Source of the DNA: Chitinophagaceae bacterium
Lineage (GTDB): Bacteria; Bacteroidota; Bacteroidia; Chitinophagales; Chitinophagaceae
Assembly: GCA_004322425.1 (NCBI GenBank)
Contig: SCVJ01000021.1
Coordinates: 1-64,000, forward strand
DNA length: 64,000 nt
Direction of reading: 5' to 3'
The notes under the pieces are model-generated. The model was given only the letters and a program-made list of their open reading frames with translations, had not been told where the DNA came from and made no database searches. The translations under genes were made by a program, and so were the position numbers. This document shows positions 1 through 64,000 of the stretch, one piece after another. Numbering within the stretch: the stretch's first letter is position 1; the number at the start of each line of letters is the position of its first letter.

Positions 1-3
1 GTT

Positions 4-77
4 GGATCGGTAGTTCAGTTGGTTAGAATGCCGCCCTGTCACGGCGGAGGTCGCGGGTTCGAGTCCCGTCCGGTCCG
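4..77 (+). tRNA. tRNA-Asp (GTC)
   Basis: A cloverleaf can be folded by eye. The acceptor arm GGATCGG (4-10) pairs with CCGGTCC (70-76), with one T-G wobble. The anticodon stem ccgcc/ggcgg surrounds the loop with anticodon GTC at 38-40, and the T arm carries GGTTCGAGTCC. The discriminator is G77. The CCA end is not encoded, since CAA follows. A strong terminator lies immediately downstream, so this is the end of its transcript. The promoter lies outside the window. Confidence 0.97.
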
Positions 78-88
78 CAAAATTTTTA

Positions 89-120
89 CCCTCAGCAAAA
101 AAGCTGAGGGATTTTTTTTT
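89..120 (+). terminator. Rho-independent terminator after tRNA-Asp
   Basis: An 8-bp perfect stem, ccctcagc (89-96) with gctgaggg (103-110), encloses an A-rich loop and is followed by a run of nine T. It ends the tRNA transcript and separates it from the polysaccharide locus. Confidence 0.92.
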
Positions 121-228
121 GATTAACGGCTTCAAAATTGAAGTATTATTTTTCTTATATTGTGTTAGTTTACTCTCAACCATTAAAACTAACTTTCTCT
201 GAAAAATAAAATATACCGTGTCGTTTTT

Positions 229-1791
229 TTGCTTCTGACAGTCGGGTTTGCGGTTTTTGCAAAGGCGCAATCCTTACCTGTGGGCTTTTCTGCTTTGGAA
301 GAGATGGCGCGAAATTTTCAATTGCAAGGGAAAATTAAGTCCGACTTTTCGTTTTCAGTTCGTCCGCTATTAACCGGTGTACAATTCAGTACAGATAGTT
401 TATTGCGGTTAGCCGATCCCAACATAAAAGGATTTACATTTAAGAAATCGTTCTTAAAAAACCATGGAACTTTTCAAATTCTGCCAGTAACCCTGTCTCA
501 AAAATATAATTCTCATCATCCTTTCGGATGGAATGATGCAGGTTTTATTCCTGCAAAGGGATTTCAAAACCAAATAAGTGCCGGTATTTTTTCTTCATTA
601 GGCCCACTCTCCATTCAGTTAAAACCTGAATTCGTTACAGCTGCAAATCCCAATTATGAGTATAATGCTATGTGGGGCTCGCCAACGCAGAATAGCTATA
701 AAAAAATATTTGCCGGACAATCTTCTGTTCGATTAAATAGTCGTTCTGTTTCTTTAGGCTATTCAACAGAAAATTTATGGTGGGGACCAGGGCAATTCAG
801 TTCTTTATTAATGAGCAATAACGCTCCGGGTTTTGAGCATTTAACGTTTAACACTGTTCGTCCATTAAAAACCCCAATCGGCAAATTTGAATGGCAGTTG
901 ATTACCGCAAAACTTAAAGACGATACATCCCAAGCTGTTTTTGAAAATTACAATTTAAAGCCTGCTGCCTATTTGAAAGACTGGGTATTTATGAATTCGC
1001 TATCGCTTGTTTTTCAACCGCGATTTATGCCCAATAGTTTTTGGGGATTTACACGAACGTTTTTGAAAAACAGCAGTTCAATGGGTACGGGAACTGTTGG
1101 ATTCATTGATAATTATTTACCGGTTTTCACTTCGCCTTTTAAAAAAGGAAATCCGGGCGAAGATGAAAAGGAACGCGATCAATTGGTAAGTCTTTTTATG
1201 CGTTTTTTATTTCCCAAAAGTCATGCTGAATTTTATTGGGAGTATGGCTGGAATGATCATAAATACAATTTAAGAGATCTTACCTTGGACGTGCAACATG
1301 CTGCAGCTTTTACTGCAGGGTTTAAAAAACTTTTCCCTTTGAAAAATGATACTTGGTTGGATATGGGAATGGAATTTAATCACATGGCACAGACAACAGA
1401 TTATATAGTTCGTAATGCTGGTAATTGGTATGTACACGGGCAAGGCTTGCAAGGTTATACCAATAAAAATCAAATTATGGGTGCAGGAAGTGGTTATGGA
1501 AATAATGTTCAAACAGTGGCCGCTAATTGGTGGAGAAAGATGAATAAAGTTGGAATAAAGTTTCAGCGAATTCAGCATGATCCCAAAGGACATACAGGCA
1601 CTCTCAATGTTTTAGGGATGCGGGCTGTGCAATGGAATGATATTTCAGTGGGGCTGAATGGTCAATATTATTATAAACGCTTTTTAGTGAATTCGGAAAT
1701 GCAATGGATCGATTCGCGAAATTATATCTGGGAGCAAGCTAATAATAAAAAGAATTTTTACTTGATGCTTCAATTAAGTTATTTATTGTGA
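229..1791 (+). CDS. Wzi-family capsule assembly outer-membrane protein, copy 1
   Basis: This is a predicted outer-membrane beta-barrel of the capsule-assembly Wzi family, which holds or assembles surface polysaccharide at the cell surface. The family signature is visible around residues 184-215: NLWWGPG, then MSNNAPGFEHL and a TxRPLKTPIG segment. Many alternating aromatic residues and a C-terminal strand ending YLL fit a barrel. The assigned start is TTG at 229, which leaves a signal peptide without a charged n-region. The frame is open upstream to 193, and a CTG at 199 would begin MKNKIYR followed by the same hydrophobic core, so the true start may be CTG 199. The stop overlaps the next gene by 4 bases, implying translational coupling with its paralogue. 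Confidence 0.85.
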   Translation: MLLTVGFAVFAKAQSLPVGFSALEEMARNFQLQGKIKSDFSFSVRPLLTGVQFSTDSLLRLADPNIKGFTFKKSFLKNHGTFQILPVTLSQKYNSHHPFGWNDAGFIPAKGFQNQISAGIFSSLGPLSIQLKPEFVTAANPNYEYNAMWGSPTQNSYKKIFAGQSSVRLNSRSVSLGYSTENLWWGPGQFSSLLMSNNAPGFEHLTFNTVRPLKTPIGKFEWQLITAKLKDDTSQAVFENYNLKPAAYLKDWVFMNSLSLVFQPRFMPNSFWGFTRTFLKNSSSMGTGTVGFIDNYLPVFTSPFKKGNPGEDEKERDQLVSLFMRFLFPKSHAEFYWEYGWNDHKYNLRDLTLDVQHAAAFTAGFKKLFPLKNDTWLDMGMEFNHMAQTTDYIVRNAGNWYVHGQGLQGYTNKNQIMGAGSGYGNNVQTVAANWWRKMNKVGIKFQRIQHDPKGHTGTLNVLGMRAVQWNDISVGLNGQYYYKRFLVNSEMQWIDSRNYIWEQANNKKNFYLMLQLSYLL

Positions 1792-3455
1792 GAAAGAAAT
1801 TAATACATATTGTAGTACTCGTTTGCCTCAGTTTCAATTCGATTTCACAATCCGGGATTGTTAGTGAAATAGAATTGACAGATACCAAAAGAATTGAACA
1901 ATTAACTGATTCTACATTTTCGGATAATTTATCTTTTCTTATTCGATCTTCTAGTCAATATAATTCGTTGCGTCAAACTTCAAATAAAAAGACAAAGTGG
2001 CCACAAGTAAACTTGTTGCATACAACTTATAGTGCGCAGCAAAATAGCAAGCTTTCTTTTGGTGGAAATGACGGTAACTTTTATCCGAATGTTGGTTTGC
2101 AGCAAAGAGCAAGTGTTGGTGTTGGAATAAAATGGTGGAAAATGTCTATTGAACTTTCTCCGGAGTGGGTTAGTGCTAATAATAAAATTCCAGAAACATT
2201 TTCAACCGATCCTTTATATGGTAATTATTGGCCTAAATACTATACATATGTTGTAAATAAAGTAGATATGCTAAGCAGGTTTGGAACAGAATCGCTAGAA
2301 AAGTTTTTTTATGGGCAATCGAATGTTCGGATTAATATTAAAAATTTATCGTTTGGAGTAAGTAATGAAAATTTATGGTGGGGACCGGGTTTGAGGAATT
2401 CATTAGTAATGACCAATAATGCTCCGGGATTTCTGCATGTTTCATTAAATACCATAAAACCTAAGAAAACAGTTATTGGAAGTTTTGAAGGACAGATTAT
2501 TATTGGAAAACTGGATAGTACTGGTTTTGAAAATCCAGATAACCCAATCATGAACACCATTTGGCCCGGAGGGATTGCAAAAAAACTTAATTACGAAAGG
2601 ATGATTAACGGAGTTGTTTTTACTTGGCAACCCATTTGGATGAAAAATTTTTATATCGGTTTTGCCAACACTACGCAATGGTACGTGAATGATTCTCTTC
2701 CATTGGGAAGATACATTCCTGTAATATTCCCTTTTTCTTTGAGCAAAGGAAAACCTCGAATGAAATTGGGTTCTATTTTTCTCAGATATGCTTTGCCAAA
2801 AGATAACGCAGAGTTTTATTTCGAATTTGGAAGAGCCGATAAAGCAGCCAATCCGGTTAATTTATTTGCCGACACTATTCCTATTGGTTATGTAGCGGGC
2901 ATTCGAAAATTATTTCCTTTAGCCAAGCGCAATCAATTTATTCAGTTTATGATTGAAGTAACACAGTTGCAACTTTCGGACAGTAGGCTGATAATGGACG
3001 AAAAAAATGTGTGGGGGCAAGGCAGAACTAAAAGTTGGTATATGGATAGTTACATTCAACAAGGATATTCAAATGCAGGACAATTGATGGGAGCTGCTAT
3101 TGGCCCGGGAAGTAATAGTCAAACAATTAATGTAGCTTGGGTTAATAAGCTAAAGAAAATCGGGATTCAATTGGAGCGTATTATTTATAATAAAGACTTT
3201 TATTATTACCATTATTTTAATGGGGAGTTATACAATGTATTTTCTCAAGGCGCCAACAACCATCATTGGGTGGATGTTATCTTAAATGCACACGTTCAAT
3301 GGGATTACAAGCAAGTTGTTTTTTCAGCTTCATATAATTCTATAAAATCATTAAACTATCGGTGGATAAAATTAGACGGCGGTTGGCAAGAGCCTTCCAA
3401 ATTATCCGATAGAAAAAATCAATCATTAGCTTTTTCAATTCGATATGGTTTGTAG
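1788..3455 (+). CDS. Wzi-family capsule assembly outer-membrane protein, copy 2
   Basis: A second Wzi-like barrel, 555 residues, starts at GTG 1788 inside the stop of copy 1. It begins with a signal peptide (RKKLIHIVVLVCLSFNSISQ, cleavage after about residue 20). The core again reads NENLWWGPGLRNS, then MTNNAPGFLHV and NTIKPKKTVIGSFEGQ, aligned with copy 1. It ends in a Phe/Tyr-rich beta segment (SLAFSIRYGL). Sequence and arrangement indicate an old tandem duplication, as the two are clearly diverged. It is probably in the same operon as the exporter that follows 82 bases later. Its specific role, alternative surface lectin or hetero-oligomer partner, cannot be read from sequence. Confidence 0.85.
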   Translation: MRKKLIHIVVLVCLSFNSISQSGIVSEIELTDTKRIEQLTDSTFSDNLSFLIRSSSQYNSLRQTSNKKTKWPQVNLLHTTYSAQQNSKLSFGGNDGNFYPNVGLQQRASVGVGIKWWKMSIELSPEWVSANNKIPETFSTDPLYGNYWPKYYTYVVNKVDMLSRFGTESLEKFFYGQSNVRINIKNLSFGVSNENLWWGPGLRNSLVMTNNAPGFLHVSLNTIKPKKTVIGSFEGQIIIGKLDSTGFENPDNPIMNTIWPGGIAKKLNYERMINGVVFTWQPIWMKNFYIGFANTTQWYVNDSLPLGRYIPVIFPFSLSKGKPRMKLGSIFLRYALPKDNAEFYFEFGRADKAANPVNLFADTIPIGYVAGIRKLFPLAKRNQFIQFMIEVTQLQLSDSRLIMDEKNVWGQGRTKSWYMDSYIQQGYSNAGQLMGAAIGPGSNSQTINVAWVNKLKKIGIQLERIIYNKDFYYYHYFNGELYNVFSQGANNHHWVDVILNAHVQWDYKQVVFSASYNSIKSLNYRWIKLDGGWQEPSKLSDRKNQSLAFSIRYGL

Positions 3456-3537
3456 CAACAGAACAAAATGACAATGAATTTTTTATGAGCTATAAACAAT
3501 CATTATTTCCTACATTTAACCTATAATTCAACAAAAC

Positions 3538-5979
3538 ATGAAGCTGCTGAAATATGTTTTAATTACGGTGATGGTTTGCTCGATGGGTGTACTTCATGCG
3601 CAGCAAATTCCTTCAAATATTGAAAACTTATCTAACCAACAGATACTAGAACTTATCTCTCAATTTCAGGTTAGTGGTTTATCGGAGGAGGATTTTGAAA
3701 TTAAGTTATTAGAAAAAGGGTTTACAGCTAATCAAATTTTACTCTTAAAAAAGCGTGTAGCCTCATTAAACACAAGTGGTATTCTAAACAATAGCAGTAA
3801 GATTTCAAATACAGATTCTTATTTAGAAAGGATTGGAATGTTAACCAAAAAACCTTCTTTAAAAAGAAGAGATTCGATTGGTGGGTTAAGAGTCTTTGGC
3901 GAAGAAATTTTTGAAAATGTCAATCTCAGTTTTGAGCCCAACTTATCTATTCCGGCACCTAAAAATTATATCATTGGTGTGAATGATCAGTTAGTCATTG
4001 ATGTGTTTGGTTTATCGGAAACAACCAAAAAATTAAAAGTAAATACAGAGGGGTTTATTCGTTATCCGAATTTAGGTCCCATAAAAGTAGCCGGTTATAC
4101 ATTGGAAGATGCACAACTGATAATTAAAAAGTCTTTAACAAAATTATATCCTGCTATTAATAGTGGGGCTACTTTAGTTCAAGTTTCAGTAGGGCAAATA
4201 AGAAGCATCCGTGTTACATTAATTGGCGAAGTAAAACAACCGGGCAGTTATTCTGTTTCTTCCTTATCAACTTTGATGAATGCGTTGTATGCGTCGGGAG
4301 GCCCCAATGAAATTGGGTCTTTTCGGAATATCGATCTTGTGAGAAATGGTAAATTAACTGTAACGTTTGATTTATATGATTTTTTATTAAAAGGCGATTT
4401 ATCTAAAAATATTTTGTTGCAAGATGAAGATGTGATTCGAATACATCCGTTTGAAACAAGAGTAGCGGTAATGGGAGCTATAAAAAAATCTGCACTTTTT
4501 GATGTGACAAATAATGAGTCTGCTTCAGATATCGTTCATTATGCCGGTGGTGTTTCTCCATTGGGCTTTAAAGATCTTATTCGAGTAAAAAGATTAGGCA
4601 CTACCAATAAAGAAATAATTACAGTTAGCATATCACAATTATCCACGTTTCATTTGCAATCTGGTGATACATTGGTTATTGATACGCTTGCAAATTATTT
4701 TGTAAATCGTGTTCAAATTAAGGGTGCAGTGTATTATCCCGGAGAATATAGTAATAGCAGTTTACCCACTTTGTTTGATTTATTAAATGTGGCTAAGCCT
4801 AAAGAAGGCGCATATTTTGATCGCGGATTATTGAGAAGATTAAAATCAGATTATACTTCCGAATTAATCAATTTTAATTTGGCTGATGTGATGAATAAAA
4901 AAATAGAAATAAAACTTGAAAGAGAGGACTCCATTCATATTTATCAAGTTAAAGATTTAAGAGAGCGATATACCGTTTCTATTAGTGGAGAAGTTAATGA
5001 ACCCAACACGTATGACTATTCCGATAAAATGCGTGTGGAAGATCTTGTATTAATTGCTGGTGGATATAAAGATGGCGCGGATTTGCATAAGATTGAAGTT
5101 TCAAGAAGGTTACCTAAATCTGCCAATGAAACTTTAGTCTATTCAATAATTAAAGAAATAGATTTACTAAAAAGAAACAAAGATGATTTGGAATTTTCAT
5201 TACAACCTTTTGATGTTATATCTGTTCGCAAATCTCCAAGTTACAAGGAGCAGATACATGCTCGAATAGAAGGTGAGATTTTATATCCCGGAAATTATAC
5301 GCTAGAAGGAAAGAAGGAGCGGATTTCCGATATGGTTCGCCGAGCAGGTGGATTGAAAGAAGATGCATTTGCAGAAGGAGCGGTTTTAATTCGCAAATCA
5401 TTTATAGGAAATTCTGAACCTGATTCGGTATTGTTTAATACAAAGTCAAACTTAATGGCTCCGCTTATAGAGTTGAATCAAAAAGAAGCGATTGCAGACA
5501 CTCAGCAATTAAATAGAATAAAGCAAAATTTTTATAAGCAACAAAAATTAGTTGGAATTAATTTATCCAAGGCTATCCAGTCTCCGGGTTCTGTGTTTGA
5601 TTTAATATTAAATGAAGGGGATGTGCTTAAAATTCCAAGGGAAATACAAACAGTACAGGCTTTTGGTGCCGTAAATGCACAACAACAAATTGCTTTTACA
5701 AAAGGAATGAGTTTTATAACACTCATTCAACAATCCGGTGGGTTTGCAATTAATGCTTCTCGAAGACACTCCTACGCAGTTTATGCCAACGGTGAAGTGC
5801 AGAGCACAAAAGGTTTTTTATTTTTTCTGCAATATCCAAAAGTAAAACCTGGAGTCGAAATATTTGTACCCCTCAAAAAAGAAAATAGACGTCTTTCATC
5901 AGGAGAAATTATTGGTATTGGTTCTGGAATAGCATCTATGGCAGGGTTAATTATTTCACTACTTAATGCAACTAAATAA
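3538..5979 (+). CDS. Wza-like polysaccharide export protein with multiple SLBB domains
   Basis: This is the outer-membrane/periplasmic exporter for exopolysaccharide. A signal peptide ends near LHAQQ (about residue 22). A Poly_export domain starts at about residue 139 (PAPKNYIIGVNDQLVIDVFG). It is followed by about six SLBB-type repeats, recognised by the pattern VxxxGxVxxPGxY, near residues 223, 306, 391, 478, 574 and 704. The third and sixth are the more degenerate. A C-terminal hydrophobic segment (about 790-810, IGIGSGIASMAGLIISLL) could form the outer-membrane helix. At 813 residues it is about twice the size of E. coli Wza but typical for long Bacteroidota versions. The Wzz-like gene follows 15 bases downstream. 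Confidence 0.92.
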   Translation: MKLLKYVLITVMVCSMGVLHAQQIPSNIENLSNQQILELISQFQVSGLSEEDFEIKLLEKGFTANQILLLKKRVASLNTSGILNNSSKISNTDSYLERIGMLTKKPSLKRRDSIGGLRVFGEEIFENVNLSFEPNLSIPAPKNYIIGVNDQLVIDVFGLSETTKKLKVNTEGFIRYPNLGPIKVAGYTLEDAQLIIKKSLTKLYPAINSGATLVQVSVGQIRSIRVTLIGEVKQPGSYSVSSLSTLMNALYASGGPNEIGSFRNIDLVRNGKLTVTFDLYDFLLKGDLSKNILLQDEDVIRIHPFETRVAVMGAIKKSALFDVTNNESASDIVHYAGGVSPLGFKDLIRVKRLGTTNKEIITVSISQLSTFHLQSGDTLVIDTLANYFVNRVQIKGAVYYPGEYSNSSLPTLFDLLNVAKPKEGAYFDRGLLRRLKSDYTSELINFNLADVMNKKIEIKLEREDSIHIYQVKDLRERYTVSISGEVNEPNTYDYSDKMRVEDLVLIAGGYKDGADLHKIEVSRRLPKSANETLVYSIIKEIDLLKRNKDDLEFSLQPFDVISVRKSPSYKEQIHARIEGEILYPGNYTLEGKKERISDMVRRAGGLKEDAFAEGAVLIRKSFIGNSEPDSVLFNTKSNLMAPLIELNQKEAIADTQQLNRIKQNFYKQQKLVGINLSKAIQSPGSVFDLILNEGDVLKIPREIQTVQAFGAVNAQQQIAFTKGMSFITLIQQSGGFAINASRRHSYAVYANGEVQSTKGFLFFLQYPKVKPGVEIFVPLKKENRRLSSGEIIGIGSGIASMAGLIISLLNATK

Positions 5980-5994
5980 GATTAGAAAAATACA

Positions 5995-7047
5995 ATGGCA
6001 GCTACCAAAGTAAATACAATAAGTTTAGAAGAAATATTTACAGAACTCATTTCTTTTCTAAATTTTATGTGGCAAAAACGTAGGTTGTTTTTATTACTTG
6101 CCATTGCAGGAATGTTGCTGAGTACGACTTATTATTTTTTTCAAAAACCTAAATATGAAGCCATATCAACTTTTATTTTAGAGGCTAAAGAGCCATCCGG
6201 TGGTGGATTGGCAGGTTTGGCTTCTCAATTTGGATTTGATATAAGTTCTATGTCTGGGAGTTCTAATTTATTTGGTGGCGATAATATTTTGGATATCATA
6301 AAGTCAAAATTCATCATTGAAAAAGTATTATTGTCTTCAGTTGATAATGATTCAAAAAACAGCAATCAAACATTAGCTGACTTATTCATAAATTTTAGTG
6401 GGCTACAAAAAAAAATGGGTAATGATTCTGAAGTCAGTAACCTGTTTTCTGAAATGAAAAATTCCAACCACTTTCTGCGAGACAGTATTTTGGAAGTGAT
6501 TTATATTAGAATAGTTGAACAACATCTAAAAGTTGAGTTAATCAGTAAAAAAGGTTCCATCCTTAAAGTGTCAACCACTTCACCCAACTCTATTTTTTCA
6601 AAATGCTTCACAGAAAGAGTAATTGAAGAAACTAAGAAATTTTATATTGATGTAAAAACAAGAAATGCTACTAATAATATTAAAGCATTAGAAATCAGAT
6701 CCGATTCTTTATTTCGAATTATTAATGAAAAATCAGGACAGTCGGCCACCTTGCAAATTGCTGATTTAAATCCAGCAATTAAAATAGCCGAAGTGCCTGT
6801 GGAAATATCTCAACGCGGAAAAATGGTAGCACTTGCGTTATACACAGAAGTGATGAAGAATTTGGAAGCTAGTAGGATGGGATTAGCCAATCAAACTCCG
6901 GTTATTCAAATTTTGGATACACCCAAATATCCGTTGGTTGATAAGAATAAATCTTTTTTTCTTTTAGGTTTACTAGGAATTGCAGCTGGATTTTTGTTTG
7001 GATTTCTTATTTGTTTCTTTTCTTTTTCACCCCGTCATTCTAATTAA
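5995..7047 (+). CDS. Wzz/GumC-like polysaccharide chain-length determinant, no kinase domain
   Basis: This is an inner-membrane polysaccharide co-polymerase. An N-terminal cytoplasmic stretch leads into a first transmembrane helix (about 33-51, RLFLLLAIAGMLLSTTYYFF). A periplasmic Wzz domain with a long helical region follows, and a second helix sits at about 322-344 near the C-terminus. The segment ILDTPKYPLVDKNKS just before the second helix is the usual Wzz pre-TM2 motif (P-x2-P). There is no Walker A/B or tyrosine-rich tail, so this is not a bacterial tyrosine autokinase, and no separate kinase or phosphatase gene is in the locus. It likely sets chain length together with the Wza-like and Wzy-like neighbours. 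Confidence 0.88.
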   Translation: MAATKVNTISLEEIFTELISFLNFMWQKRRLFLLLAIAGMLLSTTYYFFQKPKYEAISTFILEAKEPSGGGLAGLASQFGFDISSMSGSSNLFGGDNILDIIKSKFIIEKVLLSSVDNDSKNSNQTLADLFINFSGLQKKMGNDSEVSNLFSEMKNSNHFLRDSILEVIYIRIVEQHLKVELISKKGSILKVSTTSPNSIFSKCFTERVIEETKKFYIDVKTRNATNNIKALEIRSDSLFRIINEKSGQSATLQIADLNPAIKIAEVPVEISQRGKMVALALYTEVMKNLEASRMGLANQTPVIQILDTPKYPLVDKNKSFFLLGLLGIAAGFLFGFLICFFSFSPRHSN

Positions 7048-7065
7048 TTTTAGCATAAAAACTTT

Positions 7066-7908
7066 ATGCGAACTATTTTTTTGCTTCGTGCTTTTGGAGA
7101 TTTTTTAATTGCCATATACAGTTTTCGAAATGCCAAAAATAAAGCATCAGTAAGATTTGTAGCATCAAAACATCACGAAGCATTGTTTAAGGCGCTTCCA
7201 AAAATTTTGATTCCTCAAGATATTAAAATTGAGTTTGTTGATTTTGGCATTGATAAAACGTTGCTGCGATTTTTTACAAATAAGTTTTTCTTTAGTTCTA
7301 AAACAGTTCAAGAAATTAATAAAGTAAAAAAGAAAGTAAAAGAACTACAATTTGAAAACCTATTTGTAGAACAAAAGATGAGATTAAATATTTTCAAATT
7401 AGTTACAGGTTTCCCATTCAAAAGTATAGTGGATAAGCAAAATGTTTATAAGGCGTATTCAAATTATTTTGGAAATGAAGATGTTCAAAATAGTAAATTA
7501 GATTTTACAGTAACTGAAGAGTCAAGAATTTTAATTCTTCCATCAACTAGACAACTGAGAAAGGACTTTCCTGCCAAAGTGCTACAAAAGATAAGTGATC
7601 AAAGTAAGGCTAGAACTGAAAATGTAACCATTGGTTTTTACAAATTTTCTAAGCGAAACGATAAAAATTGTTTTATTTATAATGATTTTTCTGAATTGAT
7701 TAGTTATGTCGAAAATTCGGACTTTATTATTTGTGCTGATAGCTTGCAAGCACATTTAGCTCAATTTTTAGAAAAACCCCATTTTATTTTATATAACAAT
7801 CATCAGACACATAAGCAATTTTTAACGCCTTTTGCGGAACAAAATAATAGTTATGCTAATTTTAATAACTTAGAAAAACTTCATTATGTTTTCAATGCTT
7901 CATTATGA
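7066..7908 (+). CDS. GT9-like (heptosyltransferase-fold) glycosyltransferase
   Basis: A cytoplasmic glycosyltransferase of the GT-B fold. The N-terminus (IFLLRAFGDFLIAI) matches the GT9 entry motif RxxxxGDxxxxxP in weak form. The C-terminal half has the typical acceptor/donor-site signature around residues 220-242 (FIICADSLQAHLAQFLEKP), equivalent to the GDSGxxHLAAxLGxP of heptosyltransferases but with CADS. At 280 residues it is shorter than canonical WaaC/WaaF (about 320-350). Within this locus it probably adds a sugar to the lipid-linked repeat unit. The donor sugar cannot be inferred. The stop overlaps the next start by 4 bases. Confidence 0.72.
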   Translation: MRTIFLLRAFGDFLIAIYSFRNAKNKASVRFVASKHHEALFKALPKILIPQDIKIEFVDFGIDKTLLRFFTNKFFFSSKTVQEINKVKKKVKELQFENLFVEQKMRLNIFKLVTGFPFKSIVDKQNVYKAYSNYFGNEDVQNSKLDFTVTEESRILILPSTRQLRKDFPAKVLQKISDQSKARTENVTIGFYKFSKRNDKNCFIYNDFSELISYVENSDFIICADSLQAHLAQFLEKPHFILYNNHQTHKQFLTPFAEQNNSYANFNNLEKLHYVFNASL

Positions 7909-8612
7909 TTAAAGGATTTATCATTTCATCGATTTACGAATTGGATAGGAAGCACAATGTGGAATTGTTAAAGCAATCATTACCTGAATTGAAAGAAGTT
8001 GAAGCCGTATATCCCCAATTTCAAAAAATTCCTTTTTTAAATAAAATTTTGAATACATCTAAAAGTCGTACCAGGCATGAATTGCGCTTGGGTGAGTTGG
8101 GATGTTTGTTAAGTCATCGAAAAATTTGGAGAAAAATTGTGAGTACAGAAAAAGATGAAACATTTTTAATAACAGAATCGGATAGTTTGTTAATAAATGT
8201 TGATGTATTGCAATCACAATTTGATGTTATCTCCAAACTTTATGATTTATTTTTTTGGGGTGCATGGGATGGGCATATAAAATTATTAAAGAGTACAATA
8301 AATGAAGTAGGAAAAAATATTTTCATTGGGGAACCGTTCATTAAAACAGTTTATTGTACGTACGGATATTCTTTAAATAGAAGGGCTGCTGTTTATTTAC
8401 TTGACAAAACCAGAAAGGTTGCACACCCTGTCGATCAGTTTAAAAAATTTGTTGACACAAATGATTTACGAATAGGAGCCATTTTGCCCGAGGTAATTTC
8501 TACTATTAATACGGAGAGTACAATCAAAGGCAGGATAAACAATAATTTTCTTAAAAAAATATTTCTATTTATTTTAGATTGCAAGAATAATTTAATCTGT
8601 TATTTTAAATGA
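7905..8612 (+). CDS. GT25-like glycosyltransferase (LPS/EPS biosynthesis)
   Basis: A probable family 25 glycosyltransferase (LgtB/LpsA-like). The N-terminus GFIISSIYELDRKHNVELLK resembles the start of this family. GELGCLLSHRKIWRKIV (about residues 62-78) is the characteristic GT25 block (GCxxSHxxxW), followed by ETFLITESDSLL, corresponding to the D/E-D region. A Tyr/Gly-rich segment around 145-155 (YCTYGYSLNRRAAVYLL) matches the conserved GxxGYxxxxxxA block. At 235 residues it is usual size. Start ATG lies within the stop of the GT9-like gene and its stop overlaps the polymerase gene, so translation is coupled. The sugar transferred is unknown. Confidence 0.78.
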   Translation: MIKGFIISSIYELDRKHNVELLKQSLPELKEVEAVYPQFQKIPFLNKILNTSKSRTRHELRLGELGCLLSHRKIWRKIVSTEKDETFLITESDSLLINVDVLQSQFDVISKLYDLFFWGAWDGHIKLLKSTINEVGKNIFIGEPFIKTVYCTYGYSLNRRAAVYLLDKTRKVAHPVDQFKKFVDTNDLRIGAILPEVISTINTESTIKGRINNNFLKKIFLFILDCKNNLICYFK

Positions 8613-9868
8613 ACTCAATAATAAAAATATATTTAAATCTGTATGTGTTTGTATACGCATTATATGTTTTTTTTAATAAAGGGATTTCGTATAGTTTTTT
8701 GGCGGAAGGTGTTTTAGCTCTAGGTGTTGTATTGATTTTTCTCAACAGGAAGTCGTATAAAATTTTGTTGGACAAACGAGTTTATTTATTGCTCTTTTTT
8801 CTTTTTATAACTACTATTTATTTCATTAGAGGAACGATGAACTTTGATTGGTTCAGCGTTACAAGAGATGCATTTATGTTTTATTATATTTTGTTTGCAT
8901 TCATAATGTTTTTGTTTCAGGATGAATTGCCATACTTATTTAAGCGATTGTGCTTGATTTATAAATGGTTTCCATTGGTGGCTTGTGTCTCTTTCTTATC
9001 GCTGGCTTATGTTCCTTTTTTTAGTGCTTTAAAAATTTTCGGCAACAATCATTTGTTGTTATATAAGTCGGGAGATATGGCCGTTCATTTGTTTATTTCA
9101 AGCATTTTATTTTTGAATGGATACATTCAAGTGTCTAAAAGATTCTTGATTGTTAATGCTGTTCTGGTTATCTATTTATTTTTTATTACTTCCACTTATA
9201 GCAGAGGAGGAATGCTCGCTTTTATTCTTGCATTTTGTATTTATCTATATTTTTCAAAAGAAATCAAAGGGAAAGCAATATTGAGTACATATGGAAAATA
9301 TTTACTCATTATAATTATCATTACTTTCCCTTTATTTTTAATGACAAATGTTAAAGAAAATTTTCAGGGAAGAAAACTTGGTATTGACCAGTTGAAAGAA
9401 AATATAGTCAGCATTGTTAATCCTAATATAGAAGGAACGTTAAGTGATAATAAGATTTGGAGATTGGTGTGGTGGTCCAAAATTGTTCAATACACTTTTG
9501 GCGGTGAATATTTTTTACAAGGTAAAGGGTTAGGAATGAGTTTGGTGGCTACTGATGAAATTATTACGGATGATGCGGAGCTTCGTTCTCCACATAATTT
9601 TCATTTGAATATTTTAGCCAGATTTGGGGTTCCCATTTTCTTGGTGTGGCTTTGCTGGCTCTTTTTCCATTTTAAAAAAATACGAGATAAAAAAGAAAAT
9701 CAATTTCAATTAATGATTCTTGCTATGATGATTGCTTTCATTATTAATGCAACATTTGATGTTTTTCTTGAAGGGCCGATGGGAGCTTTTCCTTTTTGGA
9801 CATTGGTTGGCATTAGTTATGTGGCGGATACTTTTGAAATTCAAATGACCCCAATTTTGAAAAGTTAA
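8609..9868 (+). CDS. Wzy-like O-antigen polymerase/ligase family membrane protein
   Basis: A polytopic inner-membrane protein of 419 residues with about ten predicted transmembrane helices. A large extracytoplasmic loop lies between roughly residues 250 and 335, as in Wzy polymerases and WaaL ligases. The loop contains SPHNFHLNILARFG (about residues 327-340), the histidine-bearing motif found near the active site of these proteins (HNxxL). TYSRGGMLAF near residue 195 is the usual conserved Arg segment. Given its place next to a flippase and an initiating transferase, polymerase is the better guess than ligase. No nearby lipid A core genes support a ligase role. Confidence 0.85.
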   Translation: MNSIIKIYLNLYVFVYALYVFFNKGISYSFLAEGVLALGVVLIFLNRKSYKILLDKRVYLLLFFLFITTIYFIRGTMNFDWFSVTRDAFMFYYILFAFIMFLFQDELPYLFKRLCLIYKWFPLVACVSFLSLAYVPFFSALKIFGNNHLLLYKSGDMAVHLFISSILFLNGYIQVSKRFLIVNAVLVIYLFFITSTYSRGGMLAFILAFCIYLYFSKEIKGKAILSTYGKYLLIIIIITFPLFLMTNVKENFQGRKLGIDQLKENIVSIVNPNIEGTLSDNKIWRLVWWSKIVQYTFGGEYFLQGKGLGMSLVATDEIITDDAELRSPHNFHLNILARFGVPIFLVWLCWLFFHFKKIRDKKENQFQLMILAMMIAFIINATFDVFLEGPMGAFPFWTLVGISYVADTFEIQMTPILKS

Positions 9869-9880
9869 AAAATTATTAAT

Positions 9881-11170
9881 GTGAATTTTATTTTGCAAAC
9901 AATCCGAAAGAAGTTTCAATATCTAATAAATCTTTGCGCTACATTTTTATCTCAAATTGCTAGTGCTGCTTCTGTTATTATTCTTACCCCTGTTTTATTA
10001 AGCGGGTTGAGCGCTGAACAGTTTGGATTATATGGAGTGCTATTGAATGTAATTGTCCTATCATCTGTATTTGATTTTGGACTCAATATTGGGTTGCTTC
10101 GAAAATTAATTTTCAATAAAGAAGATGCTGTAAGTCTCATTAACACACTTTTTTTCTTTTTCAGTATTCTTTTTATAACGAGCATTCCGATTTTTTATTT
10201 ATTATTTTCTGTTGATTTGATTCATACTGGAAACTCTTATTTTTTCTTTGCTTGTGTAATTGGTGTATTGATTTTACAAAATGTATTGGCCCTTTTTTTT
10301 GACGTAATCATACAGGTAGAAAATAAAATTTATGTAGGTAAAATTATTCGTGTAAGTAAAATTATAGCAGAAACAACGGTATTAATTTTTCTGAGTAAAC
10401 AGGGTTCTATTCAATTATTATTAATTGCTAGTGTTGGGATTAACTTTTTGTACATTTTATCGCTTTTTATATTCTCTAAAAAAGTTGTTAACTATAAACT
10501 TTCTTTATATAATTTTCGTTTTAGTACTTTATTAAGTCATATTCGATATAGCTTTTGGTATTTCCTAAATGCACTTGCCGGAGCAATGGTTTTCAATGCT
10601 CAGGTAATTGTGATTAGCGGAGTAGTGGGAGCAGTCATGGCAGCAAAATTTATTTTGGTAACTCGGTTTTTTGATATCATTCGCATTGGGCTTACAAATT
10701 TTACGACTATTTTGTTTCCTTTTTTGGCGATGAAACAAGCTGAAGAAAATTATGCTCATATAAAAAGTATGTTCTTAAAAATATTCAAAAGAGTCATTCT
10801 GCTTTCAGGATTAACATTAATTCTGACTATGACTGTGGGGCAACAAATTTTTAAAGTTTGGAATCAACAAGCGGATATTTTAACAATGGATTTGTATAAG
10901 TGGGTTGCAATATTTGTCACATTAGTTGTGATAGATAATGTACCTACTGTTTTTTTAAATGCTTTAAAATTGAATACCTATCAAACTATCATTGCCATAG
11001 TTCAAGGAATATTGGGTTTAATATTGGGATATATTTTTCTTCTTGAATTTGGGCTTATTGGAGTGGGGATTGCTTCTATTGTTGCCTTACTTGTTACAAA
11101 TTTTTTCTTTAGTCCAATTTATTTACTTAGGGCTATCAATAAAAAATTAACTTCGGGACATATTAAATAG
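9881..11170 (+). CDS. Wzx-like polysaccharide flippase (MOP superfamily)
   Basis: An integral membrane protein of 429 residues with about 12-14 hydrophobic helices distributed along its length, as in the polysaccharide transporters of the MOP (MATE/Wzx) superfamily. The opening region (QIASAASVIILTPVLLSGLSAEQFGLYGVLLNVI) carries the typical SAEQFGLYxxL segment, and FDFGLNIGLLRKL follows. It should flip the undecaprenyl-linked repeat across the inner membrane for Wzy-type polymerisation. GTG at 9881 is the start; no ATG near it fits better. It lies 12 bases after the polymerase gene. Confidence 0.9.
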   Translation: MNFILQTIRKKFQYLINLCATFLSQIASAASVIILTPVLLSGLSAEQFGLYGVLLNVIVLSSVFDFGLNIGLLRKLIFNKEDAVSLINTLFFFFSILFITSIPIFYLLFSVDLIHTGNSYFFFACVIGVLILQNVLALFFDVIIQVENKIYVGKIIRVSKIIAETTVLIFLSKQGSIQLLLIASVGINFLYILSLFIFSKKVVNYKLSLYNFRFSTLLSHIRYSFWYFLNALAGAMVFNAQVIVISGVVGAVMAAKFILVTRFFDIIRIGLTNFTTILFPFLAMKQAEENYAHIKSMFLKIFKRVILLSGLTLILTMTVGQQIFKVWNQQADILTMDLYKWVAIFVTLVVIDNVPTVFLNALKLNTYQTIIAIVQGILGLILGYIFLLEFGLIGVGIASIVALLVTNFFFSPIYLLRAINKKLTSGHIK

Positions 11171-11175
11171 TATTT

Positions 11176-11943
11176 GTGTTTGTTAGACAAAAATTAGAGA
11201 AAGTAAACATTGCTGGAGTTGGGATTTCAAATATTAATTTGAAGGAAATGTTGGAAATATTTAGCTCTGCAATTTCCAATAATCAAAAGATACGTGTATG
11301 TGTAACACCTGTCAATTGCATAGTTAAAGCAAATAAAGATGAATTTCTTAAAAATATTTACAATACTGCCGATGTAGTACTTTGTGATGGAATGCCGATT
11401 TTATGGGCATCTCATTTTATTAATAAACCATTAGCAGCACGTATTACAGGTTTGGACGTATTGCCTCTCTTTAGCGAGATTTGTTCTCAAAAAGGATATT
11501 CTTCATTTTATTTAGGAGCTAAAAGTGGAGTGGGTGATTCACTTAAATCCAAATTAATCAGTATGTTTCCTGAATTGAAAGTAGTTGGAGTTTATAGTCC
11601 ACCAATAGCAGAAAAATTTTTGGAAGAAGAAAATCAAAAAATAATATCAATGATTAATGAAGCAAAGCCAAATATTCTATGGGTTAGCTTAACGGCTCCC
11701 AAACAAGATCGTTGGATTTATTCTCATTATGATAAAATTGACGCTAATATAATTATAGGAATAGGAGGCGCATTTGAAGTTGCTGCTGGGTTATTGAAAC
11801 GAGCTCCCAAATGGATGCAACAATCAGGATTGGAATGGTTATATAGATTTTTGCAAGAACCTGTTCGATTGTTTCATCGTTATTTTATAGAAGCACCTAA
11901 GTTTTTTCCTATGGTATTGAAACAAAAAATAAAAAATAATTGA
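11176..11943 (+). CDS. WecG/TagA/CpsF-family glycosyltransferase (GT26)
   Basis: A GT26 transferase, the family that adds the second sugar (often an N-acetylmannosamine derivative) to a polyprenyl-linked primer. Family blocks are present: VTPVNCIVKANKD at about residue 43 (TPN variant), ADVVLCDGMPILWAS (about 68-82), ARITGLDVLPLF, and LWVSLTAPKQDRWI at about 160-173 (PKQE variant). The C-terminal GIGGAFEVAAG...RAPKWMQQSGLEWLYRFLQEP is diagnostic. Length 255 is normal. The start is GTG 11176, five bases after the flippase stop. Its position just before the initiating transferase gene suggests it works on that enzyme's product. Confidence 0.93.
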   Translation: MFVRQKLEKVNIAGVGISNINLKEMLEIFSSAISNNQKIRVCVTPVNCIVKANKDEFLKNIYNTADVVLCDGMPILWASHFINKPLAARITGLDVLPLFSEICSQKGYSSFYLGAKSGVGDSLKSKLISMFPELKVVGVYSPPIAEKFLEEENQKIISMINEAKPNILWVSLTAPKQDRWIYSHYDKIDANIIIGIGGAFEVAAGLLKRAPKWMQQSGLEWLYRFLQEPVRLFHRYFIEAPKFFPMVLKQKIKNN

Positions 11944-11947
11944 AAGT

Positions 11948-13351
11948 ATGACTAGTGGCTCTAGAATAAATTATATAATTAGATTTTATCTGGATATTTT
12001 CTCGTTGGCATTACTTTACTTCCTAACAAAAATAGTCATTGGTGTTCCAGATAATTCTATTCAGTCACTAACAGTCCAGATAATTATTATTATAAGCTTG
12101 ATTAGTTGGTATATCTCTGCTTTTGTTTTCCAACTCTATTTAGATATAAGTATTATTTCATTTTCTCAGGAGCTGATCAATTTTTTCAAAGTAGTTTTAA
12201 TCCATTTATTAATTCTGGCTTTTGTTCTTTTTATGATTTCAAATGACTTCAAAAGTTATCGACCATTAATTATTTTTTATAATCTAGGCATCATAATTTT
12301 TATTCCAATTCAAAAATATCTTTATCGTGTGGTGGCAGCTTTCGTTCGAAAGCAATATAAGTTTGAGAAAAAAATTATTATAGTCGGAAGTAAATTTTCG
12401 GAAGCACTATCAAAAAGTTCGTCACTGTCAAATAATGATCTTCGGTATAAAATTCTGGGTATTATTGAGGATGAACAAAATGGATTTTCAAATGAAAAAT
12501 ATTTAGGAAACATTACACAGTTAAGCACTGTGCTAAAAGAGATGGAGGTTGATGAAGTAATGCTGGCCTTGCCTGTAGCTGAAACTAAAAAAATTAATGA
12601 AGCAATTTCTGTTTGCGAAAAAGCACAAACTAGAGTTAGTATATTAGCCGATATGAATAATTATGGTACGGCAGTTTTAAAAGCAACAAATTATGCCGGA
12701 TTCCCGGTTGTTAATATTCGTCAATATCCGTTGGACGACTTGGAGAACAAGTTTTTTAAGAGAGTATTCGATATTATTTTTTCTACTCTATTTCTTATTT
12801 TTATTTTCAGTTGGTTATTTCCAATCATTGCAGTTTTAATCAAACTAACATCAAAAGGTCCTATATTTTTTAAGCAACATCGTTGGGGGTTGTACAATGA
12901 AAAAATTGATTGCTTAAAGTTTCGAACAATGTATGTGGGCAGTCCACAATTAAATGATGATGGGGAGTATCTACATACTTCAAAAAATGACCAAAGAGTA
13001 ACATCAATTGGTAAAATATTGCGCAAAACAAGTTTTGATGAACTGCCACAATTCTTAAACGTATTAGCTGGAACTATGTCAATCGTTGGGCCAAGACCTC
13101 ATCCCGTACCGTTGTCAATAGAAGCAAAAGCGCAAATACAAAATTATATGTTGCGTCATCTTGTAAAACCCGGCACAAGCGGGTGGGCACAGGTAAATGG
13201 GAGTAGAGGAGAAGTGCAATCCCCACAAGAAATGCAAAGAAGAGTTAATTTCGATATTTGGTACATTGAAAATTGGAGTTTTGGATTAGATTTTCAAATT
13301 ATTTTTCAAACCATCATAAATATGATAAAAGGCGATGAAAAAGCATATTGA
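11948..13351 (+). CDS. Polyprenyl glycosylphosphotransferase (initiating sugar transferase, WcaJ/WbaP type)
   Basis: This enzyme starts repeat-unit synthesis by moving a sugar-1-phosphate from a nucleotide sugar to undecaprenyl phosphate at the inner membrane. The N-terminal half has four transmembrane helices, then a CoA-binding-like domain (KKIIIVGSKFSEAL, about 137-150). A fifth hydrophobic segment sits near residues 277-300. The catalytic C-terminal domain shows GPIFFKQHRWG, CLKFRTMYV, TSFDELPQFLNVLAGTMSIVGPRPH and KPGTSGWAQVNGSRGE, all hallmark motifs. The length of 467 is typical of the five-helix class. The sugar (glucose or galactose are usual) is not determinable. The stop overlaps the next gene by 17 bases. 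Confidence 0.95.
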   Translation: MTSGSRINYIIRFYLDIFSLALLYFLTKIVIGVPDNSIQSLTVQIIIIISLISWYISAFVFQLYLDISIISFSQELINFFKVVLIHLLILAFVLFMISNDFKSYRPLIIFYNLGIIIFIPIQKYLYRVVAAFVRKQYKFEKKIIIVGSKFSEALSKSSSLSNNDLRYKILGIIEDEQNGFSNEKYLGNITQLSTVLKEMEVDEVMLALPVAETKKINEAISVCEKAQTRVSILADMNNYGTAVLKATNYAGFPVVNIRQYPLDDLENKFFKRVFDIIFSTLFLIFIFSWLFPIIAVLIKLTSKGPIFFKQHRWGLYNEKIDCLKFRTMYVGSPQLNDDGEYLHTSKNDQRVTSIGKILRKTSFDELPQFLNVLAGTMSIVGPRPHPVPLSIEAKAQIQNYMLRHLVKPGTSGWAQVNGSRGEVQSPQEMQRRVNFDIWYIENWSFGLDFQIIFQTIINMIKGDEKAY

Positions 13352-14924
13352 TTGTAATTTTCAAAGAACTATTGTTTTAGTGTTAGGTTTATTATTTTTT
13401 TTGCCAACACAAGTGTTCTCCCAAATCGCTTTGGAAAGGCATTCGAATGAAGTATATCACTATTTAGCACGCATGGCTCAAAAAGGTATAATCTCGTTTG
13501 ACGATATCATCCTTCCCCTTTCAAAAAATAAAATTAAAAACGAGTTAGATAGTGTTCAATCCAAATCTGCGTTATTAACAGAAGTTGAAAAATCTGAATT
13601 ATTATTTTATTCTAAAGAATTTTCAGAAAATAAGTTTGAAAAAAAATTAACATTTCAAAGAGGCTCATTCTCACTTTCACTTAATCCTTTAGTTACCATT
13701 AATCGATTTAATCGCAAGGGAAAATCTTTTATGCAAACAAGTGGTGGAGTTCAATTTTATGGAAATGCTTCTAGTAAAATTGGGTTTCAATTTTCTTTTC
13801 TTGATTATACAGAAAAAGGTCAAGGCATACAATTTGTACGAAATAGGTTAATTGACGGATCGTCCGCCGGTATTATTTCCTATGATACATTTAATAGAAA
13901 GAGAATAAATTATGCAGAAATTAGGACTTCGATCAGTTATCAATTTAAGAAAGGTCAACTAAGTATTGGACAAGATTATTTAAATTTTGGATATGGTGAA
14001 AATGGAAGAATTGTGTTAGGAGATAAAGCACCAACCTATCCTTTTATTCGATGGGACTATCAATTGTTGAAGGGTATAAAGTTTAATTTTATACACAGTT
14101 GGCTTCAGTCTGGGTTAGTGGATTCTTCTCGTTCGTATACAATACCGGGTGGGGGTTTTGGAGGTATTCGTGAAGTGGATATTTCAAAATATATGGCGAT
14201 ACATAGTTTAGATTTTACAATAAAAAAAGGTTTGGTTTTTACTCTTGGCGAGTCAATGATTTATAATGATAAACTAAACGTGGGTTATTTTATTCCTATA
14301 ATGTTTTTTAAAGCGTTTGATAATTACAGCAATAGAGGTTCTATCGTAAAAGGTTCGAATGGCCAATTTTTTCTTCAATTAAATGCACGTAATCAATTAC
14401 CGAAAACACATTTTTACGCATCACTGTTGGTTGATGAAATAAAAATTTCTAAAATATTGGATAAAAAAGCTGCTCGCAATCAATTAGGTTATACTGTCGG
14501 CGGATCTATTACAGACCTTGGCGTTTCTTATTTAACTGCAGGTGCTGAATACACTAGAATTAGGCCTTTTGTTTATTCCAATTTTTTACCTGCTCAGAAT
14601 TATTCGAGTTCGGGATATTCAATTGGAGATTGGATGGGAAACAATTCCGATCGAATCATTTTATTTTTAAAATACACTCCGATTCCGAAATTAAAATTGT
14701 TGGCCCGTTATCAGCAAATACGGAAAGGTGGATTAGGTACAATCGACCAGCAATACAACCAACAACCGCAACCCGATTTTTTATTTGATTTTCAAACTAC
14801 TCAAAAAGATATTTTTTTACAGGCAAAATATGAATGGTTACATCGCTTCTGCTTTAACGTAACTTATAACCGGTATTCCAAATCTGCTACTTTTTCTTCA
14901 GCCGGTTTTACGTTTGGATTATAA
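13335..14924 (+). CDS. Wzi-like capsule assembly outer-membrane protein, copy 3
   Basis: A 529-residue secreted beta-rich protein. After a signal peptide (hydrophobic core about 13-27, ending VFSQ) it has a short helical domain, LARMAQKGIISFDD..., like the N-terminal part of many Wzi-like proteins. The rest is a predicted barrel with frequent Tyr/Phe/Gly, including LSIGQDYLNFGYGENGRIVLGDKAP (about 212-236), the place where Wzi has its GPG motif. It lacks the NLWWGPG sequence of copies 1 and 2, so it is a more distant relative and assignment rests on general pattern plus location. It overlaps the initiating transferase gene, so it belongs to the operon. Confidence 0.62.
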   Translation: MKKHIDCNFQRTIVLVLGLLFFLPTQVFSQIALERHSNEVYHYLARMAQKGIISFDDIILPLSKNKIKNELDSVQSKSALLTEVEKSELLFYSKEFSENKFEKKLTFQRGSFSLSLNPLVTINRFNRKGKSFMQTSGGVQFYGNASSKIGFQFSFLDYTEKGQGIQFVRNRLIDGSSAGIISYDTFNRKRINYAEIRTSISYQFKKGQLSIGQDYLNFGYGENGRIVLGDKAPTYPFIRWDYQLLKGIKFNFIHSWLQSGLVDSSRSYTIPGGGFGGIREVDISKYMAIHSLDFTIKKGLVFTLGESMIYNDKLNVGYFIPIMFFKAFDNYSNRGSIVKGSNGQFFLQLNARNQLPKTHFYASLLVDEIKISKILDKKAARNQLGYTVGGSITDLGVSYLTAGAEYTRIRPFVYSNFLPAQNYSSSGYSIGDWMGNNSDRIILFLKYTPIPKLKLLARYQQIRKGGLGTIDQQYNQQPQPDFLFDFQTTQKDIFLQAKYEWLHRFCFNVTYNRYSKSATFSSAGFTFGL

Positions 14925-14964
14925 CTAATTTTTTTTATCATTTCTTGAGAGAACATTCAGATAT

Positions 14965-14984
14965 TTACATTGAAATTAATGTAA
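14965..14984. repeat. Inverted repeat immediately before a start codon
   Basis: A perfect 7-bp inverted repeat, ttacatt (14965-14971) and aatgtaa (14978-14984), with a 6-base spacer, ends one base before the ATG at 14986. It could be an operator for a dimeric regulator, a weak hairpin over the initiation region, or chance in AT-rich DNA. Confidence 0.3.
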
Positions 14985-14985
14985 A

Positions 14986-15816
14986 ATGCTTCGATCGCTA
15001 CTAGTTATAACTTGGAATGGAATAGAGAACCCTTTTGCTGCCGTACATGCAGACGTAAAGCCAGACTTTGATATCCTACTATTTAATTATTCAGGAAATG
15101 GAAAAATCCCTAATTATTCTACAGTAATTCCTAATTATCTTGTTTCTCATTCTACTGAAAACAAGGGACAAGTGTTTGAACAGGTTTGTTATTTTTTGGA
15201 ACAAGAAAATAAAACTTCATACGAGTATGTTGGTGTGTATGATGATGATCTTATTTTTAAAATTTCCGATATTAATTCTATGCTTCATCTTGCTCAATTT
15301 CATAAATTGGATGTTTTTCATGCTTCCATTTCACACGATAGTTATTTCAGTCATAGAAGATTTCTCCATAAGTCATCATTGTTTTTGGAAGTAGTAGAAT
15401 GGGTAGAAATTATGGCGCCATTTTATCGGGAAGAAATTTTTAAAAAATGTTTACCTTATTTTAAAAAAGCAATTTCCGCACATGGTATTGACTGCTTTTT
15501 AGTTCCTGTACTACAGCGGATTCTCAAGAGAACTAATACGGCATTAATTCACGCCGTAATGATAAAACATAGCAGGCCTGTAAAAAGTCATCAACGAATT
15601 TATTCCAACAATAAAACAAGTGATGAAGAAACAGAATTGATCAGACAAGAAGCAATTTCTTTAGCTCAAAAGTATCCTGAACTTTTTGATGAAAATTTTT
15701 ACAGAAAAATTTTGAAAGTTGGCAATGAACATTTATTAGAGGCTGAGGATAAATTAATCAAGGTTAAAAAACTCATTATGGGATTTTGGACAAAGGCCAA
15801 GAACGAAGCCAATTAG
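14986..15816 (+). CDS. DUF707-like, probable glycosyltransferase-type protein
   Basis: A 276-residue soluble protein. A YEYVGVYDDDLIF segment (about residues 76-88) resembles the DxD metal/nucleotide-sugar site of GT-A enzymes. Farther on, VEWVEIMAPFYREEIF (about 143-158), HGIDCFLVPVL (about 169-179) and a terminal IHAVMIKHSRPV (about 191-202) fit the block order I associate with DUF707 proteins. This last match is from memory and needs a profile search. No signal peptide or membrane helix is visible. It follows the third Wzi gene by 61 bases on the same strand, so it is probably the last gene of the polysaccharide locus. Function is not established. Confidence 0.6.
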   Translation: MLRSLLVITWNGIENPFAAVHADVKPDFDILLFNYSGNGKIPNYSTVIPNYLVSHSTENKGQVFEQVCYFLEQENKTSYEYVGVYDDDLIFKISDINSMLHLAQFHKLDVFHASISHDSYFSHRRFLHKSSLFLEVVEWVEIMAPFYREEIFKKCLPYFKKAISAHGIDCFLVPVLQRILKRTNTALIHAVMIKHSRPVKSHQRIYSNNKTSDEETELIRQEAISLAQKYPELFDENFYRKILKVGNEHLLEAEDKLIKVKKLIMGFWTKAKNEAN

Positions 15817-15863
15817 AAAAAGCAATAATATATTAATTCATAAATTCGCTACAATACCAAATT

Positions 15864-16835
15864 ATGCCAGTCAATTCTAAACGTCAATTTCTCGATTTTG
15901 AAAAACCCATCAAAGATCTTGTTGATACTATTGAAAAGTATAAGCATGACGAGGAAAAGACGAAAGTGAATATGTCGGATTCCATAAATAAGTTGGAGTT
16001 AAATATTTTAGAGCAACGAAAAGAAATAACCACAAGCTTGAGTAACTGGCAACGTGTTCAATTAAGCCGTCATCCAGATAGACCTTACACACTGAAGTAC
16101 ATTAATAATATGACTTCAGATTTTGTAGAATTATTTGGCGACAGAAATGTAAAAGATGATAAAGCAATGGTTGGTGGATTTGCCAATTTGAATGGTCAGA
16201 CAGTTATGATTATTGGGCAACAAAAAGGTATCAATACCAAAACACGGCAACTACGAAATTTTGGAATGGCAAATCCCGAGGGATATCGCAAAGCTCTCCG
16301 CTTGATGAAGTTGGCAGAAAAATTTAATAAGCCCATCATTACGTTAATCGATACACCCGGTGCATTCCCTGGTTTAGAAGCAGAAGAAAGAGGCCAAGGT
16401 GAGGCTATTGCGAAGAATATTTATGAAATGATGCGGCTTAAAGTACCAGTAATTTGTGTGGTTATTGGTGAGGGAGCCAGTGGTGGCGCATTAGGAATTG
16501 GTGTTGGCGATCGTGTATTTATGATGGAAAATACTTGGTACACTGTTATAAGCCCCGAAAGCTGCTCTTCAATTTTGTGGCGGAGTTGGGAGAAAAAAGA
16601 GATTGCTGCCGAGCAATTGAGATTGACTGCTACAGAGATGCTTGGATTTGGGTTGATTGATGGAATTATTCCAGAGCCAATTGGTGGGGCTCATTGGGAT
16701 TATCTTGAAGCAGCACAAATACTTAAAGATTTTTTAGCACCCATTTTAAAAATGTTACAACAAAGCTCATCCGAAGAAAGAGTAAATCAGCGTATAGAAA
16801 AATTTGGTAAAATGGGTTTTTGGGAAGAAGTTTAA
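15864..16835 (+). CDS. accA: Acetyl-CoA carboxylase carboxyltransferase subunit alpha
   Basis: AccA pairs with AccD to move the carboxyl group from biotin to acetyl-CoA, giving malonyl-CoA for fatty acid synthesis. The 323 residues match the family length (E. coli 319) and cover it fully. The N-terminal helix begins [10 protein letters not shown]. The crotonase-fold core contains [87 protein letters not shown] and [11 protein letters not shown]. accD is not adjacent. dapA follows 24 bases downstream on the same strand. Confidence 0.97.
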
Positions 16836-16859
16836 ATAAACAAGAACAATTAAAAAGGA

Positions 16860-17735
16860 ATGAAAAATAAGTTTAGAGGAACTGGTGTGGCCATCATTAC
16901 TCCTTTTTATCAAGATGGAAAAATTGATTGGCAGAGTTTTGAAAATATAATCAACCATATTATTAATGGTAAGTGTGATTACCTAGTTGTTTTAGGAACT
17001 ACTGGAGAAAGTGCTACGATTCATGGTAATGAAAAGCAAGAAATATTTTCATTTGTAAAAAAAGTAAACTCCAATCGATTGGCACTTGTTGCAGGAATTG
17101 GTGGAAACGATACACAAGAAGTTGTAACAGCTCTTCAATCTTTTGATTTAACAGGATATGATGCTATTCTTTCTGTATCACCTTATTATAATAAACCTAA
17201 TCAAGAAGGAATTTTTCAACATTACAAATTCATTGATGCCGCATCACCGCTGCCTATAATTATGTACAACGTGCCTGGAAGAACTGGCCAAAATATGACT
17301 GCTGCCACGCAACTCAGAATTGCAACTGAGTGTAAAAATATTTTTGCAACTAAAGAGGCAAGTGGAAATTTTGATCAAATAATGCAACTCATTAAAAGCA
17401 AACCCAAAGATTTTATGGTTATTAGTGGCGATGATGGAATTACATTGCCAATGATTGCTTGCGGTGCAGATGGTGTTATTTCAGTTGTAGCTAATGCCTA
17501 TCCAAAAGATTTTTCTGAAATGGTTCGCCAATGTTTGAATGGTGATTTTGAAAACGCAAAAACACTTCATTACAAATACACTGACATTATTAATTCAATG
17601 TTTGAAGAAGGAAGTCCCAGTGGAGTGAAGGCCTATTTAAGTGAAATGGGATTGTGCAAAAATTATTTCAGAATGCCCGTATGGCCCGTGAGCGAAAAGC
17701 AATTATTAAAGATTAAGGAATTAATGAATCAGTAA
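16860..17735 (+). CDS. dapA: 4-hydroxy-tetrahydrodipicolinate synthase
   Basis: DapA condenses pyruvate and aspartate semialdehyde in the lysine/diaminopimelate pathway, in the cytoplasm. The TIM-barrel is complete at 291 residues. The substrate motif GTTGESAT is at about residues 46-53, YNVPGRTG with its catalytic tyrosine is at about 137-144, and the Schiff-base lysine lies in FATKEASGN at about 165. GDDGITLPMIACGADGVISV follows as usual. It probably shares the accA transcript. The product feeds peptidoglycan synthesis, in line with other envelope genes in the window. Confidence 0.96.
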   Translation: MKNKFRGTGVAIITPFYQDGKIDWQSFENIINHIINGKCDYLVVLGTTGESATIHGNEKQEIFSFVKKVNSNRLALVAGIGGNDTQEVVTALQSFDLTGYDAILSVSPYYNKPNQEGIFQHYKFIDAASPLPIIMYNVPGRTGQNMTAATQLRIATECKNIFATKEASGNFDQIMQLIKSKPKDFMVISGDDGITLPMIACGADGVISVVANAYPKDFSEMVRQCLNGDFENAKTLHYKYTDIINSMFEEGSPSGVKAYLSEMGLCKNYFRMPVWPVSEKQLLKIKELMNQ

Positions 17736-17750
17736 TTCGTTTTACTTTAC

Positions 17751-18653
17751 TCACACGTAATAGCTTACTCCTTCCTGTGCAATAGCAGTGTTTTCAAAAA
17801 CTTCTTTGCACTCCTTTTCAAATTCATCTAATTCAGCGTATTTACTGCTAAAGTGTCCAATCAATAATTTTTTTACACATGCCTTTTTTGCAATCCAAGC
17901 AGCTTGTTTGCTGGTGGAATGGAATCGTAACTCAGCTCTTTCTTTCAAGTTATCAAGGTAAGTTGTCTCGTGATAAATCATATCTGCTCCGTGCACAAAA
18001 GGTATAATGGCTTCATCATATTTTGTATCGGCACAGTAAGCGTATGTTTTGCCTTTTGTTGGCGGGAATGTAACATCGCTATTTTTTATTAATCGATTAT
18101 CTTTTGTTGTATAATCAATTCCTTCTTCTAGTTTTTTATAAAATGAGGTAGGGATTTCAAATTCTTTAATTTTCTCAAGATTTAATTTTCTATTTTTTTT
18201 CTTTTCACAAAAAACAAATCCATAACATTCAATTCGATGATTGGTGTTAAAGCAACTCACTTCATAGTTTGATCCAACTAGGAGTAAGCCTTCTTTAACG
18301 ATGGTATGAAAATATAGTTGAAAAGGTAAAATTGTATTTGACAATTTTAATTGTAACTCAATAATTTCTTGTAATGGCGACGGCCCAAAGACGTGCAGTT
18401 CTTGCAAATGATTCAATAATCCTAAACTGCTGATTAATCCTACTAATCCGAAATAATGATCGCCGTGTAAATGAGAAATAAAAATATGTGAAATTTTTGC
18501 TCGGCGAATTTTATACCTCATCATTTGAATTTGCGTTCCTTCTCCACAGTCAACTAAAATTGTTGTACCATTTATGGTAATCAGTTGGCTGGTGGGATGC
18601 CGATCAAATGCGGGTACTGCAGAATTATTTCCAAGTATTGTTACAGCAATCAT
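17751..18653 (-). CDS. rnz: Ribonuclease Z
   Basis: An endonuclease of the metallo-beta-lactamase fold that trims the 3' end of tRNA precursors. The zinc motif HLHGDH is at residues 61-66. Other ligands sit in the region of TNHRIECYGFVF (His about 138), YAYCADTKYD (Asp about 210) and IGHFSSKY (His about 267). The 300 residues are normal for the long bacterial form. The tRNA genes in this window do not fully encode CCA, which makes 3' trimming by RNase Z plus CCA addition relevant. It lies 20 bases downstream of the STAS gene and converges with dapA. Confidence 0.95.
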   Translation of the reverse strand: MIAVTILGNNSAVPAFDRHPTSQLITINGTTILVDCGEGTQIQMMRYKIRRAKISHIFISHLHGDHYFGLVGLISSLGLLNHLQELHVFGPSPLQEIIELQLKLSNTILPFQLYFHTIVKEGLLLVGSNYEVSCFNTNHRIECYGFVFCEKKKNRKLNLEKIKEFEIPTSFYKKLEEGIDYTTKDNRLIKNSDVTFPPTKGKTYAYCADTKYDEAIIPFVHGADMIYHETTYLDNLKERAELRFHSTSKQAAWIAKKACVKKLLIGHFSSKYAELDEFEKECKEVFENTAIAQEGVSYYV

Positions 18654-18673
18654 AAAATTGAGTAATAAAAATA

Positions 18674-19048
18674 TTATTCATCTTTTAAAAGTTCTCGTTC
18701 TATTTCTTCCATTTGTACAATATCCCAAGCTTCTGTTTCAGTTGGCGTATAATTCAATGTGTCCAGCGCATGAATGGAATCAAGATAATCTTTTACGGTT
18801 TTTTGCAATTCGCAAATTACAAATGAGGCATTGTTACTATAGAAAATTTGTTGTAACTTGGAAATGAATAAGAAAGAGGACATGTCTATCTGTTGAAGTT
18901 CCTTGAGGTTGAGAATAATATTTTTTACGTCAAATTGAAGGTAATCAAGCAGCGAGTCGCTCATTTTGGCTGCCATATCAGCAGATAGCAAAGGTTCGGT
19001 AAGCGAGATGACATGAAATTTATCTTTGGTATCAGATTTGAAATTCAT
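18674..19048 (-). CDS. STAS-domain protein (anti-sigma-factor antagonist-like)
   Basis: A small cytoplasmic protein of 124 residues with a single STAS fold. The core pattern is VKNIILNLKELQQIDMSSFLFISKL (about 41-65). The DMSS segment is the place where SpoIIAA-type antagonists carry the phosphorylated serine. The acidic tail (ETEAWDIVQMEEIERELL) extends beyond the domain. No anti-sigma kinase (RsbW-like) or PP2C phosphatase gene is nearby, so a partner-switching role is only a possibility. It is upstream of rnz in the same direction. Confidence 0.72.
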   Translation of the reverse strand: MNFKSDTKDKFHVISLTEPLLSADMAAKMSDSLLDYLQFDVKNIILNLKELQQIDMSSFLFISKLQQIFYSNNASFVICELQKTVKDYLDSIHALDTLNYTPTETEAWDIVQMEEIERELLKDE

Positions 19049-19137
19049 TAATTAGTTATTAACGTTTTGTTTAAAAATAGAAAGTTAGGGTAAACAAAAA
19101 TATTTATTATTATTGCATCACTAGTAATTTTCTTAAA

Positions 19138-21669
19138 ATGGATAATAATTTTTCAACACAGGTAAAAGAAATTATTTCGTTCAGTCGGGAGGAAGCCTTG
19201 CGTCTCGGGAATGACTTTATTGGAACGGAGCATCTTTTATTGGGGTTAATCCGAGAAGGGGAAAACACGGCTATTAAAATTTTAAAAAATTTTAATATTG
19301 ATTTGTATGAATTGCGGAAAGAAGTTGAATTGGCGGTAAAAGACAAAACAGGAAAGAATATTGCAAATATTAATAGTCTTCCCTTAACCAAGCAGGCAGA
19401 AAAAGTTATTCGCGTTACTGTTCTTGAGGCAAAAGCATTAAAAAGTAATTCGATTGAAACTGAACATTTAATGCTCTCTATTCTTAAAAATAAAGAAAAC
19501 ATTGCCACTCAAATACTCAATCAGTTTGATTTGGACTATGATCTTTTTCGTAATGAATTAGGAATGTTAAAAGGAACTGAGCCGCGAGCTGAAATACCCG
19601 ATGAGGGGGATGAAGAATTTGATGAAGAAAAGAAATTTTCGCAATCAAAATCGCGTAGTGGAACTGCAAGTGGTACAAAAAGTAAAACACCTGTTCTCGA
19701 TAACTTCGGTAGAGATATTACCAAATTAGCAGAATCGTCTGCTTTGGATCCAATTGTTGGACGCGAAAAAGAAATAGAACGTGTTTCACAAATTTTATCA
19801 CGTCGGAAAAAGAACAATCCAATTTTAATTGGAGAACCCGGAGTTGGAAAAACGGCAATTATGGAAGGCCTTGCCTTGCGAATTGTTCAACGCAAAGTTT
19901 CAAGAGTACTTTATAACAAGCGAGTTGTTTCGCTTGATCTTGCTGCATTAGTTGCTGGTACAAAATATCGTGGACAATTTGAAGAAAGGATGAAAGCCAT
20001 AATGAATGAATTGGAAAAAAATAGAGATGTAATTTTATTCATTGATGAAATTCATACTATTGTTGGTGCAGGTGGCGCTAGCGGATCTTTGGATGCTTCA
20101 AATATATTTAAACCGGCTTTATCGAGAGGGGAACTTCAATGTATTGGCGCTTCAACTTTGGATGAATATAGAATGCATATCGAAAAGGACGGAGCTTTGG
20201 ATAGACGGTTTCAAAAAGTAATGGTGGAGCCACCAACCGTAGATGAAGCAATTCAAATACTCACTAATATTCAATCCAAATATGAAGATTACCACAATGT
20301 TTCTTATTCTACAGAAGCAATTGATGCATGCGTAAAGTTGAGCGATCGTTACATGACCGATAGATTATTGCCCGACAAAGCAATTGATGTAATGGATGAA
20401 GTTGGTGCTAGAGTTCATCTAAAAAATATTAATGTTCCACAAGAAATTTTAGAGCTTGAAAAAAAGATTGAAGACGTTAAAGTTGAAAAGAACCGAGTTG
20501 TAAAAAGTCAAAAATTTGAGGAAGCTGCTTCTTTACGAGATACAGAAAAAAGATTAGATGCAGAACTAGAAAAAGCAAAAGCTACTTGGGAAGATGATAG
20601 TAAGTATAAAAAAATTCCAATCAGTGAAGTTGAAATTGCAGAGGTAGTAAGCATGATGACGGGAATTCCTGTAACCAGAATGGTACAAGCAGAAAAAGAA
20701 AAGCTTCGCAGAATGTCCGAAGACATGCAAAAAATGGTGGTAGGACAAGAAGATGCAATATTAAAAGTTGTGAAGGCCATTCAGCGAAACAGAGTTGGAT
20801 TAAAGGATCAGAGAAAACCAATTGGTTCATTTATTTTTCTGGGTCCAACCGGTGTTGGTAAAACAGAATTGGCAAGAGCTTTAGCAAAATATATGTTCGA
20901 TAGTGATGATTCACTGATACGAATTGATATGAGTGAGTATATGGAAAAGTTTACTATGAGCAGGTTAATTGGTGCCCCTCCCGGCTATGTGGGCTATGAA
21001 GAAGGCGGACAGCTTACCGAAAAAGTTAGACGTAAACCTTACTGTGTGATTTTGTTGGATGAAATTGAAAAAGCACATCCCGATATTTATAATTTACTGC
21101 TGCAAGTGTTGGATGATGGTCAACTTACTGACGGATTGGGAAGAAAAGTGGACTTCAAGAATTCATTAATTATAATGACATCAAATATCGGAGCACGACA
21201 ATTAAAAGATTTTGGTGATGGAGTTGGCTTCGCAACTATGGCAAAATCCAATAATCAGGATGAAAATAATAAAGCGGTAATTGAAAAAGCGTTAAAAAGA
21301 ACTTTTTCTCCAGAATTTTTAAACCGAATTGATGATGTAGTCATTTTTAATTCTTTACAAAAAGAAAGTATTTTCCAAATCATCGATATTTTATTGGGCG
21401 GAGTAATGAAACGCATAGTAAATCTTGGATTTACAATGGAGCTTACGGACGATGCTAAAAAATTTATTGCTGATAAAGGATACGATCAACAATTTGGTGC
21501 TCGCCCTTTATATCGTGCTATTCAGAAATATTTGGAAGACCCACTAGCGGAAGAAATTTTATTGATGCAAATTAAACCGGGAGATATTGTGGTAGTGGAT
21601 TTAGATCAAGAAAATAACAAACTAAAATTTACGATGAAACAAAAAAAAGAAGAAAAATCTAAAGTTTAA
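19138..21669 (+). CDS. clpC: ATP-dependent Clp protease ATP-binding subunit ClpC
   Basis: An AAA+ unfoldase that delivers substrates to ClpP. Two N-terminal Clp repeats cover about residues 1-145. AAA-1 has GEPGVGKTA at about 232 and ILFIDEIHT. A middle UVR-like coiled region (about 447-475) marks the ClpC rather than ClpB/ClpA class. AAA-2 has GPTGVGKTE at about 568 and ILLDEIEKAHPD. A GVGF sequence near residue 696 is in the place of the (I/L/V)GF loop that docks to ClpP. The 843 residues are full length. No mcsA/mcsB/ctsR genes accompany it. A strong terminator follows. Confidence 0.95.
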   Translation: MDNNFSTQVKEIISFSREEALRLGNDFIGTEHLLLGLIREGENTAIKILKNFNIDLYELRKEVELAVKDKTGKNIANINSLPLTKQAEKVIRVTVLEAKALKSNSIETEHLMLSILKNKENIATQILNQFDLDYDLFRNELGMLKGTEPRAEIPDEGDEEFDEEKKFSQSKSRSGTASGTKSKTPVLDNFGRDITKLAESSALDPIVGREKEIERVSQILSRRKKNNPILIGEPGVGKTAIMEGLALRIVQRKVSRVLYNKRVVSLDLAALVAGTKYRGQFEERMKAIMNELEKNRDVILFIDEIHTIVGAGGASGSLDASNIFKPALSRGELQCIGASTLDEYRMHIEKDGALDRRFQKVMVEPPTVDEAIQILTNIQSKYEDYHNVSYSTEAIDACVKLSDRYMTDRLLPDKAIDVMDEVGARVHLKNINVPQEILELEKKIEDVKVEKNRVVKSQKFEEAASLRDTEKRLDAELEKAKATWEDDSKYKKIPISEVEIAEVVSMMTGIPVTRMVQAEKEKLRRMSEDMQKMVVGQEDAILKVVKAIQRNRVGLKDQRKPIGSFIFLGPTGVGKTELARALAKYMFDSDDSLIRIDMSEYMEKFTMSRLIGAPPGYVGYEEGGQLTEKVRRKPYCVILLDEIEKAHPDIYNLLLQVLDDGQLTDGLGRKVDFKNSLIIMTSNIGARQLKDFGDGVGFATMAKSNNQDENNKAVIEKALKRTFSPEFLNRIDDVVIFNSLQKESIFQIIDILLGGVMKRIVNLGFTMELTDDAKKFIADKGYDQQFGARPLYRAIQKYLEDPLAEEILLMQIKPGDIVVVDLDQENNKLKFTMKQKKEEKSKV

Positions 21670-21691
21670 TAAATCGTACAAAATATTTTAT

Positions 21692-21720
21692 AGGAGTGCT
21701 TTTAAGCACTCCTTTTTTTT
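21692..21720 (+). terminator. Rho-independent terminator after clpC
   Basis: A 10-bp stem, aggagtgctt (21692-21701) and aagcactcct (21704-21713), is followed by a T run. It ends clpC before ispD. Confidence 0.92.
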
Positions 21721-21749
21721 ATTCAACCTAAATTATAGTTCTTTGCGAT

Positions 21750-22424
21750 ATGAAAAAGTATGCTGTAATCGTAGCAGGAGGCATGGGATTGAGAATGGGA
21801 AGTGTTTTACCAAAGCAATTTCTGTTGATAAATGGAAAGCCGGTTCTTTATTACACGATTCAAGCGTTTCTAAAAGCGTACGAGGATATCCAAATTATTT
21901 TAGTGTTGCCTATTGACTTTATTGAAAATGGGAAAGAAATTATTGATGCTTATTTCAATTCTGAAAAAATAAAAATTACAACAGGTGGCGATACTAGATT
22001 TCAATCCGTAAAAAATGGATTACAGTTAATTGAAGAAGATTCGATAATTTTTGTTCACGATGGTGTTCGATGTGTCACTTCAATAGATTTAATTAAACGC
22101 TGTTATGAAGAGGTATTAGTTAGTGGAACAGCTATTCCTGTTGTTAAAAGTAGAGACAGTATTCGCGTTATTGATGAGGAGGGTGTTAATTCATTGGATA
22201 GATCGAACGTAATGTTGGTTCAAACACCGCAAACTTTTCATAGTAAAATTTTATTGCCCGCTTTTCAAATAGATTACAAATCAAGATTTACGGATGAAGC
22301 CACTGTTGTTGAAGCTTATGGTATAAAATTGACTATGGTGGATGGAGAGGAAGAAAATATTAAAATCACCCATTCGATGGATTTATGGTTTGCTGAACAA
22401 ATCTTACTAAAAAGAGAGGGCTAA
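21750..22424 (+). CDS. ispD: 2-C-methyl-D-erythritol 4-phosphate cytidylyltransferase
   Basis: IspD makes CDP-methylerythritol in the MEP isoprenoid pathway. The 224-residue Rossmann-like nucleotidyltransferase shows AGGMGLRMGSVLPKQFL (residues 10-26), VHDGVRC at about 105-111, QTPQTFH at about 160-166 and TDEATVVEAYG at about 181-191. Length is standard. It stands alone on the plus strand after the clpC terminator. Its 3' end overlaps the convergent fmt gene by 4 bases, and there is no hairpin terminator between them. Confidence 0.95.
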   Translation: MKKYAVIVAGGMGLRMGSVLPKQFLLINGKPVLYYTIQAFLKAYEDIQIILVLPIDFIENGKEIIDAYFNSEKIKITTGGDTRFQSVKNGLQLIEEDSIIFVHDGVRCVTSIDLIKRCYEEVLVSGTAIPVVKSRDSIRVIDEEGVNSLDRSNVMLVQTPQTFHSKILLPAFQIDYKSRFTDEATVVEAYGIKLTMVDGEEENIKITHSMDLWFAEQILLKREG

Positions 22425-23356
22425 AAATTCCTGAATCCACGAAGAAATTCTTCAATTTTCATTCGCTTTTTACCTTCCAGTTGGAGTTCTGTAATAAGAA
22501 TGAACCCATTTAAACAAGCAATTTTTAAATAGGATTTATGATCTGTTTCTATTGTTCCTATTGCTTTTTCATGATGTACATCTTCAATTTCAGATTTTAA
22601 TATTTTTAATTTTTTCTCACCAAGTTCGCTAAATGCTCCAGGAAAAGGAGACAATCCACGAACTAAATTATGGATTTCAATAGCAGATTTTGAAAAATCA
22701 ATTTTACAATTTTCCGTAAAAATTTTAGGAGCATTTCGTAAATCAGATTTAGTCTTGCTTTCAGTTTGTGGTTTTTCATTCAGTGTTCCATCAATTAATT
22801 CTCGAACAGTTTTAAGTAATACACGAGCTCCAATTTCTTTCATTTTATCATGCACTTCTCCTGCAGTTTCATTTTTATGAATTGGAAATCGTTCTTGCAA
22901 TAAAATATTTCCTGTGTCAATTTCGTGTTTCAATTTAAAAGTGGTAACTCCCGTTTCTGATTCGCCATTTATAATCGCCCAATTAATAGGTGCTGCTCCG
23001 CGATACTGTGGTAGCAAGGATCCGTGAAGATTAATGGTTCCCATGTGAGGCATATTCCAAACTACTTCCGGCAACATTCGAAAAGCTACAACAATTTGTA
23101 AATCTGCTTGAAGCGATTTTAATTCTTCTAAAAATTCAATACTCTTTAATTTTTCAGGCTGAAGAATTTTTAGTTGGTGCAGTACTGCATATTTTTTTAC
23201 GGCTGATTCCGATAGTTTCATTCCTCTTCCTGCAGGTTGATCAGGAGATGTTACAACAGCAACAATTTGACAGCCTGCTGATAGCAAAGCATCAAGCGAT
23301 GCAACTGCAAATTCAGGAGTTCCCATAAAAACAATACGAAGATTTTGAAATATCAT
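22421..23356 (-). CDS. fmt: Methionyl-tRNA formyltransferase
   Basis: Fmt formylates initiator Met-tRNA using 10-formyl-THF, acting on the tRNA-fMet type found at 37459-37530. The N-terminal domain has VFMGTPEFAVASLDALL (residues 9-25), and the catalytic region has NLHGSLLPQYRGAAPINWAIINGE (about 107-130, with the Asn-His-Asp type site). The C-terminal OB-like domain begins near residue 210 (CKIDFSKSAIEIHNLVRGLSPFPGA). The 311 residues are normal. Peptide deformylase, which removes the group, is at 51547-52128. The gene upstream on this strand is the NamZ-like protein. Confidence 0.95.
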   Translation of the reverse strand: MIFQNLRIVFMGTPEFAVASLDALLSAGCQIVAVVTSPDQPAGRGMKLSESAVKKYAVLHQLKILQPEKLKSIEFLEELKSLQADLQIVVAFRMLPEVVWNMPHMGTINLHGSLLPQYRGAAPINWAIINGESETGVTTFKLKHEIDTGNILLQERFPIHKNETAGEVHDKMKEIGARVLLKTVRELIDGTLNEKPQTESKTKSDLRNAPKIFTENCKIDFSKSAIEIHNLVRGLSPFPGAFSELGEKKLKILKSEIEDVHHEKAIGTIETDHKSYLKIACLNGFILITELQLEGKKRMKIEEFLRGFRNF

Positions 23357-23381
23357 GCTTTAGTTTTTCAAACTTATTTTA

Positions 23382-24653
23382 CTAGTCTGGATAAATTAGA
23401 TATTTTTTCCTTATTATTTTAAATTTACGTAGTTCAGGATTCCAACTTTCTCTTATCTTTTTTTCAGAAGTTCCATTTTTAATTTGTTGCCATAAAAGAT
23501 TATTCCCTGCTAGTTTTGTAAAAAACGACTCTTCCATTTTTCCTGATTTTGGAAGAATAAAAAATTTGTCTTTTTCTGGAAATTTTTTGTAAGCACTCAA
23601 TAACCATTTCAGCTGAATTTTGGAATTAACTTCCTTCAGTACTTCATTCGGTGTTCCGCTCAAATCCCAGCCGTAGCATATCTTTCCATAATGTTTAGAG
23701 TTTTTTGCTCCTTCATTTGGGTTGGGTGTAAAAGAAAATAAATGATTGGGAAGTGAAGGGTGTCCAAAAATTTGAAATGGCTTATTCGTCCCTCTTCCTT
23801 CACTTAAAACTGTACCTTCAAAAAGGCATGTTGATGGATATAAATAAATGGATTGAATTATTGGAAGATTTGGTGAGGGCTTTACTGGTAATTCATATTT
23901 ACTTTTATGAGAATAATTGTTGCAAGGAATAATAAACAGGGTAAAACGGTTGTACAAAGATTCGAGTTCGTTATTAGAAAAAGCTTTATTCAATATTCTT
24001 GGTAAAGTGTTTTGTGTTTTTATGTTTAACCAACCTTCTTGTAAAATCATTGAAGCGTATTCTGCAATTGACATTCCGTAAACAATCGGAATTGGTTGCA
24101 TTCCAACAAATGACTTGAATTGTTTGTCGAGGACGGGACCTTCAACATAATGTCCATTTGGATTGGGACGATCGAGAATAATTAAAGGTTTTTCAAATTC
24201 AATGGCCGCTTCCATCAATTCTTGAAGCGATGATATAAATGTATAAAATCGAACACCTACATCTTGAATATCAAAAATTAAAATGTCAATATCTTTTAAA
24301 TCATCTCGCGAAGGTTTTCTTTTGCTTCCATAAAGTGAAATAACTTGAATGCCTGTTTTTTCATCTATAAAATTTCCTACTTTCTCTCCAGCATCTGCTG
24401 TTCCTCTAAAACCATGTTCGGGACCAAATATTGCTTTTATTTTAATTCCTAATTTAAGTAGAGTATCTACTAAATGACTATTTCCAACTCTTGAAGTTTG
24501 GTTAGCAAAAATGCCCACCTGTTTATTTTGAAGCAAGGGAAGATAGATAGTAGTTCTATCGGCTCCGGTAGAAATTTGTTGAGCCAACGCATTGAACATG
24601 AAGATGCTCGAACAAACAAATACAATCAGTAATATTTTAAATGAAGCTTTCAT
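23382..24653 (-). CDS. DUF1343 protein, NamZ-like exo-N-acetylmuramidase
   Basis: A secreted protein with a signal peptide (hydrophobic about 6-24, ending ALAQQ). DUF1343 members include NamZ, which releases terminal N-acetylmuramic acid from peptidoglycan fragments. Typical blocks are present: AIFGPEHGFRGTADAGEKV (about 95-113), ILIFDIQDVGVRFYTFISSLQELMEAA (about 131-157), ILDRPNPNGHYVEGPVLD (about 164-181) and FEGTVLSEGRGTNKPFQIFG (about 275-294). The 423 residues are full length. Location is probably the periplasm. It lies 25 bases upstream of fmt, so they may be co-transcribed despite unrelated roles. Confidence 0.85.
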   Translation of the reverse strand: MKASFKILLIVFVCSSIFMFNALAQQISTGADRTTIYLPLLQNKQVGIFANQTSRVGNSHLVDTLLKLGIKIKAIFGPEHGFRGTADAGEKVGNFIDEKTGIQVISLYGSKRKPSRDDLKDIDILIFDIQDVGVRFYTFISSLQELMEAAIEFEKPLIILDRPNPNGHYVEGPVLDKQFKSFVGMQPIPIVYGMSIAEYASMILQEGWLNIKTQNTLPRILNKAFSNNELESLYNRFTLFIIPCNNYSHKSKYELPVKPSPNLPIIQSIYLYPSTCLFEGTVLSEGRGTNKPFQIFGHPSLPNHLFSFTPNPNEGAKNSKHYGKICYGWDLSGTPNEVLKEVNSKIQLKWLLSAYKKFPEKDKFFILPKSGKMEESFFTKLAGNNLLWQQIKNGTSEKKIRESWNPELRKFKIIRKKYLIYPD

Positions 24654-24755
24654 TTTTCAAATTTCAGTAAAAAAATGATTCATAATGATAATTTTAAAAA
24701 ACATTCGAAACTTTATTTTAACTTGCGCGCCATTTTAAACACTAAATTTTGTAAC

Positions 24756-25214
24756 GTGCAACAAGTAAAAAAGGGAGACACAATTCGAGTTCATTATCAT
24801 GGACGGTTAACGACTGGCGAAACATTTGATTCTTCGGAAGGAAGACAACCTTTGGAATTTAAGGTTGGATCTGGAATGGTTATTAAGGGTTTTGATGAGG
24901 GTGTGACAGATATGCAAATTGGCGAAAAGAAAACTATTCATATTCCCGCACTTGAAGCTTATGGTGCTGTGAATGAAGAAATGATCATGGATTTTCCTAA
25001 AGACAGATTTCCTACCGATATGAAAATTGAATTGGGAATGCAATTGATGATGAATAATGGATCAGGGCAACAGATTCCGGTTAAAATTATTGAAATAAAG
25101 GAAGATGCAGTTATCCTCGATGCCAATCATCATTTAGCAGGTAAGGATTTGATTTTCGATTTAGACTTAGTTGAAATTGTAAAATCTAAGTCTTCAATTA
25201 TTACTGAGTTTTAA
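24756..25214 (+). CDS. FKBP-type peptidyl-prolyl isomerase, SlyD-like
   Basis: A cis-trans prolyl isomerase and probable chaperone. The domain begins VKKGDTIRVHYHGRLTTGETFDSS and contains FKVGSGMVIKGFDEGVTDMQIGEKKTIHIP. An insert-in-flap arrangement follows, as in SlyD. The metal-binding His-rich tail of E. coli SlyD is absent. The frame is open upstream to an ATG at 24675, but those 27 extra residues look non-conserved and would fill the divergent promoter region. GTG 24756 starts exactly at the domain (MQQVKKGD) and leaves 102 bases to the divergent NamZ-like gene. I prefer it; ATG 24675 remains possible. Confidence 0.85.
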   Translation: MQQVKKGDTIRVHYHGRLTTGETFDSSEGRQPLEFKVGSGMVIKGFDEGVTDMQIGEKKTIHIPALEAYGAVNEEMIMDFPKDRFPTDMKIELGMQLMMNNGSGQQIPVKIIEIKEDAVILDANHHLAGKDLIFDLDLVEIVKSKSSIITEF

Positions 25215-25230
25215 TTTTTTGGAAAAGATG

Positions 25231-25776
25231 CTATTTTTTGTTTAGCCACCAACCCAACCATATTCCGCAAAGACTCCAAGCAACAATCGCATCAATAAAA
25301 TTTGAAGTAGCATCGGGTGTTTCAAACCATATATGTTGTGAATATGGAATGAATAAGTAACCTGCAATGCCAATCAATACTACACTTAATGCAGTTATAG
25401 AACAGGTAGCGTTTGCTTGTTTCATTACAACCCAACAAACAAAAAGTGCTGCAATAATTGAGGTTATTAATCCACGAAGTATATTGTTTGTCATATCCGT
25501 AGTATACGCACTATGATAACTTACAACTGCCCATGGCTTCCCTTGTAAATCTTGTTGGGCTTTTTCCATTTCTTCGGCCGTAGCATTTTCATCTGCTCTT
25601 GGAATACTATATTGTCCGGTAGAAGTAAACTGGCTACTTAGGAATTGTATTATACTATCTTGATTGTTCGCCTTTTGATATTCGACTTTGTGTAATGGAA
25701 GTGCTGTCCAAGAAATGGTTTGCCAAATAAAAATGAGCAGCCCACCAACAAATCCTCCAAGTAATAATTTTTTCAT
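25231..25776 (-). CDS. Uncharacterised membrane protein
   Basis: I do not recognise a family by function. The 181 residues comprise an N-terminal helix (about 3-22, LLLGGFVGGLLIFIWQTISW), then a soluble segment (about 30-85) rich in polar residues, then three helices (about 100-117, 127-144 and 160-177). The soluble part, between helices 1 and 2, would be periplasmic if the first helix is a signal anchor. The gene is alone between the FKBP gene (convergent) and pepT (divergent). Confidence 0.7.
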   Translation of the reverse strand: MKKLLLGGFVGGLLIFIWQTISWTALPLHKVEYQKANNQDSIIQFLSSQFTSTGQYSIPRADENATAEEMEKAQQDLQGKPWAVVSYHSAYTTDMTNNILRGLITSIIAALFVCWVVMKQANATCSITALSVVLIGIAGYLFIPYSQHIWFETPDATSNFIDAIVAWSLCGIWLGWWLNKK

Positions 25777-25880
25777 AACCGGTTGTTTTGATTTAGGTGT
25801 AAAAGGTAAAAATATTTATTCGATGTACAATCAAAATTTCAAAATAAATTGTTGTAAATTGAATCCCTTTAAAAATTGAA

Positions 25881-27128
25881 ATGATTAAAAATTATCAACA
25901 TACGGCTGCAGAAAAATTTTTACGCTATGTACAAATTGATACGCAAAGCAATCCGCAGTCCACATCGTTTCCTTCTACAGAAAATCAAAAAGAATTTAGC
26001 CGGTTATTGGTAAAAGAGTTAAAGCAAATGGGAGTGAAGGATGCTGCAAAAGATGAATGGGGATATGTGTATGCAACGATTCCGGGCAATTCTGAAAAAA
26101 AAGTGCCAGTAATTTGCTTTTGTGCTCATTTGGATACAGCTCCGGATTGTAGTGGTAAGGATGTTTTTCCTCTTGTACATCATAACTACAACGGCCAAGA
26201 GATAGTATTGCCAGATGATAAAACACAGATTTTAAGAAAAAGTGATTTTCCGTATTTGGAAACGCAGATCGGAAACGATATCATTACGGCATCTGGCAAA
26301 ACTTTATTGGGTTCCGATGACAAGGCTGGGATTGCCGAAATAATGGATCTTGCAAATTTTTTACAATTCAATAAAAGCATTAAGCATGGTGATATAAAAA
26401 TTCTTTTTACTCCTGATGAGGAAGTGGGAAGAGGAACAGAAAAAATTGATTTGAAAAAATTAGGAGCTGATTTTTGTTACACTTTAGACGGAGGTGATGC
26501 AGGCAGTTTGGAGGATGAGACATTTAGCGCAGATAGCGTGCAGGTTATCATCAATGGTGTTATTACTCATCCCGGAACAGCAAAAGGGAAATTAGTAAAT
26601 GCTTTGAAGATAGCTGGTGAAATTTTAGCAGCACTTCCCAAAAATCGACTTTCGCCCGAAACAACCGAAGGACGATCGGGGTTTATTCATCCAACTCACG
26701 TTTCGGGAAATGCGGAAAAATGTACACTTGAATTTTTGATTCGCGATTTTGAAAAAGCAGGTTTGAAAAAAAAGGAAGATTATTTACGTACTCAGATTGA
26801 AGAGCTGATGAGAATTTATCCAAAAGCATCTTTTGAATTTCATGTTACTGAGCAATATAGAAATATGAAAGAAGTGTTGGATGAATATCCTCAACTGATT
26901 GCGTATGCAAAAGAAGCCATTGAAAGAGCAGGATTGAAAGTAAAAATGGAAAGTATCCGCGGAGGAACCGACGGAAGTCGCTTGTCATTTATGGGATTGC
27001 CTTGTCCCAATTTATTTGCAGGAGAACAAGCTATTCATTCAAAATTGGAGTTTATAAGTATTCAGGATATGAATAAAGCTGTGGAAACAATGGTTCATTT
27101 AGTTCAAATTTGGGAAGAAAAATCATAA
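25881..27128 (+). CDS. pepT: Peptidase T (tripeptide aminopeptidase)
   Basis: A zinc aminopeptidase of family M20B that cuts the N-terminal residue from tripeptides. Motifs are clear: FLRYVQIDTQSNPQS at the N-terminus, FCAHLDTAPDCSG (metal His/Asp at about 79-81), LLGSDDKAGIAEIMD (about 142-156), FTPDEEVGRGTE with the catalytic Glu pair (about 175-186), and YTLDGGDAG (Asp at about 200). The C-terminal IRGGTDGSRLSFMGLPCPNLFAGEQAIHSKLEF holds the last ligand. The 415 residues match the usual length. Confidence 0.96.
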   Translation: MIKNYQHTAAEKFLRYVQIDTQSNPQSTSFPSTENQKEFSRLLVKELKQMGVKDAAKDEWGYVYATIPGNSEKKVPVICFCAHLDTAPDCSGKDVFPLVHHNYNGQEIVLPDDKTQILRKSDFPYLETQIGNDIITASGKTLLGSDDKAGIAEIMDLANFLQFNKSIKHGDIKILFTPDEEVGRGTEKIDLKKLGADFCYTLDGGDAGSLEDETFSADSVQVIINGVITHPGTAKGKLVNALKIAGEILAALPKNRLSPETTEGRSGFIHPTHVSGNAEKCTLEFLIRDFEKAGLKKKEDYLRTQIEELMRIYPKASFEFHVTEQYRNMKEVLDEYPQLIAYAKEAIERAGLKVKMESIRGGTDGSRLSFMGLPCPNLFAGEQAIHSKLEFISIQDMNKAVETMVHLVQIWEEKS

Positions 27129-27166
27129 ACATTTAGTTGTAATTTCGTGTTCTAAAATAAAAATGT

Positions 27167-28102
27167 ATGCTCGAAATTATTTCAAAATATTTGTGGTTGA
27201 TAATTGCCATGGCTATTGTATTAAGTTCTTTTTTTAGTATTAATCAAGGATTTATTGGTGTGATTACGATGTTTGGTAAATATCGCCGTATTGTTCGACC
27301 GGGATTGAACATGAAAATTCCCTTTTTGGAAGCGATTTACCGAAAGGTTTCTATTCAGAATCGTTCTGTGGAATTAGAGTTTCAGGCTGTTACAGCCGAT
27401 CAAGCCAATGTGTATTTCAAAAGTATGTTATTGTACTCTGTTCAAAATGCAGAAGAAGAAACGATAAAAAAAGTTGCCTTTAAATTTATTGCCGATAAAG
27501 ATTTAATGCAGGGAATGATTCGCACCATTGAAGGGAATATTCGTTCGTTTGTAGCAACCAAAAAGCAAGCCGAAATTCTGGGGTTACGAAAAGAAATTGT
27601 GGAATATGTAAAAGGAGAAGTCGATCATACCTTGGAAGGCTGGGGCTATCATTTGCAAGATTTGCAAATCAACGATATTACATTTGATAAATTAATTCTC
27701 GATTCGATGAGTAGAGTGGTAGCGAGCTTTAACTTAAAAGCCGCTGCTGAAAATGAAGGGCAAGCTTTATTGATTACGAAAACAAAATCTGCTGAAGCAG
27801 ATGGAAACGCTACTAAAATTTCAGCCGAAGCCGAAAAAGAAGCAGCAAGATTGAGGGGACAAGGAGTTGCTTTATTTAGAATGGAAGTAGCGCAAGGTAT
27901 GTCGGATGCAGCAGAACAAATGAAGCAAGCCAACTTAGATACCAATGTAATTTTATTTAGCATGTGGACAGAAGCGATTAAAAATTTTGCTGAATATGGT
28001 AAAGGAAATGTTATCTTTTTAGATGGTAGTGCCGATGGGATGGAAAAAACAATGAAACAAATTCAAGCAATGATGGTAAAACAAAGCGGTAAAACCGAGT
28101 AA
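27167..28102 (+). CDS. SPFH/band-7 domain membrane protein (stomatin/prohibitin-like)
   Basis: A membrane-scaffold protein of the SPFH family. One N-terminal hydrophobic helix (about 7-25) leads into the band-7 domain (GVITMFGKYRRIVRPGLNMKIPF, about 31-53). A long Ala/Glu-rich coiled coil with EAEKEAARLRGQ follows at about 213-240. Such proteins form rings that organise membrane proteases or microdomains. The 311 residues are typical. It is 38 bases after pepT, and an intrinsic terminator follows at once. No NfeD-type partner gene is adjacent. Confidence 0.87.
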   Translation: MLEIISKYLWLIIAMAIVLSSFFSINQGFIGVITMFGKYRRIVRPGLNMKIPFLEAIYRKVSIQNRSVELEFQAVTADQANVYFKSMLLYSVQNAEEETIKKVAFKFIADKDLMQGMIRTIEGNIRSFVATKKQAEILGLRKEIVEYVKGEVDHTLEGWGYHLQDLQINDITFDKLILDSMSRVVASFNLKAAAENEGQALLITKTKSAEADGNATKISAEAEKEAARLRGQGVALFRMEVAQGMSDAAEQMKQANLDTNVILFSMWTEAIKNFAEYGKGNVIFLDGSADGMEKTMKQIQAMMVKQSGKTE

Positions 28103-28121
28103 GCGAATTGAGAAAGTCTTT

Positions 28122-28156
28122 AAAAAATATGCCGCTTTTTTAGCGGCATATTTTTT
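28122..28156 (+). terminator. Rho-independent terminator after the SPFH gene
   Basis: The stem aaaaatatgccgc pairs with gcggcatattttt around a T-rich loop. Flanking A and T tracts make it potentially bidirectional. Confidence 0.88.
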
Positions 28157-28234
28157 AGGAGAAAAAGTTGAAAATATTTTCTTTTAAAACGATTTCTGTT
28201 TATTACATTTACTTTTACTTTAAAGAAAAATTGT

Positions 28235-28945
28235 ATGATTTATTTTTTGCAAATAATAGACACTGTTTCGAATACCGCAACTTCTCTGAATTCGGCCGTT
28301 ACGCAAGCCGATGGAAATGGCGATGGAAGCATTAGTTTAGGAGAGTTGCTTGGAATGGGAGGATGGTTGATGTATCCGTTATTGATTTTATTACTATTGG
28401 CTATTTTCTTTTTTGTGGAGCGTTGGTTGTCCATTCGAAAAGCTGGACGAATTGACGAGAATTTCATGAACATCATTCGCGATCACATTATTAACGGTAA
28501 TGTAGTAGCCGCTAAAACATTTGCAAAGAATACAAATAATCCCGTTGCAAGAATTATTAATAAAGGAATTCAACGCATTGGAAAACCGATTGATATTATT
28601 GAAGACAGTATGGAAAACGTGGGGCGATTGGAAATGTATAATCTGGAAAAAAATCTTTCGGTACTATCTCTTGTTTATGGCATAGCCCCAATGATGGGTT
28701 TTTTAGGAACTATCATTGGTATGTTACAATTATTTTACCATATCAATGCAACAGGAGAATTTACGCCAGCCGCTATTGCAGGAGGAATTTATACAAAAAT
28801 GATTACCTCTGCAGCGGGATTAATGATTGGATTAATGGCTTATGTGGGCTATAATTTTTTAACAGCTCAAATTAATAAAGTAACCAATAAAATGGAAGCT
28901 GCAGCATCTGAATTTATGGATGTTTTGCAGGAGCCAACAAAATAA
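28235..28945 (+). CDS. MotA/TolQ/ExbB proton-channel family protein
   Basis: An inner-membrane proton-channel subunit of 236 residues. The first helix is WLMYPLLILLLLAIFFFVERW (about 46-66). A cytoplasmic segment follows, then helix 2 around GIAPMMGFLGTIIGMLQLF (about 150-168) and helix 3 around IYTKMITSAAGLMIGLMAYVGYNFL (about 188-212). These are the conserved pore blocks of the family. In this phylum ExbB is normally followed by exbD-type genes, but here the next gene is on the opposite strand, so it is an orphan copy. It could energise a TonB system or serve a TolQ-like role with partners elsewhere. Confidence 0.88.
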   Translation: MIYFLQIIDTVSNTATSLNSAVTQADGNGDGSISLGELLGMGGWLMYPLLILLLLAIFFFVERWLSIRKAGRIDENFMNIIRDHIINGNVVAAKTFAKNTNNPVARIINKGIQRIGKPIDIIEDSMENVGRLEMYNLEKNLSVLSLVYGIAPMMGFLGTIIGMLQLFYHINATGEFTPAAIAGGIYTKMITSAAGLMIGLMAYVGYNFLTAQINKVTNKMEAAASEFMDVLQEPTK

Positions 28946-28954
28946 TTTATTTAT

Positions 28955-30496
28955 TTACTCATTCAAATTTAACGGGTAAGCATAAGTGCCTTCATAGCCA
29001 ATATAAATTCCTTCCAAGCGAACTGTACCATAAACGTTAGTCAACAATTTGCTTAACTCTTCTACAGAAATAATTCTGCGGCCGTTAACACCTGTAATTA
29101 CAAAGCCATCTTCCATTCTTGTTTTACTCAATCGTCCACCTTGTTGAATTGTTTTCACTAAAACTCCGCCTTCTAAATTAGAAGCTGTTGCTTTTGTTTT
29201 TGATAGATTTTCTAATGTGGCTCCCAACTTTTCTCCAATATTATTCGCTGCTAATTCGGTTTTTTTACCAGGCGAATCTTTTAAAGTAACAGTCGTTACC
29301 ACTTCTTTTCCATTTCTAAAATAAGTAACCGGAATTTTATCACCGGGTTTAAATTGTGCTATTTGGCCGCTCATTTCCAATCCGCTGGCAACAGGATTGC
29401 TGTTTATTTTCAAAATTACATCACCTCTTTTAATGCCGGCTTCGTTGGCTGCACCGTCTGTTGGAGTACTTTCTACAAAAACACCTTGCTTGTCCGTAAC
29501 ACCGGCTTTGGTAACGGCTTTTTGATTTTCTTCTTCTATGGGAATAAAAGTTATTCCTAAATAACCTCTTTTTACATCGCCAAACTGGATTAAATCGTTG
29601 ACAATTTTTTTGGCAATATTTACCGGAATAGCAAAGGAATAGCCGGCATAAGTTCCATTGGGAGCTAAAATAGCCGAGTTGATTCCTATCAATTCACCTG
29701 TAACATTTACCAATGCACCGCCACTGTTTCCCTGATTTACAGCAGCATCGGTTTGAATGAAAGATTCAACAGCTGAAACTTTGTTATCATCGGGGCTGGT
29801 GGGCGACATTTGTCTTTCGTTAATTCCAATAGTTCTTCCTTTTGCACTTACAATACCTGCAGTCACTGTAGTTTCTAGCGTTAATGGATAACCAATGGCA
29901 AGTACCCATTGTCCCAATTTTACATTATCAGAATTTCCGTAAAGGAGATAAGGTAATTCTGTCGCGTCAATTTTTAAAACGGCTAAATCGCTACTCGGAT
30001 CTTTACCAATTAATCTTGCTTTGAAAATTTTTTTATTATGAAGAGTTACTGTAATTTCTTCTGCAATGCCACCTTTTTGATCACTTATAACATGATTATT
30101 GGTAACAATATAACCATCATCACTAATTAAAACGCCACTGCCTGATGCGCGCTGTTCCGGCATTACTTGCGGCCCAAACTCAAAAAAAGGATCAAATAAA
30201 TCATCAAAAAATCCATTCCCCCTTTGGCGGTTGGGTAATCCGTTAGAAATTTTTTGTGCTGAAATTTTTGTTTTAATATGCACAACTGCTTGAACTGAAG
30301 TTTGTGATGCTTGGGTAAAATCAATCGAAGTATTTGCAGACTTACCATCAAAAAAGCCAGCATAGTTGGCTGGGATTTTTCCATTGGACTGAATGTTAAC
30401 TAGCGGTTTTTGAATGTAGGAAGTATAAAGCCAAACACTTGCAATAGCTGTTGTAGAACTTATTGCTGTAATTAGTAAAATTTGTTTCAGTTTCAT
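28955..30496 (-). CDS. DegP/HtrA-type periplasmic serine protease
   Basis: A Do-family protease for envelope protein quality control. An N-terminal hydrophobic segment (about 5-25) anchors or exports it. The trypsin-like domain has the triad His135 (NNHVIS), Asp170 (SSDLAVLKID) and Ser258 (QGNSGGA). A first PDZ domain follows at about 315-405 (GVFVESTPTDGAANEAGIKRGDVILKIN), and a second, weaker PDZ-like region is near 420-510. The 513 residues are standard. It converges on the ExbB-like gene with 9 bases between them. Substrates may include outer-membrane barrels, of which this region encodes several. Confidence 0.94.
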   Translation of the reverse strand: MKLKQILLITAISSTTAIASVWLYTSYIQKPLVNIQSNGKIPANYAGFFDGKSANTSIDFTQASQTSVQAVVHIKTKISAQKISNGLPNRQRGNGFFDDLFDPFFEFGPQVMPEQRASGSGVLISDDGYIVTNNHVISDQKGGIAEEITVTLHNKKIFKARLIGKDPSSDLAVLKIDATELPYLLYGNSDNVKLGQWVLAIGYPLTLETTVTAGIVSAKGRTIGINERQMSPTSPDDNKVSAVESFIQTDAAVNQGNSGGALVNVTGELIGINSAILAPNGTYAGYSFAIPVNIAKKIVNDLIQFGDVKRGYLGITFIPIEEENQKAVTKAGVTDKQGVFVESTPTDGAANEAGIKRGDVILKINSNPVASGLEMSGQIAQFKPGDKIPVTYFRNGKEVVTTVTLKDSPGKKTELAANNIGEKLGATLENLSKTKATASNLEGGVLVKTIQQGGRLSKTRMEDGFVITGVNGRRIISVEELSKLLTNVYGTVRLEGIYIGYEGTYAYPLNLNE

Positions 30497-30642
30497 ATTG
30501 TCAAAATATTTGATAAATGTGAATCACAAAATAACGAAGTAATTTTTAAATTAATTGCTGACCAATTAGTTTAACAAATTATTTAAACATTTTACTCTTT
30601 AAGATAAAAAGAGGGCATGAGTAGTGATCGGAAAGTGAACTA

Positions 30643-31635
30643 TCAAAGAGTAGTTAAAAATTGTAAAACATCAACTCCGTCGGCGTAATCGTTAATAGTT
30701 GGGCATTGTGCTTCTCCAAAGGGCAGATATTTTTTCCCAATTATACACTGCAGTTCAGATTTACTTTTTATACTTTTCAATGGATCTTCATTAGTATTAT
30801 AGTATTCGTAATTTAATTGAGCTGCAGGAGAAAAGTTGGTAGTATTTTCTACCAAAAGAATAGAGCCATTTGTCATATAAAATTTGCTGTTCAGAATTTG
30901 GATAGCAAGATTGTAATCGTAGTTGTTCTTGTATTTATGATGATCACTAAAATGTCCGTACTTTTTAAACGCAGTCAATATGGGAATGAAGTCATAGTTT
31001 TCGGGAACAAGCAGTTTGGTTACATTCCTGCATCCAAGCCCAAAATAAAGATGAACATCATCTGCTAGTTTTTCTAATTCTTCAATTGATTCATCTCCCG
31101 AAATTATAGCGACTGATGTTTTGTTGCTTCGGAAAATATGAGGATATTTTCCGAAATAATATTCAAAGTATTGAGAAGCACTATTGCCACCTGTAGCAAT
31201 ATAGGCGTCACAGTTTTTTAGCATCTCCTGAAATTGAATCACCATTTCTAATTCTTGAAATTGATTCGTCATCCAATTTACAAGATGCTTTATTAGCACT
31301 TCATCTTTCGAAGATGTTTTTATTTTAGCAGAATGACCAGATATGAATACAGAAAGAAAATCATAAAATCCTACTAAGGGAATATTGCCCGCCATAATTA
31401 TTCCCACCGATTTTGAATTTATGGGTTTTCTAGAAACTCCCTGAGTCCATTTTTCTAGAATATCTTTTTGCAAAAACTGGGACACAATATTTTTTATCGA
31501 TAAATCAATAAATTCTGATGCAAACCAGCTGTTCTTAATAGTTGCTTCGCGTTTAGCTGTTTCAAGATTTTCATCCTTTGAAAGCATATATTCTCCCAGG
31601 GATACCATCAATTCAATTCGTTGTTGTAAATTCAT
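30643..31635 (-). CDS. LuxC-like acyl-CoA reductase family protein
   Basis: A 330-residue relative of LuxC-type acyl-CoA/acyl-protein reductases, with an aldehyde-dehydrogenase-like fold. SVGIIMAGNIPLVGFYDFLSVFISGH (about 76-101) is the cofactor-binding N-terminal pattern. VAIISGDE (about 175-182) and the putative nucleophile Cys202 in YFGLGCRNVTKLLVP are also present. It would reduce an acyl thioester to an aldehyde with NADPH, but the substrate in this phylum is unknown. A divergently transcribed dicluster ferredoxin shares its 57-base promoter region. Confidence 0.82.
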   Translation of the reverse strand: MNLQQRIELMVSLGEYMLSKDENLETAKREATIKNSWFASEFIDLSIKNIVSQFLQKDILEKWTQGVSRKPINSKSVGIIMAGNIPLVGFYDFLSVFISGHSAKIKTSSKDEVLIKHLVNWMTNQFQELEMVIQFQEMLKNCDAYIATGGNSASQYFEYYFGKYPHIFRSNKTSVAIISGDESIEELEKLADDVHLYFGLGCRNVTKLLVPENYDFIPILTAFKKYGHFSDHHKYKNNYDYNLAIQILNSKFYMTNGSILLVENTTNFSPAAQLNYEYYNTNEDPLKSIKSKSELQCIIGKKYLPFGEAQCPTINDYADGVDVLQFLTTL

Positions 31636-31645
31636 CGAGGTAATT

Positions 31646-31653
31646 TATATTTG
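31646..31653 (+). promoter_or_regulatory. TAnnTTTG promoter element for the ferredoxin gene
   Basis: TATATTTG fits the Bacteroidota -7 consensus exactly, 39 bases before the ATG at 31693. It faces the element at 31659-31666 on the other strand. Confidence 0.55.
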
Positions 31654-31658
31654 TACTG

Positions 31659-31666
31659 CAAAAATA
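31659..31666 (-). promoter_or_regulatory. TAnnTTTG promoter element for the acyl-CoA reductase gene
   Basis: On the minus strand this reads TATTTTTG, an exact consensus, 23 bases before the ATG at 31635. The two face-to-face elements are 5 bases apart, so their transcripts would overlap and the promoters may exclude each other. Confidence 0.55.
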
Positions 31667-31692
31667 ATTAGCAAACATTTAATAATACACTT

Positions 31693-32040
31693 ATGGCAAT
31701 TAAGATAACCGAAGAATGTATCAACTGCGGCGCTTGCGAACCGGAATGTCCCAATAATGCAATTTATGAAGGTGGAGTAGAATGGGCTATTGCGGATGGA
31801 ACAACGGTAAAAGGGCAAGTGATTTTAATGGATGGAAGTAGTATTGATTCAGATCAAAAGAATTCACCCATTGCATCTGATGTGTATTACATTTCGCCAA
31901 ACAAATGTACCGAGTGCCAAGGTTTTCACGAAGAACCGCAATGTGCAGCTGTTTGCCCAGTTGACTGTTGTATTCCAGATGAATTGTATAAAGAAACCGT
32001 GGATGATTTAATGGCAAAAAAGGATAAACTTCATATTTAA
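31693..32040 (+). CDS. 4Fe-4S dicluster ferredoxin
   Basis: A small electron carrier of 115 residues with eight cysteines for two 4Fe-4S clusters. The first set is CINCGACEPECP (about 10-21), and the second is CTECQGF...PQCAAVCPVDCC (about 76-99). An insert of about 50 residues lies between the two halves, including a hydrophilic IASDVYYISPNKC lead-in, as in other long bacterial dicluster ferredoxins. The redox partner is not evident. The divergent acyl-CoA reductase is a neighbour but uses NAD(P)H in known relatives. Confidence 0.92.
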   Translation: MAIKITEECINCGACEPECPNNAIYEGGVEWAIADGTTVKGQVILMDGSSIDSDQKNSPIASDVYYISPNKCTECQGFHEEPQCAAVCPVDCCIPDELYKETVDDLMAKKDKLHI

Positions 32041-32072
32041 TACCATATTCGAATAAGCTATTTTGAAATTTA

Positions 32073-32109
32073 AAAGGTGAAAGAGTTTTTCTTTCACCTT
32101 TATTTTTGA
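32073..32109 (+). terminator. Rho-independent terminator after the ferredoxin gene
   Basis: The stem aaaggtgaaag (32073-32083) pairs with ctttcaccttt (32091-32101), followed by a T-rich tract. It separates the ferredoxin gene from ddl. Confidence 0.85.
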
Positions 32110-32167
32110 ATACTTGTTCCAATTTGTAAACTATTTTTAGAATATTTGCTATCGAATTCTAATCAAG

Positions 32168-33145
32168 ATGAAAAAAAATATTGCACTTGTTACCGGTGGT
32201 TTTTCTTCAGAAGCTGTGATATCGTATAGGTCAGCCGTTACTATTGAAAATAATATTGACCAAGAAAAATTCAATGTTTATAAAATTGACATTAATCTTC
32301 AAGGTTGGTTTTATCAAATTGCTGGGGGAGAAAAAATTGAAATCAACAAAAATGATTTTTCCTTGCAAATGGAGAGTGAGAAAATAAAATTTGATGCTGT
32401 TTTTATTGGCATGCACGGAACTCCGGGAGAAGACGGAAAATTGCAAGGGTATTTTGATACTTTAAAAATTCCATATTCTAGCTGCGATGCCACAACTTCT
32501 GCTATTACTTTCAACAAACGATTTACGGTTGCGGTAGCGGCTTTGAGTGGAATTCATGTAGCAAAGTCGGTTCATATTTATCAACAAACAAAGTTTGAAG
32601 CTTTACAAATTAGTCAACAATTGACATTCCCCGTTTTTGTAAAACCAAGCAATGGCGGAAGTAGTATTGGTATGAGTAAAGTGTACGAATCAACAGAGTT
32701 AGAGTCGGCCATTTTGAAAGCATTTGAAGAAGACAATCAAGTGTTGATTGAAGAGATGGTAGTGGGAAGAGAATTTACGGTTGGTGTTTTTCAAACGAAT
32801 GGTAATATTGTTGTATTGCCGATAACCGAAGTAAAAACTGATAAAGATTTTTTTGACTTTGAAGCAAAATATGAAGGGGCTTCTACAGAAATTACACCAG
32901 CAGAAATAGAAGAAACCGTGGCCGCAAAAATTAGAGAAGAGGCAAAAAAGATATATACTATTTTTAATTGTCGAGGTGTTGTGCGAATTGATTTTATTTA
33001 TAGTGAAATGGAACAAGTGCCGTATATGCTGGAAATAAATACTATTCCCGGGCAAAGTGATGCCAGCATTGTTCCTATGCAAGTAAAAGCAATGGGTTGG
33101 AGTTTGAAAGAGTTTTATTCAAAACTTATTGACGAGTGTTTTTAA
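32168..33145 (+). CDS. ddl: D-alanine--D-alanine ligase
   Basis: Ddl joins two D-alanines with ATP for the peptidoglycan stem peptide. The ATP-grasp enzyme has 325 residues. GMHGTPGEDGKLQGYFDTLKIPYSSCDATTSAITFNK (about 80-117) contains the substrate Ser/Tyr region, FPVFVKPSNGGSSIGMSKV (about 156-174) is the ATP site, and the C-terminal block is PYMLEINTIPGQSDASIVP. The next gene (PASTA) follows after 40 bases and may be co-transcribed, which links the two in cell-wall biology. Confidence 0.96.
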   Translation: MKKNIALVTGGFSSEAVISYRSAVTIENNIDQEKFNVYKIDINLQGWFYQIAGGEKIEINKNDFSLQMESEKIKFDAVFIGMHGTPGEDGKLQGYFDTLKIPYSSCDATTSAITFNKRFTVAVAALSGIHVAKSVHIYQQTKFEALQISQQLTFPVFVKPSNGGSSIGMSKVYESTELESAILKAFEEDNQVLIEEMVVGREFTVGVFQTNGNIVVLPITEVKTDKDFFDFEAKYEGASTEITPAEIEETVAAKIREEAKKIYTIFNCRGVVRIDFIYSEMEQVPYMLEINTIPGQSDASIVPMQVKAMGWSLKEFYSKLIDECF

Positions 33146-33185
33146 GCACAATTACTAATAACAAAAATTAACGATTGCATATTTT

Positions 33186-33983
33186 ATGTTTGAATTTATT
33201 ACCAAAAGATCACTTTTTATAAATATTGTTGGAGGGTTTTGCTTGGTTGTATTTTTTTTATTTTTACTCTATACATTTTTAGGTCCCATTACCAGACACG
33301 GAAAAACTATTACAGTGCCCAATGTGCAGGGTAAAAATATTGAAGAAGCAACTGAAATATTAAGTAGTGAAGGATTTGATGTAGAAATTCAGGATTCGAT
33401 TTTTACTGATACCGCATCAAAAGGAGTTGTTTTAAAACAAATTCCTGAAGGCGATGCAATCGTAAAAATTTATAGAAAAATTTACTTAACCGTAAATAGC
33501 CAATTACCTCCATTTGTCGAAATGCCAAATTTGATTGGATTCAGTATCAGAAATGCGGAAATGCAACTAAAAAATCTGGGAATTAAAGTAAATGATACAA
33601 TTTATAAACCTGATTTTGCCAAAAATGCTGTACTCGAACAACTACATAAAGGGGTAAAAATAAATCCAGGAGAAAAAATTCAACAGGGTAGTGGCGTTAC
33701 TTTGGTATTGGGTGATGGACTCGGCAATCTTGCATTTTCAGTTCCCAGTTTAATTGGTAAATCGTTTGGGGATGCTAAATTATTTTTAGAATCGTATGGC
33801 TTAAATATTTTTTCCATTATTCTCGATGCTGGTATAAAAGATACTGCTGCTGCTTTTATTTATTGGCAAAGCCCTTCTCCAGTTGATGAGTCAGGAATTC
33901 CAAATAAAATTCGGCAAGGGCAAACTTTAGATGTGAGGTTGAGTATGGAGAGGCCTACAATTGACACAATTCAAAATAATTAA
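33186..33983 (+). CDS. Membrane-anchored protein with three PASTA domains, no kinase
   Basis: A 265-residue single-span protein. A short cytoplasmic N-terminus leads to one helix (about 11-33, INIVGGFCLVVFFLFLLYTFL). Three PASTA-like domains follow, at about 41-105 (TITVPNVQGKNIEEATEIL...), 110-177 (VEMPNLIGFSIRNAEMQL...) and 184-255 (FSVPSLIGKSFGDAKLFL...). PASTA domains bind peptidoglycan stems in Ser/Thr kinases and some PBPs, but here neither catalytic domain is attached. With ddl upstream, a role in sensing or binding cell wall is an inference. Confidence 0.85.
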   Translation: MFEFITKRSLFINIVGGFCLVVFFLFLLYTFLGPITRHGKTITVPNVQGKNIEEATEILSSEGFDVEIQDSIFTDTASKGVVLKQIPEGDAIVKIYRKIYLTVNSQLPPFVEMPNLIGFSIRNAEMQLKNLGIKVNDTIYKPDFAKNAVLEQLHKGVKINPGEKIQQGSGVTLVLGDGLGNLAFSVPSLIGKSFGDAKLFLESYGLNIFSIILDAGIKDTAAAFIYWQSPSPVDESGIPNKIRQGQTLDVRLSMERPTIDTIQNN

Positions 33984-33987
33984 ATTA

Positions 33988-34296
33988 ATGAAGAATATTA
34001 CTGTAGAAGAGTTAAAAGAAAAGATGGACAGTGGAAATAAAGTTCATCTTATTGACGTTCGTGAGCCACAGGAATATGCCGAACATAATATTGGTGCACA
34101 ATTGATTCCGCTTGGCAAAATTCAAAGTATGCAAATTGATGAAATTGAGAATCTAAAAGAGGAAGAAATAATTCTTCATTGTCGTAGTGGAGTACGCAGC
34201 GTTACAGCTGCTCTCTTTTTGGAAATGCAAGGATTCAAAAATGTAATTAATGTAACCGGTGGCATTCAAGCTTGGAAGGAAAAGTTTGAAAAATAA
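33988..34296 (+). CDS. Rhodanese-like domain protein
   Basis: A single rhodanese domain of 102 residues, of the small GlpE type. The N-terminus has LIDVREPQEYAEHNIGAQLIPLG (about 21-43). The active-site Cys65 lies in ILHCRSGVRS, and GGIQAWKEKF ends the domain. Sulfur transfer to an unknown acceptor is the likely activity. The frame is open back to a TTG at 33961, which would overlap the PASTA gene by 23 bases. ATG 33988 gives the standard domain start and lies 4 bases after the PASTA stop, so I use it. Confidence 0.9.
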   Translation: MKNITVEELKEKMDSGNKVHLIDVREPQEYAEHNIGAQLIPLGKIQSMQIDEIENLKEEEIILHCRSGVRSVTAALFLEMQGFKNVINVTGGIQAWKEKFEK

Positions 34297-34312
34297 TTTT
34301 TTTGAGATCCAA

Positions 34313-36469
34313 CTACAACTTAATATTTAAAGCAATCAAAAAATTCCTTCCGGCCATTGGGTAATAATAATTTTCTGTGGTAAGTTCCTGATTATATAAA
34401 TAGCTGAATGTGTATCCATTCGGTTCATACAAGTTATTAAAAATATTGTTGGCTTGCAAAATGATAGACGCATTTTTAATGCGACTAAAAGTAAGAGAAT
34501 AATGCAGTTGCATATCTTGTAAATAATATTCGTTTAATTTTCGGTTTTCATTTTGGGTATTATCCAAATATTGTTTGGATACATATTTACTTAACAAATT
34601 GATAGCTAGTTTTTTTGAAAGTAAAAATTCGAAAGTAGCACCTGCTATACAATTTGGAGAAAATCCGATATCGGGTAATTGGTAAGTCGTAGTTTGCTGT
34701 CCTCCATTATCATAGTCATCAATATATTCTGTAAAATCCAAAATTTTGTTACGGCTTAAAGTAATATTGGCAGAAGCATGAATTTTTGAATGAATAGCAA
34801 CTGCGCCTTCTATTTCAATACCCGTTCTATAACTTGATGGAATATTTGTTCGGGTATAAGCACCAACGTCATTTATTTTTCCAGTGAGCACTAATTGATC
34901 TTTATAGTGCATAAAATAACCAGTTGCCTTCCAGCTATATTTTGACTTTTTATTTTCAACACTCAATTCAAAATCATTCAACTTTTCTTGTTTTGGAATT
35001 TGATTGGAGTTGGCTTCAAAGTCTTCACGATTTGGTTCTTTCTGCCCACGGCTAAATGAAAAGTAAGTAAGCCAATCATTCTTGGAAAAAGTTATTCCTG
35101 CTTTGGGGTTGAAAAATTTATAATTTGAAGCAATATTCAAATTTGGATTATTTCTAAAACCGTTGATTTTATAATCTACACTTCTGAACTGAAGATCATA
35201 AAATAATGAAACATGGTTGCTGATTTTTGTTTGCTCTTTTAAGTAAATTGTAAAGTCTTTTTTTACAGCATCGAGATCATACCATTTTGCGGGTAACGAC
35301 AAACCATTCTTTGCCCAAACTACTTCTCCAAAATGATTTCCAAGATAGTTATTCCATCCACCTCCAAATGTAAATTGCGAGTTAGAGGTTTTGTAATTGA
35401 GCGAAAAAATATTTCCATAAAAATCATTATCCAGCCAAAGTTGACGAATAATATCAGAGTGAGTGATGGGGTTGCCTCCAAAAATTGGTTCTGTTATTCC
35501 ATAATCGGAAAAGGCTTTGTTGGATTTATACTGTTCATAATATCCACTTCCTTTTACATAAAATAGAGTGGAGTTGAACTCAACTCTATTGCCAAGAAAT
35601 GCATTATAAAATAACTGAAAATGATTTTGCAAATAGTTATCAGTTTCATTGTCATAAGGATCAAAAGGGCGTTCCGTTCCAGCATAATTAATTTTACGAT
35701 TCTTTTTCAAATCCAACTCGGAAACACCATACCAAGCTTGATACGTTTTTTCTTTTCCTGAAAAAACATTAAATCTCAAAGAAGATTTTTTTGAAAAGTA
35801 TGCAGTTGAAAAATAAAAAGATTGTAAATCACTTGATGCACGATCAATATAGCCATCACTACTAATTTTTGAAATTCGGAAATCTGTTGTAAAATGATTT
35901 CCAATTAAACCACTTCCAATTTTGATGGTATTTTTTAAACTGTTGAAAGAACCAAGACTATTGTGTAATTGAGCATAAGGGCTGATGTTAGCCTCATTCG
36001 TGCTAATATTAATACTTGCCCCAAAAGCACCAGTTCCATTGGAAGAAGTTCCTACGCCTCGCTGAATTTGAATGCTGCTGACAGATGATGAAAAATCAGG
36101 AAGATCAACAAAAAATGTTCCTTGGCTTTCAGCATCATTAAAAGGAACTCCATTTAAAGTAACATTGATGCGAGTAGCATCGGTACCTCTAATACGAATG
36201 CCTGTATAACCAATTCCATTGCCAGCATCGGAGTGCACAATAACAGAAGGTGTTTGCTGTAATAAAAAAGGAAGATCTTGTCCTAAATTAATTTTCTCAA
36301 TCTCCTTTTTTGAAATATTTGTTTTTGTAAATGGAGAAAATTCGCTGGCTCGAACAGCTTTCACTTCTATGGGTTCCAATAATAAAAAACTATCCTTTTG
36401 ATGTTTTTCTTGTTGACTGTTTGCTGTTAACGTTACTAAAATTGCAATTGCAATACAAATTGTTTTCAT
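34313..36469 (-). CDS. TonB-dependent receptor under TPP riboswitch, predicted thiamin uptake
   Basis: An outer-membrane TonB-dependent transporter of 718 residues. A signal peptide (about 1-18) precedes a plug domain (about 45-160) with LPFLLQQTPSVIVHSDAGNGIGYTGIRIRGTDATRINVTLNG and QIQRGVGTSSNGTGAFG. The C-terminal barrel ends with a Phe-rich strand, RNFLIALNIKL. A TPP riboswitch occupies its leader, so expression should drop when thiamin pyrophosphate is plentiful. This predicts uptake of thiamin, its phosphates or a precursor rather than iron or glycans. It has no SusD partner and no inner-membrane thiamin permease beside it. Confidence 0.92.
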   Translation of the reverse strand: MKTICIAIAILVTLTANSQQEKHQKDSFLLLEPIEVKAVRASEFSPFTKTNISKKEIEKINLGQDLPFLLQQTPSVIVHSDAGNGIGYTGIRIRGTDATRINVTLNGVPFNDAESQGTFFVDLPDFSSSVSSIQIQRGVGTSSNGTGAFGASINISTNEANISPYAQLHNSLGSFNSLKNTIKIGSGLIGNHFTTDFRISKISSDGYIDRASSDLQSFYFSTAYFSKKSSLRFNVFSGKEKTYQAWYGVSELDLKKNRKINYAGTERPFDPYDNETDNYLQNHFQLFYNAFLGNRVEFNSTLFYVKGSGYYEQYKSNKAFSDYGITEPIFGGNPITHSDIIRQLWLDNDFYGNIFSLNYKTSNSQFTFGGGWNNYLGNHFGEVVWAKNGLSLPAKWYDLDAVKKDFTIYLKEQTKISNHVSLFYDLQFRSVDYKINGFRNNPNLNIASNYKFFNPKAGITFSKNDWLTYFSFSRGQKEPNREDFEANSNQIPKQEKLNDFELSVENKKSKYSWKATGYFMHYKDQLVLTGKINDVGAYTRTNIPSSYRTGIEIEGAVAIHSKIHASANITLSRNKILDFTEYIDDYDNGGQQTTTYQLPDIGFSPNCIAGATFEFLLSKKLAINLLSKYVSKQYLDNTQNENRKLNEYYLQDMQLHYSLTFSRIKNASIILQANNIFNNLYEPNGYTFSYLYNQELTTENYYYPMAGRNFLIALNIKL

Positions 36470-36530
36470 AATAAAAAATTAACAAAAATAAAACAGGATG
36501 CATTGCAGGAAGGAAAAATCCAAATAAGTA

Positions 36531-36614
36531 TTACACCTTCCCTGCGCAGGCATTACCCTGATCAGGTTCTACGGGTTTTTCTCAGTCCCAAAAAATATTT
36601 CGGAACACCCCGGG
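36531..36614 (-). promoter_or_regulatory. TPP riboswitch (THI element)
   Basis: Read on the minus strand, the conserved core is plain: CTGAGA at 36585-36580, then ACCCGTAGAACCTGATCAGG within about 36575-36556, then GTAATGCC and GCGCAGGGAA down to 36538. These are the pyrimidine-sensing and pyrophosphate-sensing helices in the expected order. It ends about 61 bases before the ATG of the TonB-dependent receptor at 36469. That spacing fits translational control or a short expression platform. I see no clear T-tracted terminator hairpin in between. Confidence 0.95.
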
Positions 36615-36690
36615 AATTTCTGAATATCAATAGCGAAAGTAATGATTTTAATTATATTCGGTAATTTGCAGTTACCCTTAAATTAGTTGT

Positions 36691-37416
36691 ATGAAAAAAA
36701 TATTTTTACTGAGCTTCTTATTTTTATTTTTTGGTTTTTGTTCTTGTGCTCAAGATTTTGAAAAAAACCAAATAGAAAAAAAGCAATTAATAAAAGCAGT
36801 TAATGCAATTAATATTTCAAGTTCTTTTGAACTGTATATTTCCCAAGGCACAGAAGAATTAGTTACGGTGAGTGCATCAAAGCAAGAATTTGTAGATAAT
36901 ATTGTGATTAAAGTAGAAAATGGAGAACTAATAATTCGTTATGATAAAAGCAACCGTTTTTGGAAAGGATGGAATACGGATAGGTTGAAGTTAAAAGCAT
37001 TTGTAAGTATAAAAAATTTGGAGAAACTTATTGCCAGTGGCGCTTCGGAAGTATATTTTGAAGAAGGTATTTCTGGAGATAATTTGACAATCAATCTTTC
37101 TGGTGCCAGTAGTTTAAAAGGAAAACTCAATGCAAAAAAATTAATTGTCCATGTAAGTGGGGCATCAAATATGGCATTGCAAGGAGTGGTGACGAATTTA
37201 ATAGTAGATGCCAGTGGCGCTAGTGATTTTAAAGGGTATAATTTAGTAACGGATTATTGTAATACTAAAACCTCTGGTGCTTCTTCGGCAAATATTAATG
37301 TAAATAAAGAATTAAACGCTACAGCGAGTGGTGCTAGCAGTATAAATTATAAGGGATCTGGTTTAATTAGAGATATACGAACAAGTGGTGCCAGTACAAT
37401 TTCACGAAAATCTTAA
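36691..37416 (+). CDS. Head-GIN domain (DUF2807) secreted protein
   Basis: A 241-residue exported protein of the GIN/DUF2807 type, often annotated as putative auto-transporter adhesin. The signal peptide is about 1-20; a Cys-Ser-Cys-Ala-Gln end allows either signal peptidase I or lipoprotein processing. The mature part is a right-handed beta-helix-like repeat with seven SGAS motifs (ASGASE, LSGASS, VSGASN, ASGASD, TSGASS, ASGASS, TSGAST) spaced about 20 residues. The function of this family is unproven. It is divergent from the thiamin receptor and followed by a shared terminator. Confidence 0.83.
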   Translation: MKKIFLLSFLFLFFGFCSCAQDFEKNQIEKKQLIKAVNAINISSSFELYISQGTEELVTVSASKQEFVDNIVIKVENGELIIRYDKSNRFWKGWNTDRLKLKAFVSIKNLEKLIASGASEVYFEEGISGDNLTINLSGASSLKGKLNAKKLIVHVSGASNMALQGVVTNLIVDASGASDFKGYNLVTDYCNTKTSGASSANINVNKELNATASGASSINYKGSGLIRDIRTSGASTISRKS

Positions 37417-37431
37417 AATTCCTAAAAAAGT

Positions 37432-37457
37432 AAAAGGTTCCGTAAGGAACCTTTTTT
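37432..37457. terminator. Bidirectional terminator between the head-GIN gene and tRNA-fMet
   Basis: The stem aaaaggttcc (37432-37441) pairs with ggaacctttt (37446-37455) around a GTAA loop. There is a T run on the plus strand and an A tract (T run on the minus strand) on the other side, so it can stop both the head-GIN gene and the tRNA. Confidence 0.88.
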
Positions 37458-37458
37458 G

Positions 37459-37530
<72 letters not shown>

Positions 37531-37540
37531 ATTTGGGTTG

Positions 37541-37548
37541 CAAAGATA
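37541..37548 (-). promoter_or_regulatory. TAnnTTTG promoter element for tRNA-fMet
   Basis: The minus strand reads TATCTTTG, an exact -7 consensus, ending 10 bases before the first tRNA base at 37530. This is a well-placed start for a stable RNA with almost no 5' leader. Confidence 0.65.
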
Positions 37549-37585
37549 ACCTCAACCCTAATTCTATCCAAGAAATTTTATCAAT

Positions 37586-37593
37586 TACCTTTG
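37586..37593 (+). promoter_or_regulatory. TAnnTTTG promoter element for era
   Basis: TACCTTTG is an exact consensus, 10 bases before the era ATG at 37604, which predicts a leader of only a few bases. It lies 37 bases beyond the divergent tRNA promoter element. Confidence 0.55.
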
Positions 37594-37603
37594 CCGAAAT
37601 TTT

Positions 37604-38473
37604 ATGAAAGTTGGATTTGTAAATATTTTCGGTAAACCAAACGCTGGTAAGAGTACATTATTGAATGCATTGATGGGGGAGAAGTTGGCAATTGTCTCTT
37701 CAAAAGTGCAAACTACACGCCATCGTATCAAAGGGATTCTTACAGAAAAGGAGTATCAAATTGTATTTTCCGATACACCGGGAATAATGGAACCGAAATA
37801 TAAACTGCATGAAAAAATGTTGCAAGCAGTTCATCGTTCTTTGGAGGACGCTGATATAGCTTTATTGATAGTGGATGTAAATGAAAATTGGCAGGAATGC
37901 GATACAACGTTTAGGGCATTAAAGTTAAAAAAGCCAGCCATTGTTATTGTCAATAAAATTGATGCAGCCAGTGAGAGTAAAAATAAAGAAGCGGTAGATT
38001 TTTTTGAGGCACAACCCTATTGTAAAAAAGTAGTAAAAATTTCTGCGAGAAGTGGAATAAATAAAAAGAAATTTATTTCTACTCTGTTGGAGTTTTTGCC
38101 CGAAGGAGAACCCTTTTTTATTAATGATGATCTTAGCGATTTGCCTACAAAATTTTTTGCAGGTGAATTGATTCGGGAAAAAATTTATGAATTTCTTCAA
38201 GACGAAATTCCTTATCAAGCAACCGTTTTAGTAACGGAGTATAGTGAAAAGGCAAGTCTGGTAAAGATTTCAGCTGACATAATTGTTCAAAGAGAATCGC
38301 AGAAGGCCATCCTAATCGGTGATAAAGGAAGTATGATTAAAAAATTGGGAACCGAATCGAGAAAGACAATTGAAGCATTTCTGCAACAAAAAATATTTTT
38401 AGAACTGTTTGTAAAAGTTCGACCAAAGTGGAGAGATAATGAGCAGTTTTTGAAAGAATACGGATACCATTAA
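37604..38473 (+). CDS. era: GTPase Era
   Basis: Era binds GTP and 16S rRNA near the 3' end and is needed for 30S assembly. The 289 residues show G1 GKPNAGKSTLL (about 9-19), G2/G3 SSKVQTTRHRIKGI...SDTPGI (about 33-63) and G4 VNKIDAAS (about 121-128). The C-terminal KH domain has REKIYEFLQDEIPYQATVLV and the IGDKGSMIKKLGTESRKTIEAFLQ loop (about 241-264). Its GxxG is visible as GDKG. It appears to head a transcript with a secreted unknown and der, the other ribosome GTPase. Confidence 0.97.
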   Translation: MKVGFVNIFGKPNAGKSTLLNALMGEKLAIVSSKVQTTRHRIKGILTEKEYQIVFSDTPGIMEPKYKLHEKMLQAVHRSLEDADIALLIVDVNENWQECDTTFRALKLKKPAIVIVNKIDAASESKNKEAVDFFEAQPYCKKVVKISARSGINKKKFISTLLEFLPEGEPFFINDDLSDLPTKFFAGELIREKIYEFLQDEIPYQATVLVTEYSEKASLVKISADIIVQRESQKAILIGDKGSMIKKLGTESRKTIEAFLQQKIFLELFVKVRPKWRDNEQFLKEYGYH

Positions 38474-38512
38474 TTGGCAAGTGTTGAATTATAAGGCAAT
38501 AAAATTCAGAGC

Positions 38513-39244
38513 ATGAAATTTTTATTTTTGATAACATTCATTATGGGGGTTCAATTATTTGCAGATGGGCAAGTATCATTGGAACAGGGAGCCGGTGGGC
38601 AAACCAAGGATGGGGCACTGATTGTTTACGGAGCTAATAATTTTAATTACTCAATACCGTACGAAAAAATAAAAGGGAGTCCGTTTTGGCAAAGTCAATG
38701 GAATAGAGCAATTTTTTATGATTGGCGCGATTCTTTGATTGGTACGTATCCAGCGAAAATAAATTTTGCAACGCAAGAGGTTTATTATATCAGTAAAAAT
38801 GGCGAGGAGTTGTCTGCCATTCAAGGCTTAATTAATAAAGTTACTTTCTTAAAAGGTGAAGCGGATGATCAAGTGCTGTCGATATTTATAAATGATATCG
38901 GAGAAGTTAAGAAAAAAGCAAATTGTCAACATTGCTATGTTCAAGAAATGAATGAGGGAAATGTGAAGTTGATGAAGAGCACGTCTCGATTACTTAAAGT
39001 GGGAGATTCACTTTTCGGAACGCAGAAACGATATTATTTTGCTGATGAATTGGAATATTTTTTGCAAGTAGAGGACAAAATTTATCGCATAAAAAAACTA
39101 GACAAGGAAACCGTACTTTCTCTTTTGCCGACCGCTATTAGCTATGAGGCTTGGATTAAGGAAAAGGGACTTAGGTTTAGAAAAGAATCAGAGTTTATTG
39201 ATTTTATCAATCATTACAATACAACCAGGCGAAAAGGAGAGTAG
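38513..39244 (+). CDS. Secreted protein of unknown function between era and der
   Basis: I do not recognise this family. The 243 residues begin with a signal peptide (about 1-20, ending FADGQ). No membrane helices follow, so it is periplasmic or outer-membrane associated. Aromatic-rich sections (NNFNYSIPYEKIKGSPFWQSQWNRAIFYDW) are near the N-terminus of the mature part. A single CxxC pair, NCQHC, is at about residues 139-143. The Cys pair might be redox-active or bind metal, but no thioredoxin fold is apparent. It is 39 bases after era and 37 before der on the same strand. Confidence 0.75.
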   Translation: MKFLFLITFIMGVQLFADGQVSLEQGAGGQTKDGALIVYGANNFNYSIPYEKIKGSPFWQSQWNRAIFYDWRDSLIGTYPAKINFATQEVYYISKNGEELSAIQGLINKVTFLKGEADDQVLSIFINDIGEVKKKANCQHCYVQEMNEGNVKLMKSTSRLLKVGDSLFGTQKRYYFADELEYFLQVEDKIYRIKKLDKETVLSLLPTAISYEAWIKEKGLRFRKESEFIDFINHYNTTRRKGE

Positions 39245-39281
39245 CTTGTTTTTGAATAACAAAAAATAAAAAAGTATAGAA

Positions 39282-40592
39282 ATGGGATTTACAGTGGCAA
39301 TAACCGGAAGACCGAATGTGGGCAAAAGCACTCTATTTAATCGTTTGCTGGAGCAGCGTAAAGCAATCGTAGATGATGTAAGTGGGGTTACACGAGATCG
39401 TCAATATGGAGTAGCAGATTGGAACGGCAAAAATTTTAATGTAATTGATACTGGTGGTTTTGTTCCTAATAGCGATGATATATTTGAACGAGAGATTCGT
39501 AAGCAAGTAATAATTGCTATGGAAGAGGCTAATGCCATAATTTTTATGGTTGATGTAGTAACCGGAATTACACTTCTCGATGATGCGATGGCAGCTCTGC
39601 TTCGAAGAAGTTCAAAACCAGTTTTTTTAGTAGTCAACAAAGTAGATAATAATGAAAGATACTTATCAGCTTCTGAATTTTATAGCCTAGGATTTGAAAA
39701 AATATTCAATATCGCATCTATTAGCGGAAGTGGCACAGGAGAATTATTAGACGCGATTTGCGAATTAATTCCAGCAAAGGAATCTGAAGATGGTGAAGAA
39801 AGTGAATTGCCAAAGTTCGCAATTATTGGTCAGCCTAATGTAGGTAAATCATCTTTGCTCAATGCATTAATTGGCGAGGAGCGGACGATTGTGAGCGACA
39901 TTGCAGGAACAACAAGAGATACAATTCATACACATTACAAAATGTATCAAAAGGAATTTATTTTGATTGATACTGCCGGAATTAGAAAAAAAACAAAAGT
40001 ACACGAAGACCTTGAATTCTATTCTGTCATTCGAGCAATAAAAGCTTTAGATGAATCGGATGTGTGTTTATTGATGATTGATGCCGCCAAAGGAATTTCA
40101 GCACAAGACATCAGTATTTTTAGTTTAGCCACAAGAAAGGGAAAGGGTGTTGTAGTACTGGTAAACAAATGGGATGTTGTTGAAAAGGAAACTAATACTG
40201 CTCGCGACTATGAAGCAAATTTAAAAAAGAGATTGGCTCCTTTTACCGATGTGCCCGTTCTTTTCATTTCCGTAGTAGAAAAAACAAGAATCTTTAAGGT
40301 TATTGAAATAGCATTAGAGGTGTATGAAAATAGACAAAGAAAAGTGGCTACTCGAGAGTTGAACGATGTACTACTAAAAGCGATAGCATCCTACAATCCG
40401 CCAGTTGTAAGAGGTCATCCGGTAAAAATAAAATACATCACTCAACTACCAACACATGTGCCGTCATTTGCATTTTTCTGTAATTTTCCTGACGATGTTA
40501 AAGAGCCTTATAAGAACTATTTGGAAAAACAACTCCGACAAAATTTTAGTTTCAATGGAGTACCGGTTCGACTATTTTTCAGAAAGAAATGA
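39282..40592 (+). CDS. der: GTPase Der (EngA), double-GTPase ribosome biogenesis factor
   Basis: Der has two tandem G domains and a C-terminal KH-like domain and is needed for 50S assembly. G domain 1 has GRPNVGKSTLFNRL at about 8-21 and DTGGF. G domain 2 has GQPNVGKSSLLNAL at about 182-195, DTAGIRKK and NKWD. The KH-like part covers about 350-436, with NPPVVRGHPVKIKYITQLPTHVPSFAFF. The 436 residues are complete. It stands in the same direction as era. Confidence 0.97.
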   Translation: MGFTVAITGRPNVGKSTLFNRLLEQRKAIVDDVSGVTRDRQYGVADWNGKNFNVIDTGGFVPNSDDIFEREIRKQVIIAMEEANAIIFMVDVVTGITLLDDAMAALLRRSSKPVFLVVNKVDNNERYLSASEFYSLGFEKIFNIASISGSGTGELLDAICELIPAKESEDGEESELPKFAIIGQPNVGKSSLLNALIGEERTIVSDIAGTTRDTIHTHYKMYQKEFILIDTAGIRKKTKVHEDLEFYSVIRAIKALDESDVCLLMIDAAKGISAQDISIFSLATRKGKGVVVLVNKWDVVEKETNTARDYEANLKKRLAPFTDVPVLFISVVEKTRIFKVIEIALEVYENRQRKVATRELNDVLLKAIASYNPPVVRGHPVKIKYITQLPTHVPSFAFFCNFPDDVKEPYKNYLEKQLRQNFSFNGVPVRLFFRKK

Positions 40593-40661
40593 CGTACAAA
40601 CTGTTGTTAGTAAAAAATTGTAAAAAAGTGCTTCAAATTTTGGCAAATATATTCTTACCCC

Positions 40662-40669
40662 TATATTTG
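40662..40669 (+). promoter_or_regulatory. TAnnTTTG promoter element for the small lipoprotein gene
   Basis: TATATTTG is an exact consensus, 38 bases before the ATG at 40708. A TTG at 40640-40642 lies 19 bases upstream of it, a spacing that fits a -33 element. Confidence 0.6.
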
Positions 40670-40707
40670 CATAGAATTTTAATAACTAACTAAAAAAACA
40701 AAGTAAA

Positions 40708-40887
40708 ATGAAAAAATTGTTTGTACTTTTTGCTGTTGCGGCGGTTATGACTGCTTGCAATAACGCTGCTGAAACTGCACCTGCTGTTGAAGCTCCTGCT
40801 GTTGAAGCTGCTCCTGCTGTTGTTGATACAACTGCTGCTCCTGCTCCTGCTGCTGAAGCTGCTGCTCCAGCTGCTGAAACGAAGTAA
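40708..40887 (+). CDS. Small Ala/Pro-rich lipoprotein (59 residues)
   Basis: The sequence reads MKKLFVLFAVAAVMTAC, then a low-complexity tail of A, P, E, V and T with repeats of APAVEA and APA and a terminal ETK. The N-terminus is a lipoprotein signal with a near-consensus lipobox MTAC (Cys17). After lipidation the mature protein is only 43 residues and likely unfolded. It has its own promoter element and a strong terminator, so it is a single-gene unit, probably well expressed. Similar tiny Ala-rich lipoproteins occur in the phylum without known function. The repeated GCTGCT/CCTGCT codons form an imperfect DNA repeat. Confidence 0.82.
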   Translation: MKKLFVLFAVAAVMTACNNAAETAPAVEAPAVEAAPAVVDTTAAPAPAAEAAAPAAETK

Positions 40888-40922
40888 TAATTGTTTTACA
40901 ATATACTTCTTGCAAGAAGACT

Positions 40923-40955
40923 TCCTCTCGTCTCAGACGGGGGGATTTTTCTTTT
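40923..40955 (+). terminator. Rho-independent terminator after the small lipoprotein gene
   Basis: A long stem with G-T wobbles, tcctctcgtct (40923-40933) against agacgggggga (40935-40945), is followed by a T run interrupted once by C. A separate 14-base palindrome, cttcttgcaagaag, lies just before it (40907-40920). Confidence 0.8.
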
Positions 40956-43162
40956 TATAGGGTGAATTGTTTTATTGTACTTTTTACCAACATCTTGTAC
41001 TGTTCCAAATCTTTCTTTTGTTCTAGAATAAAATTGTTCTCATCAATGATACCTAGCACCTTTTTCATTTCATTGTTAGTTTCATAAACCATTTTACGGA
41101 AAGGATTTTTAAAATCTTTGGCTTTTGACTGATGTGTATTTTTTACCATCCAAGATTTTATAGCTAAAGATTTAACTAAAAGAGCCTTGAAATCCTTTGC
41201 AGTAATTGACTTTTTAGTCACTCCAGTTATTTCGAAAAGCGTGGATAATGCGTGTTCGAATTTTTGCTGTTGATATGCTTTTCCGTTTACGCTGTAAAAA
41301 TTGTGAACCTCATTCCAATTTTTTATTTTTCCGGAACAAATATCTCTTCGTAAAATAGTTACAGAAGGTTTTGGTATTAATTGCCCGCCAACGTTAATCC
41401 ATTCATTTCTTTTAGATGTAGTTTGAAATATTGATAAGAGTGCTTTCCAATTGGTTATTTTCTTTTCTGCAATTTGCTGTAGGATTGAGTTTACTCCGTA
41501 ATAAAGTAGTACATCTTTAAATGCTTTATAAGCCTCAGCAACTTTAATCAATTGAACTTTTCTTTTAGAATTTTCAAAGCCTTCTGCAAATATTTCTAAT
41601 TTTTCTACAAGTGGATTTTTTTCTTCCAATAATTTTTCTCCTATCAATAAAATATTTTCTTCACTTATTTTTTCATTCTTTGAATCTAAAAATGCTTTTC
41701 CGGTAAACTGTTTCAAAAGGTTTAGTGCTGTGAAAATTTCATTAATACTGTCTGGAGCAAGAAAATTATATTCGAGAGTTTGTGTTTTGTCTTCCCGTAA
41801 ATCTCGCATTCGATATTTCGTTTCATTGCGAACCAGTGCGTACATATTATGCAAAAACCAATAGGCGGGCATTACCACTAATTTCCCATTGCTAACATCA
41901 TCGCTTACCAACGAAAATGGAATGGGTATGTTTAATTCATTTTGAAAAGCACTTTTTGAAAGTATTGTAAAGGATGCAAATTTGGAATTGTGTTTAAGAC
42001 TTACACAAAGTCCTGGCCAAAACCCACGGCCTGCAATCAGCTCCCCATCAGCTCCACGGCCATTGTGATTTGATCCAATAGTTGCTCCTGCTGCAATATT
42101 ACTTTGCCCCATTATCAGGGAAGCACAAAGAAAAGAGTTGTTGTGATGTTGCTCGTGAGCCGGAAAAATGAGCGAATTCAAAACTTCGCAACAGGAAATA
42201 GTAGAATTATTTCCAAGATATGAATTGATAAGTCGGGCACCATATTTTAAATGTGAATTGGAGGAAAGAATAAATCGAACTGCTTTGGCTCCGTAAAAAA
42301 TATTACAACCAAATCCAATTATTCCATTTACTAATTCGCACCCTTCTCCAATTTGTGTTTTATTTTTTATGTCGGAGTTGATCGTGAGATTTTTCAATTT
42401 ATTAATACCTTTGAAATAAGCATGACTGCCTACCCAAATATCTTTAATGATGCCACAATTTTTTATAACGGTTTTATCTCCAACTATACCGTAATAGCCA
42501 CGTTGCTTATCAACTATTTTTTCCGTAAACGATTTAAATTTCTTCATAAGAGCCTCGTCATCTCTATAACGACTCCATAAATAAGCATCGCCGGGCAGCA
42601 TTCCATTGAAAGGCATTATTTTTCTTCCAGTGTTTTCGTTGCACACTTCAAGCCAAATTCGCACATTTTCTTCTTCACCTGCTTTTACAATTCCATTTCC
42701 AAATTTTGCATAATCGGAAGTTGCCATTTCGTTTATATTCGTCAACACAACTTCATTGCCAATAATAAAATGGCTCAAATAAGCAACATTATTTACTACT
42801 ACATTATTGCCAAAGTCACAGCTGATAATGGTGCTGTTGTAAATTCCTACGGGTTGCCGGATGTCGTGGTGTTGTAAAAACAGTTTTTCCAATTTCCCAA
42901 TTCTCACTAATCCGAAAAAGGTACAATTTTTAATTAAAGAAGTATCAAGTCCATCACAAACTAAAACATCGTTCCAGTTTGGCGACGTGTTATTAAAACT
43001 AATTAACGACTTTTTTTCTGCAGCAGTTAAGTGTCGATAATGAATACCACTCTTATTTTGAGAGTTTCTTAAATAATATTCGTTTTTCCCTTTTGGAATA
43101 AATTCTTGAGAAACATAATTATAACCGAGTGATGTGATTGGTTTTTTAATTGATTCACTCAT
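40955..43162 (-). CDS. DUF4954 family protein with hexapeptide-repeat beta-helix
   Basis: A 735-residue soluble protein. About residues 70-420 carry many hexapeptide-like repeats (NCTFFGLVRIGKLEK, VVNNVAYLSHFIIGNEV, INSDIKNKTQIGEGCELVNGIIGFGCNIF, GARLINSYLGNNSTISCCEV), consistent with a left-handed beta-helix as in GlmU-type acyltransferases. A conserved NHNGRGADGELIAGRGFWPGL block follows at about 367-387. The C-terminal third (about 470-735) is helical and Lys-rich. I assign DUF4954 from recollection; no enzyme activity is known. It lies 15 bases downstream of glmS on the same strand, suggesting a link with amino-sugar metabolism. Confidence 0.82.
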   Translation of the reverse strand: MSESIKKPITSLGYNYVSQEFIPKGKNEYYLRNSQNKSGIHYRHLTAAEKKSLISFNNTSPNWNDVLVCDGLDTSLIKNCTFFGLVRIGKLEKLFLQHHDIRQPVGIYNSTIISCDFGNNVVVNNVAYLSHFIIGNEVVLTNINEMATSDYAKFGNGIVKAGEEENVRIWLEVCNENTGRKIMPFNGMLPGDAYLWSRYRDDEALMKKFKSFTEKIVDKQRGYYGIVGDKTVIKNCGIIKDIWVGSHAYFKGINKLKNLTINSDIKNKTQIGEGCELVNGIIGFGCNIFYGAKAVRFILSSNSHLKYGARLINSYLGNNSTISCCEVLNSLIFPAHEQHHNNSFLCASLIMGQSNIAAGATIGSNHNGRGADGELIAGRGFWPGLCVSLKHNSKFASFTILSKSAFQNELNIPIPFSLVSDDVSNGKLVVMPAYWFLHNMYALVRNETKYRMRDLREDKTQTLEYNFLAPDSINEIFTALNLLKQFTGKAFLDSKNEKISEENILLIGEKLLEEKNPLVEKLEIFAEGFENSKRKVQLIKVAEAYKAFKDVLLYYGVNSILQQIAEKKITNWKALLSIFQTTSKRNEWINVGGQLIPKPSVTILRRDICSGKIKNWNEVHNFYSVNGKAYQQQKFEHALSTLFEITGVTKKSITAKDFKALLVKSLAIKSWMVKNTHQSKAKDFKNPFRKMVYETNNEMKKVLGIIDENNFILEQKKDLEQYKMLVKSTIKQFTL

Positions 43163-43177
43163 AGGGGGGAAGAAAAT

Positions 43178-45013
43178 TTATTCTACGGTAACTGATTTAG
43201 CCAAATTACGAGGTTTATCTACATCGCAACCTTTTTCTATTCCAATATAGTAAGCCAATAACTGCAACGGTACTACACTAAGCATGGGTGCTACAATTTC
43301 ATCTGATGGGGGAACCGAAAGGAATTCGTCGCAAATTGAAGCAGTAAGATTATCATTCTCTGTAATGATGGAAATAACTTTTCCCTTGCGTGCTTTAATT
43401 TCATGCATGTTACTCATCACCTTCTCAATATTTTCATCTTTAGTTGCAACAAAAACAACAGGAAGAGAATTATCAACTAAAGCAATAGGACCATGTTTCA
43501 TTTCAGCAGCGGGATAACCTTCTGCATGGATATAAGAAATCTCTTTAAGTTTTAATGCTCCTTCTAACGCAACTGGAAAATTATATCCACGACCTAAATA
43601 GAGAAAATTCTGAGCATTTTTCAAGTTTTTTGCCAATGCTTCTATTTTTTCAGTGTATTCTAAAATTTTTGAAACCTTAGCAGGAATTTCATTTAGTTCT
43701 TGTAATAGTTGATGAAAACGTTCGTCGCTTATTGTATTTTTTTCTTTAGCAATTTTTAAAGCAACCATGGTTAATACTGCTAACTGTGCTGTAAAGGCTT
43801 TAGTACTGGCGACTCCAATTTCAGGCCCTGCATGCGTATAAGCACCCGCATGAGATGCTCTTGCAATAGATGAACCCACTACATTAACGACTCCAAAAAT
43901 AAATGCACCTTTTTCTTTTGCTTTTTCAATAGCTACTAAAGTATCTGCAGTTTCGCCACTTTGTGAAATTGCAATAATTACATCTCCACGATTTATAACC
44001 GGATTTCGGTATCGAAATTCTGAAGCATATTCTACTTCAACAGGAATACGACATAGTTCTTCGAAAATATATTCTGCAATTAATCCCGCATGCCAACTTG
44101 TTCCGCAAGCAACAATAATTAGGCGAGGTGCATTTTTTAATTGTTCAATGTTCAATTCTACTCCCGCCATCGTTATTGTACCATTCTCTGCATCCAATCT
44201 TCCGCGTAAGCAATCGTAAATCGTTTTGGGTTGCTCATGAATTTCTTTGAGCATAAAATAGTCGTATCCATTTTTTTCAATGGCGGCTAATTCGATATCC
44301 AATTTTTGAACAAAGGGAGTAATCGTTTCATTTTCCAGATTTTTAAGAATCAGTTCATTGGGTTTTACAATAACCAATTCATAATCGTTTACATAAACTA
44401 CTTCTCTTGTGTATTCCAGCATAGGTGAGGCGTCTGATCCAAGAAAATGTTCGTTTTTGCCGATTCCGATAACCAACGGACTTCCTTTGCGTGCAGCAAT
44501 AATTGTTTCAGGATCATCTTCATCAATAAGTAAAATAACATAAGCACCCACAACTCTATTCAATGCCACACGAACTGCTTCTTCTAAATTGCATTTATTT
44601 TTTATTCTAATTTCCTCAATGAAATTTAATAATACTTCAGTATCTGTTTCGCTTTTGAAACTATAGCCATTTTTTTCTAAGTCTTTTTTTAATTGCAAAA
44701 AATTTTCAATAATACCGTTATGAATCATCGCTAATTTTCCGCTAGCAGACCTATGCGGATGAGCATTAACATCATTAGGTTCGCCATGAGTTGCCCATCG
44801 AGTATGACCAATGCCAATATTCCCGTGTAATTCTTGTCCCAATAAAGTACTTTCCAAATCAGTTACTTTGCCCTTTTTTTTGAAAATCTTTAGGCCACTA
44901 TTCAGAAGAGCAATACCAGTGCTGTCGTAGCCTCTGTATTCCAATCTTTTAAGCCCTTTCAGTATGATTGGATAAGCTTGCCTCGGTCCTGTATAACCTA
45001 CAATTCCACACAT
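43178..45013 (-). CDS. glmS: Glutamine--fructose-6-phosphate aminotransferase
   Basis: GlmS converts fructose-6-phosphate and glutamine to glucosamine-6-phosphate, the first step to UDP-GlcNAc for peptidoglycan, LPS and capsule. The 611 residues include the N-terminal nucleophile Cys2 (MCGIVGY), GHTRWATHG (about 74-82) and SGKLAMIHNGIIEN. Two SIS domains cover about 290-600, with ISQSGETADT (about 351-360), STKAFTAQ, and the C-terminal DKPRNLAKSVTVE. No glmS ribozyme is seen in the short 5' region. The DUF4954 gene follows in the same direction. Confidence 0.97.
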   Translation of the reverse strand: MCGIVGYTGPRQAYPIILKGLKRLEYRGYDSTGIALLNSGLKIFKKKGKVTDLESTLLGQELHGNIGIGHTRWATHGEPNDVNAHPHRSASGKLAMIHNGIIENFLQLKKDLEKNGYSFKSETDTEVLLNFIEEIRIKNKCNLEEAVRVALNRVVGAYVILLIDEDDPETIIAARKGSPLVIGIGKNEHFLGSDASPMLEYTREVVYVNDYELVIVKPNELILKNLENETITPFVQKLDIELAAIEKNGYDYFMLKEIHEQPKTIYDCLRGRLDAENGTITMAGVELNIEQLKNAPRLIIVACGTSWHAGLIAEYIFEELCRIPVEVEYASEFRYRNPVINRGDVIIAISQSGETADTLVAIEKAKEKGAFIFGVVNVVGSSIARASHAGAYTHAGPEIGVASTKAFTAQLAVLTMVALKIAKEKNTISDERFHQLLQELNEIPAKVSKILEYTEKIEALAKNLKNAQNFLYLGRGYNFPVALEGALKLKEISYIHAEGYPAAEMKHGPIALVDNSLPVVFVATKDENIEKVMSNMHEIKARKGKVISIITENDNLTASICDEFLSVPPSDEIVAPMLSVVPLQLLAYYIGIEKGCDVDKPRNLAKSVTVE

Positions 45014-45077
45014 GAGTATTAGTTAGTTCTGTTTTTAAAATAATCTATTGAACTGATAAGAGTAATATGCGATAAAG

Positions 45078-46469
45078 TTACAATAAAACACCTTTAAGAA
45101 AAAGGAATGCTGTTCCAAAATAAATCAATAAACCTGTAACGTCAACCAAGGTTGCAATAAATGGAGTTGAAGAGACAGCAGGATCGGCTCCTAATTTTTT
45201 TAATAATATGGGTAACATAGATCCTATAATGGTTCCCCAAAGTACTACGCCAATAATGGAAACACCAATTGCAAAACCTACTAGATTAAAATGATTGCCA
45301 AACAATCCAAAAAATTCATGACCTCCAAAAACAATTAAGTATCCAATTAATCCCAAAGTGGCGCCCATTGAAAGTCCTGAAATAACTTCCCTTTTAGCTA
45401 TTCGCCACCAATCGGAAAGTTCAACTTCTCCCAATGCCATTGCTTGAATAATCAAAGTAGCAGCTTGAGAACCGCTATTACCTCCGCTTGAAATGATTAA
45501 TGGAATAAAAGTGGAGAGTATTAATACATGTTCCAAAGTTTCTTGAAAGCTCGACATAGCAGCGATAGTAAAAGTTTCACCAATAAACAGGATCAGTAGC
45601 CAAACAATTCTTTTTTTATAGAGTTGCTGTAACGGTACTTCCAAATAAGGTTGCTCCAAAGCTTCGGTACCTCCCATTTTTTGCATATCCTCACTATATT
45701 CTTCAGAAGCTACCCACAAAATATCATCAATGGTTACAATTCCTAGCAACATATTACCATTACTTACTACTGGTAAAGCCACACGATTATTCATTTTAAA
45801 TTCTTCGGCCGCTTTTTCCTGATCATCATATGCATTGAGAGCAATGAAACGATTATCAGTCAACTCTTCAACTCTTTTATCAGGAGGAGAAAGAATGAAT
45901 TCTTGAATTCGGATGTCATCCAATAGTTCGCCTGCTTCATTAATCACATAAATAACATTGATAGTTTCACTATCGTTTCCATATTTACGAATGGTAGCAA
46001 AAACTTCTTCTACAGTATTGTGAGGAAAAACATAAACATAATCGGGTGTCATCAAACGACCAATACTATTTTCAGGATATCCAAGTAATGAAAGAGTTAT
46101 TTTTCTTTCATCGGGCGTTAATAGTTTAATTAATTCTCGAACTACATTATCAGGTAATTCTTCTAAAAAATCTGTCCGGTCATCGGCAGGTAATTCATTT
46201 AATAATTCAGCTGTTTTAATTGGAGGTAGTTCTTGAATTATTAATTTTTGTGTGGAAAGTTCTAAAATCTTAAAAACCATCGCAGCGCGATGAATGCTCA
46301 TATCGGCAACTATTTGGCTGCTGTAATTTGTGAATTCTTGTACCAATTCTGCAACGTCACTAATATTTTGATTATCTAAAAATTGACATAGTTGAAGCTT
46401 GTCTGGATTGGTGACAAGTTCTTCAAATCGTTCTCTAAGATATGTTTCTGATGTCTGCTCCTCTTGCAT
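45078..46469 (-). CDS. mgtE: Magnesium transporter MgtE
   Basis: A Mg2+ channel of the inner membrane gated by its cytoplasmic domains. With start ATG 46469 it is 463 residues. The MgtE_N domain runs about 35-135 (PPIKTAELLNELPADDRTDFLEELPDNVVRELIKLL). Two CBS domains follow (about 140-265), then five transmembrane helices (about 290-460) containing FIPLIISSGGNSGSQAATLIIQAMALGE, the pore signature. The frame is open upstream by 68 residues, but those are non-family sequence overlapping the divergent SET gene. A consensus promoter sits right before ATG 46469, so this start is preferred. Confidence 0.93.
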   Translation of the reverse strand: MQEEQTSETYLRERFEELVTNPDKLQLCQFLDNQNISDVAELVQEFTNYSSQIVADMSIHRAAMVFKILELSTQKLIIQELPPIKTAELLNELPADDRTDFLEELPDNVVRELIKLLTPDERKITLSLLGYPENSIGRLMTPDYVYVFPHNTVEEVFATIRKYGNDSETINVIYVINEAGELLDDIRIQEFILSPPDKRVEELTDNRFIALNAYDDQEKAAEEFKMNNRVALPVVSNGNMLLGIVTIDDILWVASEEYSEDMQKMGGTEALEQPYLEVPLQQLYKKRIVWLLILFIGETFTIAAMSSFQETLEHVLILSTFIPLIISSGGNSGSQAATLIIQAMALGEVELSDWWRIAKREVISGLSMGATLGLIGYLIVFGGHEFFGLFGNHFNLVGFAIGVSIIGVVLWGTIIGSMLPILLKKLGADPAVSSTPFIATLVDVTGLLIYFGTAFLFLKGVLL

Positions 46470-46473
46470 GAGC

Positions 46474-46481
46474 CAAAAATA
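46474..46481 (-). promoter_or_regulatory. TAnnTTTG promoter element for mgtE
   Basis: The minus strand reads TATTTTTG, an exact consensus, only 4 bases before the ATG at 46469. If used, the mgtE message would be essentially leaderless. Confidence 0.5.
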
Positions 46482-46545
46482 CGATGTTTGTTGCTCGGAC
46501 TTGAACTCTGAAATCAATTTATTAAGAAAGTCATCAATTTTTTTT

Positions 46546-46929
46546 ATGATAGTACCTTTTCTTTTCATTGCTCCAACTGAAAAAATGGGCCGAGGTGTTT
46601 TTACCTCGGAACAAATCAAACCTGAAACCATCATCGAAATTGCACCTGTAATTGTGATGGATTGCAATGACAAAAAGCTTTTAGATCAAACGGCTCTATA
46701 TAATTATATTTTTGAATGGGGAGTGGAACGAAAGCAGTGCTGTGTGGCATTGGGATATGCATCGGTATATAATCATTCTAAAACGTCAAATTGCGAGTAT
46801 GAGATGGATTATGAGGAGCAACAGATTAGAATAAAAGCAGTTCGAGCCATTGAAGCTGGCGAAGAACTTTTTATTAATTACAATGGAGATTGGAATGCAG
46901 CTAATGCTGTTTGGTTTAAAGAGCATTAA
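46546..46929 (+). CDS. SET-domain protein, putative protein lysine methyltransferase
   Basis: A compact SET domain of 127 residues. Motifs: KMGRGVFTSEQIKPETIIEIAPVIV (about 14-38, the GxG/IxxGxxI block), GYASVYNHSKTSNCEYE (about 70-86, equivalent to the NHSCxPN pseudoknot motif, with K-T-S in place of C-x-P) and IEAGEELFINYNGDW (about 105-119, with the catalytic-type Tyr). Such domains transfer methyl from SAM to lysine. The target in bacteria is unknown. The frame is open back to 46399, but ATG 46546 begins the domain and leaves 76 bases to the divergent mgtE start. Confidence 0.82.
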   Translation: MIVPFLFIAPTEKMGRGVFTSEQIKPETIIEIAPVIVMDCNDKKLLDQTALYNYIFEWGVERKQCCVALGYASVYNHSKTSNCEYEMDYEEQQIRIKAVRAIEAGEELFINYNGDWNAANAVWFKEH

Positions 46930-46937
46930 CCGAAAAA

Positions 46938-49541
46938 TCAATTAAGTAAATTTTTTATTTCTTGCAGTTTTAATAAAGCTTCTATTGGAGTTAGTCGATT
47001 AATATCAATTTCGTGTAGTGTTTTTCTGATGGATTGAAACGCTTCGCTGTGTGCATCAAAAATGGAGAGCTGCATTTTCGATGTTGTGATGTTTTTAAGT
47101 AAATTTTCTTTGTTATCATCAACATGTTTTGTTTCCAGTTGTTGTAAAATTTCATTAGCACGATCTAATAATGAAAACGGCATTCCCGCCATTTTTGCAA
47201 CGTGAATTCCGAAACTGTGTGTGCTACCACCCGCTTCAAGTTTTCGTAAAAAAACAATCTTATTATCAATTTCGGAATGTGTAATATGGAAATTTTTGAT
47301 TCGTTCAAATTTCTCTTCCAATTCATTGAGTTCGTGATAATGTGTTGCAAAAAGAGTTTTGGATTGATGCGGCGATTGATGAAGAAATTCAACAATGCTC
47401 CACGCAATCGAAATTCCGTCGTATGTAGAAGTGCCTCTTCCAATTTCATCCAACAATAGTAAGCTGCGGGGTGTGAGATTATTAATGATGGAAGCAGTTT
47501 CATTCATTTCTACCATAAATGTAGATTCGCCACCACTCAAATTATCCGATGCACCAACTCGAGTAAATATTTTATCCGTTAATGGAATATATGATTCAGT
47601 AGCTGGAACAAAACTTCCCATATGTGCCATAATGGTAATCAATGCAGTTTGACGAAGCAGCGCACTTTTTCCACTCATATTGGGTCCAGTAAGAATGATA
47701 ATTTGTTGATTTGATTTTGATAATTCAAGATCGTTACTGATATAAACTTCTCCTATCGGTAATTTATTTTCAATAACCGGATGTCGTCCTTCCTTAATAA
47801 TTAAATCGTCTCCGTCTATTAATTTTGGTTTTCTATATTTTAGTTGAATTGCATTATTGGAGAAACAAGTTATACAATCCAGGATAGCCGCAATATTGCC
47901 ATTGGTTTGAATAGGAGATATATAATCCAATAATTCATGTAACAAATTTTCAAAAAGCTGCAATTCAATCTTTAATATTTTTTCTTCGGCACCCATTATC
48001 TTTTCTTCGTACTCTTTTAATTCAGGAGTAATGTATCGTTCAGCATTTGCTAAAGTCTGCTTTCTCATCCACTCAGCAGGGACCTTGCTCTTATGCATAT
48101 TTGTAACTTCTAAGTAATAACCAAAAACATTATTAAATCCTACTTTAAGAGAGTTAATGCCGGTAAGATTTGCTTCTTTTTGTTGTAATTGTGTAAGATA
48201 GTTTTTCCCATGATGAGTTATTTTACGAAGTTCATCCAATTCAATACTTACACCTTCGTTAATCATTCCGCCTTTTGCAGCAAGGGATGGAGGAGCTTCT
48301 ACTATTTCCGTTCTTATTTTTTCTGAAATAACTGAACAAGGATTTAATGCATCGGCTAATCTTTTTAAGTAATCAATTTCTGATGAAGCACAAATTTCTT
48401 TTATGTCGTGAATATGTTGCAACCCTTTTCCCAATTGAAGAAGTTCTCGAGGATTTATTTTTTTTAAAGGAATTTTCGCTACCAGTCGCTCTAGATCACC
48501 ACAAAGTTTGAGATGTTGTGCAATTTTATTTCTTATTTCTGTATGAATGATAAAGTGCTCAACTAACTCCAATCGTTCATTTATTTTGTGAATATTGTTT
48601 AGCGGAAACATGATCCATCTTTTCAGCAAACGTGCTCCCATGGGCGAAACAGTGTTGTCTAAAACATCTACCAAAGTATGGCCTGCTTCCGAATTTTTTG
48701 AAATTAATTCTAGATTTCTCATAGTAAATCTATCCATCCACAAAAAATCTTCTCGGTCAATTCTTTGCATCGTAGAAATATGTTGCAGATGGGGATGCTC
48801 TGTATCTTTTAGGTAATGAAGTATAGCACTTGCAGCTGGTAATGCATATTTCATATTCTCTACTCCGAAACCTTTTAAGGAGTGAGTTTTAAAATGTTTC
48901 AACAATACTTCTTCTGCATACGATTCGCTAAAAATCCATTCATCCAATGTGTAACTATACATTTTGGATCCAAAATATTCATTGAATATTTTTTGTTTTT
49001 GTCTTTGAAAAACTACTTCGGCTGGGTTGAAATTTTGCAAAAGTTTATCGATGTATTCTCTGTTTCCTTCAGCTATAAAAAAATGTCCTGTTGAAATATC
49101 CAAAAAAGCTACACCCAATAACTCATCACTAGCAAAATGTACTCCGGCTAAAAAATTATTACTATGGTGTTCGAGTAATTTGTCATTTACTGCAATGCCC
49201 GGTGTAACAATTTCTGTAACGCCTCGCTTTACAATACCTTTTGCTTGTTTGGGGTCTTCCAATTGATCGCAAATGGCAACACGATATCCTGCTTTAACCA
49301 ATTTGTGTAAATAAGTATCCAATGCGTGGTGAGGAAAACCCGCAAGTTCTAACGAGGAAGCAACTCCATTATTTCTTTTCGTTAATGTTATGCCTAAAAT
49401 TTTCGAAGTAATAACGGCGTCGGATCCAAATGTTTCATAAAAATCTCCTACGCGAAAAAGTAAAATGGCATCGGGATATTTTTGCTTTATAGCATTGTGT
49501 TGCTGCATTAAAGGACTTTCTGCGCTCTTCGATTTTGCCAT
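46938..49541 (-). CDS. mutS: DNA mismatch repair protein MutS
   Basis: MutS recognises mismatches and starts repair with MutL. With ATG 49541 the protein is 867 residues (MAKSKSAESPLMQQHNAIKQKYPDAILLFRVGDFYETFG). It has the mismatch-binding Phe-x-Glu in this N-terminal block (FYE). The ATPase has Walker A GPNMSGKSALLRQ (about 613-625), ESTFMVEM, LLLDEIGRGTSTYDG and ATHYHEL. The frame extends 14 residues upstream to 49583, but that stretch is hydrophobic and unlike MutS. A consensus promoter lies 5 bases before 49541. Confidence 0.96.
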   Translation of the reverse strand: MAKSKSAESPLMQQHNAIKQKYPDAILLFRVGDFYETFGSDAVITSKILGITLTKRNNGVASSLELAGFPHHALDTYLHKLVKAGYRVAICDQLEDPKQAKGIVKRGVTEIVTPGIAVNDKLLEHHSNNFLAGVHFASDELLGVAFLDISTGHFFIAEGNREYIDKLLQNFNPAEVVFQRQKQKIFNEYFGSKMYSYTLDEWIFSESYAEEVLLKHFKTHSLKGFGVENMKYALPAASAILHYLKDTEHPHLQHISTMQRIDREDFLWMDRFTMRNLELISKNSEAGHTLVDVLDNTVSPMGARLLKRWIMFPLNNIHKINERLELVEHFIIHTEIRNKIAQHLKLCGDLERLVAKIPLKKINPRELLQLGKGLQHIHDIKEICASSEIDYLKRLADALNPCSVISEKIRTEIVEAPPSLAAKGGMINEGVSIELDELRKITHHGKNYLTQLQQKEANLTGINSLKVGFNNVFGYYLEVTNMHKSKVPAEWMRKQTLANAERYITPELKEYEEKIMGAEEKILKIELQLFENLLHELLDYISPIQTNGNIAAILDCITCFSNNAIQLKYRKPKLIDGDDLIIKEGRHPVIENKLPIGEVYISNDLELSKSNQQIIILTGPNMSGKSALLRQTALITIMAHMGSFVPATESYIPLTDKIFTRVGASDNLSGGESTFMVEMNETASIINNLTPRSLLLLDEIGRGTSTYDGISIAWSIVEFLHQSPHQSKTLFATHYHELNELEEKFERIKNFHITHSEIDNKIVFLRKLEAGGSTHSFGIHVAKMAGMPFSLLDRANEILQQLETKHVDDNKENLLKNITTSKMQLSIFDAHSEAFQSIRKTLHEIDINRLTPIEALLKLQEIKNLLN

Positions 49542-49546
49542 AATAA

Positions 49547-49554
49547 CAAATATA
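49547..49554 (-). promoter_or_regulatory. TAnnTTTG promoter element for mutS
   Basis: The minus strand reads TATATTTG, an exact consensus, 5 bases before the ATG at 49541, predicting a leaderless or near-leaderless mRNA. Confidence 0.5.
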
Positions 49555-49653
49555 ACTAAGACAAGGATATTTGCTATAGACAAAATTTTTATAATCGTAA
49601 AGTGGATTATAGTTTGCCATTTTGTATCGCTTCAGCTCCTAAAACAATACAAC

Positions 49654-49661
49654 TATATTTG
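49654..49661 (+). promoter_or_regulatory. TAnnTTTG promoter element for the TrmH-family gene
   Basis: TATATTTG is an exact consensus, 4 bases before the ATG at 49666. It supports that start over the upstream open frame and predicts a leaderless mRNA. Confidence 0.5.
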
Positions 49662-49665
49662 CTCC

Positions 49666-50193
49666 ATGCGAAAATTAAGTATGGAGGAATTAGGTAGAAA
49701 GTCTGTTGAAGATATTAAAGACGTGCCAAAATTTCCATTGATTGTGGTGCTTGAAAATATTAGAAGTGCTTTTAATGTAGGCAGTGTGCTTCGTACTGCC
49801 GATGCATTTCTATTGCAAGCCGTTTATACTACTGGATATACAGCTCATCCTCCGCATAAAGAAATTTCAAAAACTGCCTTGGGCGCCGATAAAACAGTTC
49901 GAAACATTCATTTCGACAAAACTTCTTTGGCAATACAAGATCTTAAAAAGGAGCAATACAAAATAGTTGCAGCAGAGCAAGTCGTTGGCAGCAATCTTCT
50001 TCACCAATTTAAATTTAATCCAAAAGAAAAAATTGCTATAATTTTTGGAAACGAAGTAACGGGAGTAGAGCAAGAAACTATTAATAGCTGTGATGGATGT
50101 ATTGAAATTCCCCAATTGGGAATGAAGCATTCATTGAATGTTTCTGTAGCTGCAGGAGTAGTTTTGTGGGAGTTAGTTAGACAAAGACTATAA
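49666..50193 (+). CDS. SpoU/TrmH-family RNA 2'-O-methyltransferase
   Basis: A SAM-dependent rRNA/tRNA ribose methyltransferase of the SPOUT class, 175 residues. Conserved blocks are VVLENIRSAFNVGSVLRTADAF (motif 1, N/R at about 29-50), IAIIFGNEVTGVEQETINSCDGCIEIPQLGMKHSLNVSVAAGVVLWEL (motifs 2 and 3 with the trefoil knot, about 123-170). There is no separate N-terminal RNA-binding domain, so it is of the short TrmL/TrmH-like kind. The target nucleotide is not evident. The frame is open upstream to 49465, but that stretch overlaps mutS and is unlike the family. Confidence 0.92.
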   Translation: MRKLSMEELGRKSVEDIKDVPKFPLIVVLENIRSAFNVGSVLRTADAFLLQAVYTTGYTAHPPHKEISKTALGADKTVRNIHFDKTSLAIQDLKKEQYKIVAAEQVVGSNLLHQFKFNPKEKIAIIFGNEVTGVEQETINSCDGCIEIPQLGMKHSLNVSVAAGVVLWELVRQRL

Positions 50194-50213
50194 ATTTTTA
50201 ATATTAAATTTTG

Positions 50214-51080
50214 ATGAAAAGGATTGGATCATATTTGAGTTTAATAAAATTTTCGCACACCATTTTTGCAATGCCTTTTGCTTTAATCGGGTTTGTATTG
50301 GGAACGAAAAATGTTGCGTTTGAGTTTTCTTTTTTTAAATTATTGCTTGTTATTTTATGTATGATTTTTGCAAGAAGTGGAGCTATGGCATTTAATCGAT
50401 TTCTAGATAAAAATTTTGATGCGAAAAATCCAAGAACAGCAATTCGAGAAATTCCTGCAGGACTCGTAAGTGCCAATAGTGTATTAATTTTTACAATTAT
50501 AAATTGTTGCTTGTTCATAATTTGTACGTATTTTATCAATCAACTTTGTTTCTATTTATCGCCCATTGCATTAATTGTAGTTTTGGGTTATAGCTATACA
50601 AAACGATTTACAAATTTGTGCCATTTAATTCTAGGATTGGGATTAAGCCTTGCGCCTATTGGTTCTTACCTTGCTGTAACGGGGAGTTTTAATTTTATTC
50701 CACTTTTGTTTTCAGTGTGTGTAATTTTTTGGGTAGCCGGATTTGATATAATTTATGCGCTGCAAGATGAAAGGTTTGATAAAGAAAATAAATTATTCTC
50801 CATTCCTGCTTCTATGGGAATATCTAAAGCATTAGTTGTTTCAAAATTTTTACATCTAATGAGTGCATTGGCATTAGTAGCTTCTGGGATAATAGGAAAT
50901 TTTGGAGCGATGTATTGGATAGGCTTTATTTTATTTGTTGGTATGCTTGTGTATCAACAGTCCATTGTGAAACCCAATGATTTGAGAAAAGTAAATTTTA
51001 CGTTTATGACTGCCAATGGAATTGCGAGTGTTGTGTTTTCTTGTTTTGTAATTATGGATTTATTTTTTTATTCAAAATAA
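50214..51080 (+). CDS. UbiA-family polyprenyltransferase
   Basis: A membrane prenyltransferase of 288 residues with about eight helices. It carries the two aspartate-rich motifs: NRFLDKNFDAKNPRTAIREIPAG (about 63-85, NxxxDxxxD) and YALQDERFDKENKLFSIP (about 182-199, DxxxD). It resembles UbiA/MqnP-like enzymes that prenylate an aromatic ring for quinone synthesis. Bacteroidota use menaquinone, and the aromatic acceptor here cannot be fixed (DHNA for MenA, or a futalosine-path substrate). The start is ATG 50214; a TTG directly before it is in frame. It follows the methyltransferase by 20 bases. Confidence 0.87.
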   Translation: MKRIGSYLSLIKFSHTIFAMPFALIGFVLGTKNVAFEFSFFKLLLVILCMIFARSGAMAFNRFLDKNFDAKNPRTAIREIPAGLVSANSVLIFTIINCCLFIICTYFINQLCFYLSPIALIVVLGYSYTKRFTNLCHLILGLGLSLAPIGSYLAVTGSFNFIPLLFSVCVIFWVAGFDIIYALQDERFDKENKLFSIPASMGISKALVVSKFLHLMSALALVASGIIGNFGAMYWIGFILFVGMLVYQQSIVKPNDLRKVNFTFMTANGIASVVFSCFVIMDLFFYSK

Positions 51081-51086
51081 TATTTC

Positions 51087-51500
51087 TTGCCACGAATTAT
51101 TGCCATTGATTATGGATTGAAGCGTACCGGACTTGCGGTTACTGATCCGTTGCAAATAATTTGCACTGGATTAAAAACGGTTGCTTCAAAAGAATTGATA
51201 AAATTTCTCAAAGAATATTTTGCAAAAGAAAAAGTTGAATTAATCGTTATTGGAGAACCCAAGAATTGGGATAATAGCGACACACACGCCACTCCATTGG
51301 TGGAAAAATGTATTAAAGAATTGCAAAAAAAGTTTCCCGCTATTCCCATTAAAAAAGTAGATGAGCGCTATACTTCTAAAATGGCTAAAGATGCAATGCT
51401 TCAAATGGGGTTGAAGAAAAAAGACAGACGGAATAAAAAATTAGTAGATGAAATTGCTGCTACCATTATGTTGCAAGAGTATTTGAATATAATTAGCTGA
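51087..51500 (+). CDS. ruvX: RuvX/YqgF, putative Holliday junction resolvase or pre-16S rRNA nuclease
   Basis: A 137-residue RNase H-fold nuclease. AIDYGLKRTGLAVTDP (about 6-21) carries the first catalytic Asp. VIGEPKNW (about 53-60) has the Glu position, and VDERYTSKMA (about 89-98) plus LVDEIAATIMLQEYL (about 119-133) complete the pattern. In E. coli the ortholog matures the 5' end of 16S rRNA. The start is TTG 51087, 6 bases after the upstream gene's stop, with no ATG available near the domain start. Confidence 0.9.
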   Translation: MPRIIAIDYGLKRTGLAVTDPLQIICTGLKTVASKELIKFLKEYFAKEKVELIVIGEPKNWDNSDTHATPLVEKCIKELQKKFPAIPIKKVDERYTSKMAKDAMLQMGLKKKDRRNKKLVDEIAATIMLQEYLNIIS

Positions 51501-51522
51501 ATAAAAATTACTTAATTAAGAT

Positions 51523-51530
51523 TAACTTTG
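51523..51530 (+). promoter_or_regulatory. TAnnTTTG promoter element for def
   Basis: TAACTTTG is an exact consensus, 16 bases before the def ATG at 51547, in the 46-base gap after ruvX. It would give def its own short-leader transcript. Confidence 0.5.
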
Positions 51531-51546
51531 CAGACATAATTTAGCT

Positions 51547-52128
51547 ATGATTTTACCTATTGTTGCTTACGGTCATCCAGTGCTTAGAAAAATTTGCGAA
51601 AACATTCAACCGCAATATTCCCATCTTCAAAAACTACTTAGCGATATGTGGGAAACATTGCACGCTAGCAATGGCGTGGGACTTGCAGCCCCGCAAATTA
51701 ACAAAGCCGTTCGAATTTTTCTTGTGGACTCTGAACAGATTTTTAAAAATATGTCGGCAGACAATGAAGAAAATAATTATCCAGATGGGCCAGGTATTAA
51801 ACAAGTTTTTATCAATGCACGAATAAAAAATCTTGATGGAGAGAGTTGGAAATACAATGAAGGTTGTTTAAGCATTCCAAAAATTCGAGAAGATGTTAGC
51901 CGGCATGCTGTGGTTACAATGGAATATTGGGATGAAAATTTTCAACATCATCAGCGTACATTTCGTGGAATTACGGCTCGTATTATTTTACATGAATATG
52001 ATCACATCGAAGGGAAACTTTTTATTGATCATATTTCCCCATTAAAAAGAAAATTAATGAAACGAAAGTTGAATGATATTTCGAAGGGGAATATCAAAGT
52101 AGATTACAAAATGCTTTTTCCGGGATAA
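51547..52128 (+). CDS. def: Peptide deformylase
   Basis: Def removes the formyl group from the N-terminal methionine of new proteins, using a metal ion. The three motifs are exact: GVGLAAPQ (43-50), EGCLSIP (105-111, metal Cys) and HEYDH (149-153, metal His pair and catalytic Glu). The 193 residues are normal. It complements fmt (22421-23356) and tRNA-fMet (37459-37530) in this window. A small secreted unknown follows 19 bases downstream. Confidence 0.97.
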   Translation: MILPIVAYGHPVLRKICENIQPQYSHLQKLLSDMWETLHASNGVGLAAPQINKAVRIFLVDSEQIFKNMSADNEENNYPDGPGIKQVFINARIKNLDGESWKYNEGCLSIPKIREDVSRHAVVTMEYWDENFQHHQRTFRGITARIILHEYDHIEGKLFIDHISPLKRKLMKRKLNDISKGNIKVDYKMLFPG

Positions 52129-52147
52129 CCACATTTTTACTAATTTA

Positions 52148-53074
52148 ATGAAATACTTTTTAACTTTTTTGATATTTCTATATGTCCAAAAAATAGACGC
52201 TCAAGAAATTGATACTACGGATAATGCCCGACTTGCGCAATTAATTACTCTTTCTGAAACTGTACTGAGAAGCAACTTGGACGTTGCTCGCTTTATAGAT
52301 ATCGTAAAGCAGGATACCACTTTTTATAAAGCGTTTAAAAATTTAAGAATATTGTCATATACTTCTTTGAACAATATTGCCATGTTTGATTCAAAGGGAA
52401 AAACTGTTGCTTCTTTGAGTAGTAAAACGAAACAACACGCTGCAGATGGCTGCCGATCGATGGAAGTTATTGAAGAAAAAAGCACAGGAGACTTTTATAA
52501 AAAAAATCATAATTACAATTATTTTACAGCTGAGTTGTATGCAGGTTTATTTTTTACGGATGGAAAAATTTGTGGTCAGTCTAATATTGTTAAAGATAAA
52601 ATGCGTTCGGTTCAATCAAAAAAAGGAATTGAAAAAAAGAAGGAACAATTAAAGATGCTATTTTTTGATCCTGGAAAAAAAGTTACTGGTGTTCCTTTGC
52701 TGGGAGATAAAACTGCAATTTTTGAAGAAAATAATGCGAAGCATTATAATTTCTCCATTGATTTTGTTTCTTTTGAAGGACAGGACTGTTACAAGTTTGA
52801 GATCATTGCAAAAGAAGAGGAAGCGTCAAAAGTGGTAATTGATAAAATGATCACTTGGTTTAATGCAAGGTCGATGCAAATAGTTGCGCGTAATTACGCG
52901 TTAAGTTATAATGCCGGGGTTTTTGATTTTGATGTTCAAATGGAAGTTCAAATGACTTCTTTCAAAAATTTGCTAGTGCCGCAAACACTTCGATATACTG
53001 GAAACTGGGATGTTGCTTTTAAAAAAAGAGAGAAGGGAATATTTACGGCCACATTGTTCGATTTTAGTAATTAA
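52148..53074 (+). CDS. Secreted protein of unknown function
   Basis: I do not recognise a family. The 308 residues start with a signal peptide (about 1-18, ending KIDAQ). The mature part alternates helical (LAQLITLSETVLRSNLDVARFIDIV) and beta segments with NYNYFTAELYAGLFF. Two isolated cysteines (DGCRSM, GKICGQ) are in the middle, and another (QDCYKF) lies later. The last 80 residues read like a curved beta sheet (VFDFDVQMEVQMTSFKNLLVPQTLRYTGNWDVAFKKREKGIFTATLFDF), similar in style to periplasmic lipid-carrier folds, though this is only an impression. It follows def and converges on the rluD-like gene. Confidence 0.72.
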   Translation: MKYFLTFLIFLYVQKIDAQEIDTTDNARLAQLITLSETVLRSNLDVARFIDIVKQDTTFYKAFKNLRILSYTSLNNIAMFDSKGKTVASLSSKTKQHAADGCRSMEVIEEKSTGDFYKKNHNYNYFTAELYAGLFFTDGKICGQSNIVKDKMRSVQSKKGIEKKKEQLKMLFFDPGKKVTGVPLLGDKTAIFEENNAKHYNFSIDFVSFEGQDCYKFEIIAKEEEASKVVIDKMITWFNARSMQIVARNYALSYNAGVFDFDVQMEVQMTSFKNLLVPQTLRYTGNWDVAFKKREKGIFTATLFDFSN

Positions 53075-53078
53075 TTAT

Positions 53079-54116
53079 TTATAATTTTTTGGCAGTAGAA
53101 TAATTGCGCCACTTTTCCATAACTTTTAAAATGTCATTCGGAATCTCACTATCGAATGACATTGCTTTCCCTGAACTTGGGTGAATAAAGCCCAAGGTTT
53201 TTGCATGTAAAGCTTGGCGTGGACAGAGCGTAAAACAATTTTCTACAAATTGTTTATACTTCGCAAATACAGTTCCCTTCACAATTTTGTCACCACCATA
53301 AAAATCATCATTGAATAATGGATGCCCCAAATATTTCATGTGTACACGAATTTGATGTGTTCGACCAGTTTCTAAAGAACACTCAACCAAAGTAACGTAG
53401 CCAAATCTTTCCAAAACTTTATAATGTGTAATGGCTTCTTTGCCATGATCTCCTTCGGGGAAAGCGTCAAACAATTTTCTAGATCTTAAATGTCTGCCAA
53501 TGTGTGCGGCAATAGTACCAGTTTCATTTTCAACGTCTCCCCAAACAAGTGCGTAATATTTTCGAGTGGTTGTATGATCGAAAAATTGTTTTGCCAGATG
53601 GCTCATCGCTTGATCATTTTTTGCAATTACCAATAAGCCGCTCGTGTTTTTATCAATTCTGTGTACAAGCCCATAACGAGGCATTGTTTCTGCATTTTCC
53701 AAGTTATGTTGTTGCTGGTACCAAGCTACTCCATTTAAAAGTGTACCAGAATAATTACCGCTTCCTGGATGAACTACCATACCAGATGGTTTGTTTATTA
53801 TCATTAAATCTTCGTCCTCGTACGTAATGTTTAATTCAATTTTTTCTGGAGTAACAACTAGGTCTTCAGGGTTCATATCGCTATACACCACTAATTCATC
53901 CAACGCTTTTATCTTATAATTTGCTTTAATTGCTTTTCCGTTTACGAGTACTAATTCGGTTTTTATTGCTTGTTGAATTTTATTTCGAGTAGCACGCTCA
54001 ATTCTATTCATTAAATATTTATCTATTCGAAGCGGCTCTTGACCTACGTCAATTTTAAATGAAAATCGTTCGTAGAGTTCATCGGTTTCTATAAGTTGGT
54101 CTTCTTTGGCTTGCAT
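53079..54116 (-). CDS. RluA-family 23S rRNA pseudouridine synthase (RluD-like)
   Basis: The enzyme isomerises specific uridines in 23S rRNA. From ATG 54116 it is 345 residues. An S4 RNA-binding domain covers about 20-80 (LRIDKYLMNRIERATRNKIQQAIK). The catalytic domain has VVHPGSGNYSGTLLNG and RYGLVHRIDKNTSGLLVIAKND (Asp at about 141), with TGRTHQIRVHMKYLGHPLFND later. The S4 plus RluA arrangement is that of RluD. The frame extends 11 residues upstream to 54149 without family sequence. A consensus promoter 21 bases before 54116 supports the shorter start. Confidence 0.92.
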   Translation of the reverse strand: MQAKEDQLIETDELYERFSFKIDVGQEPLRIDKYLMNRIERATRNKIQQAIKTELVLVNGKAIKANYKIKALDELVVYSDMNPEDLVVTPEKIELNITYEDEDLMIINKPSGMVVHPGSGNYSGTLLNGVAWYQQQHNLENAETMPRYGLVHRIDKNTSGLLVIAKNDQAMSHLAKQFFDHTTTRKYYALVWGDVENETGTIAAHIGRHLRSRKLFDAFPEGDHGKEAITHYKVLERFGYVTLVECSLETGRTHQIRVHMKYLGHPLFNDDFYGGDKIVKGTVFAKYKQFVENCFTLCPRQALHAKTLGFIHPSSGKAMSFDSEIPNDILKVMEKWRNYSTAKKL

Positions 54117-54137
54117 ATAAATATTCAAATGTGGCTG

Positions 54138-54145
54138 CAAAGGTA
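54138..54145 (-). promoter_or_regulatory. TAnnTTTG promoter element for the rluD-like gene
   Basis: The minus strand reads TACCTTTG, an exact consensus, 21 bases before the ATG at 54116. Confidence 0.5.
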
Positions 54146-54165
54146 GCAATGTACATCAGCTGTAT

Positions 54166-54173
54166 TACATTTG
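54166..54173 (+). promoter_or_regulatory. TAnnTTTG promoter element for lipB
   Basis: TACATTTG is an exact consensus, 21 bases before the ATG at 54195. It covers the alternative TTG start at 54171, which makes that start unlikely. Confidence 0.55.
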
Positions 54174-54194
54174 CCGTTTCAGATTTTTAAAATT

Positions 54195-54905
54195 ATGGAT
54201 AAACAGCATGTTATTTTTGAGGATTTAGGAAAAATGGATTATAAAGTTGCATGGGATTATCAGGAAAAACTATTGCAGGAAAATGTTGCCATTAAATCAA
54301 ATGCAAAATTTCAAGAATCATCCACTAATCATTATTTACTTTTTGTTGAGCATCCTGCTGTGTATACGTTGGGAAGGAGTGGCAAAATGGAAAATGTGTT
54401 GTTGAACGAAAAGCAACTTGAAGAAAAAGGAATTCAATTTTTTCGCACCAATAGAGGTGGCGATATTACTTTTCATGGGGAAGAGCAAATTGTTGGTTAT
54501 CCTATTTTAGATTTAGAAAAATTTTATACCGATATCGGAAAGTATTTACGAAATCTTGAAGAAGTAATTATTCTTACATTGAAGGAATATGGAATTATTG
54601 GTTCCAGATCCAGCGGAGAAACAGGTGTTTGGATTGATCCCGAGATACTAGGAAAGGAAAGAAAGATTTGTGCGCTAGGAGTGAGAACTAGTCGATGGAT
54701 TACGATGCATGGATTTGCTTTGAATGTAAATACCGATCTCACTTATTTTAATAATATTGTCCCTTGCGGAATTCAGAATAAACAGGTTACTTCAATAGAA
54801 AAAGAATTAAGCGTGAAAATTGATTTGGAAGAAGTGAAGAAAAAAGTAAAAGATAATTTTGAAAAAGTATTCCATGTAACGCTACTCAATAAAATACAAG
54901 ATTAA
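54195..54905 (+). CDS. lipB: Lipoyl(octanoyl) transferase
   Basis: LipB moves octanoyl from acyl carrier protein to lipoyl domains, the first step of protein lipoylation. From ATG 54195 the protein has 236 residues. It shows YTLGRSG (about 57-63), NRGGDITFHGEEQIVGYPILDL (about 86-107, with the substrate-binding RGGxxTxHG) and the catalytic Cys191 in VPCGI, after GFALNV at about 173. Length is typical. The 3' end overlaps the convergent gene by 4 bases. lipA is not adjacent. Confidence 0.95.
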   Translation: MDKQHVIFEDLGKMDYKVAWDYQEKLLQENVAIKSNAKFQESSTNHYLLFVEHPAVYTLGRSGKMENVLLNEKQLEEKGIQFFRTNRGGDITFHGEEQIVGYPILDLEKFYTDIGKYLRNLEEVIILTLKEYGIIGSRSSGETGVWIDPEILGKERKICALGVRTSRWITMHGFALNVNTDLTYFNNIVPCGIQNKQVTSIEKELSVKIDLEEVKKKVKDNFEKVFHVTLLNKIQD

Positions 54906-55726
54906 AAAGCAGGTGGAATATAAAACCTTTGTTTTTCAATTAATTTATTGTTCTCCAATAATTCATAATAAAACCACCCTGCGTGATGGAAATTAGATTT
55001 CTCCAGAAATAACACGGGGTCCTTAATTTCTTTTAATTCAAAAAGAAATTCATTATTCTCTTCATAAAATTTTATTGAATATTTTTTCTTTGAAACTTCC
55101 GGCAATCTTATTTTAATTAATCCAGTGGAATTAGCAATAACTCGATATGTAGGAACCAGTAAGTCTAGCTTGGCATTGTTTTTTAGCGACTGATCCATTT
55201 CCCGATTTATTGAATCTGTTCGTAAACTAAAACGTTCCTCTTTTCTTTTTTTATAAAAATTTAAATCGTCCTCTGTTGTTATTGCTGTAATAAGCGGTTG
55301 GTTGAAAAGAGGGTCCAATTTCATTACTTCATTCGATGTCAAAAATGTATCAAGTGCAATTTTATTTTTTTTAGATGTTGAAGGCTGAATACTGTCAAAT
55401 ATTGGTGTTTTGGGTTTAGTGTATAAAAAATTACCACCACCAAATAGAAAATATATTCTGTAAAATATTTTTCCGGATGGTGATTTGTTGTCCATAAATC
55501 CATTCATTCGGTTCATTGGATCAGGAATAGTGAGTATGGTTTTATAATTGGTAAGGCTATCAAAAGATCGCTGAATACTTATTTGTTTTACTGCGGGATA
55601 ATTATTATACCAACTCACAATAACGCGATGGTTTCCTTTATGAATTAATGAAAAATTGGGCAAGGTATCCTGCGCAAAACAAGTAAAAGAAAAAAATGAA
55701 AAGAAGAGGAAAATAATTTTTCGCAT
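54902..55726 (-). CDS. Secreted protein of unknown function with FnIII-like N-terminal region
   Basis: I do not assign a function. The 274 residues begin with a signal peptide (about 1-18, ending CFAQ). The mature N-terminal part, HRVIVSWYNNYPAVKQISIQRSFDSLTNYKTILTIPDP...GKIFYRIYFLF, has the W, Y and R spacing of a fibronectin type III-like sandwich. A Lys-rich linker follows (KTPIFDSIQPSTSKKNKIALDTF), and then a second beta-rich part with TGLIKIRLPEVSKKKYSIKFYEENNEFLFELKEI. The gene is alone on its strand and its 3' end overlaps lipB by 4 bases. Confidence 0.72.
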   Translation of the reverse strand: MRKIIFLFFSFFSFTCFAQDTLPNFSLIHKGNHRVIVSWYNNYPAVKQISIQRSFDSLTNYKTILTIPDPMNRMNGFMDNKSPSGKIFYRIYFLFGGGNFLYTKPKTPIFDSIQPSTSKKNKIALDTFLTSNEVMKLDPLFNQPLITAITTEDDLNFYKKRKEERFSLRTDSINREMDQSLKNNAKLDLLVPTYRVIANSTGLIKIRLPEVSKKKYSIKFYEENNEFLFELKEIKDPVLFLEKSNFHHAGWFYYELLENNKLIEKQRFYIPPAF

Positions 55727-55772
55727 GGTTTAAAATAAACTATTGAAGCAAAGATAAGTGGCTCTTTAGTTT

Positions 55773-56654
55773 TTAAAAATGCAATTTGTTGGGAGTTAAT
55801 GATGCATTCCCTTGTAAGCCACCACTGTGTATTACGAGCAATTTGCTCCCTTTTTGGAATGTATTTTTTTTAATTAGATCTTCCACAGCAAAAAATAATT
55901 TTCCTGTGTAAACGAAATCTGTAGGGATTCCTGTTCTTTCATAAAAATCGTTCATAAAATTAATAAGCGTCAATGATTGTTTTGCATAGCCACCAAAATG
56001 ATAATCAGAAGTAGTCATTTGATTTGCTTCGGCAAAGTTGGATTGCTCAAATCCTTTTAATACATACACTCCAAATAGAGTTTGTGTTGGAGAAATTATT
56101 GATGTTATTCCTCGAAACATTGTTCCAGTACCTATGGCGCAAAGTATGTAAGTATAAAGTTTCAAGTCAACAACTTTCAATATTTCTGCCATTCCTTTTT
56201 CACCATCCAAGCCGCTTCCTCCTTCGGGTATGACATAAAAATTGGGATATAATTGTAAGAAATAATTTAGTAGATCGGGATTTGATTTTTGACTATATGC
56301 TTCGCGGGATAGAAAGTCGAGTTGCATTCCATACTCCTCAGCCAACTGTAATGTTGGTGATAAATTTTTCGGTTTTTCTCCACGAATAATTCCCACTGAT
56401 TTTATATTATACATTGAACAAGCACAAGCAGCTGCAATAATATGATTGGACCAAGCTCCTCCAAAAGTTAAAATTCCTTTATAGTTGTTTGCACTAAATT
56501 TTTCTAAATGATATTTTAACTTGAACCATTTATTGCCCGATATTACGGGATGAATTTTGTCTAAACGAAGTACATGCAACTCCATCTCTTTTCCGATGGT
56601 CTGCTGTAATTGAATTTTGTCAACTGTAATTTTTGAAAAATCTGGTGGTAGCAT
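55773..56654 (-). CDS. PLP-dependent ACC deaminase/D-cysteine desulfhydrase family protein
   Basis: A tryptophan-synthase-beta-fold PLP enzyme of 293 residues. The PLP lysine is in SGNKWFKLKYHLEKF (about 39-53). GILTFGGAWSNHIIAAACACSMYNIKSVGIIRGE (about 59-92) is the substrate/phosphate region with SNH. AIGTGTMFRGI (about 172-182) binds the cofactor phosphate. Members include ACC deaminase and D-cysteine desulfhydrase; sequence alone does not say which. It is about 50 residues shorter than the plant-associated ACC deaminases. It is not in an obvious operon. Confidence 0.85.
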   Translation of the reverse strand: MLPPDFSKITVDKIQLQQTIGKEMELHVLRLDKIHPVISGNKWFKLKYHLEKFSANNYKGILTFGGAWSNHIIAAACACSMYNIKSVGIIRGEKPKNLSPTLQLAEEYGMQLDFLSREAYSQKSNPDLLNYFLQLYPNFYVIPEGGSGLDGEKGMAEILKVVDLKLYTYILCAIGTGTMFRGITSIISPTQTLFGVYVLKGFEQSNFAEANQMTTSDYHFGGYAKQSLTLINFMNDFYERTGIPTDFVYTGKLFFAVEDLIKKNTFQKGSKLLVIHSGGLQGNASLTPNKLHF

Positions 56655-56719
56655 TGAAAAATTATAAAAACTAATGCTGCTAAATTATTTATTTTCGCAA
56701 TGATTTATAAAATAATTCA

Positions 56720-57619
56720 ATGAAACCAACATTAGTAGTGTTAGCAGCCGGTATGGCATCACGTTATGGAAGTATGAAACAAGTAGAGGGATTTGGCCCC
56801 TTTGGCGAAACCATAATGGAATATTCTATTTACGACGCTATACGATCAGGATTTGGAAAAGTAATATTTATTATTCGCAAAGAGTTTGAAAACAGTTTTC
56901 GCAGTTTAGTAGGTAAAAAGTTTGAAAATAAAATTTCTGTAGAATATGTTTTTCAGGAATTAAATTCATTTACAGATGGCGCTACAATTCCTGCCGATAG
57001 AACAAAACCTTGGGGCACAGCACACGCCGTTTTATGTACCGCTGAAATTATAAATGAACCTTTCGCAGTTATAAATGCGGATGATTTTTATGGCAGTGAT
57101 AGTTTTATGAAAGCCTATGATTTTTTGATGCACGATGCTGATGAAAGTGTTCATGCTTTAATCGGTTACCCGCTTTCAAATACTTTGTCAACTCATGGAA
57201 CCGTAAATCGTGGTGTTTGTAATGTTGATGATCAAGGTAATTTGATTTCTATTTCAGAACGAATTAATATTTCAAGAATTGATGGAAAAATTCAAAGTGC
57301 TGATGAATTAGAGCCAAAAGTATTTTCAGATTCAACGCAGGCTTCAATGAATTTTTGGTGTTTCACACCATCTGTTTTCGAGTATACAAAAAAATTGTTT
57401 CATGAGTTCTTGAAACAAAATAGTGAATCGCCCAAATCTGAATTTTTTATTCCTTCAGTGGCTGACCAATTCATAAAAGAAAAAAGGGGAGTCGTAAAGG
57501 TCATTTCTTCCTCCTCAAATTGGTTTGGTGTTACGTATAAAGAAGATGCAGTGGCAGTTAAGGCAAGTTTAATGCAATTGATTCACTCAAATGAGTATCC
57601 TGAAAATCTGTGGCAGTAA
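56720..57619 (+). CDS. Nucleotidyltransferase (sugar-phosphate NTP transferase-like)
   Basis: A 299-residue NTP_transferase-type protein. The N-terminal P-loop-like motif is LVVLAAGMASRYGSMKQVEGFGPFGETIMEY (about 5-35). The region with INADDFYGSDSFMKAYDFL (about 112-130) has the metal-binding DD. GTAHAVLCTAEI (about 95-106) resembles the substrate-binding loop of sugar-1-phosphate transferases. A C-terminal helical region follows with no hexapeptide domain. The sugar and nucleotide are unknown. It could supply a nucleotide sugar for the envelope glycans. No kinase or mutase accompanies it. The 417 bases that follow carry no convincing gene. Confidence 0.82.
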   Translation: MKPTLVVLAAGMASRYGSMKQVEGFGPFGETIMEYSIYDAIRSGFGKVIFIIRKEFENSFRSLVGKKFENKISVEYVFQELNSFTDGATIPADRTKPWGTAHAVLCTAEIINEPFAVINADDFYGSDSFMKAYDFLMHDADESVHALIGYPLSNTLSTHGTVNRGVCNVDDQGNLISISERINISRIDGKIQSADELEPKVFSDSTQASMNFWCFTPSVFEYTKKLFHEFLKQNSESPKSEFFIPSVADQFIKEKRGVVKVISSSSNWFGVTYKEDAVAVKASLMQLIHSNEYPENLWQ

Positions 57620-58036
57620 ATATTATTTATTAGTTTTCCTTAGGATAACATTTTAAAGATCAAGTTCAGAAAATTTGGACAAATGAAAGTTGTTGCTCCC
57701 ATGTATTAATATAGGTAACTAGAACAGAAGTTCAAGACAAATATGATCTCTGAGAAAAAGCCAATGGTTATTGGACAAAAGAAAAATGCAAAAAGAGGCT
57801 TTGAAATATAAGACAAGAAGTAGTTTTCAAAATAATAATGGATCTGAATACAAAAAAGCAAGTGCAAATAAATGTCTTAACGTGATTTGCTCTAATATGC
57901 AATTCTGTAAAAAAAACTTCGTAAAAGGTGAGTAGAGAGCTATAAGAATAAGAGTATGACGCAATTCCGCCTCATTTGTGATTACATTTAATTATGAAAA
58001 TTGGGAACATAAAAATTAACTTTACAATTACAAAAT
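57620..58036. other. 417-base gap without a convincing gene
   Basis: This is the longest gap in the window. The plus strand is purine-rich. A frame stays open from about 57741 to 57930 (begins SLRKSQWLLDK, later MQKEALKYKTRS, ends FVKGE), but it has no family-like pattern and no good start, so I do not call it a gene. Near the right end TAACTTTA, one base from the promoter consensus, lies before the DAHP synthase start at 58037. It may be a decayed gene or plain spacer. Confidence 0.5.
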
Positions 58037-59131
58037 ATGCAAGAAATTGAGCAATCTATGAAGTTGGTAACGCAGCAAACCTTAGCAAAACGTCCGTTAA
58101 TTATTAGTGGTCCGTGCAGTGCCGAAACTGAAGATCAATTATTGGCAACAGCGCAGCAATTGGCAGCAATTGGCAAAGTAGATATGCTTCGAGCAGGTAT
58201 TTGGAAACCGCGTACAAAACCTGGTATGTTTGAAGGAGTTGGTGTAGAAGCACTTCCTTGGTTATTACAAGCAAAAAAAATAACAGGTCTACCCACAGCA
58301 GTTGAAGTTGCAACTGCGAAACAAGTACAGGATGCACTTTTCTTTGAAGTGGATGTATTGTGGGTTGGTGCAAGAACTACGGTTAATCCATTTAGTGTTC
58401 AAGAATTGGCCGATGCTTTACGCGGTGTTGAAATTCCTGTATTAATAAAAAATCCCATTAATCCAGATTTGGAATTATGGGCAGGTGCTGTTGAAAGAAT
58501 AGCTCGCTCCAGCATCAAACAAATTGGATTAATTCATCGTGGCTTTTCTTCCTATGGCAATACTGAATATCGTAATGCACCGATGTGGCATTTAGCCATT
58601 GAAATGAAAAGAAGGTTTTCGAATTTAATAATGATTAATGATCCTTCACATATTTGTGGCAAGCGGGATTCTTTAATGGAAGTAGCTCAAAAAGCAATTG
58701 ATCTCGACTTTGATGGTTTAATGATTGAAAGTCATATCGATCCAGACAATGCATGGAGTGATGCACAACAGCAAATAACTCCTTTGAGATTATCAGAGAT
58801 GCTGTCCTCTATTAAATGGCGTCATGAAACGGCTACAGAAAAAGAATTAATTTCTGTGCTTGAAAAATTTCGTGAGCAAATTAATCATTTGGATGATGAG
58901 CTAATTCAATTGTTAGGCCAACGAATGAAAATTGCTGAAAAAATTGGCATCTTTAAGAAAGAAAACAATGTAACCATTTTGCAAACCAATCGATGGAATC
59001 AAATATTAGAAAAAGCTTACGCAAAGGGAGAAAATTTAGGTTTGAGTAAAGAATTTATCACCAAATATTTTGACGCAGTTCACATGGAAAGTATCAACCG
59101 GCAAAATAATATTATGAATGCTAAAGGATAA
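58037..59131 (+). CDS. Bifunctional DAHP synthase / chorismate mutase
   Basis: A fusion of the first shikimate enzyme and a chorismate mutase. Residues about 1-262 are the DAHP synthase of the KDO8P-synthase-like type: RPLIISGPCSAET (about 19-31), MLRAGIWKPRTKPG (about 49-62), IQIGLIHRGFSS, and INDPSHICGKR (about 199-209). Residues about 275-360 are the AroQ-type mutase (LISVLEKFREQINHLDDELIQLLGQRMKIAEKIGIFKKENN). Fusion of these domains is common in Bacteroidota and couples feedback control. It starts an operon with aroB, aroA and aroC; the stop overlaps the aroB start by one base. Confidence 0.95.
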   Translation: MQEIEQSMKLVTQQTLAKRPLIISGPCSAETEDQLLATAQQLAAIGKVDMLRAGIWKPRTKPGMFEGVGVEALPWLLQAKKITGLPTAVEVATAKQVQDALFFEVDVLWVGARTTVNPFSVQELADALRGVEIPVLIKNPINPDLELWAGAVERIARSSIKQIGLIHRGFSSYGNTEYRNAPMWHLAIEMKRRFSNLIMINDPSHICGKRDSLMEVAQKAIDLDFDGLMIESHIDPDNAWSDAQQQITPLRLSEMLSSIKWRHETATEKELISVLEKFREQINHLDDELIQLLGQRMKIAEKIGIFKKENNVTILQTNRWNQILEKAYAKGENLGLSKEFITKYFDAVHMESINRQNNIMNAKG

Positions 59132-60147
59132 TGAAAAAGAGTTATAAATTTTCTACTACATCAGTAGCGTACTATTTTTCAGACGAAATTTTTCGACTGA
59201 AAAATATTGTTGATCAAAAAAATACCATCATCATTACTGATGAAAATATTTTTGGAAAGCATGTCAAAAAATTTCGGCAGTGGAATTCAATTGTTCTAAA
59301 ACCTGGTGAAGAATTCAAGGTGCAATCAACTGTTGATTCTATACTGCTACAACTACTAGAAATGGGTGCTGATAGAAATACAACATTGGTGGGTGTTGGA
59401 GGAGGCGTTGTTACAGATATTACGGGATATGTTGCTTCCATCTATATGCGTGGCATCAATTTCGGATTTGTTCCTACTACATTGTTGGCAATGATAGATG
59501 CATCTATTGGTGGAAAAAACGGTATTGATATTGGCGTGTATAAAAATATGGCGGGTATTATTCGTCAGCCAAAATTTATTTTGCACGACTTAGAGTTTTT
59601 AAAAACATTACCTAAAAATGAATGGGAAAATGGGTTTGCAGAAATCATTAAACATGCGTGCATAAAAGATGACACAATGTTTAGAGAACTTGAATTGAAT
59701 TCACTTAAAATTTATCAAACTAATAAAAAGAAAATTAACGACTTAATTAACAGGAATACAATTCTAAAAACTAAAGTGGTGCAACGGGATGAATTTGAAA
59801 AGGGTGAAAGACGATTGTTAAATTTTGGTCACACACTAGGCCACGCATTGGAAAATCAATACGAGTTGAGCCATGGACAATCAATAGCCATTGGAATGGC
59901 TTTTGCTTCAATTGTTTCTCAAAAAATTAACGGATTCAAAGAAGCACACAGAGTAATTAATTTACTTTCAAAATATGGGTTGCCAACTTTTGCATCATTT
60001 GACAAACAAAAAGTATTGGAGGTTTTGAAGAAAGATAAAAAACGAGAGAAGTCAGCAATTAATTATATTCTACTGGAAAGAATAGGAAAGGGAGTTTCAA
60101 AATTGATTCCAATAACTGAGTTAGAAAATATAATTCAAGATTTTTAA
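59131..60147 (+). CDS. aroB: 3-dehydroquinate synthase
   Basis: AroB turns DAHP into 3-dehydroquinate using NAD and a metal. The 338 residues have the NAD-binding GVGGGVVTDITGYVASIYMRGINFGFVPTTLLAMIDASIGGKNGIDIG (about 86-133, with the metal/substrate Lys and Asp). They also have WENGFAEIIKHACI (about 165-178) and GERRLLNFGHTLGHALENQYELSHGQSIAIGMAFA (about 226-258), which carries the metal His residues. It is slightly shorter than the E. coli form (362) but complete by motif. aroA follows after 1 base. Confidence 0.95.
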   Translation: MKKSYKFSTTSVAYYFSDEIFRLKNIVDQKNTIIITDENIFGKHVKKFRQWNSIVLKPGEEFKVQSTVDSILLQLLEMGADRNTTLVGVGGGVVTDITGYVASIYMRGINFGFVPTTLLAMIDASIGGKNGIDIGVYKNMAGIIRQPKFILHDLEFLKTLPKNEWENGFAEIIKHACIKDDTMFRELELNSLKIYQTNKKKINDLINRNTILKTKVVQRDEFEKGERRLLNFGHTLGHALENQYELSHGQSIAIGMAFASIVSQKINGFKEAHRVINLLSKYGLPTFASFDKQKVLEVLKKDKKREKSAINYILLERIGKGVSKLIPITELENIIQDF

Positions 60148-60148
60148 T

Positions 60149-61426
60149 GTGATAGTTACAATTCATCCATCTCAATTAAATGGGAAAATTCATGCTCCTG
60201 CATCTAAGAGTTATATGCAGCGGGCTTGTGCTGCAGCTTTGTTAAGTAAAGGGACAACAATTATTAAAAATTCTGGAATTAGCAATGATGATAAAACTGC
60301 ACTCGTTATTATTCAACAATTGGGAGCCAGTATTGAATTTATAGGCGATGAGTTGTATATAAAAAGTAATGGAGTTATTCCAATATCAAACGAAATTAAT
60401 TGTGGAGAAAGTGGATTAAGTATGCGCATGTTCACACCGTTGGCAGCATTATGCGAAAAAGAAATTACAATTAGCGGAGAAGGGACTTTGCTTAATCGTC
60501 CAATGAATTTTTTTGATGAAATATTGCCAGTGCTTGGAGTACAGGTACAAAGTAATCATGGTAAACTCCCCTTAATTATTCAAGGTCCACTTTTGCCCAG
60601 AGATATTGAAATAGATGGATCATTAAGTTCACAATTTTTGACTGGACTATTGATGGCTTTTTCGGCAGCTGACGCAAAAGGAAAAACAATAAAAGTAAAA
60701 GGCCTGAAAAGTGCACCTTACATAAATCTTACTTTGGAAGTAATGCGTCAATTTGGGATGAAGGTTCCAGAAAATAGAAATAATGAAGAATTTTATTTTC
60801 ACGATTCAACTACAAACAAATTAAACACAATTACTAACTATACTGTAAATTGCGATTGGAGTGGTGGTGCTTTTCTACTTGTGGCTGGAGCTTTAGCGGG
60901 TTCGATTACAGTAATTGGATTAAACAATTATTCCTTGCAAGCCGATAGAAAAATCATTGATGCCTTACAGTTGGCGAATGCAAAAACAGAAATTAATTTT
61001 AAAGAGATTAAAGTTTATCCATCAGAGTTGAAAGCTTTTGAATTTGATGCAACAGACTGTCCCGATTTATTTCCACCATTAACTGCATTAGCAGCTTATT
61101 GCAAAGGAATATCTAAGATTAAAGGAATATCTCGATTGGAACATAAAGAGTCAAATCGTGCACTTACATTGCAACAAGAATTTGGTAAAATGGGAGTTAA
61201 AATTGAACTGGTTGGCGATGAAATGCTAATTGAAGGAAATGGTGTGGTAAAGGGCACAGTAGTTCACTCGCAACACGATCATCGAATTGCAATGGCTTGT
61301 GCAGTTGCCGCATTAAAAGCAGAGGGTGTAATGGAAATCGAAGAATCTCAGGCAGTAAATAAATCATACCCCAATTTTTTCTTGGACTTGGAAAAACTTG
61401 GCGCTGCCGTATCTTTAAAAAAATAA
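60149..61426 (+). CDS. aroA: 3-phosphoshikimate 1-carboxyvinyltransferase (EPSP synthase)
   Basis: EPSP synthase joins phosphoenolpyruvate to shikimate-3-phosphate. The 425 residues have PASKSYMQRACAAALL (about 16-31), CGESGLSMRMFTPLAAL (about 88-104), DGSLSSQFLTGLLMAFS (about 165-181), DWSGGAFLLVAGALAGS (about 231-247), CPDLFPPLTALAAYCKG (about 309-325, with the catalytic Asp), SRLEHKESNR and HDHRIAMACAV (about 374-384). The start is GTG 60149, one base after the aroB stop. Whether it is class I or II for glyphosate sensitivity is not resolved by eye. Confidence 0.95.
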   Translation: MIVTIHPSQLNGKIHAPASKSYMQRACAAALLSKGTTIIKNSGISNDDKTALVIIQQLGASIEFIGDELYIKSNGVIPISNEINCGESGLSMRMFTPLAALCEKEITISGEGTLLNRPMNFFDEILPVLGVQVQSNHGKLPLIIQGPLLPRDIEIDGSLSSQFLTGLLMAFSAADAKGKTIKVKGLKSAPYINLTLEVMRQFGMKVPENRNNEEFYFHDSTTNKLNTITNYTVNCDWSGGAFLLVAGALAGSITVIGLNNYSLQADRKIIDALQLANAKTEINFKEIKVYPSELKAFEFDATDCPDLFPPLTALAAYCKGISKIKGISRLEHKESNRALTLQQEFGKMGVKIELVGDEMLIEGNGVVKGTVVHSQHDHRIAMACAVAALKAEGVMEIEESQAVNKSYPNFFLDLEKLGAAVSLKK

Positions 61427-61431
61427 CCTAC

Positions 61432-62430
61432 ATGAATAGTTTTGGTAGAATTTTTCGAGTTTCAATTTTTGGTGAATCGCATGGCGAATCTGTAGGTATT
61501 GTTGTTGATGGTTGTCCTGCTGGTTTACCATTAAACGTAGAAGATTTTTTACCAGATTTAGAAAGACGAAAAGGGGGAATTCAAAAAGGAACAACACCTC
61601 GACAAGAAGATGATTTACCTATTTTTAAAAGTGGCCTTTTAAATAATAAAACTACCGGCGCACCGATAGCAATTTTCTTTGAAAATAAAAATGCCAGAAG
61701 TGACGATTATGAAAAATTAAAAGATGTGCCTCGCCCTGGCCATGCCGATTTTGTAGCCCATAAAAAATTTGGTGGATTTGAAGATTACAGAGGAAGCGGT
61801 CATTTCAGTGGCAGGTTGACGGTTGCTTTAGTTGCAGCCGGTGTAATTGCAAAAAAATTGTTGGAAGGAATTGAAATTAATTCATCGATACTTGAAATTG
61901 GTGGTGAAAAAGATTTGGAAAAAGGGTTACAAAAAGCAATTGATGAAAAAGATTCTGTTGGTGGGATTGTTGAATGTCGGGCAAAGAATTTACCTATTGG
62001 TTTGGGCGAACCATTCTTTGATTCTTTAGAGTCATTAGTAGCTCAAATTGTATTTTCCATTCCTGCAGTTAGAGGAATAGAATTTGGAACAGGCTTTGCT
62101 GCTGCAAAAATGTTCGGCAGTGATCACAACGATGCAATTGAAAACAAAGACGGGAAAACAAAAACTAATAATGCTGGTGGTGTAGTGGGAGGGTTAAGTA
62201 ATGGGAATGAATTAGTTTTTAGAGTTGCAATTAAACCTACATCATCAACGTCAAAAGAACAACTTACTTTAAATTGGACAACGGATAACATTGAAAAAAT
62301 TTCCATAAAAGGTCGTCACGATCTGTGTATTGCACTTCGTGTTCCCGTTATATTGGAAGCTGTAACGGCAATTGTACTTGCCGATTTAATGATTTTGGAA
62401 CAACAAATTTCTCGAATTAATAAGGCATAA
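61432..62430 (+). CDS. aroC: Chorismate synthase
   Basis: AroC makes chorismate from EPSP with reduced FMN. The 332 residues start FGRIFRVSIFGESHGESVGIVVDGCPAG (about 4-31, with the GESHG motif). RPGHADFVAHKKFGGFEDYRGSGHFSGRLTVALVAAG (about 102-138) covers the FMN region, and the C-terminal part has GVVGGLSNGNELVFRVAIKPTSS (about 244-266). The family length is 350-390, so it is slightly short at the C-terminus but complete by motif. It ends the operon; aroD, aroE and aroK are not in the window. Confidence 0.95.
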   Translation: MNSFGRIFRVSIFGESHGESVGIVVDGCPAGLPLNVEDFLPDLERRKGGIQKGTTPRQEDDLPIFKSGLLNNKTTGAPIAIFFENKNARSDDYEKLKDVPRPGHADFVAHKKFGGFEDYRGSGHFSGRLTVALVAAGVIAKKLLEGIEINSSILEIGGEKDLEKGLQKAIDEKDSVGGIVECRAKNLPIGLGEPFFDSLESLVAQIVFSIPAVRGIEFGTGFAAAKMFGSDHNDAIENKDGKTKTNNAGGVVGGLSNGNELVFRVAIKPTSSTSKEQLTLNWTTDNIEKISIKGRHDLCIALRVPVILEAVTAIVLADLMILEQQISRINKA

Positions 62431-62463
62431 ATTAACATATGAGTGTAAAGTTGTTTAGGTAAA

Positions 62464-62856
62464 ATGAAAACTTTGAGAGCCATATTATTTTTTTTTGTAA
62501 TGCTGTTGAACGTTCAGTTAGTAGCTCAAGATAGTTTGTTGCTTCCTCCCAAAAAGGATACACTTTATGGCATTGCAAGTTATTATCATGATAAATTTGA
62601 AGGACGAAAAACAGCAAACGGAGAAATTTTTAGTCAAAATAAAATGACAGCAGCTTGCAATATAATTCCATTGGGAACTATGGTTCGTGTTACAAATATT
62701 AGAAATCAACGAGCAGTAATTGTTAAAATAAATGACAGGCTGCATCCTAAAATGACACGAATTGTGGATCTTTCTTTTGCAGCAGCCAAGAAGCTGGGAT
62801 TCATTCGATCGGGCCTTACTCGAGTTATGGTTGAGATATTGGAAAAAGATGACTAA
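62464..62856 (+). CDS. RlpA-like double-psi beta-barrel protein
   Basis: A secreted 130-residue protein: a signal peptide (about 1-20) followed by one RlpA/DPBB domain. The conserved pattern is YGIASYYHDKFEGRKTANGEIFSQNKMTAACNIIPLGTMVRVTN (about 37-80), then VIVKINDRLHPKMTRIVDLSFAAAKKLGF (about 89-117), with the catalytic-type His/Asp of RlpA lytic transglycosylases. There is no SPOR domain, so it is the minimal form. A role in trimming denuded glycan strands is possible; enzymatic activity is not established for all members. It follows aroC by 33 bases, probably by chance. Confidence 0.86.
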   Translation: MKTLRAILFFFVMLLNVQLVAQDSLLLPPKKDTLYGIASYYHDKFEGRKTANGEIFSQNKMTAACNIIPLGTMVRVTNIRNQRAVIVKINDRLHPKMTRIVDLSFAAAKKLGFIRSGLTRVMVEILEKDD

Positions 62857-62899
62857 CTTTCCTCAAAATATTTTATTTCAGAATCTTGTGTTAAGCTAT

Positions 62900-62907
62900 T
62901 ATTTTTG
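62900..62907 (+). promoter_or_regulatory. TAnnTTTG promoter element for the barrel-like protein gene
   Basis: TATTTTTG is an exact consensus, 20 bases before the ATG at 62928. Confidence 0.5.
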
Positions 62908-62927
62908 TTAACTACAAAACTACTATT

Positions 62928-63506
62928 ATGAAGAAACTATTATTTTTCTTTCTTACAACTTCGGTTATTAGCTCATTTGCCTTTGGCCAAGATAAGGTTA
63001 GAGGACATGAAATAGGTGTCAGTTTTAATTTGTACGATTTTGCTACTGCAGCTCGTATTCGTTCAACTTCTTTGAGTTCTGTACTTAGAGATGAAAAGTG
63101 GGCTCGCTTGGGAGAAATGTCTCCAGGAATTTCACTTCATTGTTTCAAAGGGTTGAAAAAGAAGGTTGATTTTGCTGGAACTATTTCTGGAACGCTTATC
63201 AATTATCCCGAACCAAACAAGCCAAATGTAGGCGTCAATAAATTTGTATTTTCTCTCGATGCAGTCGCTCAATTTAAATTAGTGGGTGAAGAATTTTGGT
63301 TCCAACCATTTGCATCAATGGGAGTTGGTACCCATAAAATAGGAACAACTTGGGGAGGTTTTGTACCAGTTGGTTTAGGTATTAATATTGATCTTCTAAA
63401 CCAAGGAAAGTTATTTATTAGCTCGCAATATCGTATTCCAATTAGTAACGAATCTGGAAGTAATCATTATTTCCATTCCATTGGAATTTCTAGTAAAATA
63501 AAATAG
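62928..63506 (+). CDS. Small outer-membrane beta-barrel-like protein of unknown function
   Basis: A 192-residue secreted protein. The signal peptide is about 1-20 (ending FAFGQ). The mature part has alternating hydrophobic and polar residues, Gly/Phe/Tyr strands and turns, and ends with YFHSIGISSKIK, in the style of small eight-stranded barrels (OmpA-N/OmpW-like). No peptidoglycan-binding OmpA-C domain is attached. Family assignment is not possible by eye. It has its own promoter element and a terminator after it, so it is a single-gene unit. Confidence 0.7.
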   Translation: MKKLLFFFLTTSVISSFAFGQDKVRGHEIGVSFNLYDFATAARIRSTSLSSVLRDEKWARLGEMSPGISLHCFKGLKKKVDFAGTISGTLINYPEPNKPNVGVNKFVFSLDAVAQFKLVGEEFWFQPFASMGVGTHKIGTTWGGFVPVGLGINIDLLNQGKLFISSQYRIPISNESGSNHYFHSIGISSKIK

Positions 63507-63528
63507 GGAGTAAGGTTCAAATAATTTT

Positions 63529-63559
63529 AATGCCTCACGATTTTCGCGGGGCATTTTTT
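63529..63559 (+). terminator. Rho-independent terminator after the barrel-like gene
   Basis: The stem aatgcctcacg (63529-63539) pairs with cgcggggcatt (63545-63555), with one A-C mismatch, and is followed by T residues. It overlaps the stop of the convergent plsX by 2 bases. Confidence 0.82.
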
Positions 63560-64000
63560 ATGCCATAAATTCTTGCTTCATTTTTCCCATAACATCCTTT
63601 TCTGCCATTTTTTGTGCAAGCAAAATCATGTTTTGAAAAGCTAGGTTTTGGGAAATACCGTGACCAATGATAACGGGTTTGTTTACACCCAACACCGGAG
63701 TTCCACCATAGTTTTCAAAGTTGAAGCGATCAAAATAGTTGTGCTGAATATTATTTTTCTGCGAAATGGAGTACAACGATTCTACCATTTTAAGAATGAT
63801 ATTGCCGGTAAATCCCTCGCAAACTATTAAATCGGCTTTGTCAAGTAGTACATCCCTCCCTTCTATATTGCCAATGAAATTAATATGTCCGTTTTCTTTT
63901 AAAAGAGGATATGTAGCTTGTGCTAATAAATTTCCTTTCCCTTCTTCTTCGCCAACATTTAACAACCCGACTCTTGGGTTTTCAATCCCAAATATTTGTT
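63558..64000 (-). CDS. plsX: Phosphate acyltransferase PlsX, 3' part
   Basis: PlsX makes acyl-phosphate from acyl-ACP for phospholipid synthesis. The window holds only the C-terminal 147 residues, and the frame runs open to the right edge. The edge portion reads IENPRVGLLNVGEEEGKGN, a strong PlsX block. DLIVCEGFTGNIILKMVESL and the C-terminal GGTPVLGVNKPVIIGHGISQ also match. The 5' end lies outside the window. fabH and rpmF are common upstream neighbours but cannot be seen here. Confidence 0.94.
   Translation of the reverse strand, partial: QIFGIENPRVGLLNVGEEEGKGNLLAQATYPLLKENGHINFIGNIEGRDVLLDKADLIVCEGFTGNIILKMVESLYSISQKNNIQHNYFDRFNFENYGGTPVLGVNKPVIIGHGISQNLAFQNMILLAQKMAEKDVMGKMKQEFMA

Follow-up and report, generated by a model that had tools for sequence, protein, structure and literature searches.

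In the textbook capsule system of E. coli there is a single Wzi. What, then, might three Wzi-type outer-membrane barrels do in a single polysaccharide locus of a Chitinophagaceae bacterium? The locus lies in the first part of the window, the 64,000-nucleotide stretch of contig SCVJ01000021.1 that was analysed. We read it as a standard Wzx/Wzy pathway combined with a recurrent three-barrel surface module.

Gene content and boundaries of the operon

The original prediction of a tight polysaccharide locus on one strand was borne out: positions 229–15816 carry a run of 12 co-directional + strand ORFs spaced by −17 to +82 bp (largest gap, 82 bp). Family matches and orthologues in other genomes ruled out chance ORFs. 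The gene types that had been named were all recovered in Pfam and NCBIfam searches, with refinements for WcaJ, Wzx and the DUF707-like protein:

4–78, + strand: tRNA-Asp (gtc), directly upstream of the operon
89–110: terminator-like hairpin, 3′ of tRNA-Asp
229–1791, + strand: WziA, Wzi-type outer-membrane barrel (PF14052, 69.1 bits; cut-off 30.1)
1788–3455, + strand: WziB, Wzi-type barrel in tandem with WziA, 4-bp overlap (PF14052, 67.8 bits; cut-off 30.1)
3538–5979, + strand: OPX (Wza-like) exporter (Poly_export and several SLBB repeats, Pfam)
5995–7047, + strand: Wzz-type co-polymerase (PF02706, 28.3 bits; cut-off 25.5), two hydrophobic segments
7066–7908, + strand: GT9-type glycosyltransferase (PF01075, 26.0 bits; cut-off 22)
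7905–8612, + strand: GT25-type glycosyltransferase (PF01755, 55.8 bits; cut-off 24)
8609–9868, + strand: Wzy polymerase (PF04932 Wzy_C, 42.4 bits; cut-off 31.7), nine hydrophobic segments
9881–11170, + strand: Wzx flippase (PF01943, via aligned members), ten hydrophobic segments
11176–11943, + strand: GT26 (WecG/TagA/CpsF) glycosyltransferase (PF03808, 194 bits, cut-off 27.4; TIGR00696 over cut-off)
11948–13351, + strand: WcaJ-type undecaprenyl-phosphate glucose phosphotransferase, the initiating enzyme (TIGR03023, Bac_transf)
13335–14924, + strand: WziC, third Wzi-type barrel, overlapping wcaJ by 17 bp at its start
14986–15816, + strand: DUF707-like protein, putative glycosyltransferase (PF05212, 20.1 bits, below the cut-off of 24.1)

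An initiating phosphoglycosyl transferase, a flippase, a polymerase, a Wzz and an OPX protein are all present in one tight run, and at the level of gene families the Wzx/Wzy reading holds up. WcaJ scored 418.9 with the glucose-type NCBIfam model TIGR03023 (cut-off 410.75) and 214 bits with Bac_transf (cut-off 27). Wzx alone matched PF01943 weakly (E 0.039), while four of its seven aligned members matched at E ≤ 0.01 (best 3.7e-15); its profile found nothing in the PDB at E ≤ 0.01. Three of the four aligned members of the DUF707-like protein matched PF05212 at E ≤ 0.01, and orthologues occur in loci L058, L060 and L061. Translation of wziA probably starts not at the TTG at 229 but near 199: the frame stays open further upstream (LKNKIYRVVF...), beginning with a CTG at 199, the position at which the orthologue in genome G267 has ATG.

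The OPX protein has 813 residues, a signal peptide (by eye and hydropathy), no obvious lipobox (by eye) and a hydrophobic C-terminal helix at about residues 791–809 (by hydropathy only). Its hydrophobic C-terminus recurred in 11 of 11 loci compared (the window and 10 relatives; for L075, where the locus stops within the gene, 306 C-terminal residues of OPX were compared). Pfam reported neither GfcC nor Wza_C here, so that a class can be given only tentatively; in its length and its terminal helix the protein is similar to class 2B (median 824 aa) of PMC9603273.

The locus shares a Wzy-dependent pathway and a Wzi-type barrel at its 5′ end with the E. coli/Klebsiella group 1 system (K30; PDB 2YNK; PMC3791409), PMC12220298 placing Wzi at the 5′ end in the known systems. 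It differs from K30 in having three Wzi-type barrels of distinct lineages rather than one, a Wzz without a tyrosine kinase, and an 813-residue OPX with no obvious lipobox, whereas Wza is a lipoprotein of a class with a median of 378 aa. The BY-kinase domain that group 1 capsules have in or next to the co-polymerase was not found here: Pfam reported no kinase domain in Wzz, and no protein in the genome exceeded the TIGR01007 cut-off for tyrosine kinases (best 69.9 versus 108.05).

The proposal that sugar donors are made elsewhere gained partial support from a second OPX/Wzz locus in the same genome (contig C143), which holds UDP-sugar dehydrogenase and GDP-mannose dehydratase genes. Over the 12 kb viewed at that locus, no ORF looks like any of the Wzi types of the window.

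At the left edge, the operon and the contig both end on the side of the tRNA-Asp and hairpin, the contig starting at base 1 of the window. Neither terminator-like sites (8 versus 8.4 in shuffles) nor promoter-like sites (65 versus 72.0) were in excess in the region. Composition was not decisive for a foreign island (32.3% G+C in the locus, 34.3% in the rest of the window). A general role of tRNA-Asp as an integration point is doubtful: no tRNA of any kind was seen at seven relative loci. In L099 (genome G335, same genus), where the operon is absent at accA, tRNA-Asp lies just upstream of accA on the opposite strand; it was not found in the 18 kb viewed upstream of the G267 operon.

Predicted fold of the barrels

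The expectation that all three proteins would match the Wzi profile stood for WziA and WziB and failed for WziC, which scored 26.6 bits against the cut-off of 30.1. A whole-genome PF14052 search at E ≤ 0.001 returned only WziA and WziB, WziC being missed at that threshold. All 15 aligned members of WziC matched PF14052 at E ≤ 0.01 (best 2.8e-12). Sequence searches of the PDB gave no match for WziA at E ≤ 10 and one sialidase for WziC (E 0.46).

The WziC model has three N-terminal helices followed by 18 strands, the layout that PMC3791409 describes for Wzi. Its best VIA-align match was 2ynk, E. coli Wzi (Z 23.4, 365 aligned residues, 3.7 Å; next 21.3), with a margin of only about 2 over OpdO. 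Foldseek did not place 2ynk among its top 50 matches for WziC, which were porins of the OprD/Occ, OmpC/OmpF, BenF and MOMP types. WziA also matched 2ynk best (Z 28.4, 393 aligned residues, 3.2 Å; next 19.1), so that this structure from the K30 system heads the list for both modelled barrels. AlgE was a further structural neighbour (Z 20.2 for WziC, 18.7 for WziA). Confidence was middling for both models (pLDDT 67.5 and 66.5), and much of the WziA N-terminus was at about 50 or below, leaving its plug poorly defined. The models predict an 18-stranded barrel with an N-terminal helical bundle for WziC and also for WziA, whose N-terminus is only weakly defined. By its modelled fold, rather than by Pfam membership, WziC is Wzi-like. 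Kinship with Wzi holds for the barrels, with model matches to 2ynk for WziA and WziC and by sequence only for WziB. A gliding-motility RemB-type identity was rejected, as no barrel had any NCBIfam match at E ≤ 1.

Recurrence and lineages of the barrels in relatives

Among 294 genomes of the family, WziA occurred in 26, WziC in 26 and both in 17, where about 2 were expected (Fisher 4.6e-15); among 101 genera, 10 held both, out of 13 and 14 for the two barrels (Fisher 1.3e-8), both tests ignoring shared ancestry. They are not obligate partners, as each was found without the other in nine genomes. When both were on one contig they were at most 15 kb apart in 10 of 11 genomes; in G095 the WziA–WziB pair is 40 kb from WziC. 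The WcaJ gene adjoined WziC in 23 of 26 genomes (upstream and on the same strand in 20), an OPX gene lay at most 500 bp behind wziC in 11 of these 26, and the WziA and WziB genes were adjacent in 10 of 11 loci. The gene order of the operon recurred in L058 and L061, and the neighbourhood comparison that had been called for found the three-barrel set in other genomes. Where WziA occurred without WziC, an A-type barrel lay directly behind the WcaJ gene in three of four genomes examined.

A quick tree placed 12 WziA rows on one side of a branch (support 100), 26 WziC rows likewise (94) and 12 WziB rows in a weakly supported group (78), with a warning from treekit that long branches meet (U rows against the A/B/S side). 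S rows came from four of the nine genomes with WziA and no WziC, and U rows from four genomes; five WziC rows (L014, on the same contig as L058, and L018, L022, L023 and L025) and the smaller loci of some genomes were left out. As the WziA and WziC groups each span several genera, these barrels are not recent copies, and the tree does not support recent duplication of one Wzi gene. Weaker WziC homologues (25–30% identity) elsewhere in the family were set aside as another lineage; the four viewed all lay outside loci of this kind, and for two of them amidohydrolase and MutS-like genes could be identified as neighbours.

Possible roles of the three barrels

Our main reading, to which we assign a probability of about 0.62, is that this is a Wzx/Wzy-dependent surface polysaccharide operon with Wzi-type barrels acting at the outer membrane after export. 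WcaJ would load the first sugar, predicted to be glucose, onto undecaprenyl phosphate, and the GT26, GT9 and GT25 enzymes, perhaps with the DUF707-like enzyme, would add the remaining sugars. Wzx would flip the unit and Wzy, working under a Wzz that lacks a kinase, would polymerise it; the chain would be exported by the long OPX, probably via the helical pore of that protein. The barrels, putative polymer-binding assembly or retention proteins by analogy with E. coli Wzi, would act thereafter, WziC as the one whose gene accompanies that of WcaJ and often that of OPX, WziA and WziB as an extra pair. From what was observed (gene content, predicted fold of WziA and WziC, distinct lineages, co-occurrence and neighbourhood) we infer polymer binding, division of labour, any WziA–WziB complex and the export route. 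As the same three types are often found together in related bacteria, they probably do separate jobs, and alternative surface anchoring, as originally suggested, is compatible with this.

One barrel might instead be the export channel, in a composite translocon with OPX of the EpsX/EpsY type. Plugless Wzi-type barrels have been proposed as export porins (PMC9603273), the structural neighbours noted above include AlgE, itself an export porin, and an OPX gene often follows wziC closely. The Myxococcus EpsX/EpsY system likewise encodes an outer-membrane barrel with OPX in a Wzx/Wzy locus, but pairs a short, helix-less OPX with an AlgE-like barrel, and in most of the composite systems of PMC9601211 the OPX protein is short (≤280 aa) and lacks a C-terminal helix. 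The OPX here is 813 aa long with a hydrophobic segment at its C-terminus, as in 10 relatives, the barrels are Wzi-like, and in the WziC model three helices form an N-terminal domain like that of Wzi. We consider a composite translocon unlikely; given the long OPX and its hydrophobic C-terminal helix, a polymer-holding role like that of Wzi is more likely for the barrels than one as export pore.

It is doubtful, too, that the polymers served differ between barrels, with WziC acting on what this operon makes and WziA/WziB, as mere gene neighbours, on another polymer or a lipopolysaccharide. The second export locus on C143, the distant pair in G095 and the genomes with WziA alone, its gene often directly behind that of WcaJ, would fit this, but all three barrels share one tight operon whose order recurs in two other loci, and WziA and WziC are almost always close on a shared contig. 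Plain redundancy, with duplicated genes sharing one overlapping function, is very improbable. WziA and WziB are adjacent and close enough for a WziA query to find WziB, but that query misses WziC in the same genome, and WziA and WziC each recur across several genera. Nor is any barrel clearly decaying faster than the operon, since identities between the window and G267 are 77, 79 and 66% for the barrels against 71% for OPX, 70% for Wzy and 63% for WcaJ.

A tentative proposal to which we give little weight takes up the heteromeric assembly suggested originally: WziA and WziB, whose genes adjoin in 10 of 11 loci, would together make up a heteromeric outer-membrane lectin acting with a separate, WcaJ-linked WziC on one polymer, WziC taking the chain at the OPX exit and the pair organising it into a layer. 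Distances correlated best for WziA–WziB by Pearson (0.86), but by Spearman this pair reached 0.62 against 0.81 for WziB–OPX (11 loci, no species-tree control); the proposal is the less probable because rank correlation does not favour WziA–WziB over other pairs. If true, it would make this a multi-barrel surface assembly machine instead of a single lectin.

Wzi homologues beside OPX genes are common (133 full-length and 28 barrel-only, near all OPX classes; PMC9603273, Table 1), and none of the relevant parts of that survey mentions a locus with three Wzi types. Name searches, judged by title or abstract start and drawing mainly on open papers, gave no report of several Wzi genes per locus; passages of PMC6707917 and PMC12419801 deal with Wzi-like proteins generally, or with a Wzi-like barrel fused to TonB in a different operon, and not with a three-barrel arrangement. 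The means by which Wzy-type polymers are kept on the Gram-negative cell are incompletely understood, and a recurrent operon with three distinct barrels offers a natural system for separating the roles of such factors by single deletions.

Operon layout and pathway genes

The twelve genes of the operon run on the + strand from 229 to 15816, with intergenic distances of -17 to +82 bp, and fill the stretch between tRNA-Asp and accA; accA and dapA come after it. The window and its contig (86.6 kb) begin at the same base. The left edge and the genes discussed most are as follows.

4-78, tRNA-Asp, upstream of the operon
89-110, terminator-like hairpin, between tRNA-Asp and the operon
229-1791, + strand, WziA
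1788-3455, + strand, WziB
3538-5979, + strand, OPX, the Wza-like exporter
11948-13351, + strand, WcaJ, the initiating transferase
13335-14924, + strand, WziC

The wziA gene has no ATG in place (199-231). CTG 199 is a plausible start, aligned to the ATG of the orthologue in G267 (same genus); with TTG 229 as the start, the signal peptide would be very short. In G335, also of this genus, no such operon separates tRNA-Asp from accA (L099, 14003-16785): a tRNA-Asp, here on the opposite strand, precedes accA by about 230 bp, and a distant WcaJ-like gene (27%) sits on the far side of the tRNA, just past one further ORF.

As originally predicted, Pfam searches identified, over cut-off, the OPX exporter (Poly_export plus SLBB repeats), Wzz without a kinase, GT9, GT25, GT26, Wzy and an initiating transferase of the Bac_transf family. 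The last also exceeds the WcaJ equivalog cut-off. The predicted Wzx was weak by itself (Pfam E 0.039), but 4/7 aligned members matched Polysacc_synt (best 3.7e-15) and the protein has 10 hydrophobic segments. The DUF707-like protein matched its profile below threshold. The pathway steps of the operon follow from established knowledge of these families. The genome as a whole encodes three Bac_transf proteins, and no BY-kinase scored over the TIGR01007 cut-off.

Sugar donors had been expected to be common sugars or to come from elsewhere, and for some the latter is consistent with the gene content of a second OPX locus on contig C143 (L102, 1-5751). Its OPX gene adjoins a Wzz-like gene, a UDP-sugar dehydrogenase and a GDP-mannose 4,6-dehydratase; no ORF resembling the Wzi types of the window was found in the 12 kb examined.

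Three barrels of Wzi type

The expectation that all three barrels match the Wzi profile held for WziA (69.1 bits) and WziB (67.8 bits; a Wzi protein by sequence only), against a Pfam cut-off of 30.1. WziC fell short (26.6 bits), though the profile was matched by 15/15 members of its alignment (E<=0.01, best 2.8e-12). The AlphaFold model of WziC (15-sequence alignment, pLDDT 66.5, pTM 0.68) has helices at 39-49, 64-76 and 83-96 followed by 18 strands, counted from listed elements, the layout described for E. coli Wzi in PMC3791409. That structure (2ynk) was the top match of the WziA model (eight sequences, A and B types combined; pLDDT 67.5, pTM 0.74) in both Foldseek (E 1.1e-14, runner-up 2.5e-9) and VIA-align (Z 28.4 versus 19.1). 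For WziC it was top in VIA-align (Z 23.4 versus 21.3) and absent from the best 50 in Foldseek, which were OprD/Occ, OmpC/OmpF, BenF and MOMP-kind porins. The modelled fold thus makes a good case for WziC as a Wzi-like barrel, with a less sharp assignment.

A quick tree set each type apart by a single branch, with support of 100 for A (12 rows), 94 for C (26 rows) and a weak 78 for B (12 rows). Support was 99 for the four rows of single-barrel A-like proteins and 100 for the four of distant solo homologues, the latter under a long-branch warning. L015, from a record titled Sphingomonadales, has a WziC 52% identical to that of the window and pairs with a Bacteroidetes-titled row; its bin name or contig is probably misassigned.

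Distribution and gene neighbourhood

WziC orthologues (E<1e-100; next listed match 3e-21) and WziA relatives (E<=0.001; best matches all <1e-70) each occur in 26/294 family genomes, taken as one set because the genome handles agree. The two co-occur in 17 genomes, versus about 2.3 expected; by genus they occur in 13 and 14 of 101, with 10 in common, kinship being uncorrected in both counts. Eleven of the 17 carry both on one contig, within 15 kb in ten and 40 kb apart in G095; in the other six they lie on different contigs. Relatives at E<=1e-30 were found in 32/395 genomes of the phylum for WziC and 18/298 of the order for WziA, one outside the family. By Pfam profile alone, and judged from the positions of the matches, three separate Wzi genes occur in 5/198 genomes of the order, all in genus g8; the window's genome is not among them, since the profile misses its WziC. 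Strong orthologues of the operon's Wzy (E<1e-100) occur in only 7/294 genomes, every one of which also has A and C, so the set of barrels extends beyond the operon's one polymer type. The barrel types are old and recurrent.

In a further 196/294 family genomes, the WziC query gave weaker matches only. In four loci examined (L083-L086) these barrels lie outside polysaccharide loci of this kind; L085 and L086, the two scanned, have amidohydrolase and MutS-like genes among their neighbours. The WziC query found none in the window's genome.

A WcaJ-type gene lies within 1.6 kb of wziC in 23/26 genomes, the window's included. Twenty have it upstream and co-directional (within 160 bp in 19; 966 bp in G125) and three only downstream; none was found beside wziC in G207, G250 or G320. 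By locus, it is downstream in L015, L016 (opposite strand) and L017, and not present beside wziC in L018. In 11/26, an OPX gene lies no more than 500 bp behind wziC. In the window, the last 17 bp of wcaJ are also the first of wziC (13335-13351), and the BLAST matches of the two genes overlap in 6/26 genomes, the window's included, which suggests translational coupling of the inner-membrane enzyme with the outer-membrane barrel. Where C is absent, an A-type barrel stands directly behind WcaJ in three of the four genomes examined (L087, L088 and L090; not L089). A and B overlap or lie within 13 bp in 10/11 retrieved relative loci with both full-length, the exception being L065 (1.3 kb). L058 (G267) and L061 (G249) share the window's twelve genes and their order, the GT26 match of L061 being divided between two frames.

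Export route and the role of the barrels

Might a barrel and the OPX form a composite pore? According to PMC9601211, the barrels of such systems go mostly with short OPX proteins without a C-terminal helix. The window's OPX, in contrast, has 813 residues and a hydrophobic C-terminal segment, found by hydropathy in 11/11 loci (window plus 10 relatives), and the composite pore is disfavoured. PMC9603273 finds OPX genes of every class with Wzi homologues as neighbours, and describes a long class 2B ending in such a helix. On these grounds, Wzi-like roles in holding the polymer after export are favoured for the barrels.

Distance correlations over 11 loci, with no species-tree control, did not single out A-B: it was highest by Pearson (0.86; other pairs 0.53-0.75) and ranked third among the six pairs by Spearman (B-OPX 0.81, B-C 0.70, A-B 0.62, A-C 0.60, C-OPX 0.50, A-OPX 0.38).

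Wzi proteins, Wzy loci and the Wzi-OPX linkage are already known; that three distinct Wzi lineages recur in one locus went unstated in the titles, abstract starts and parts of papers searched. All three barrels would hold the polymer after export as Wzi does, WziC being the one linked to the WcaJ gene and A-B an extra pair.
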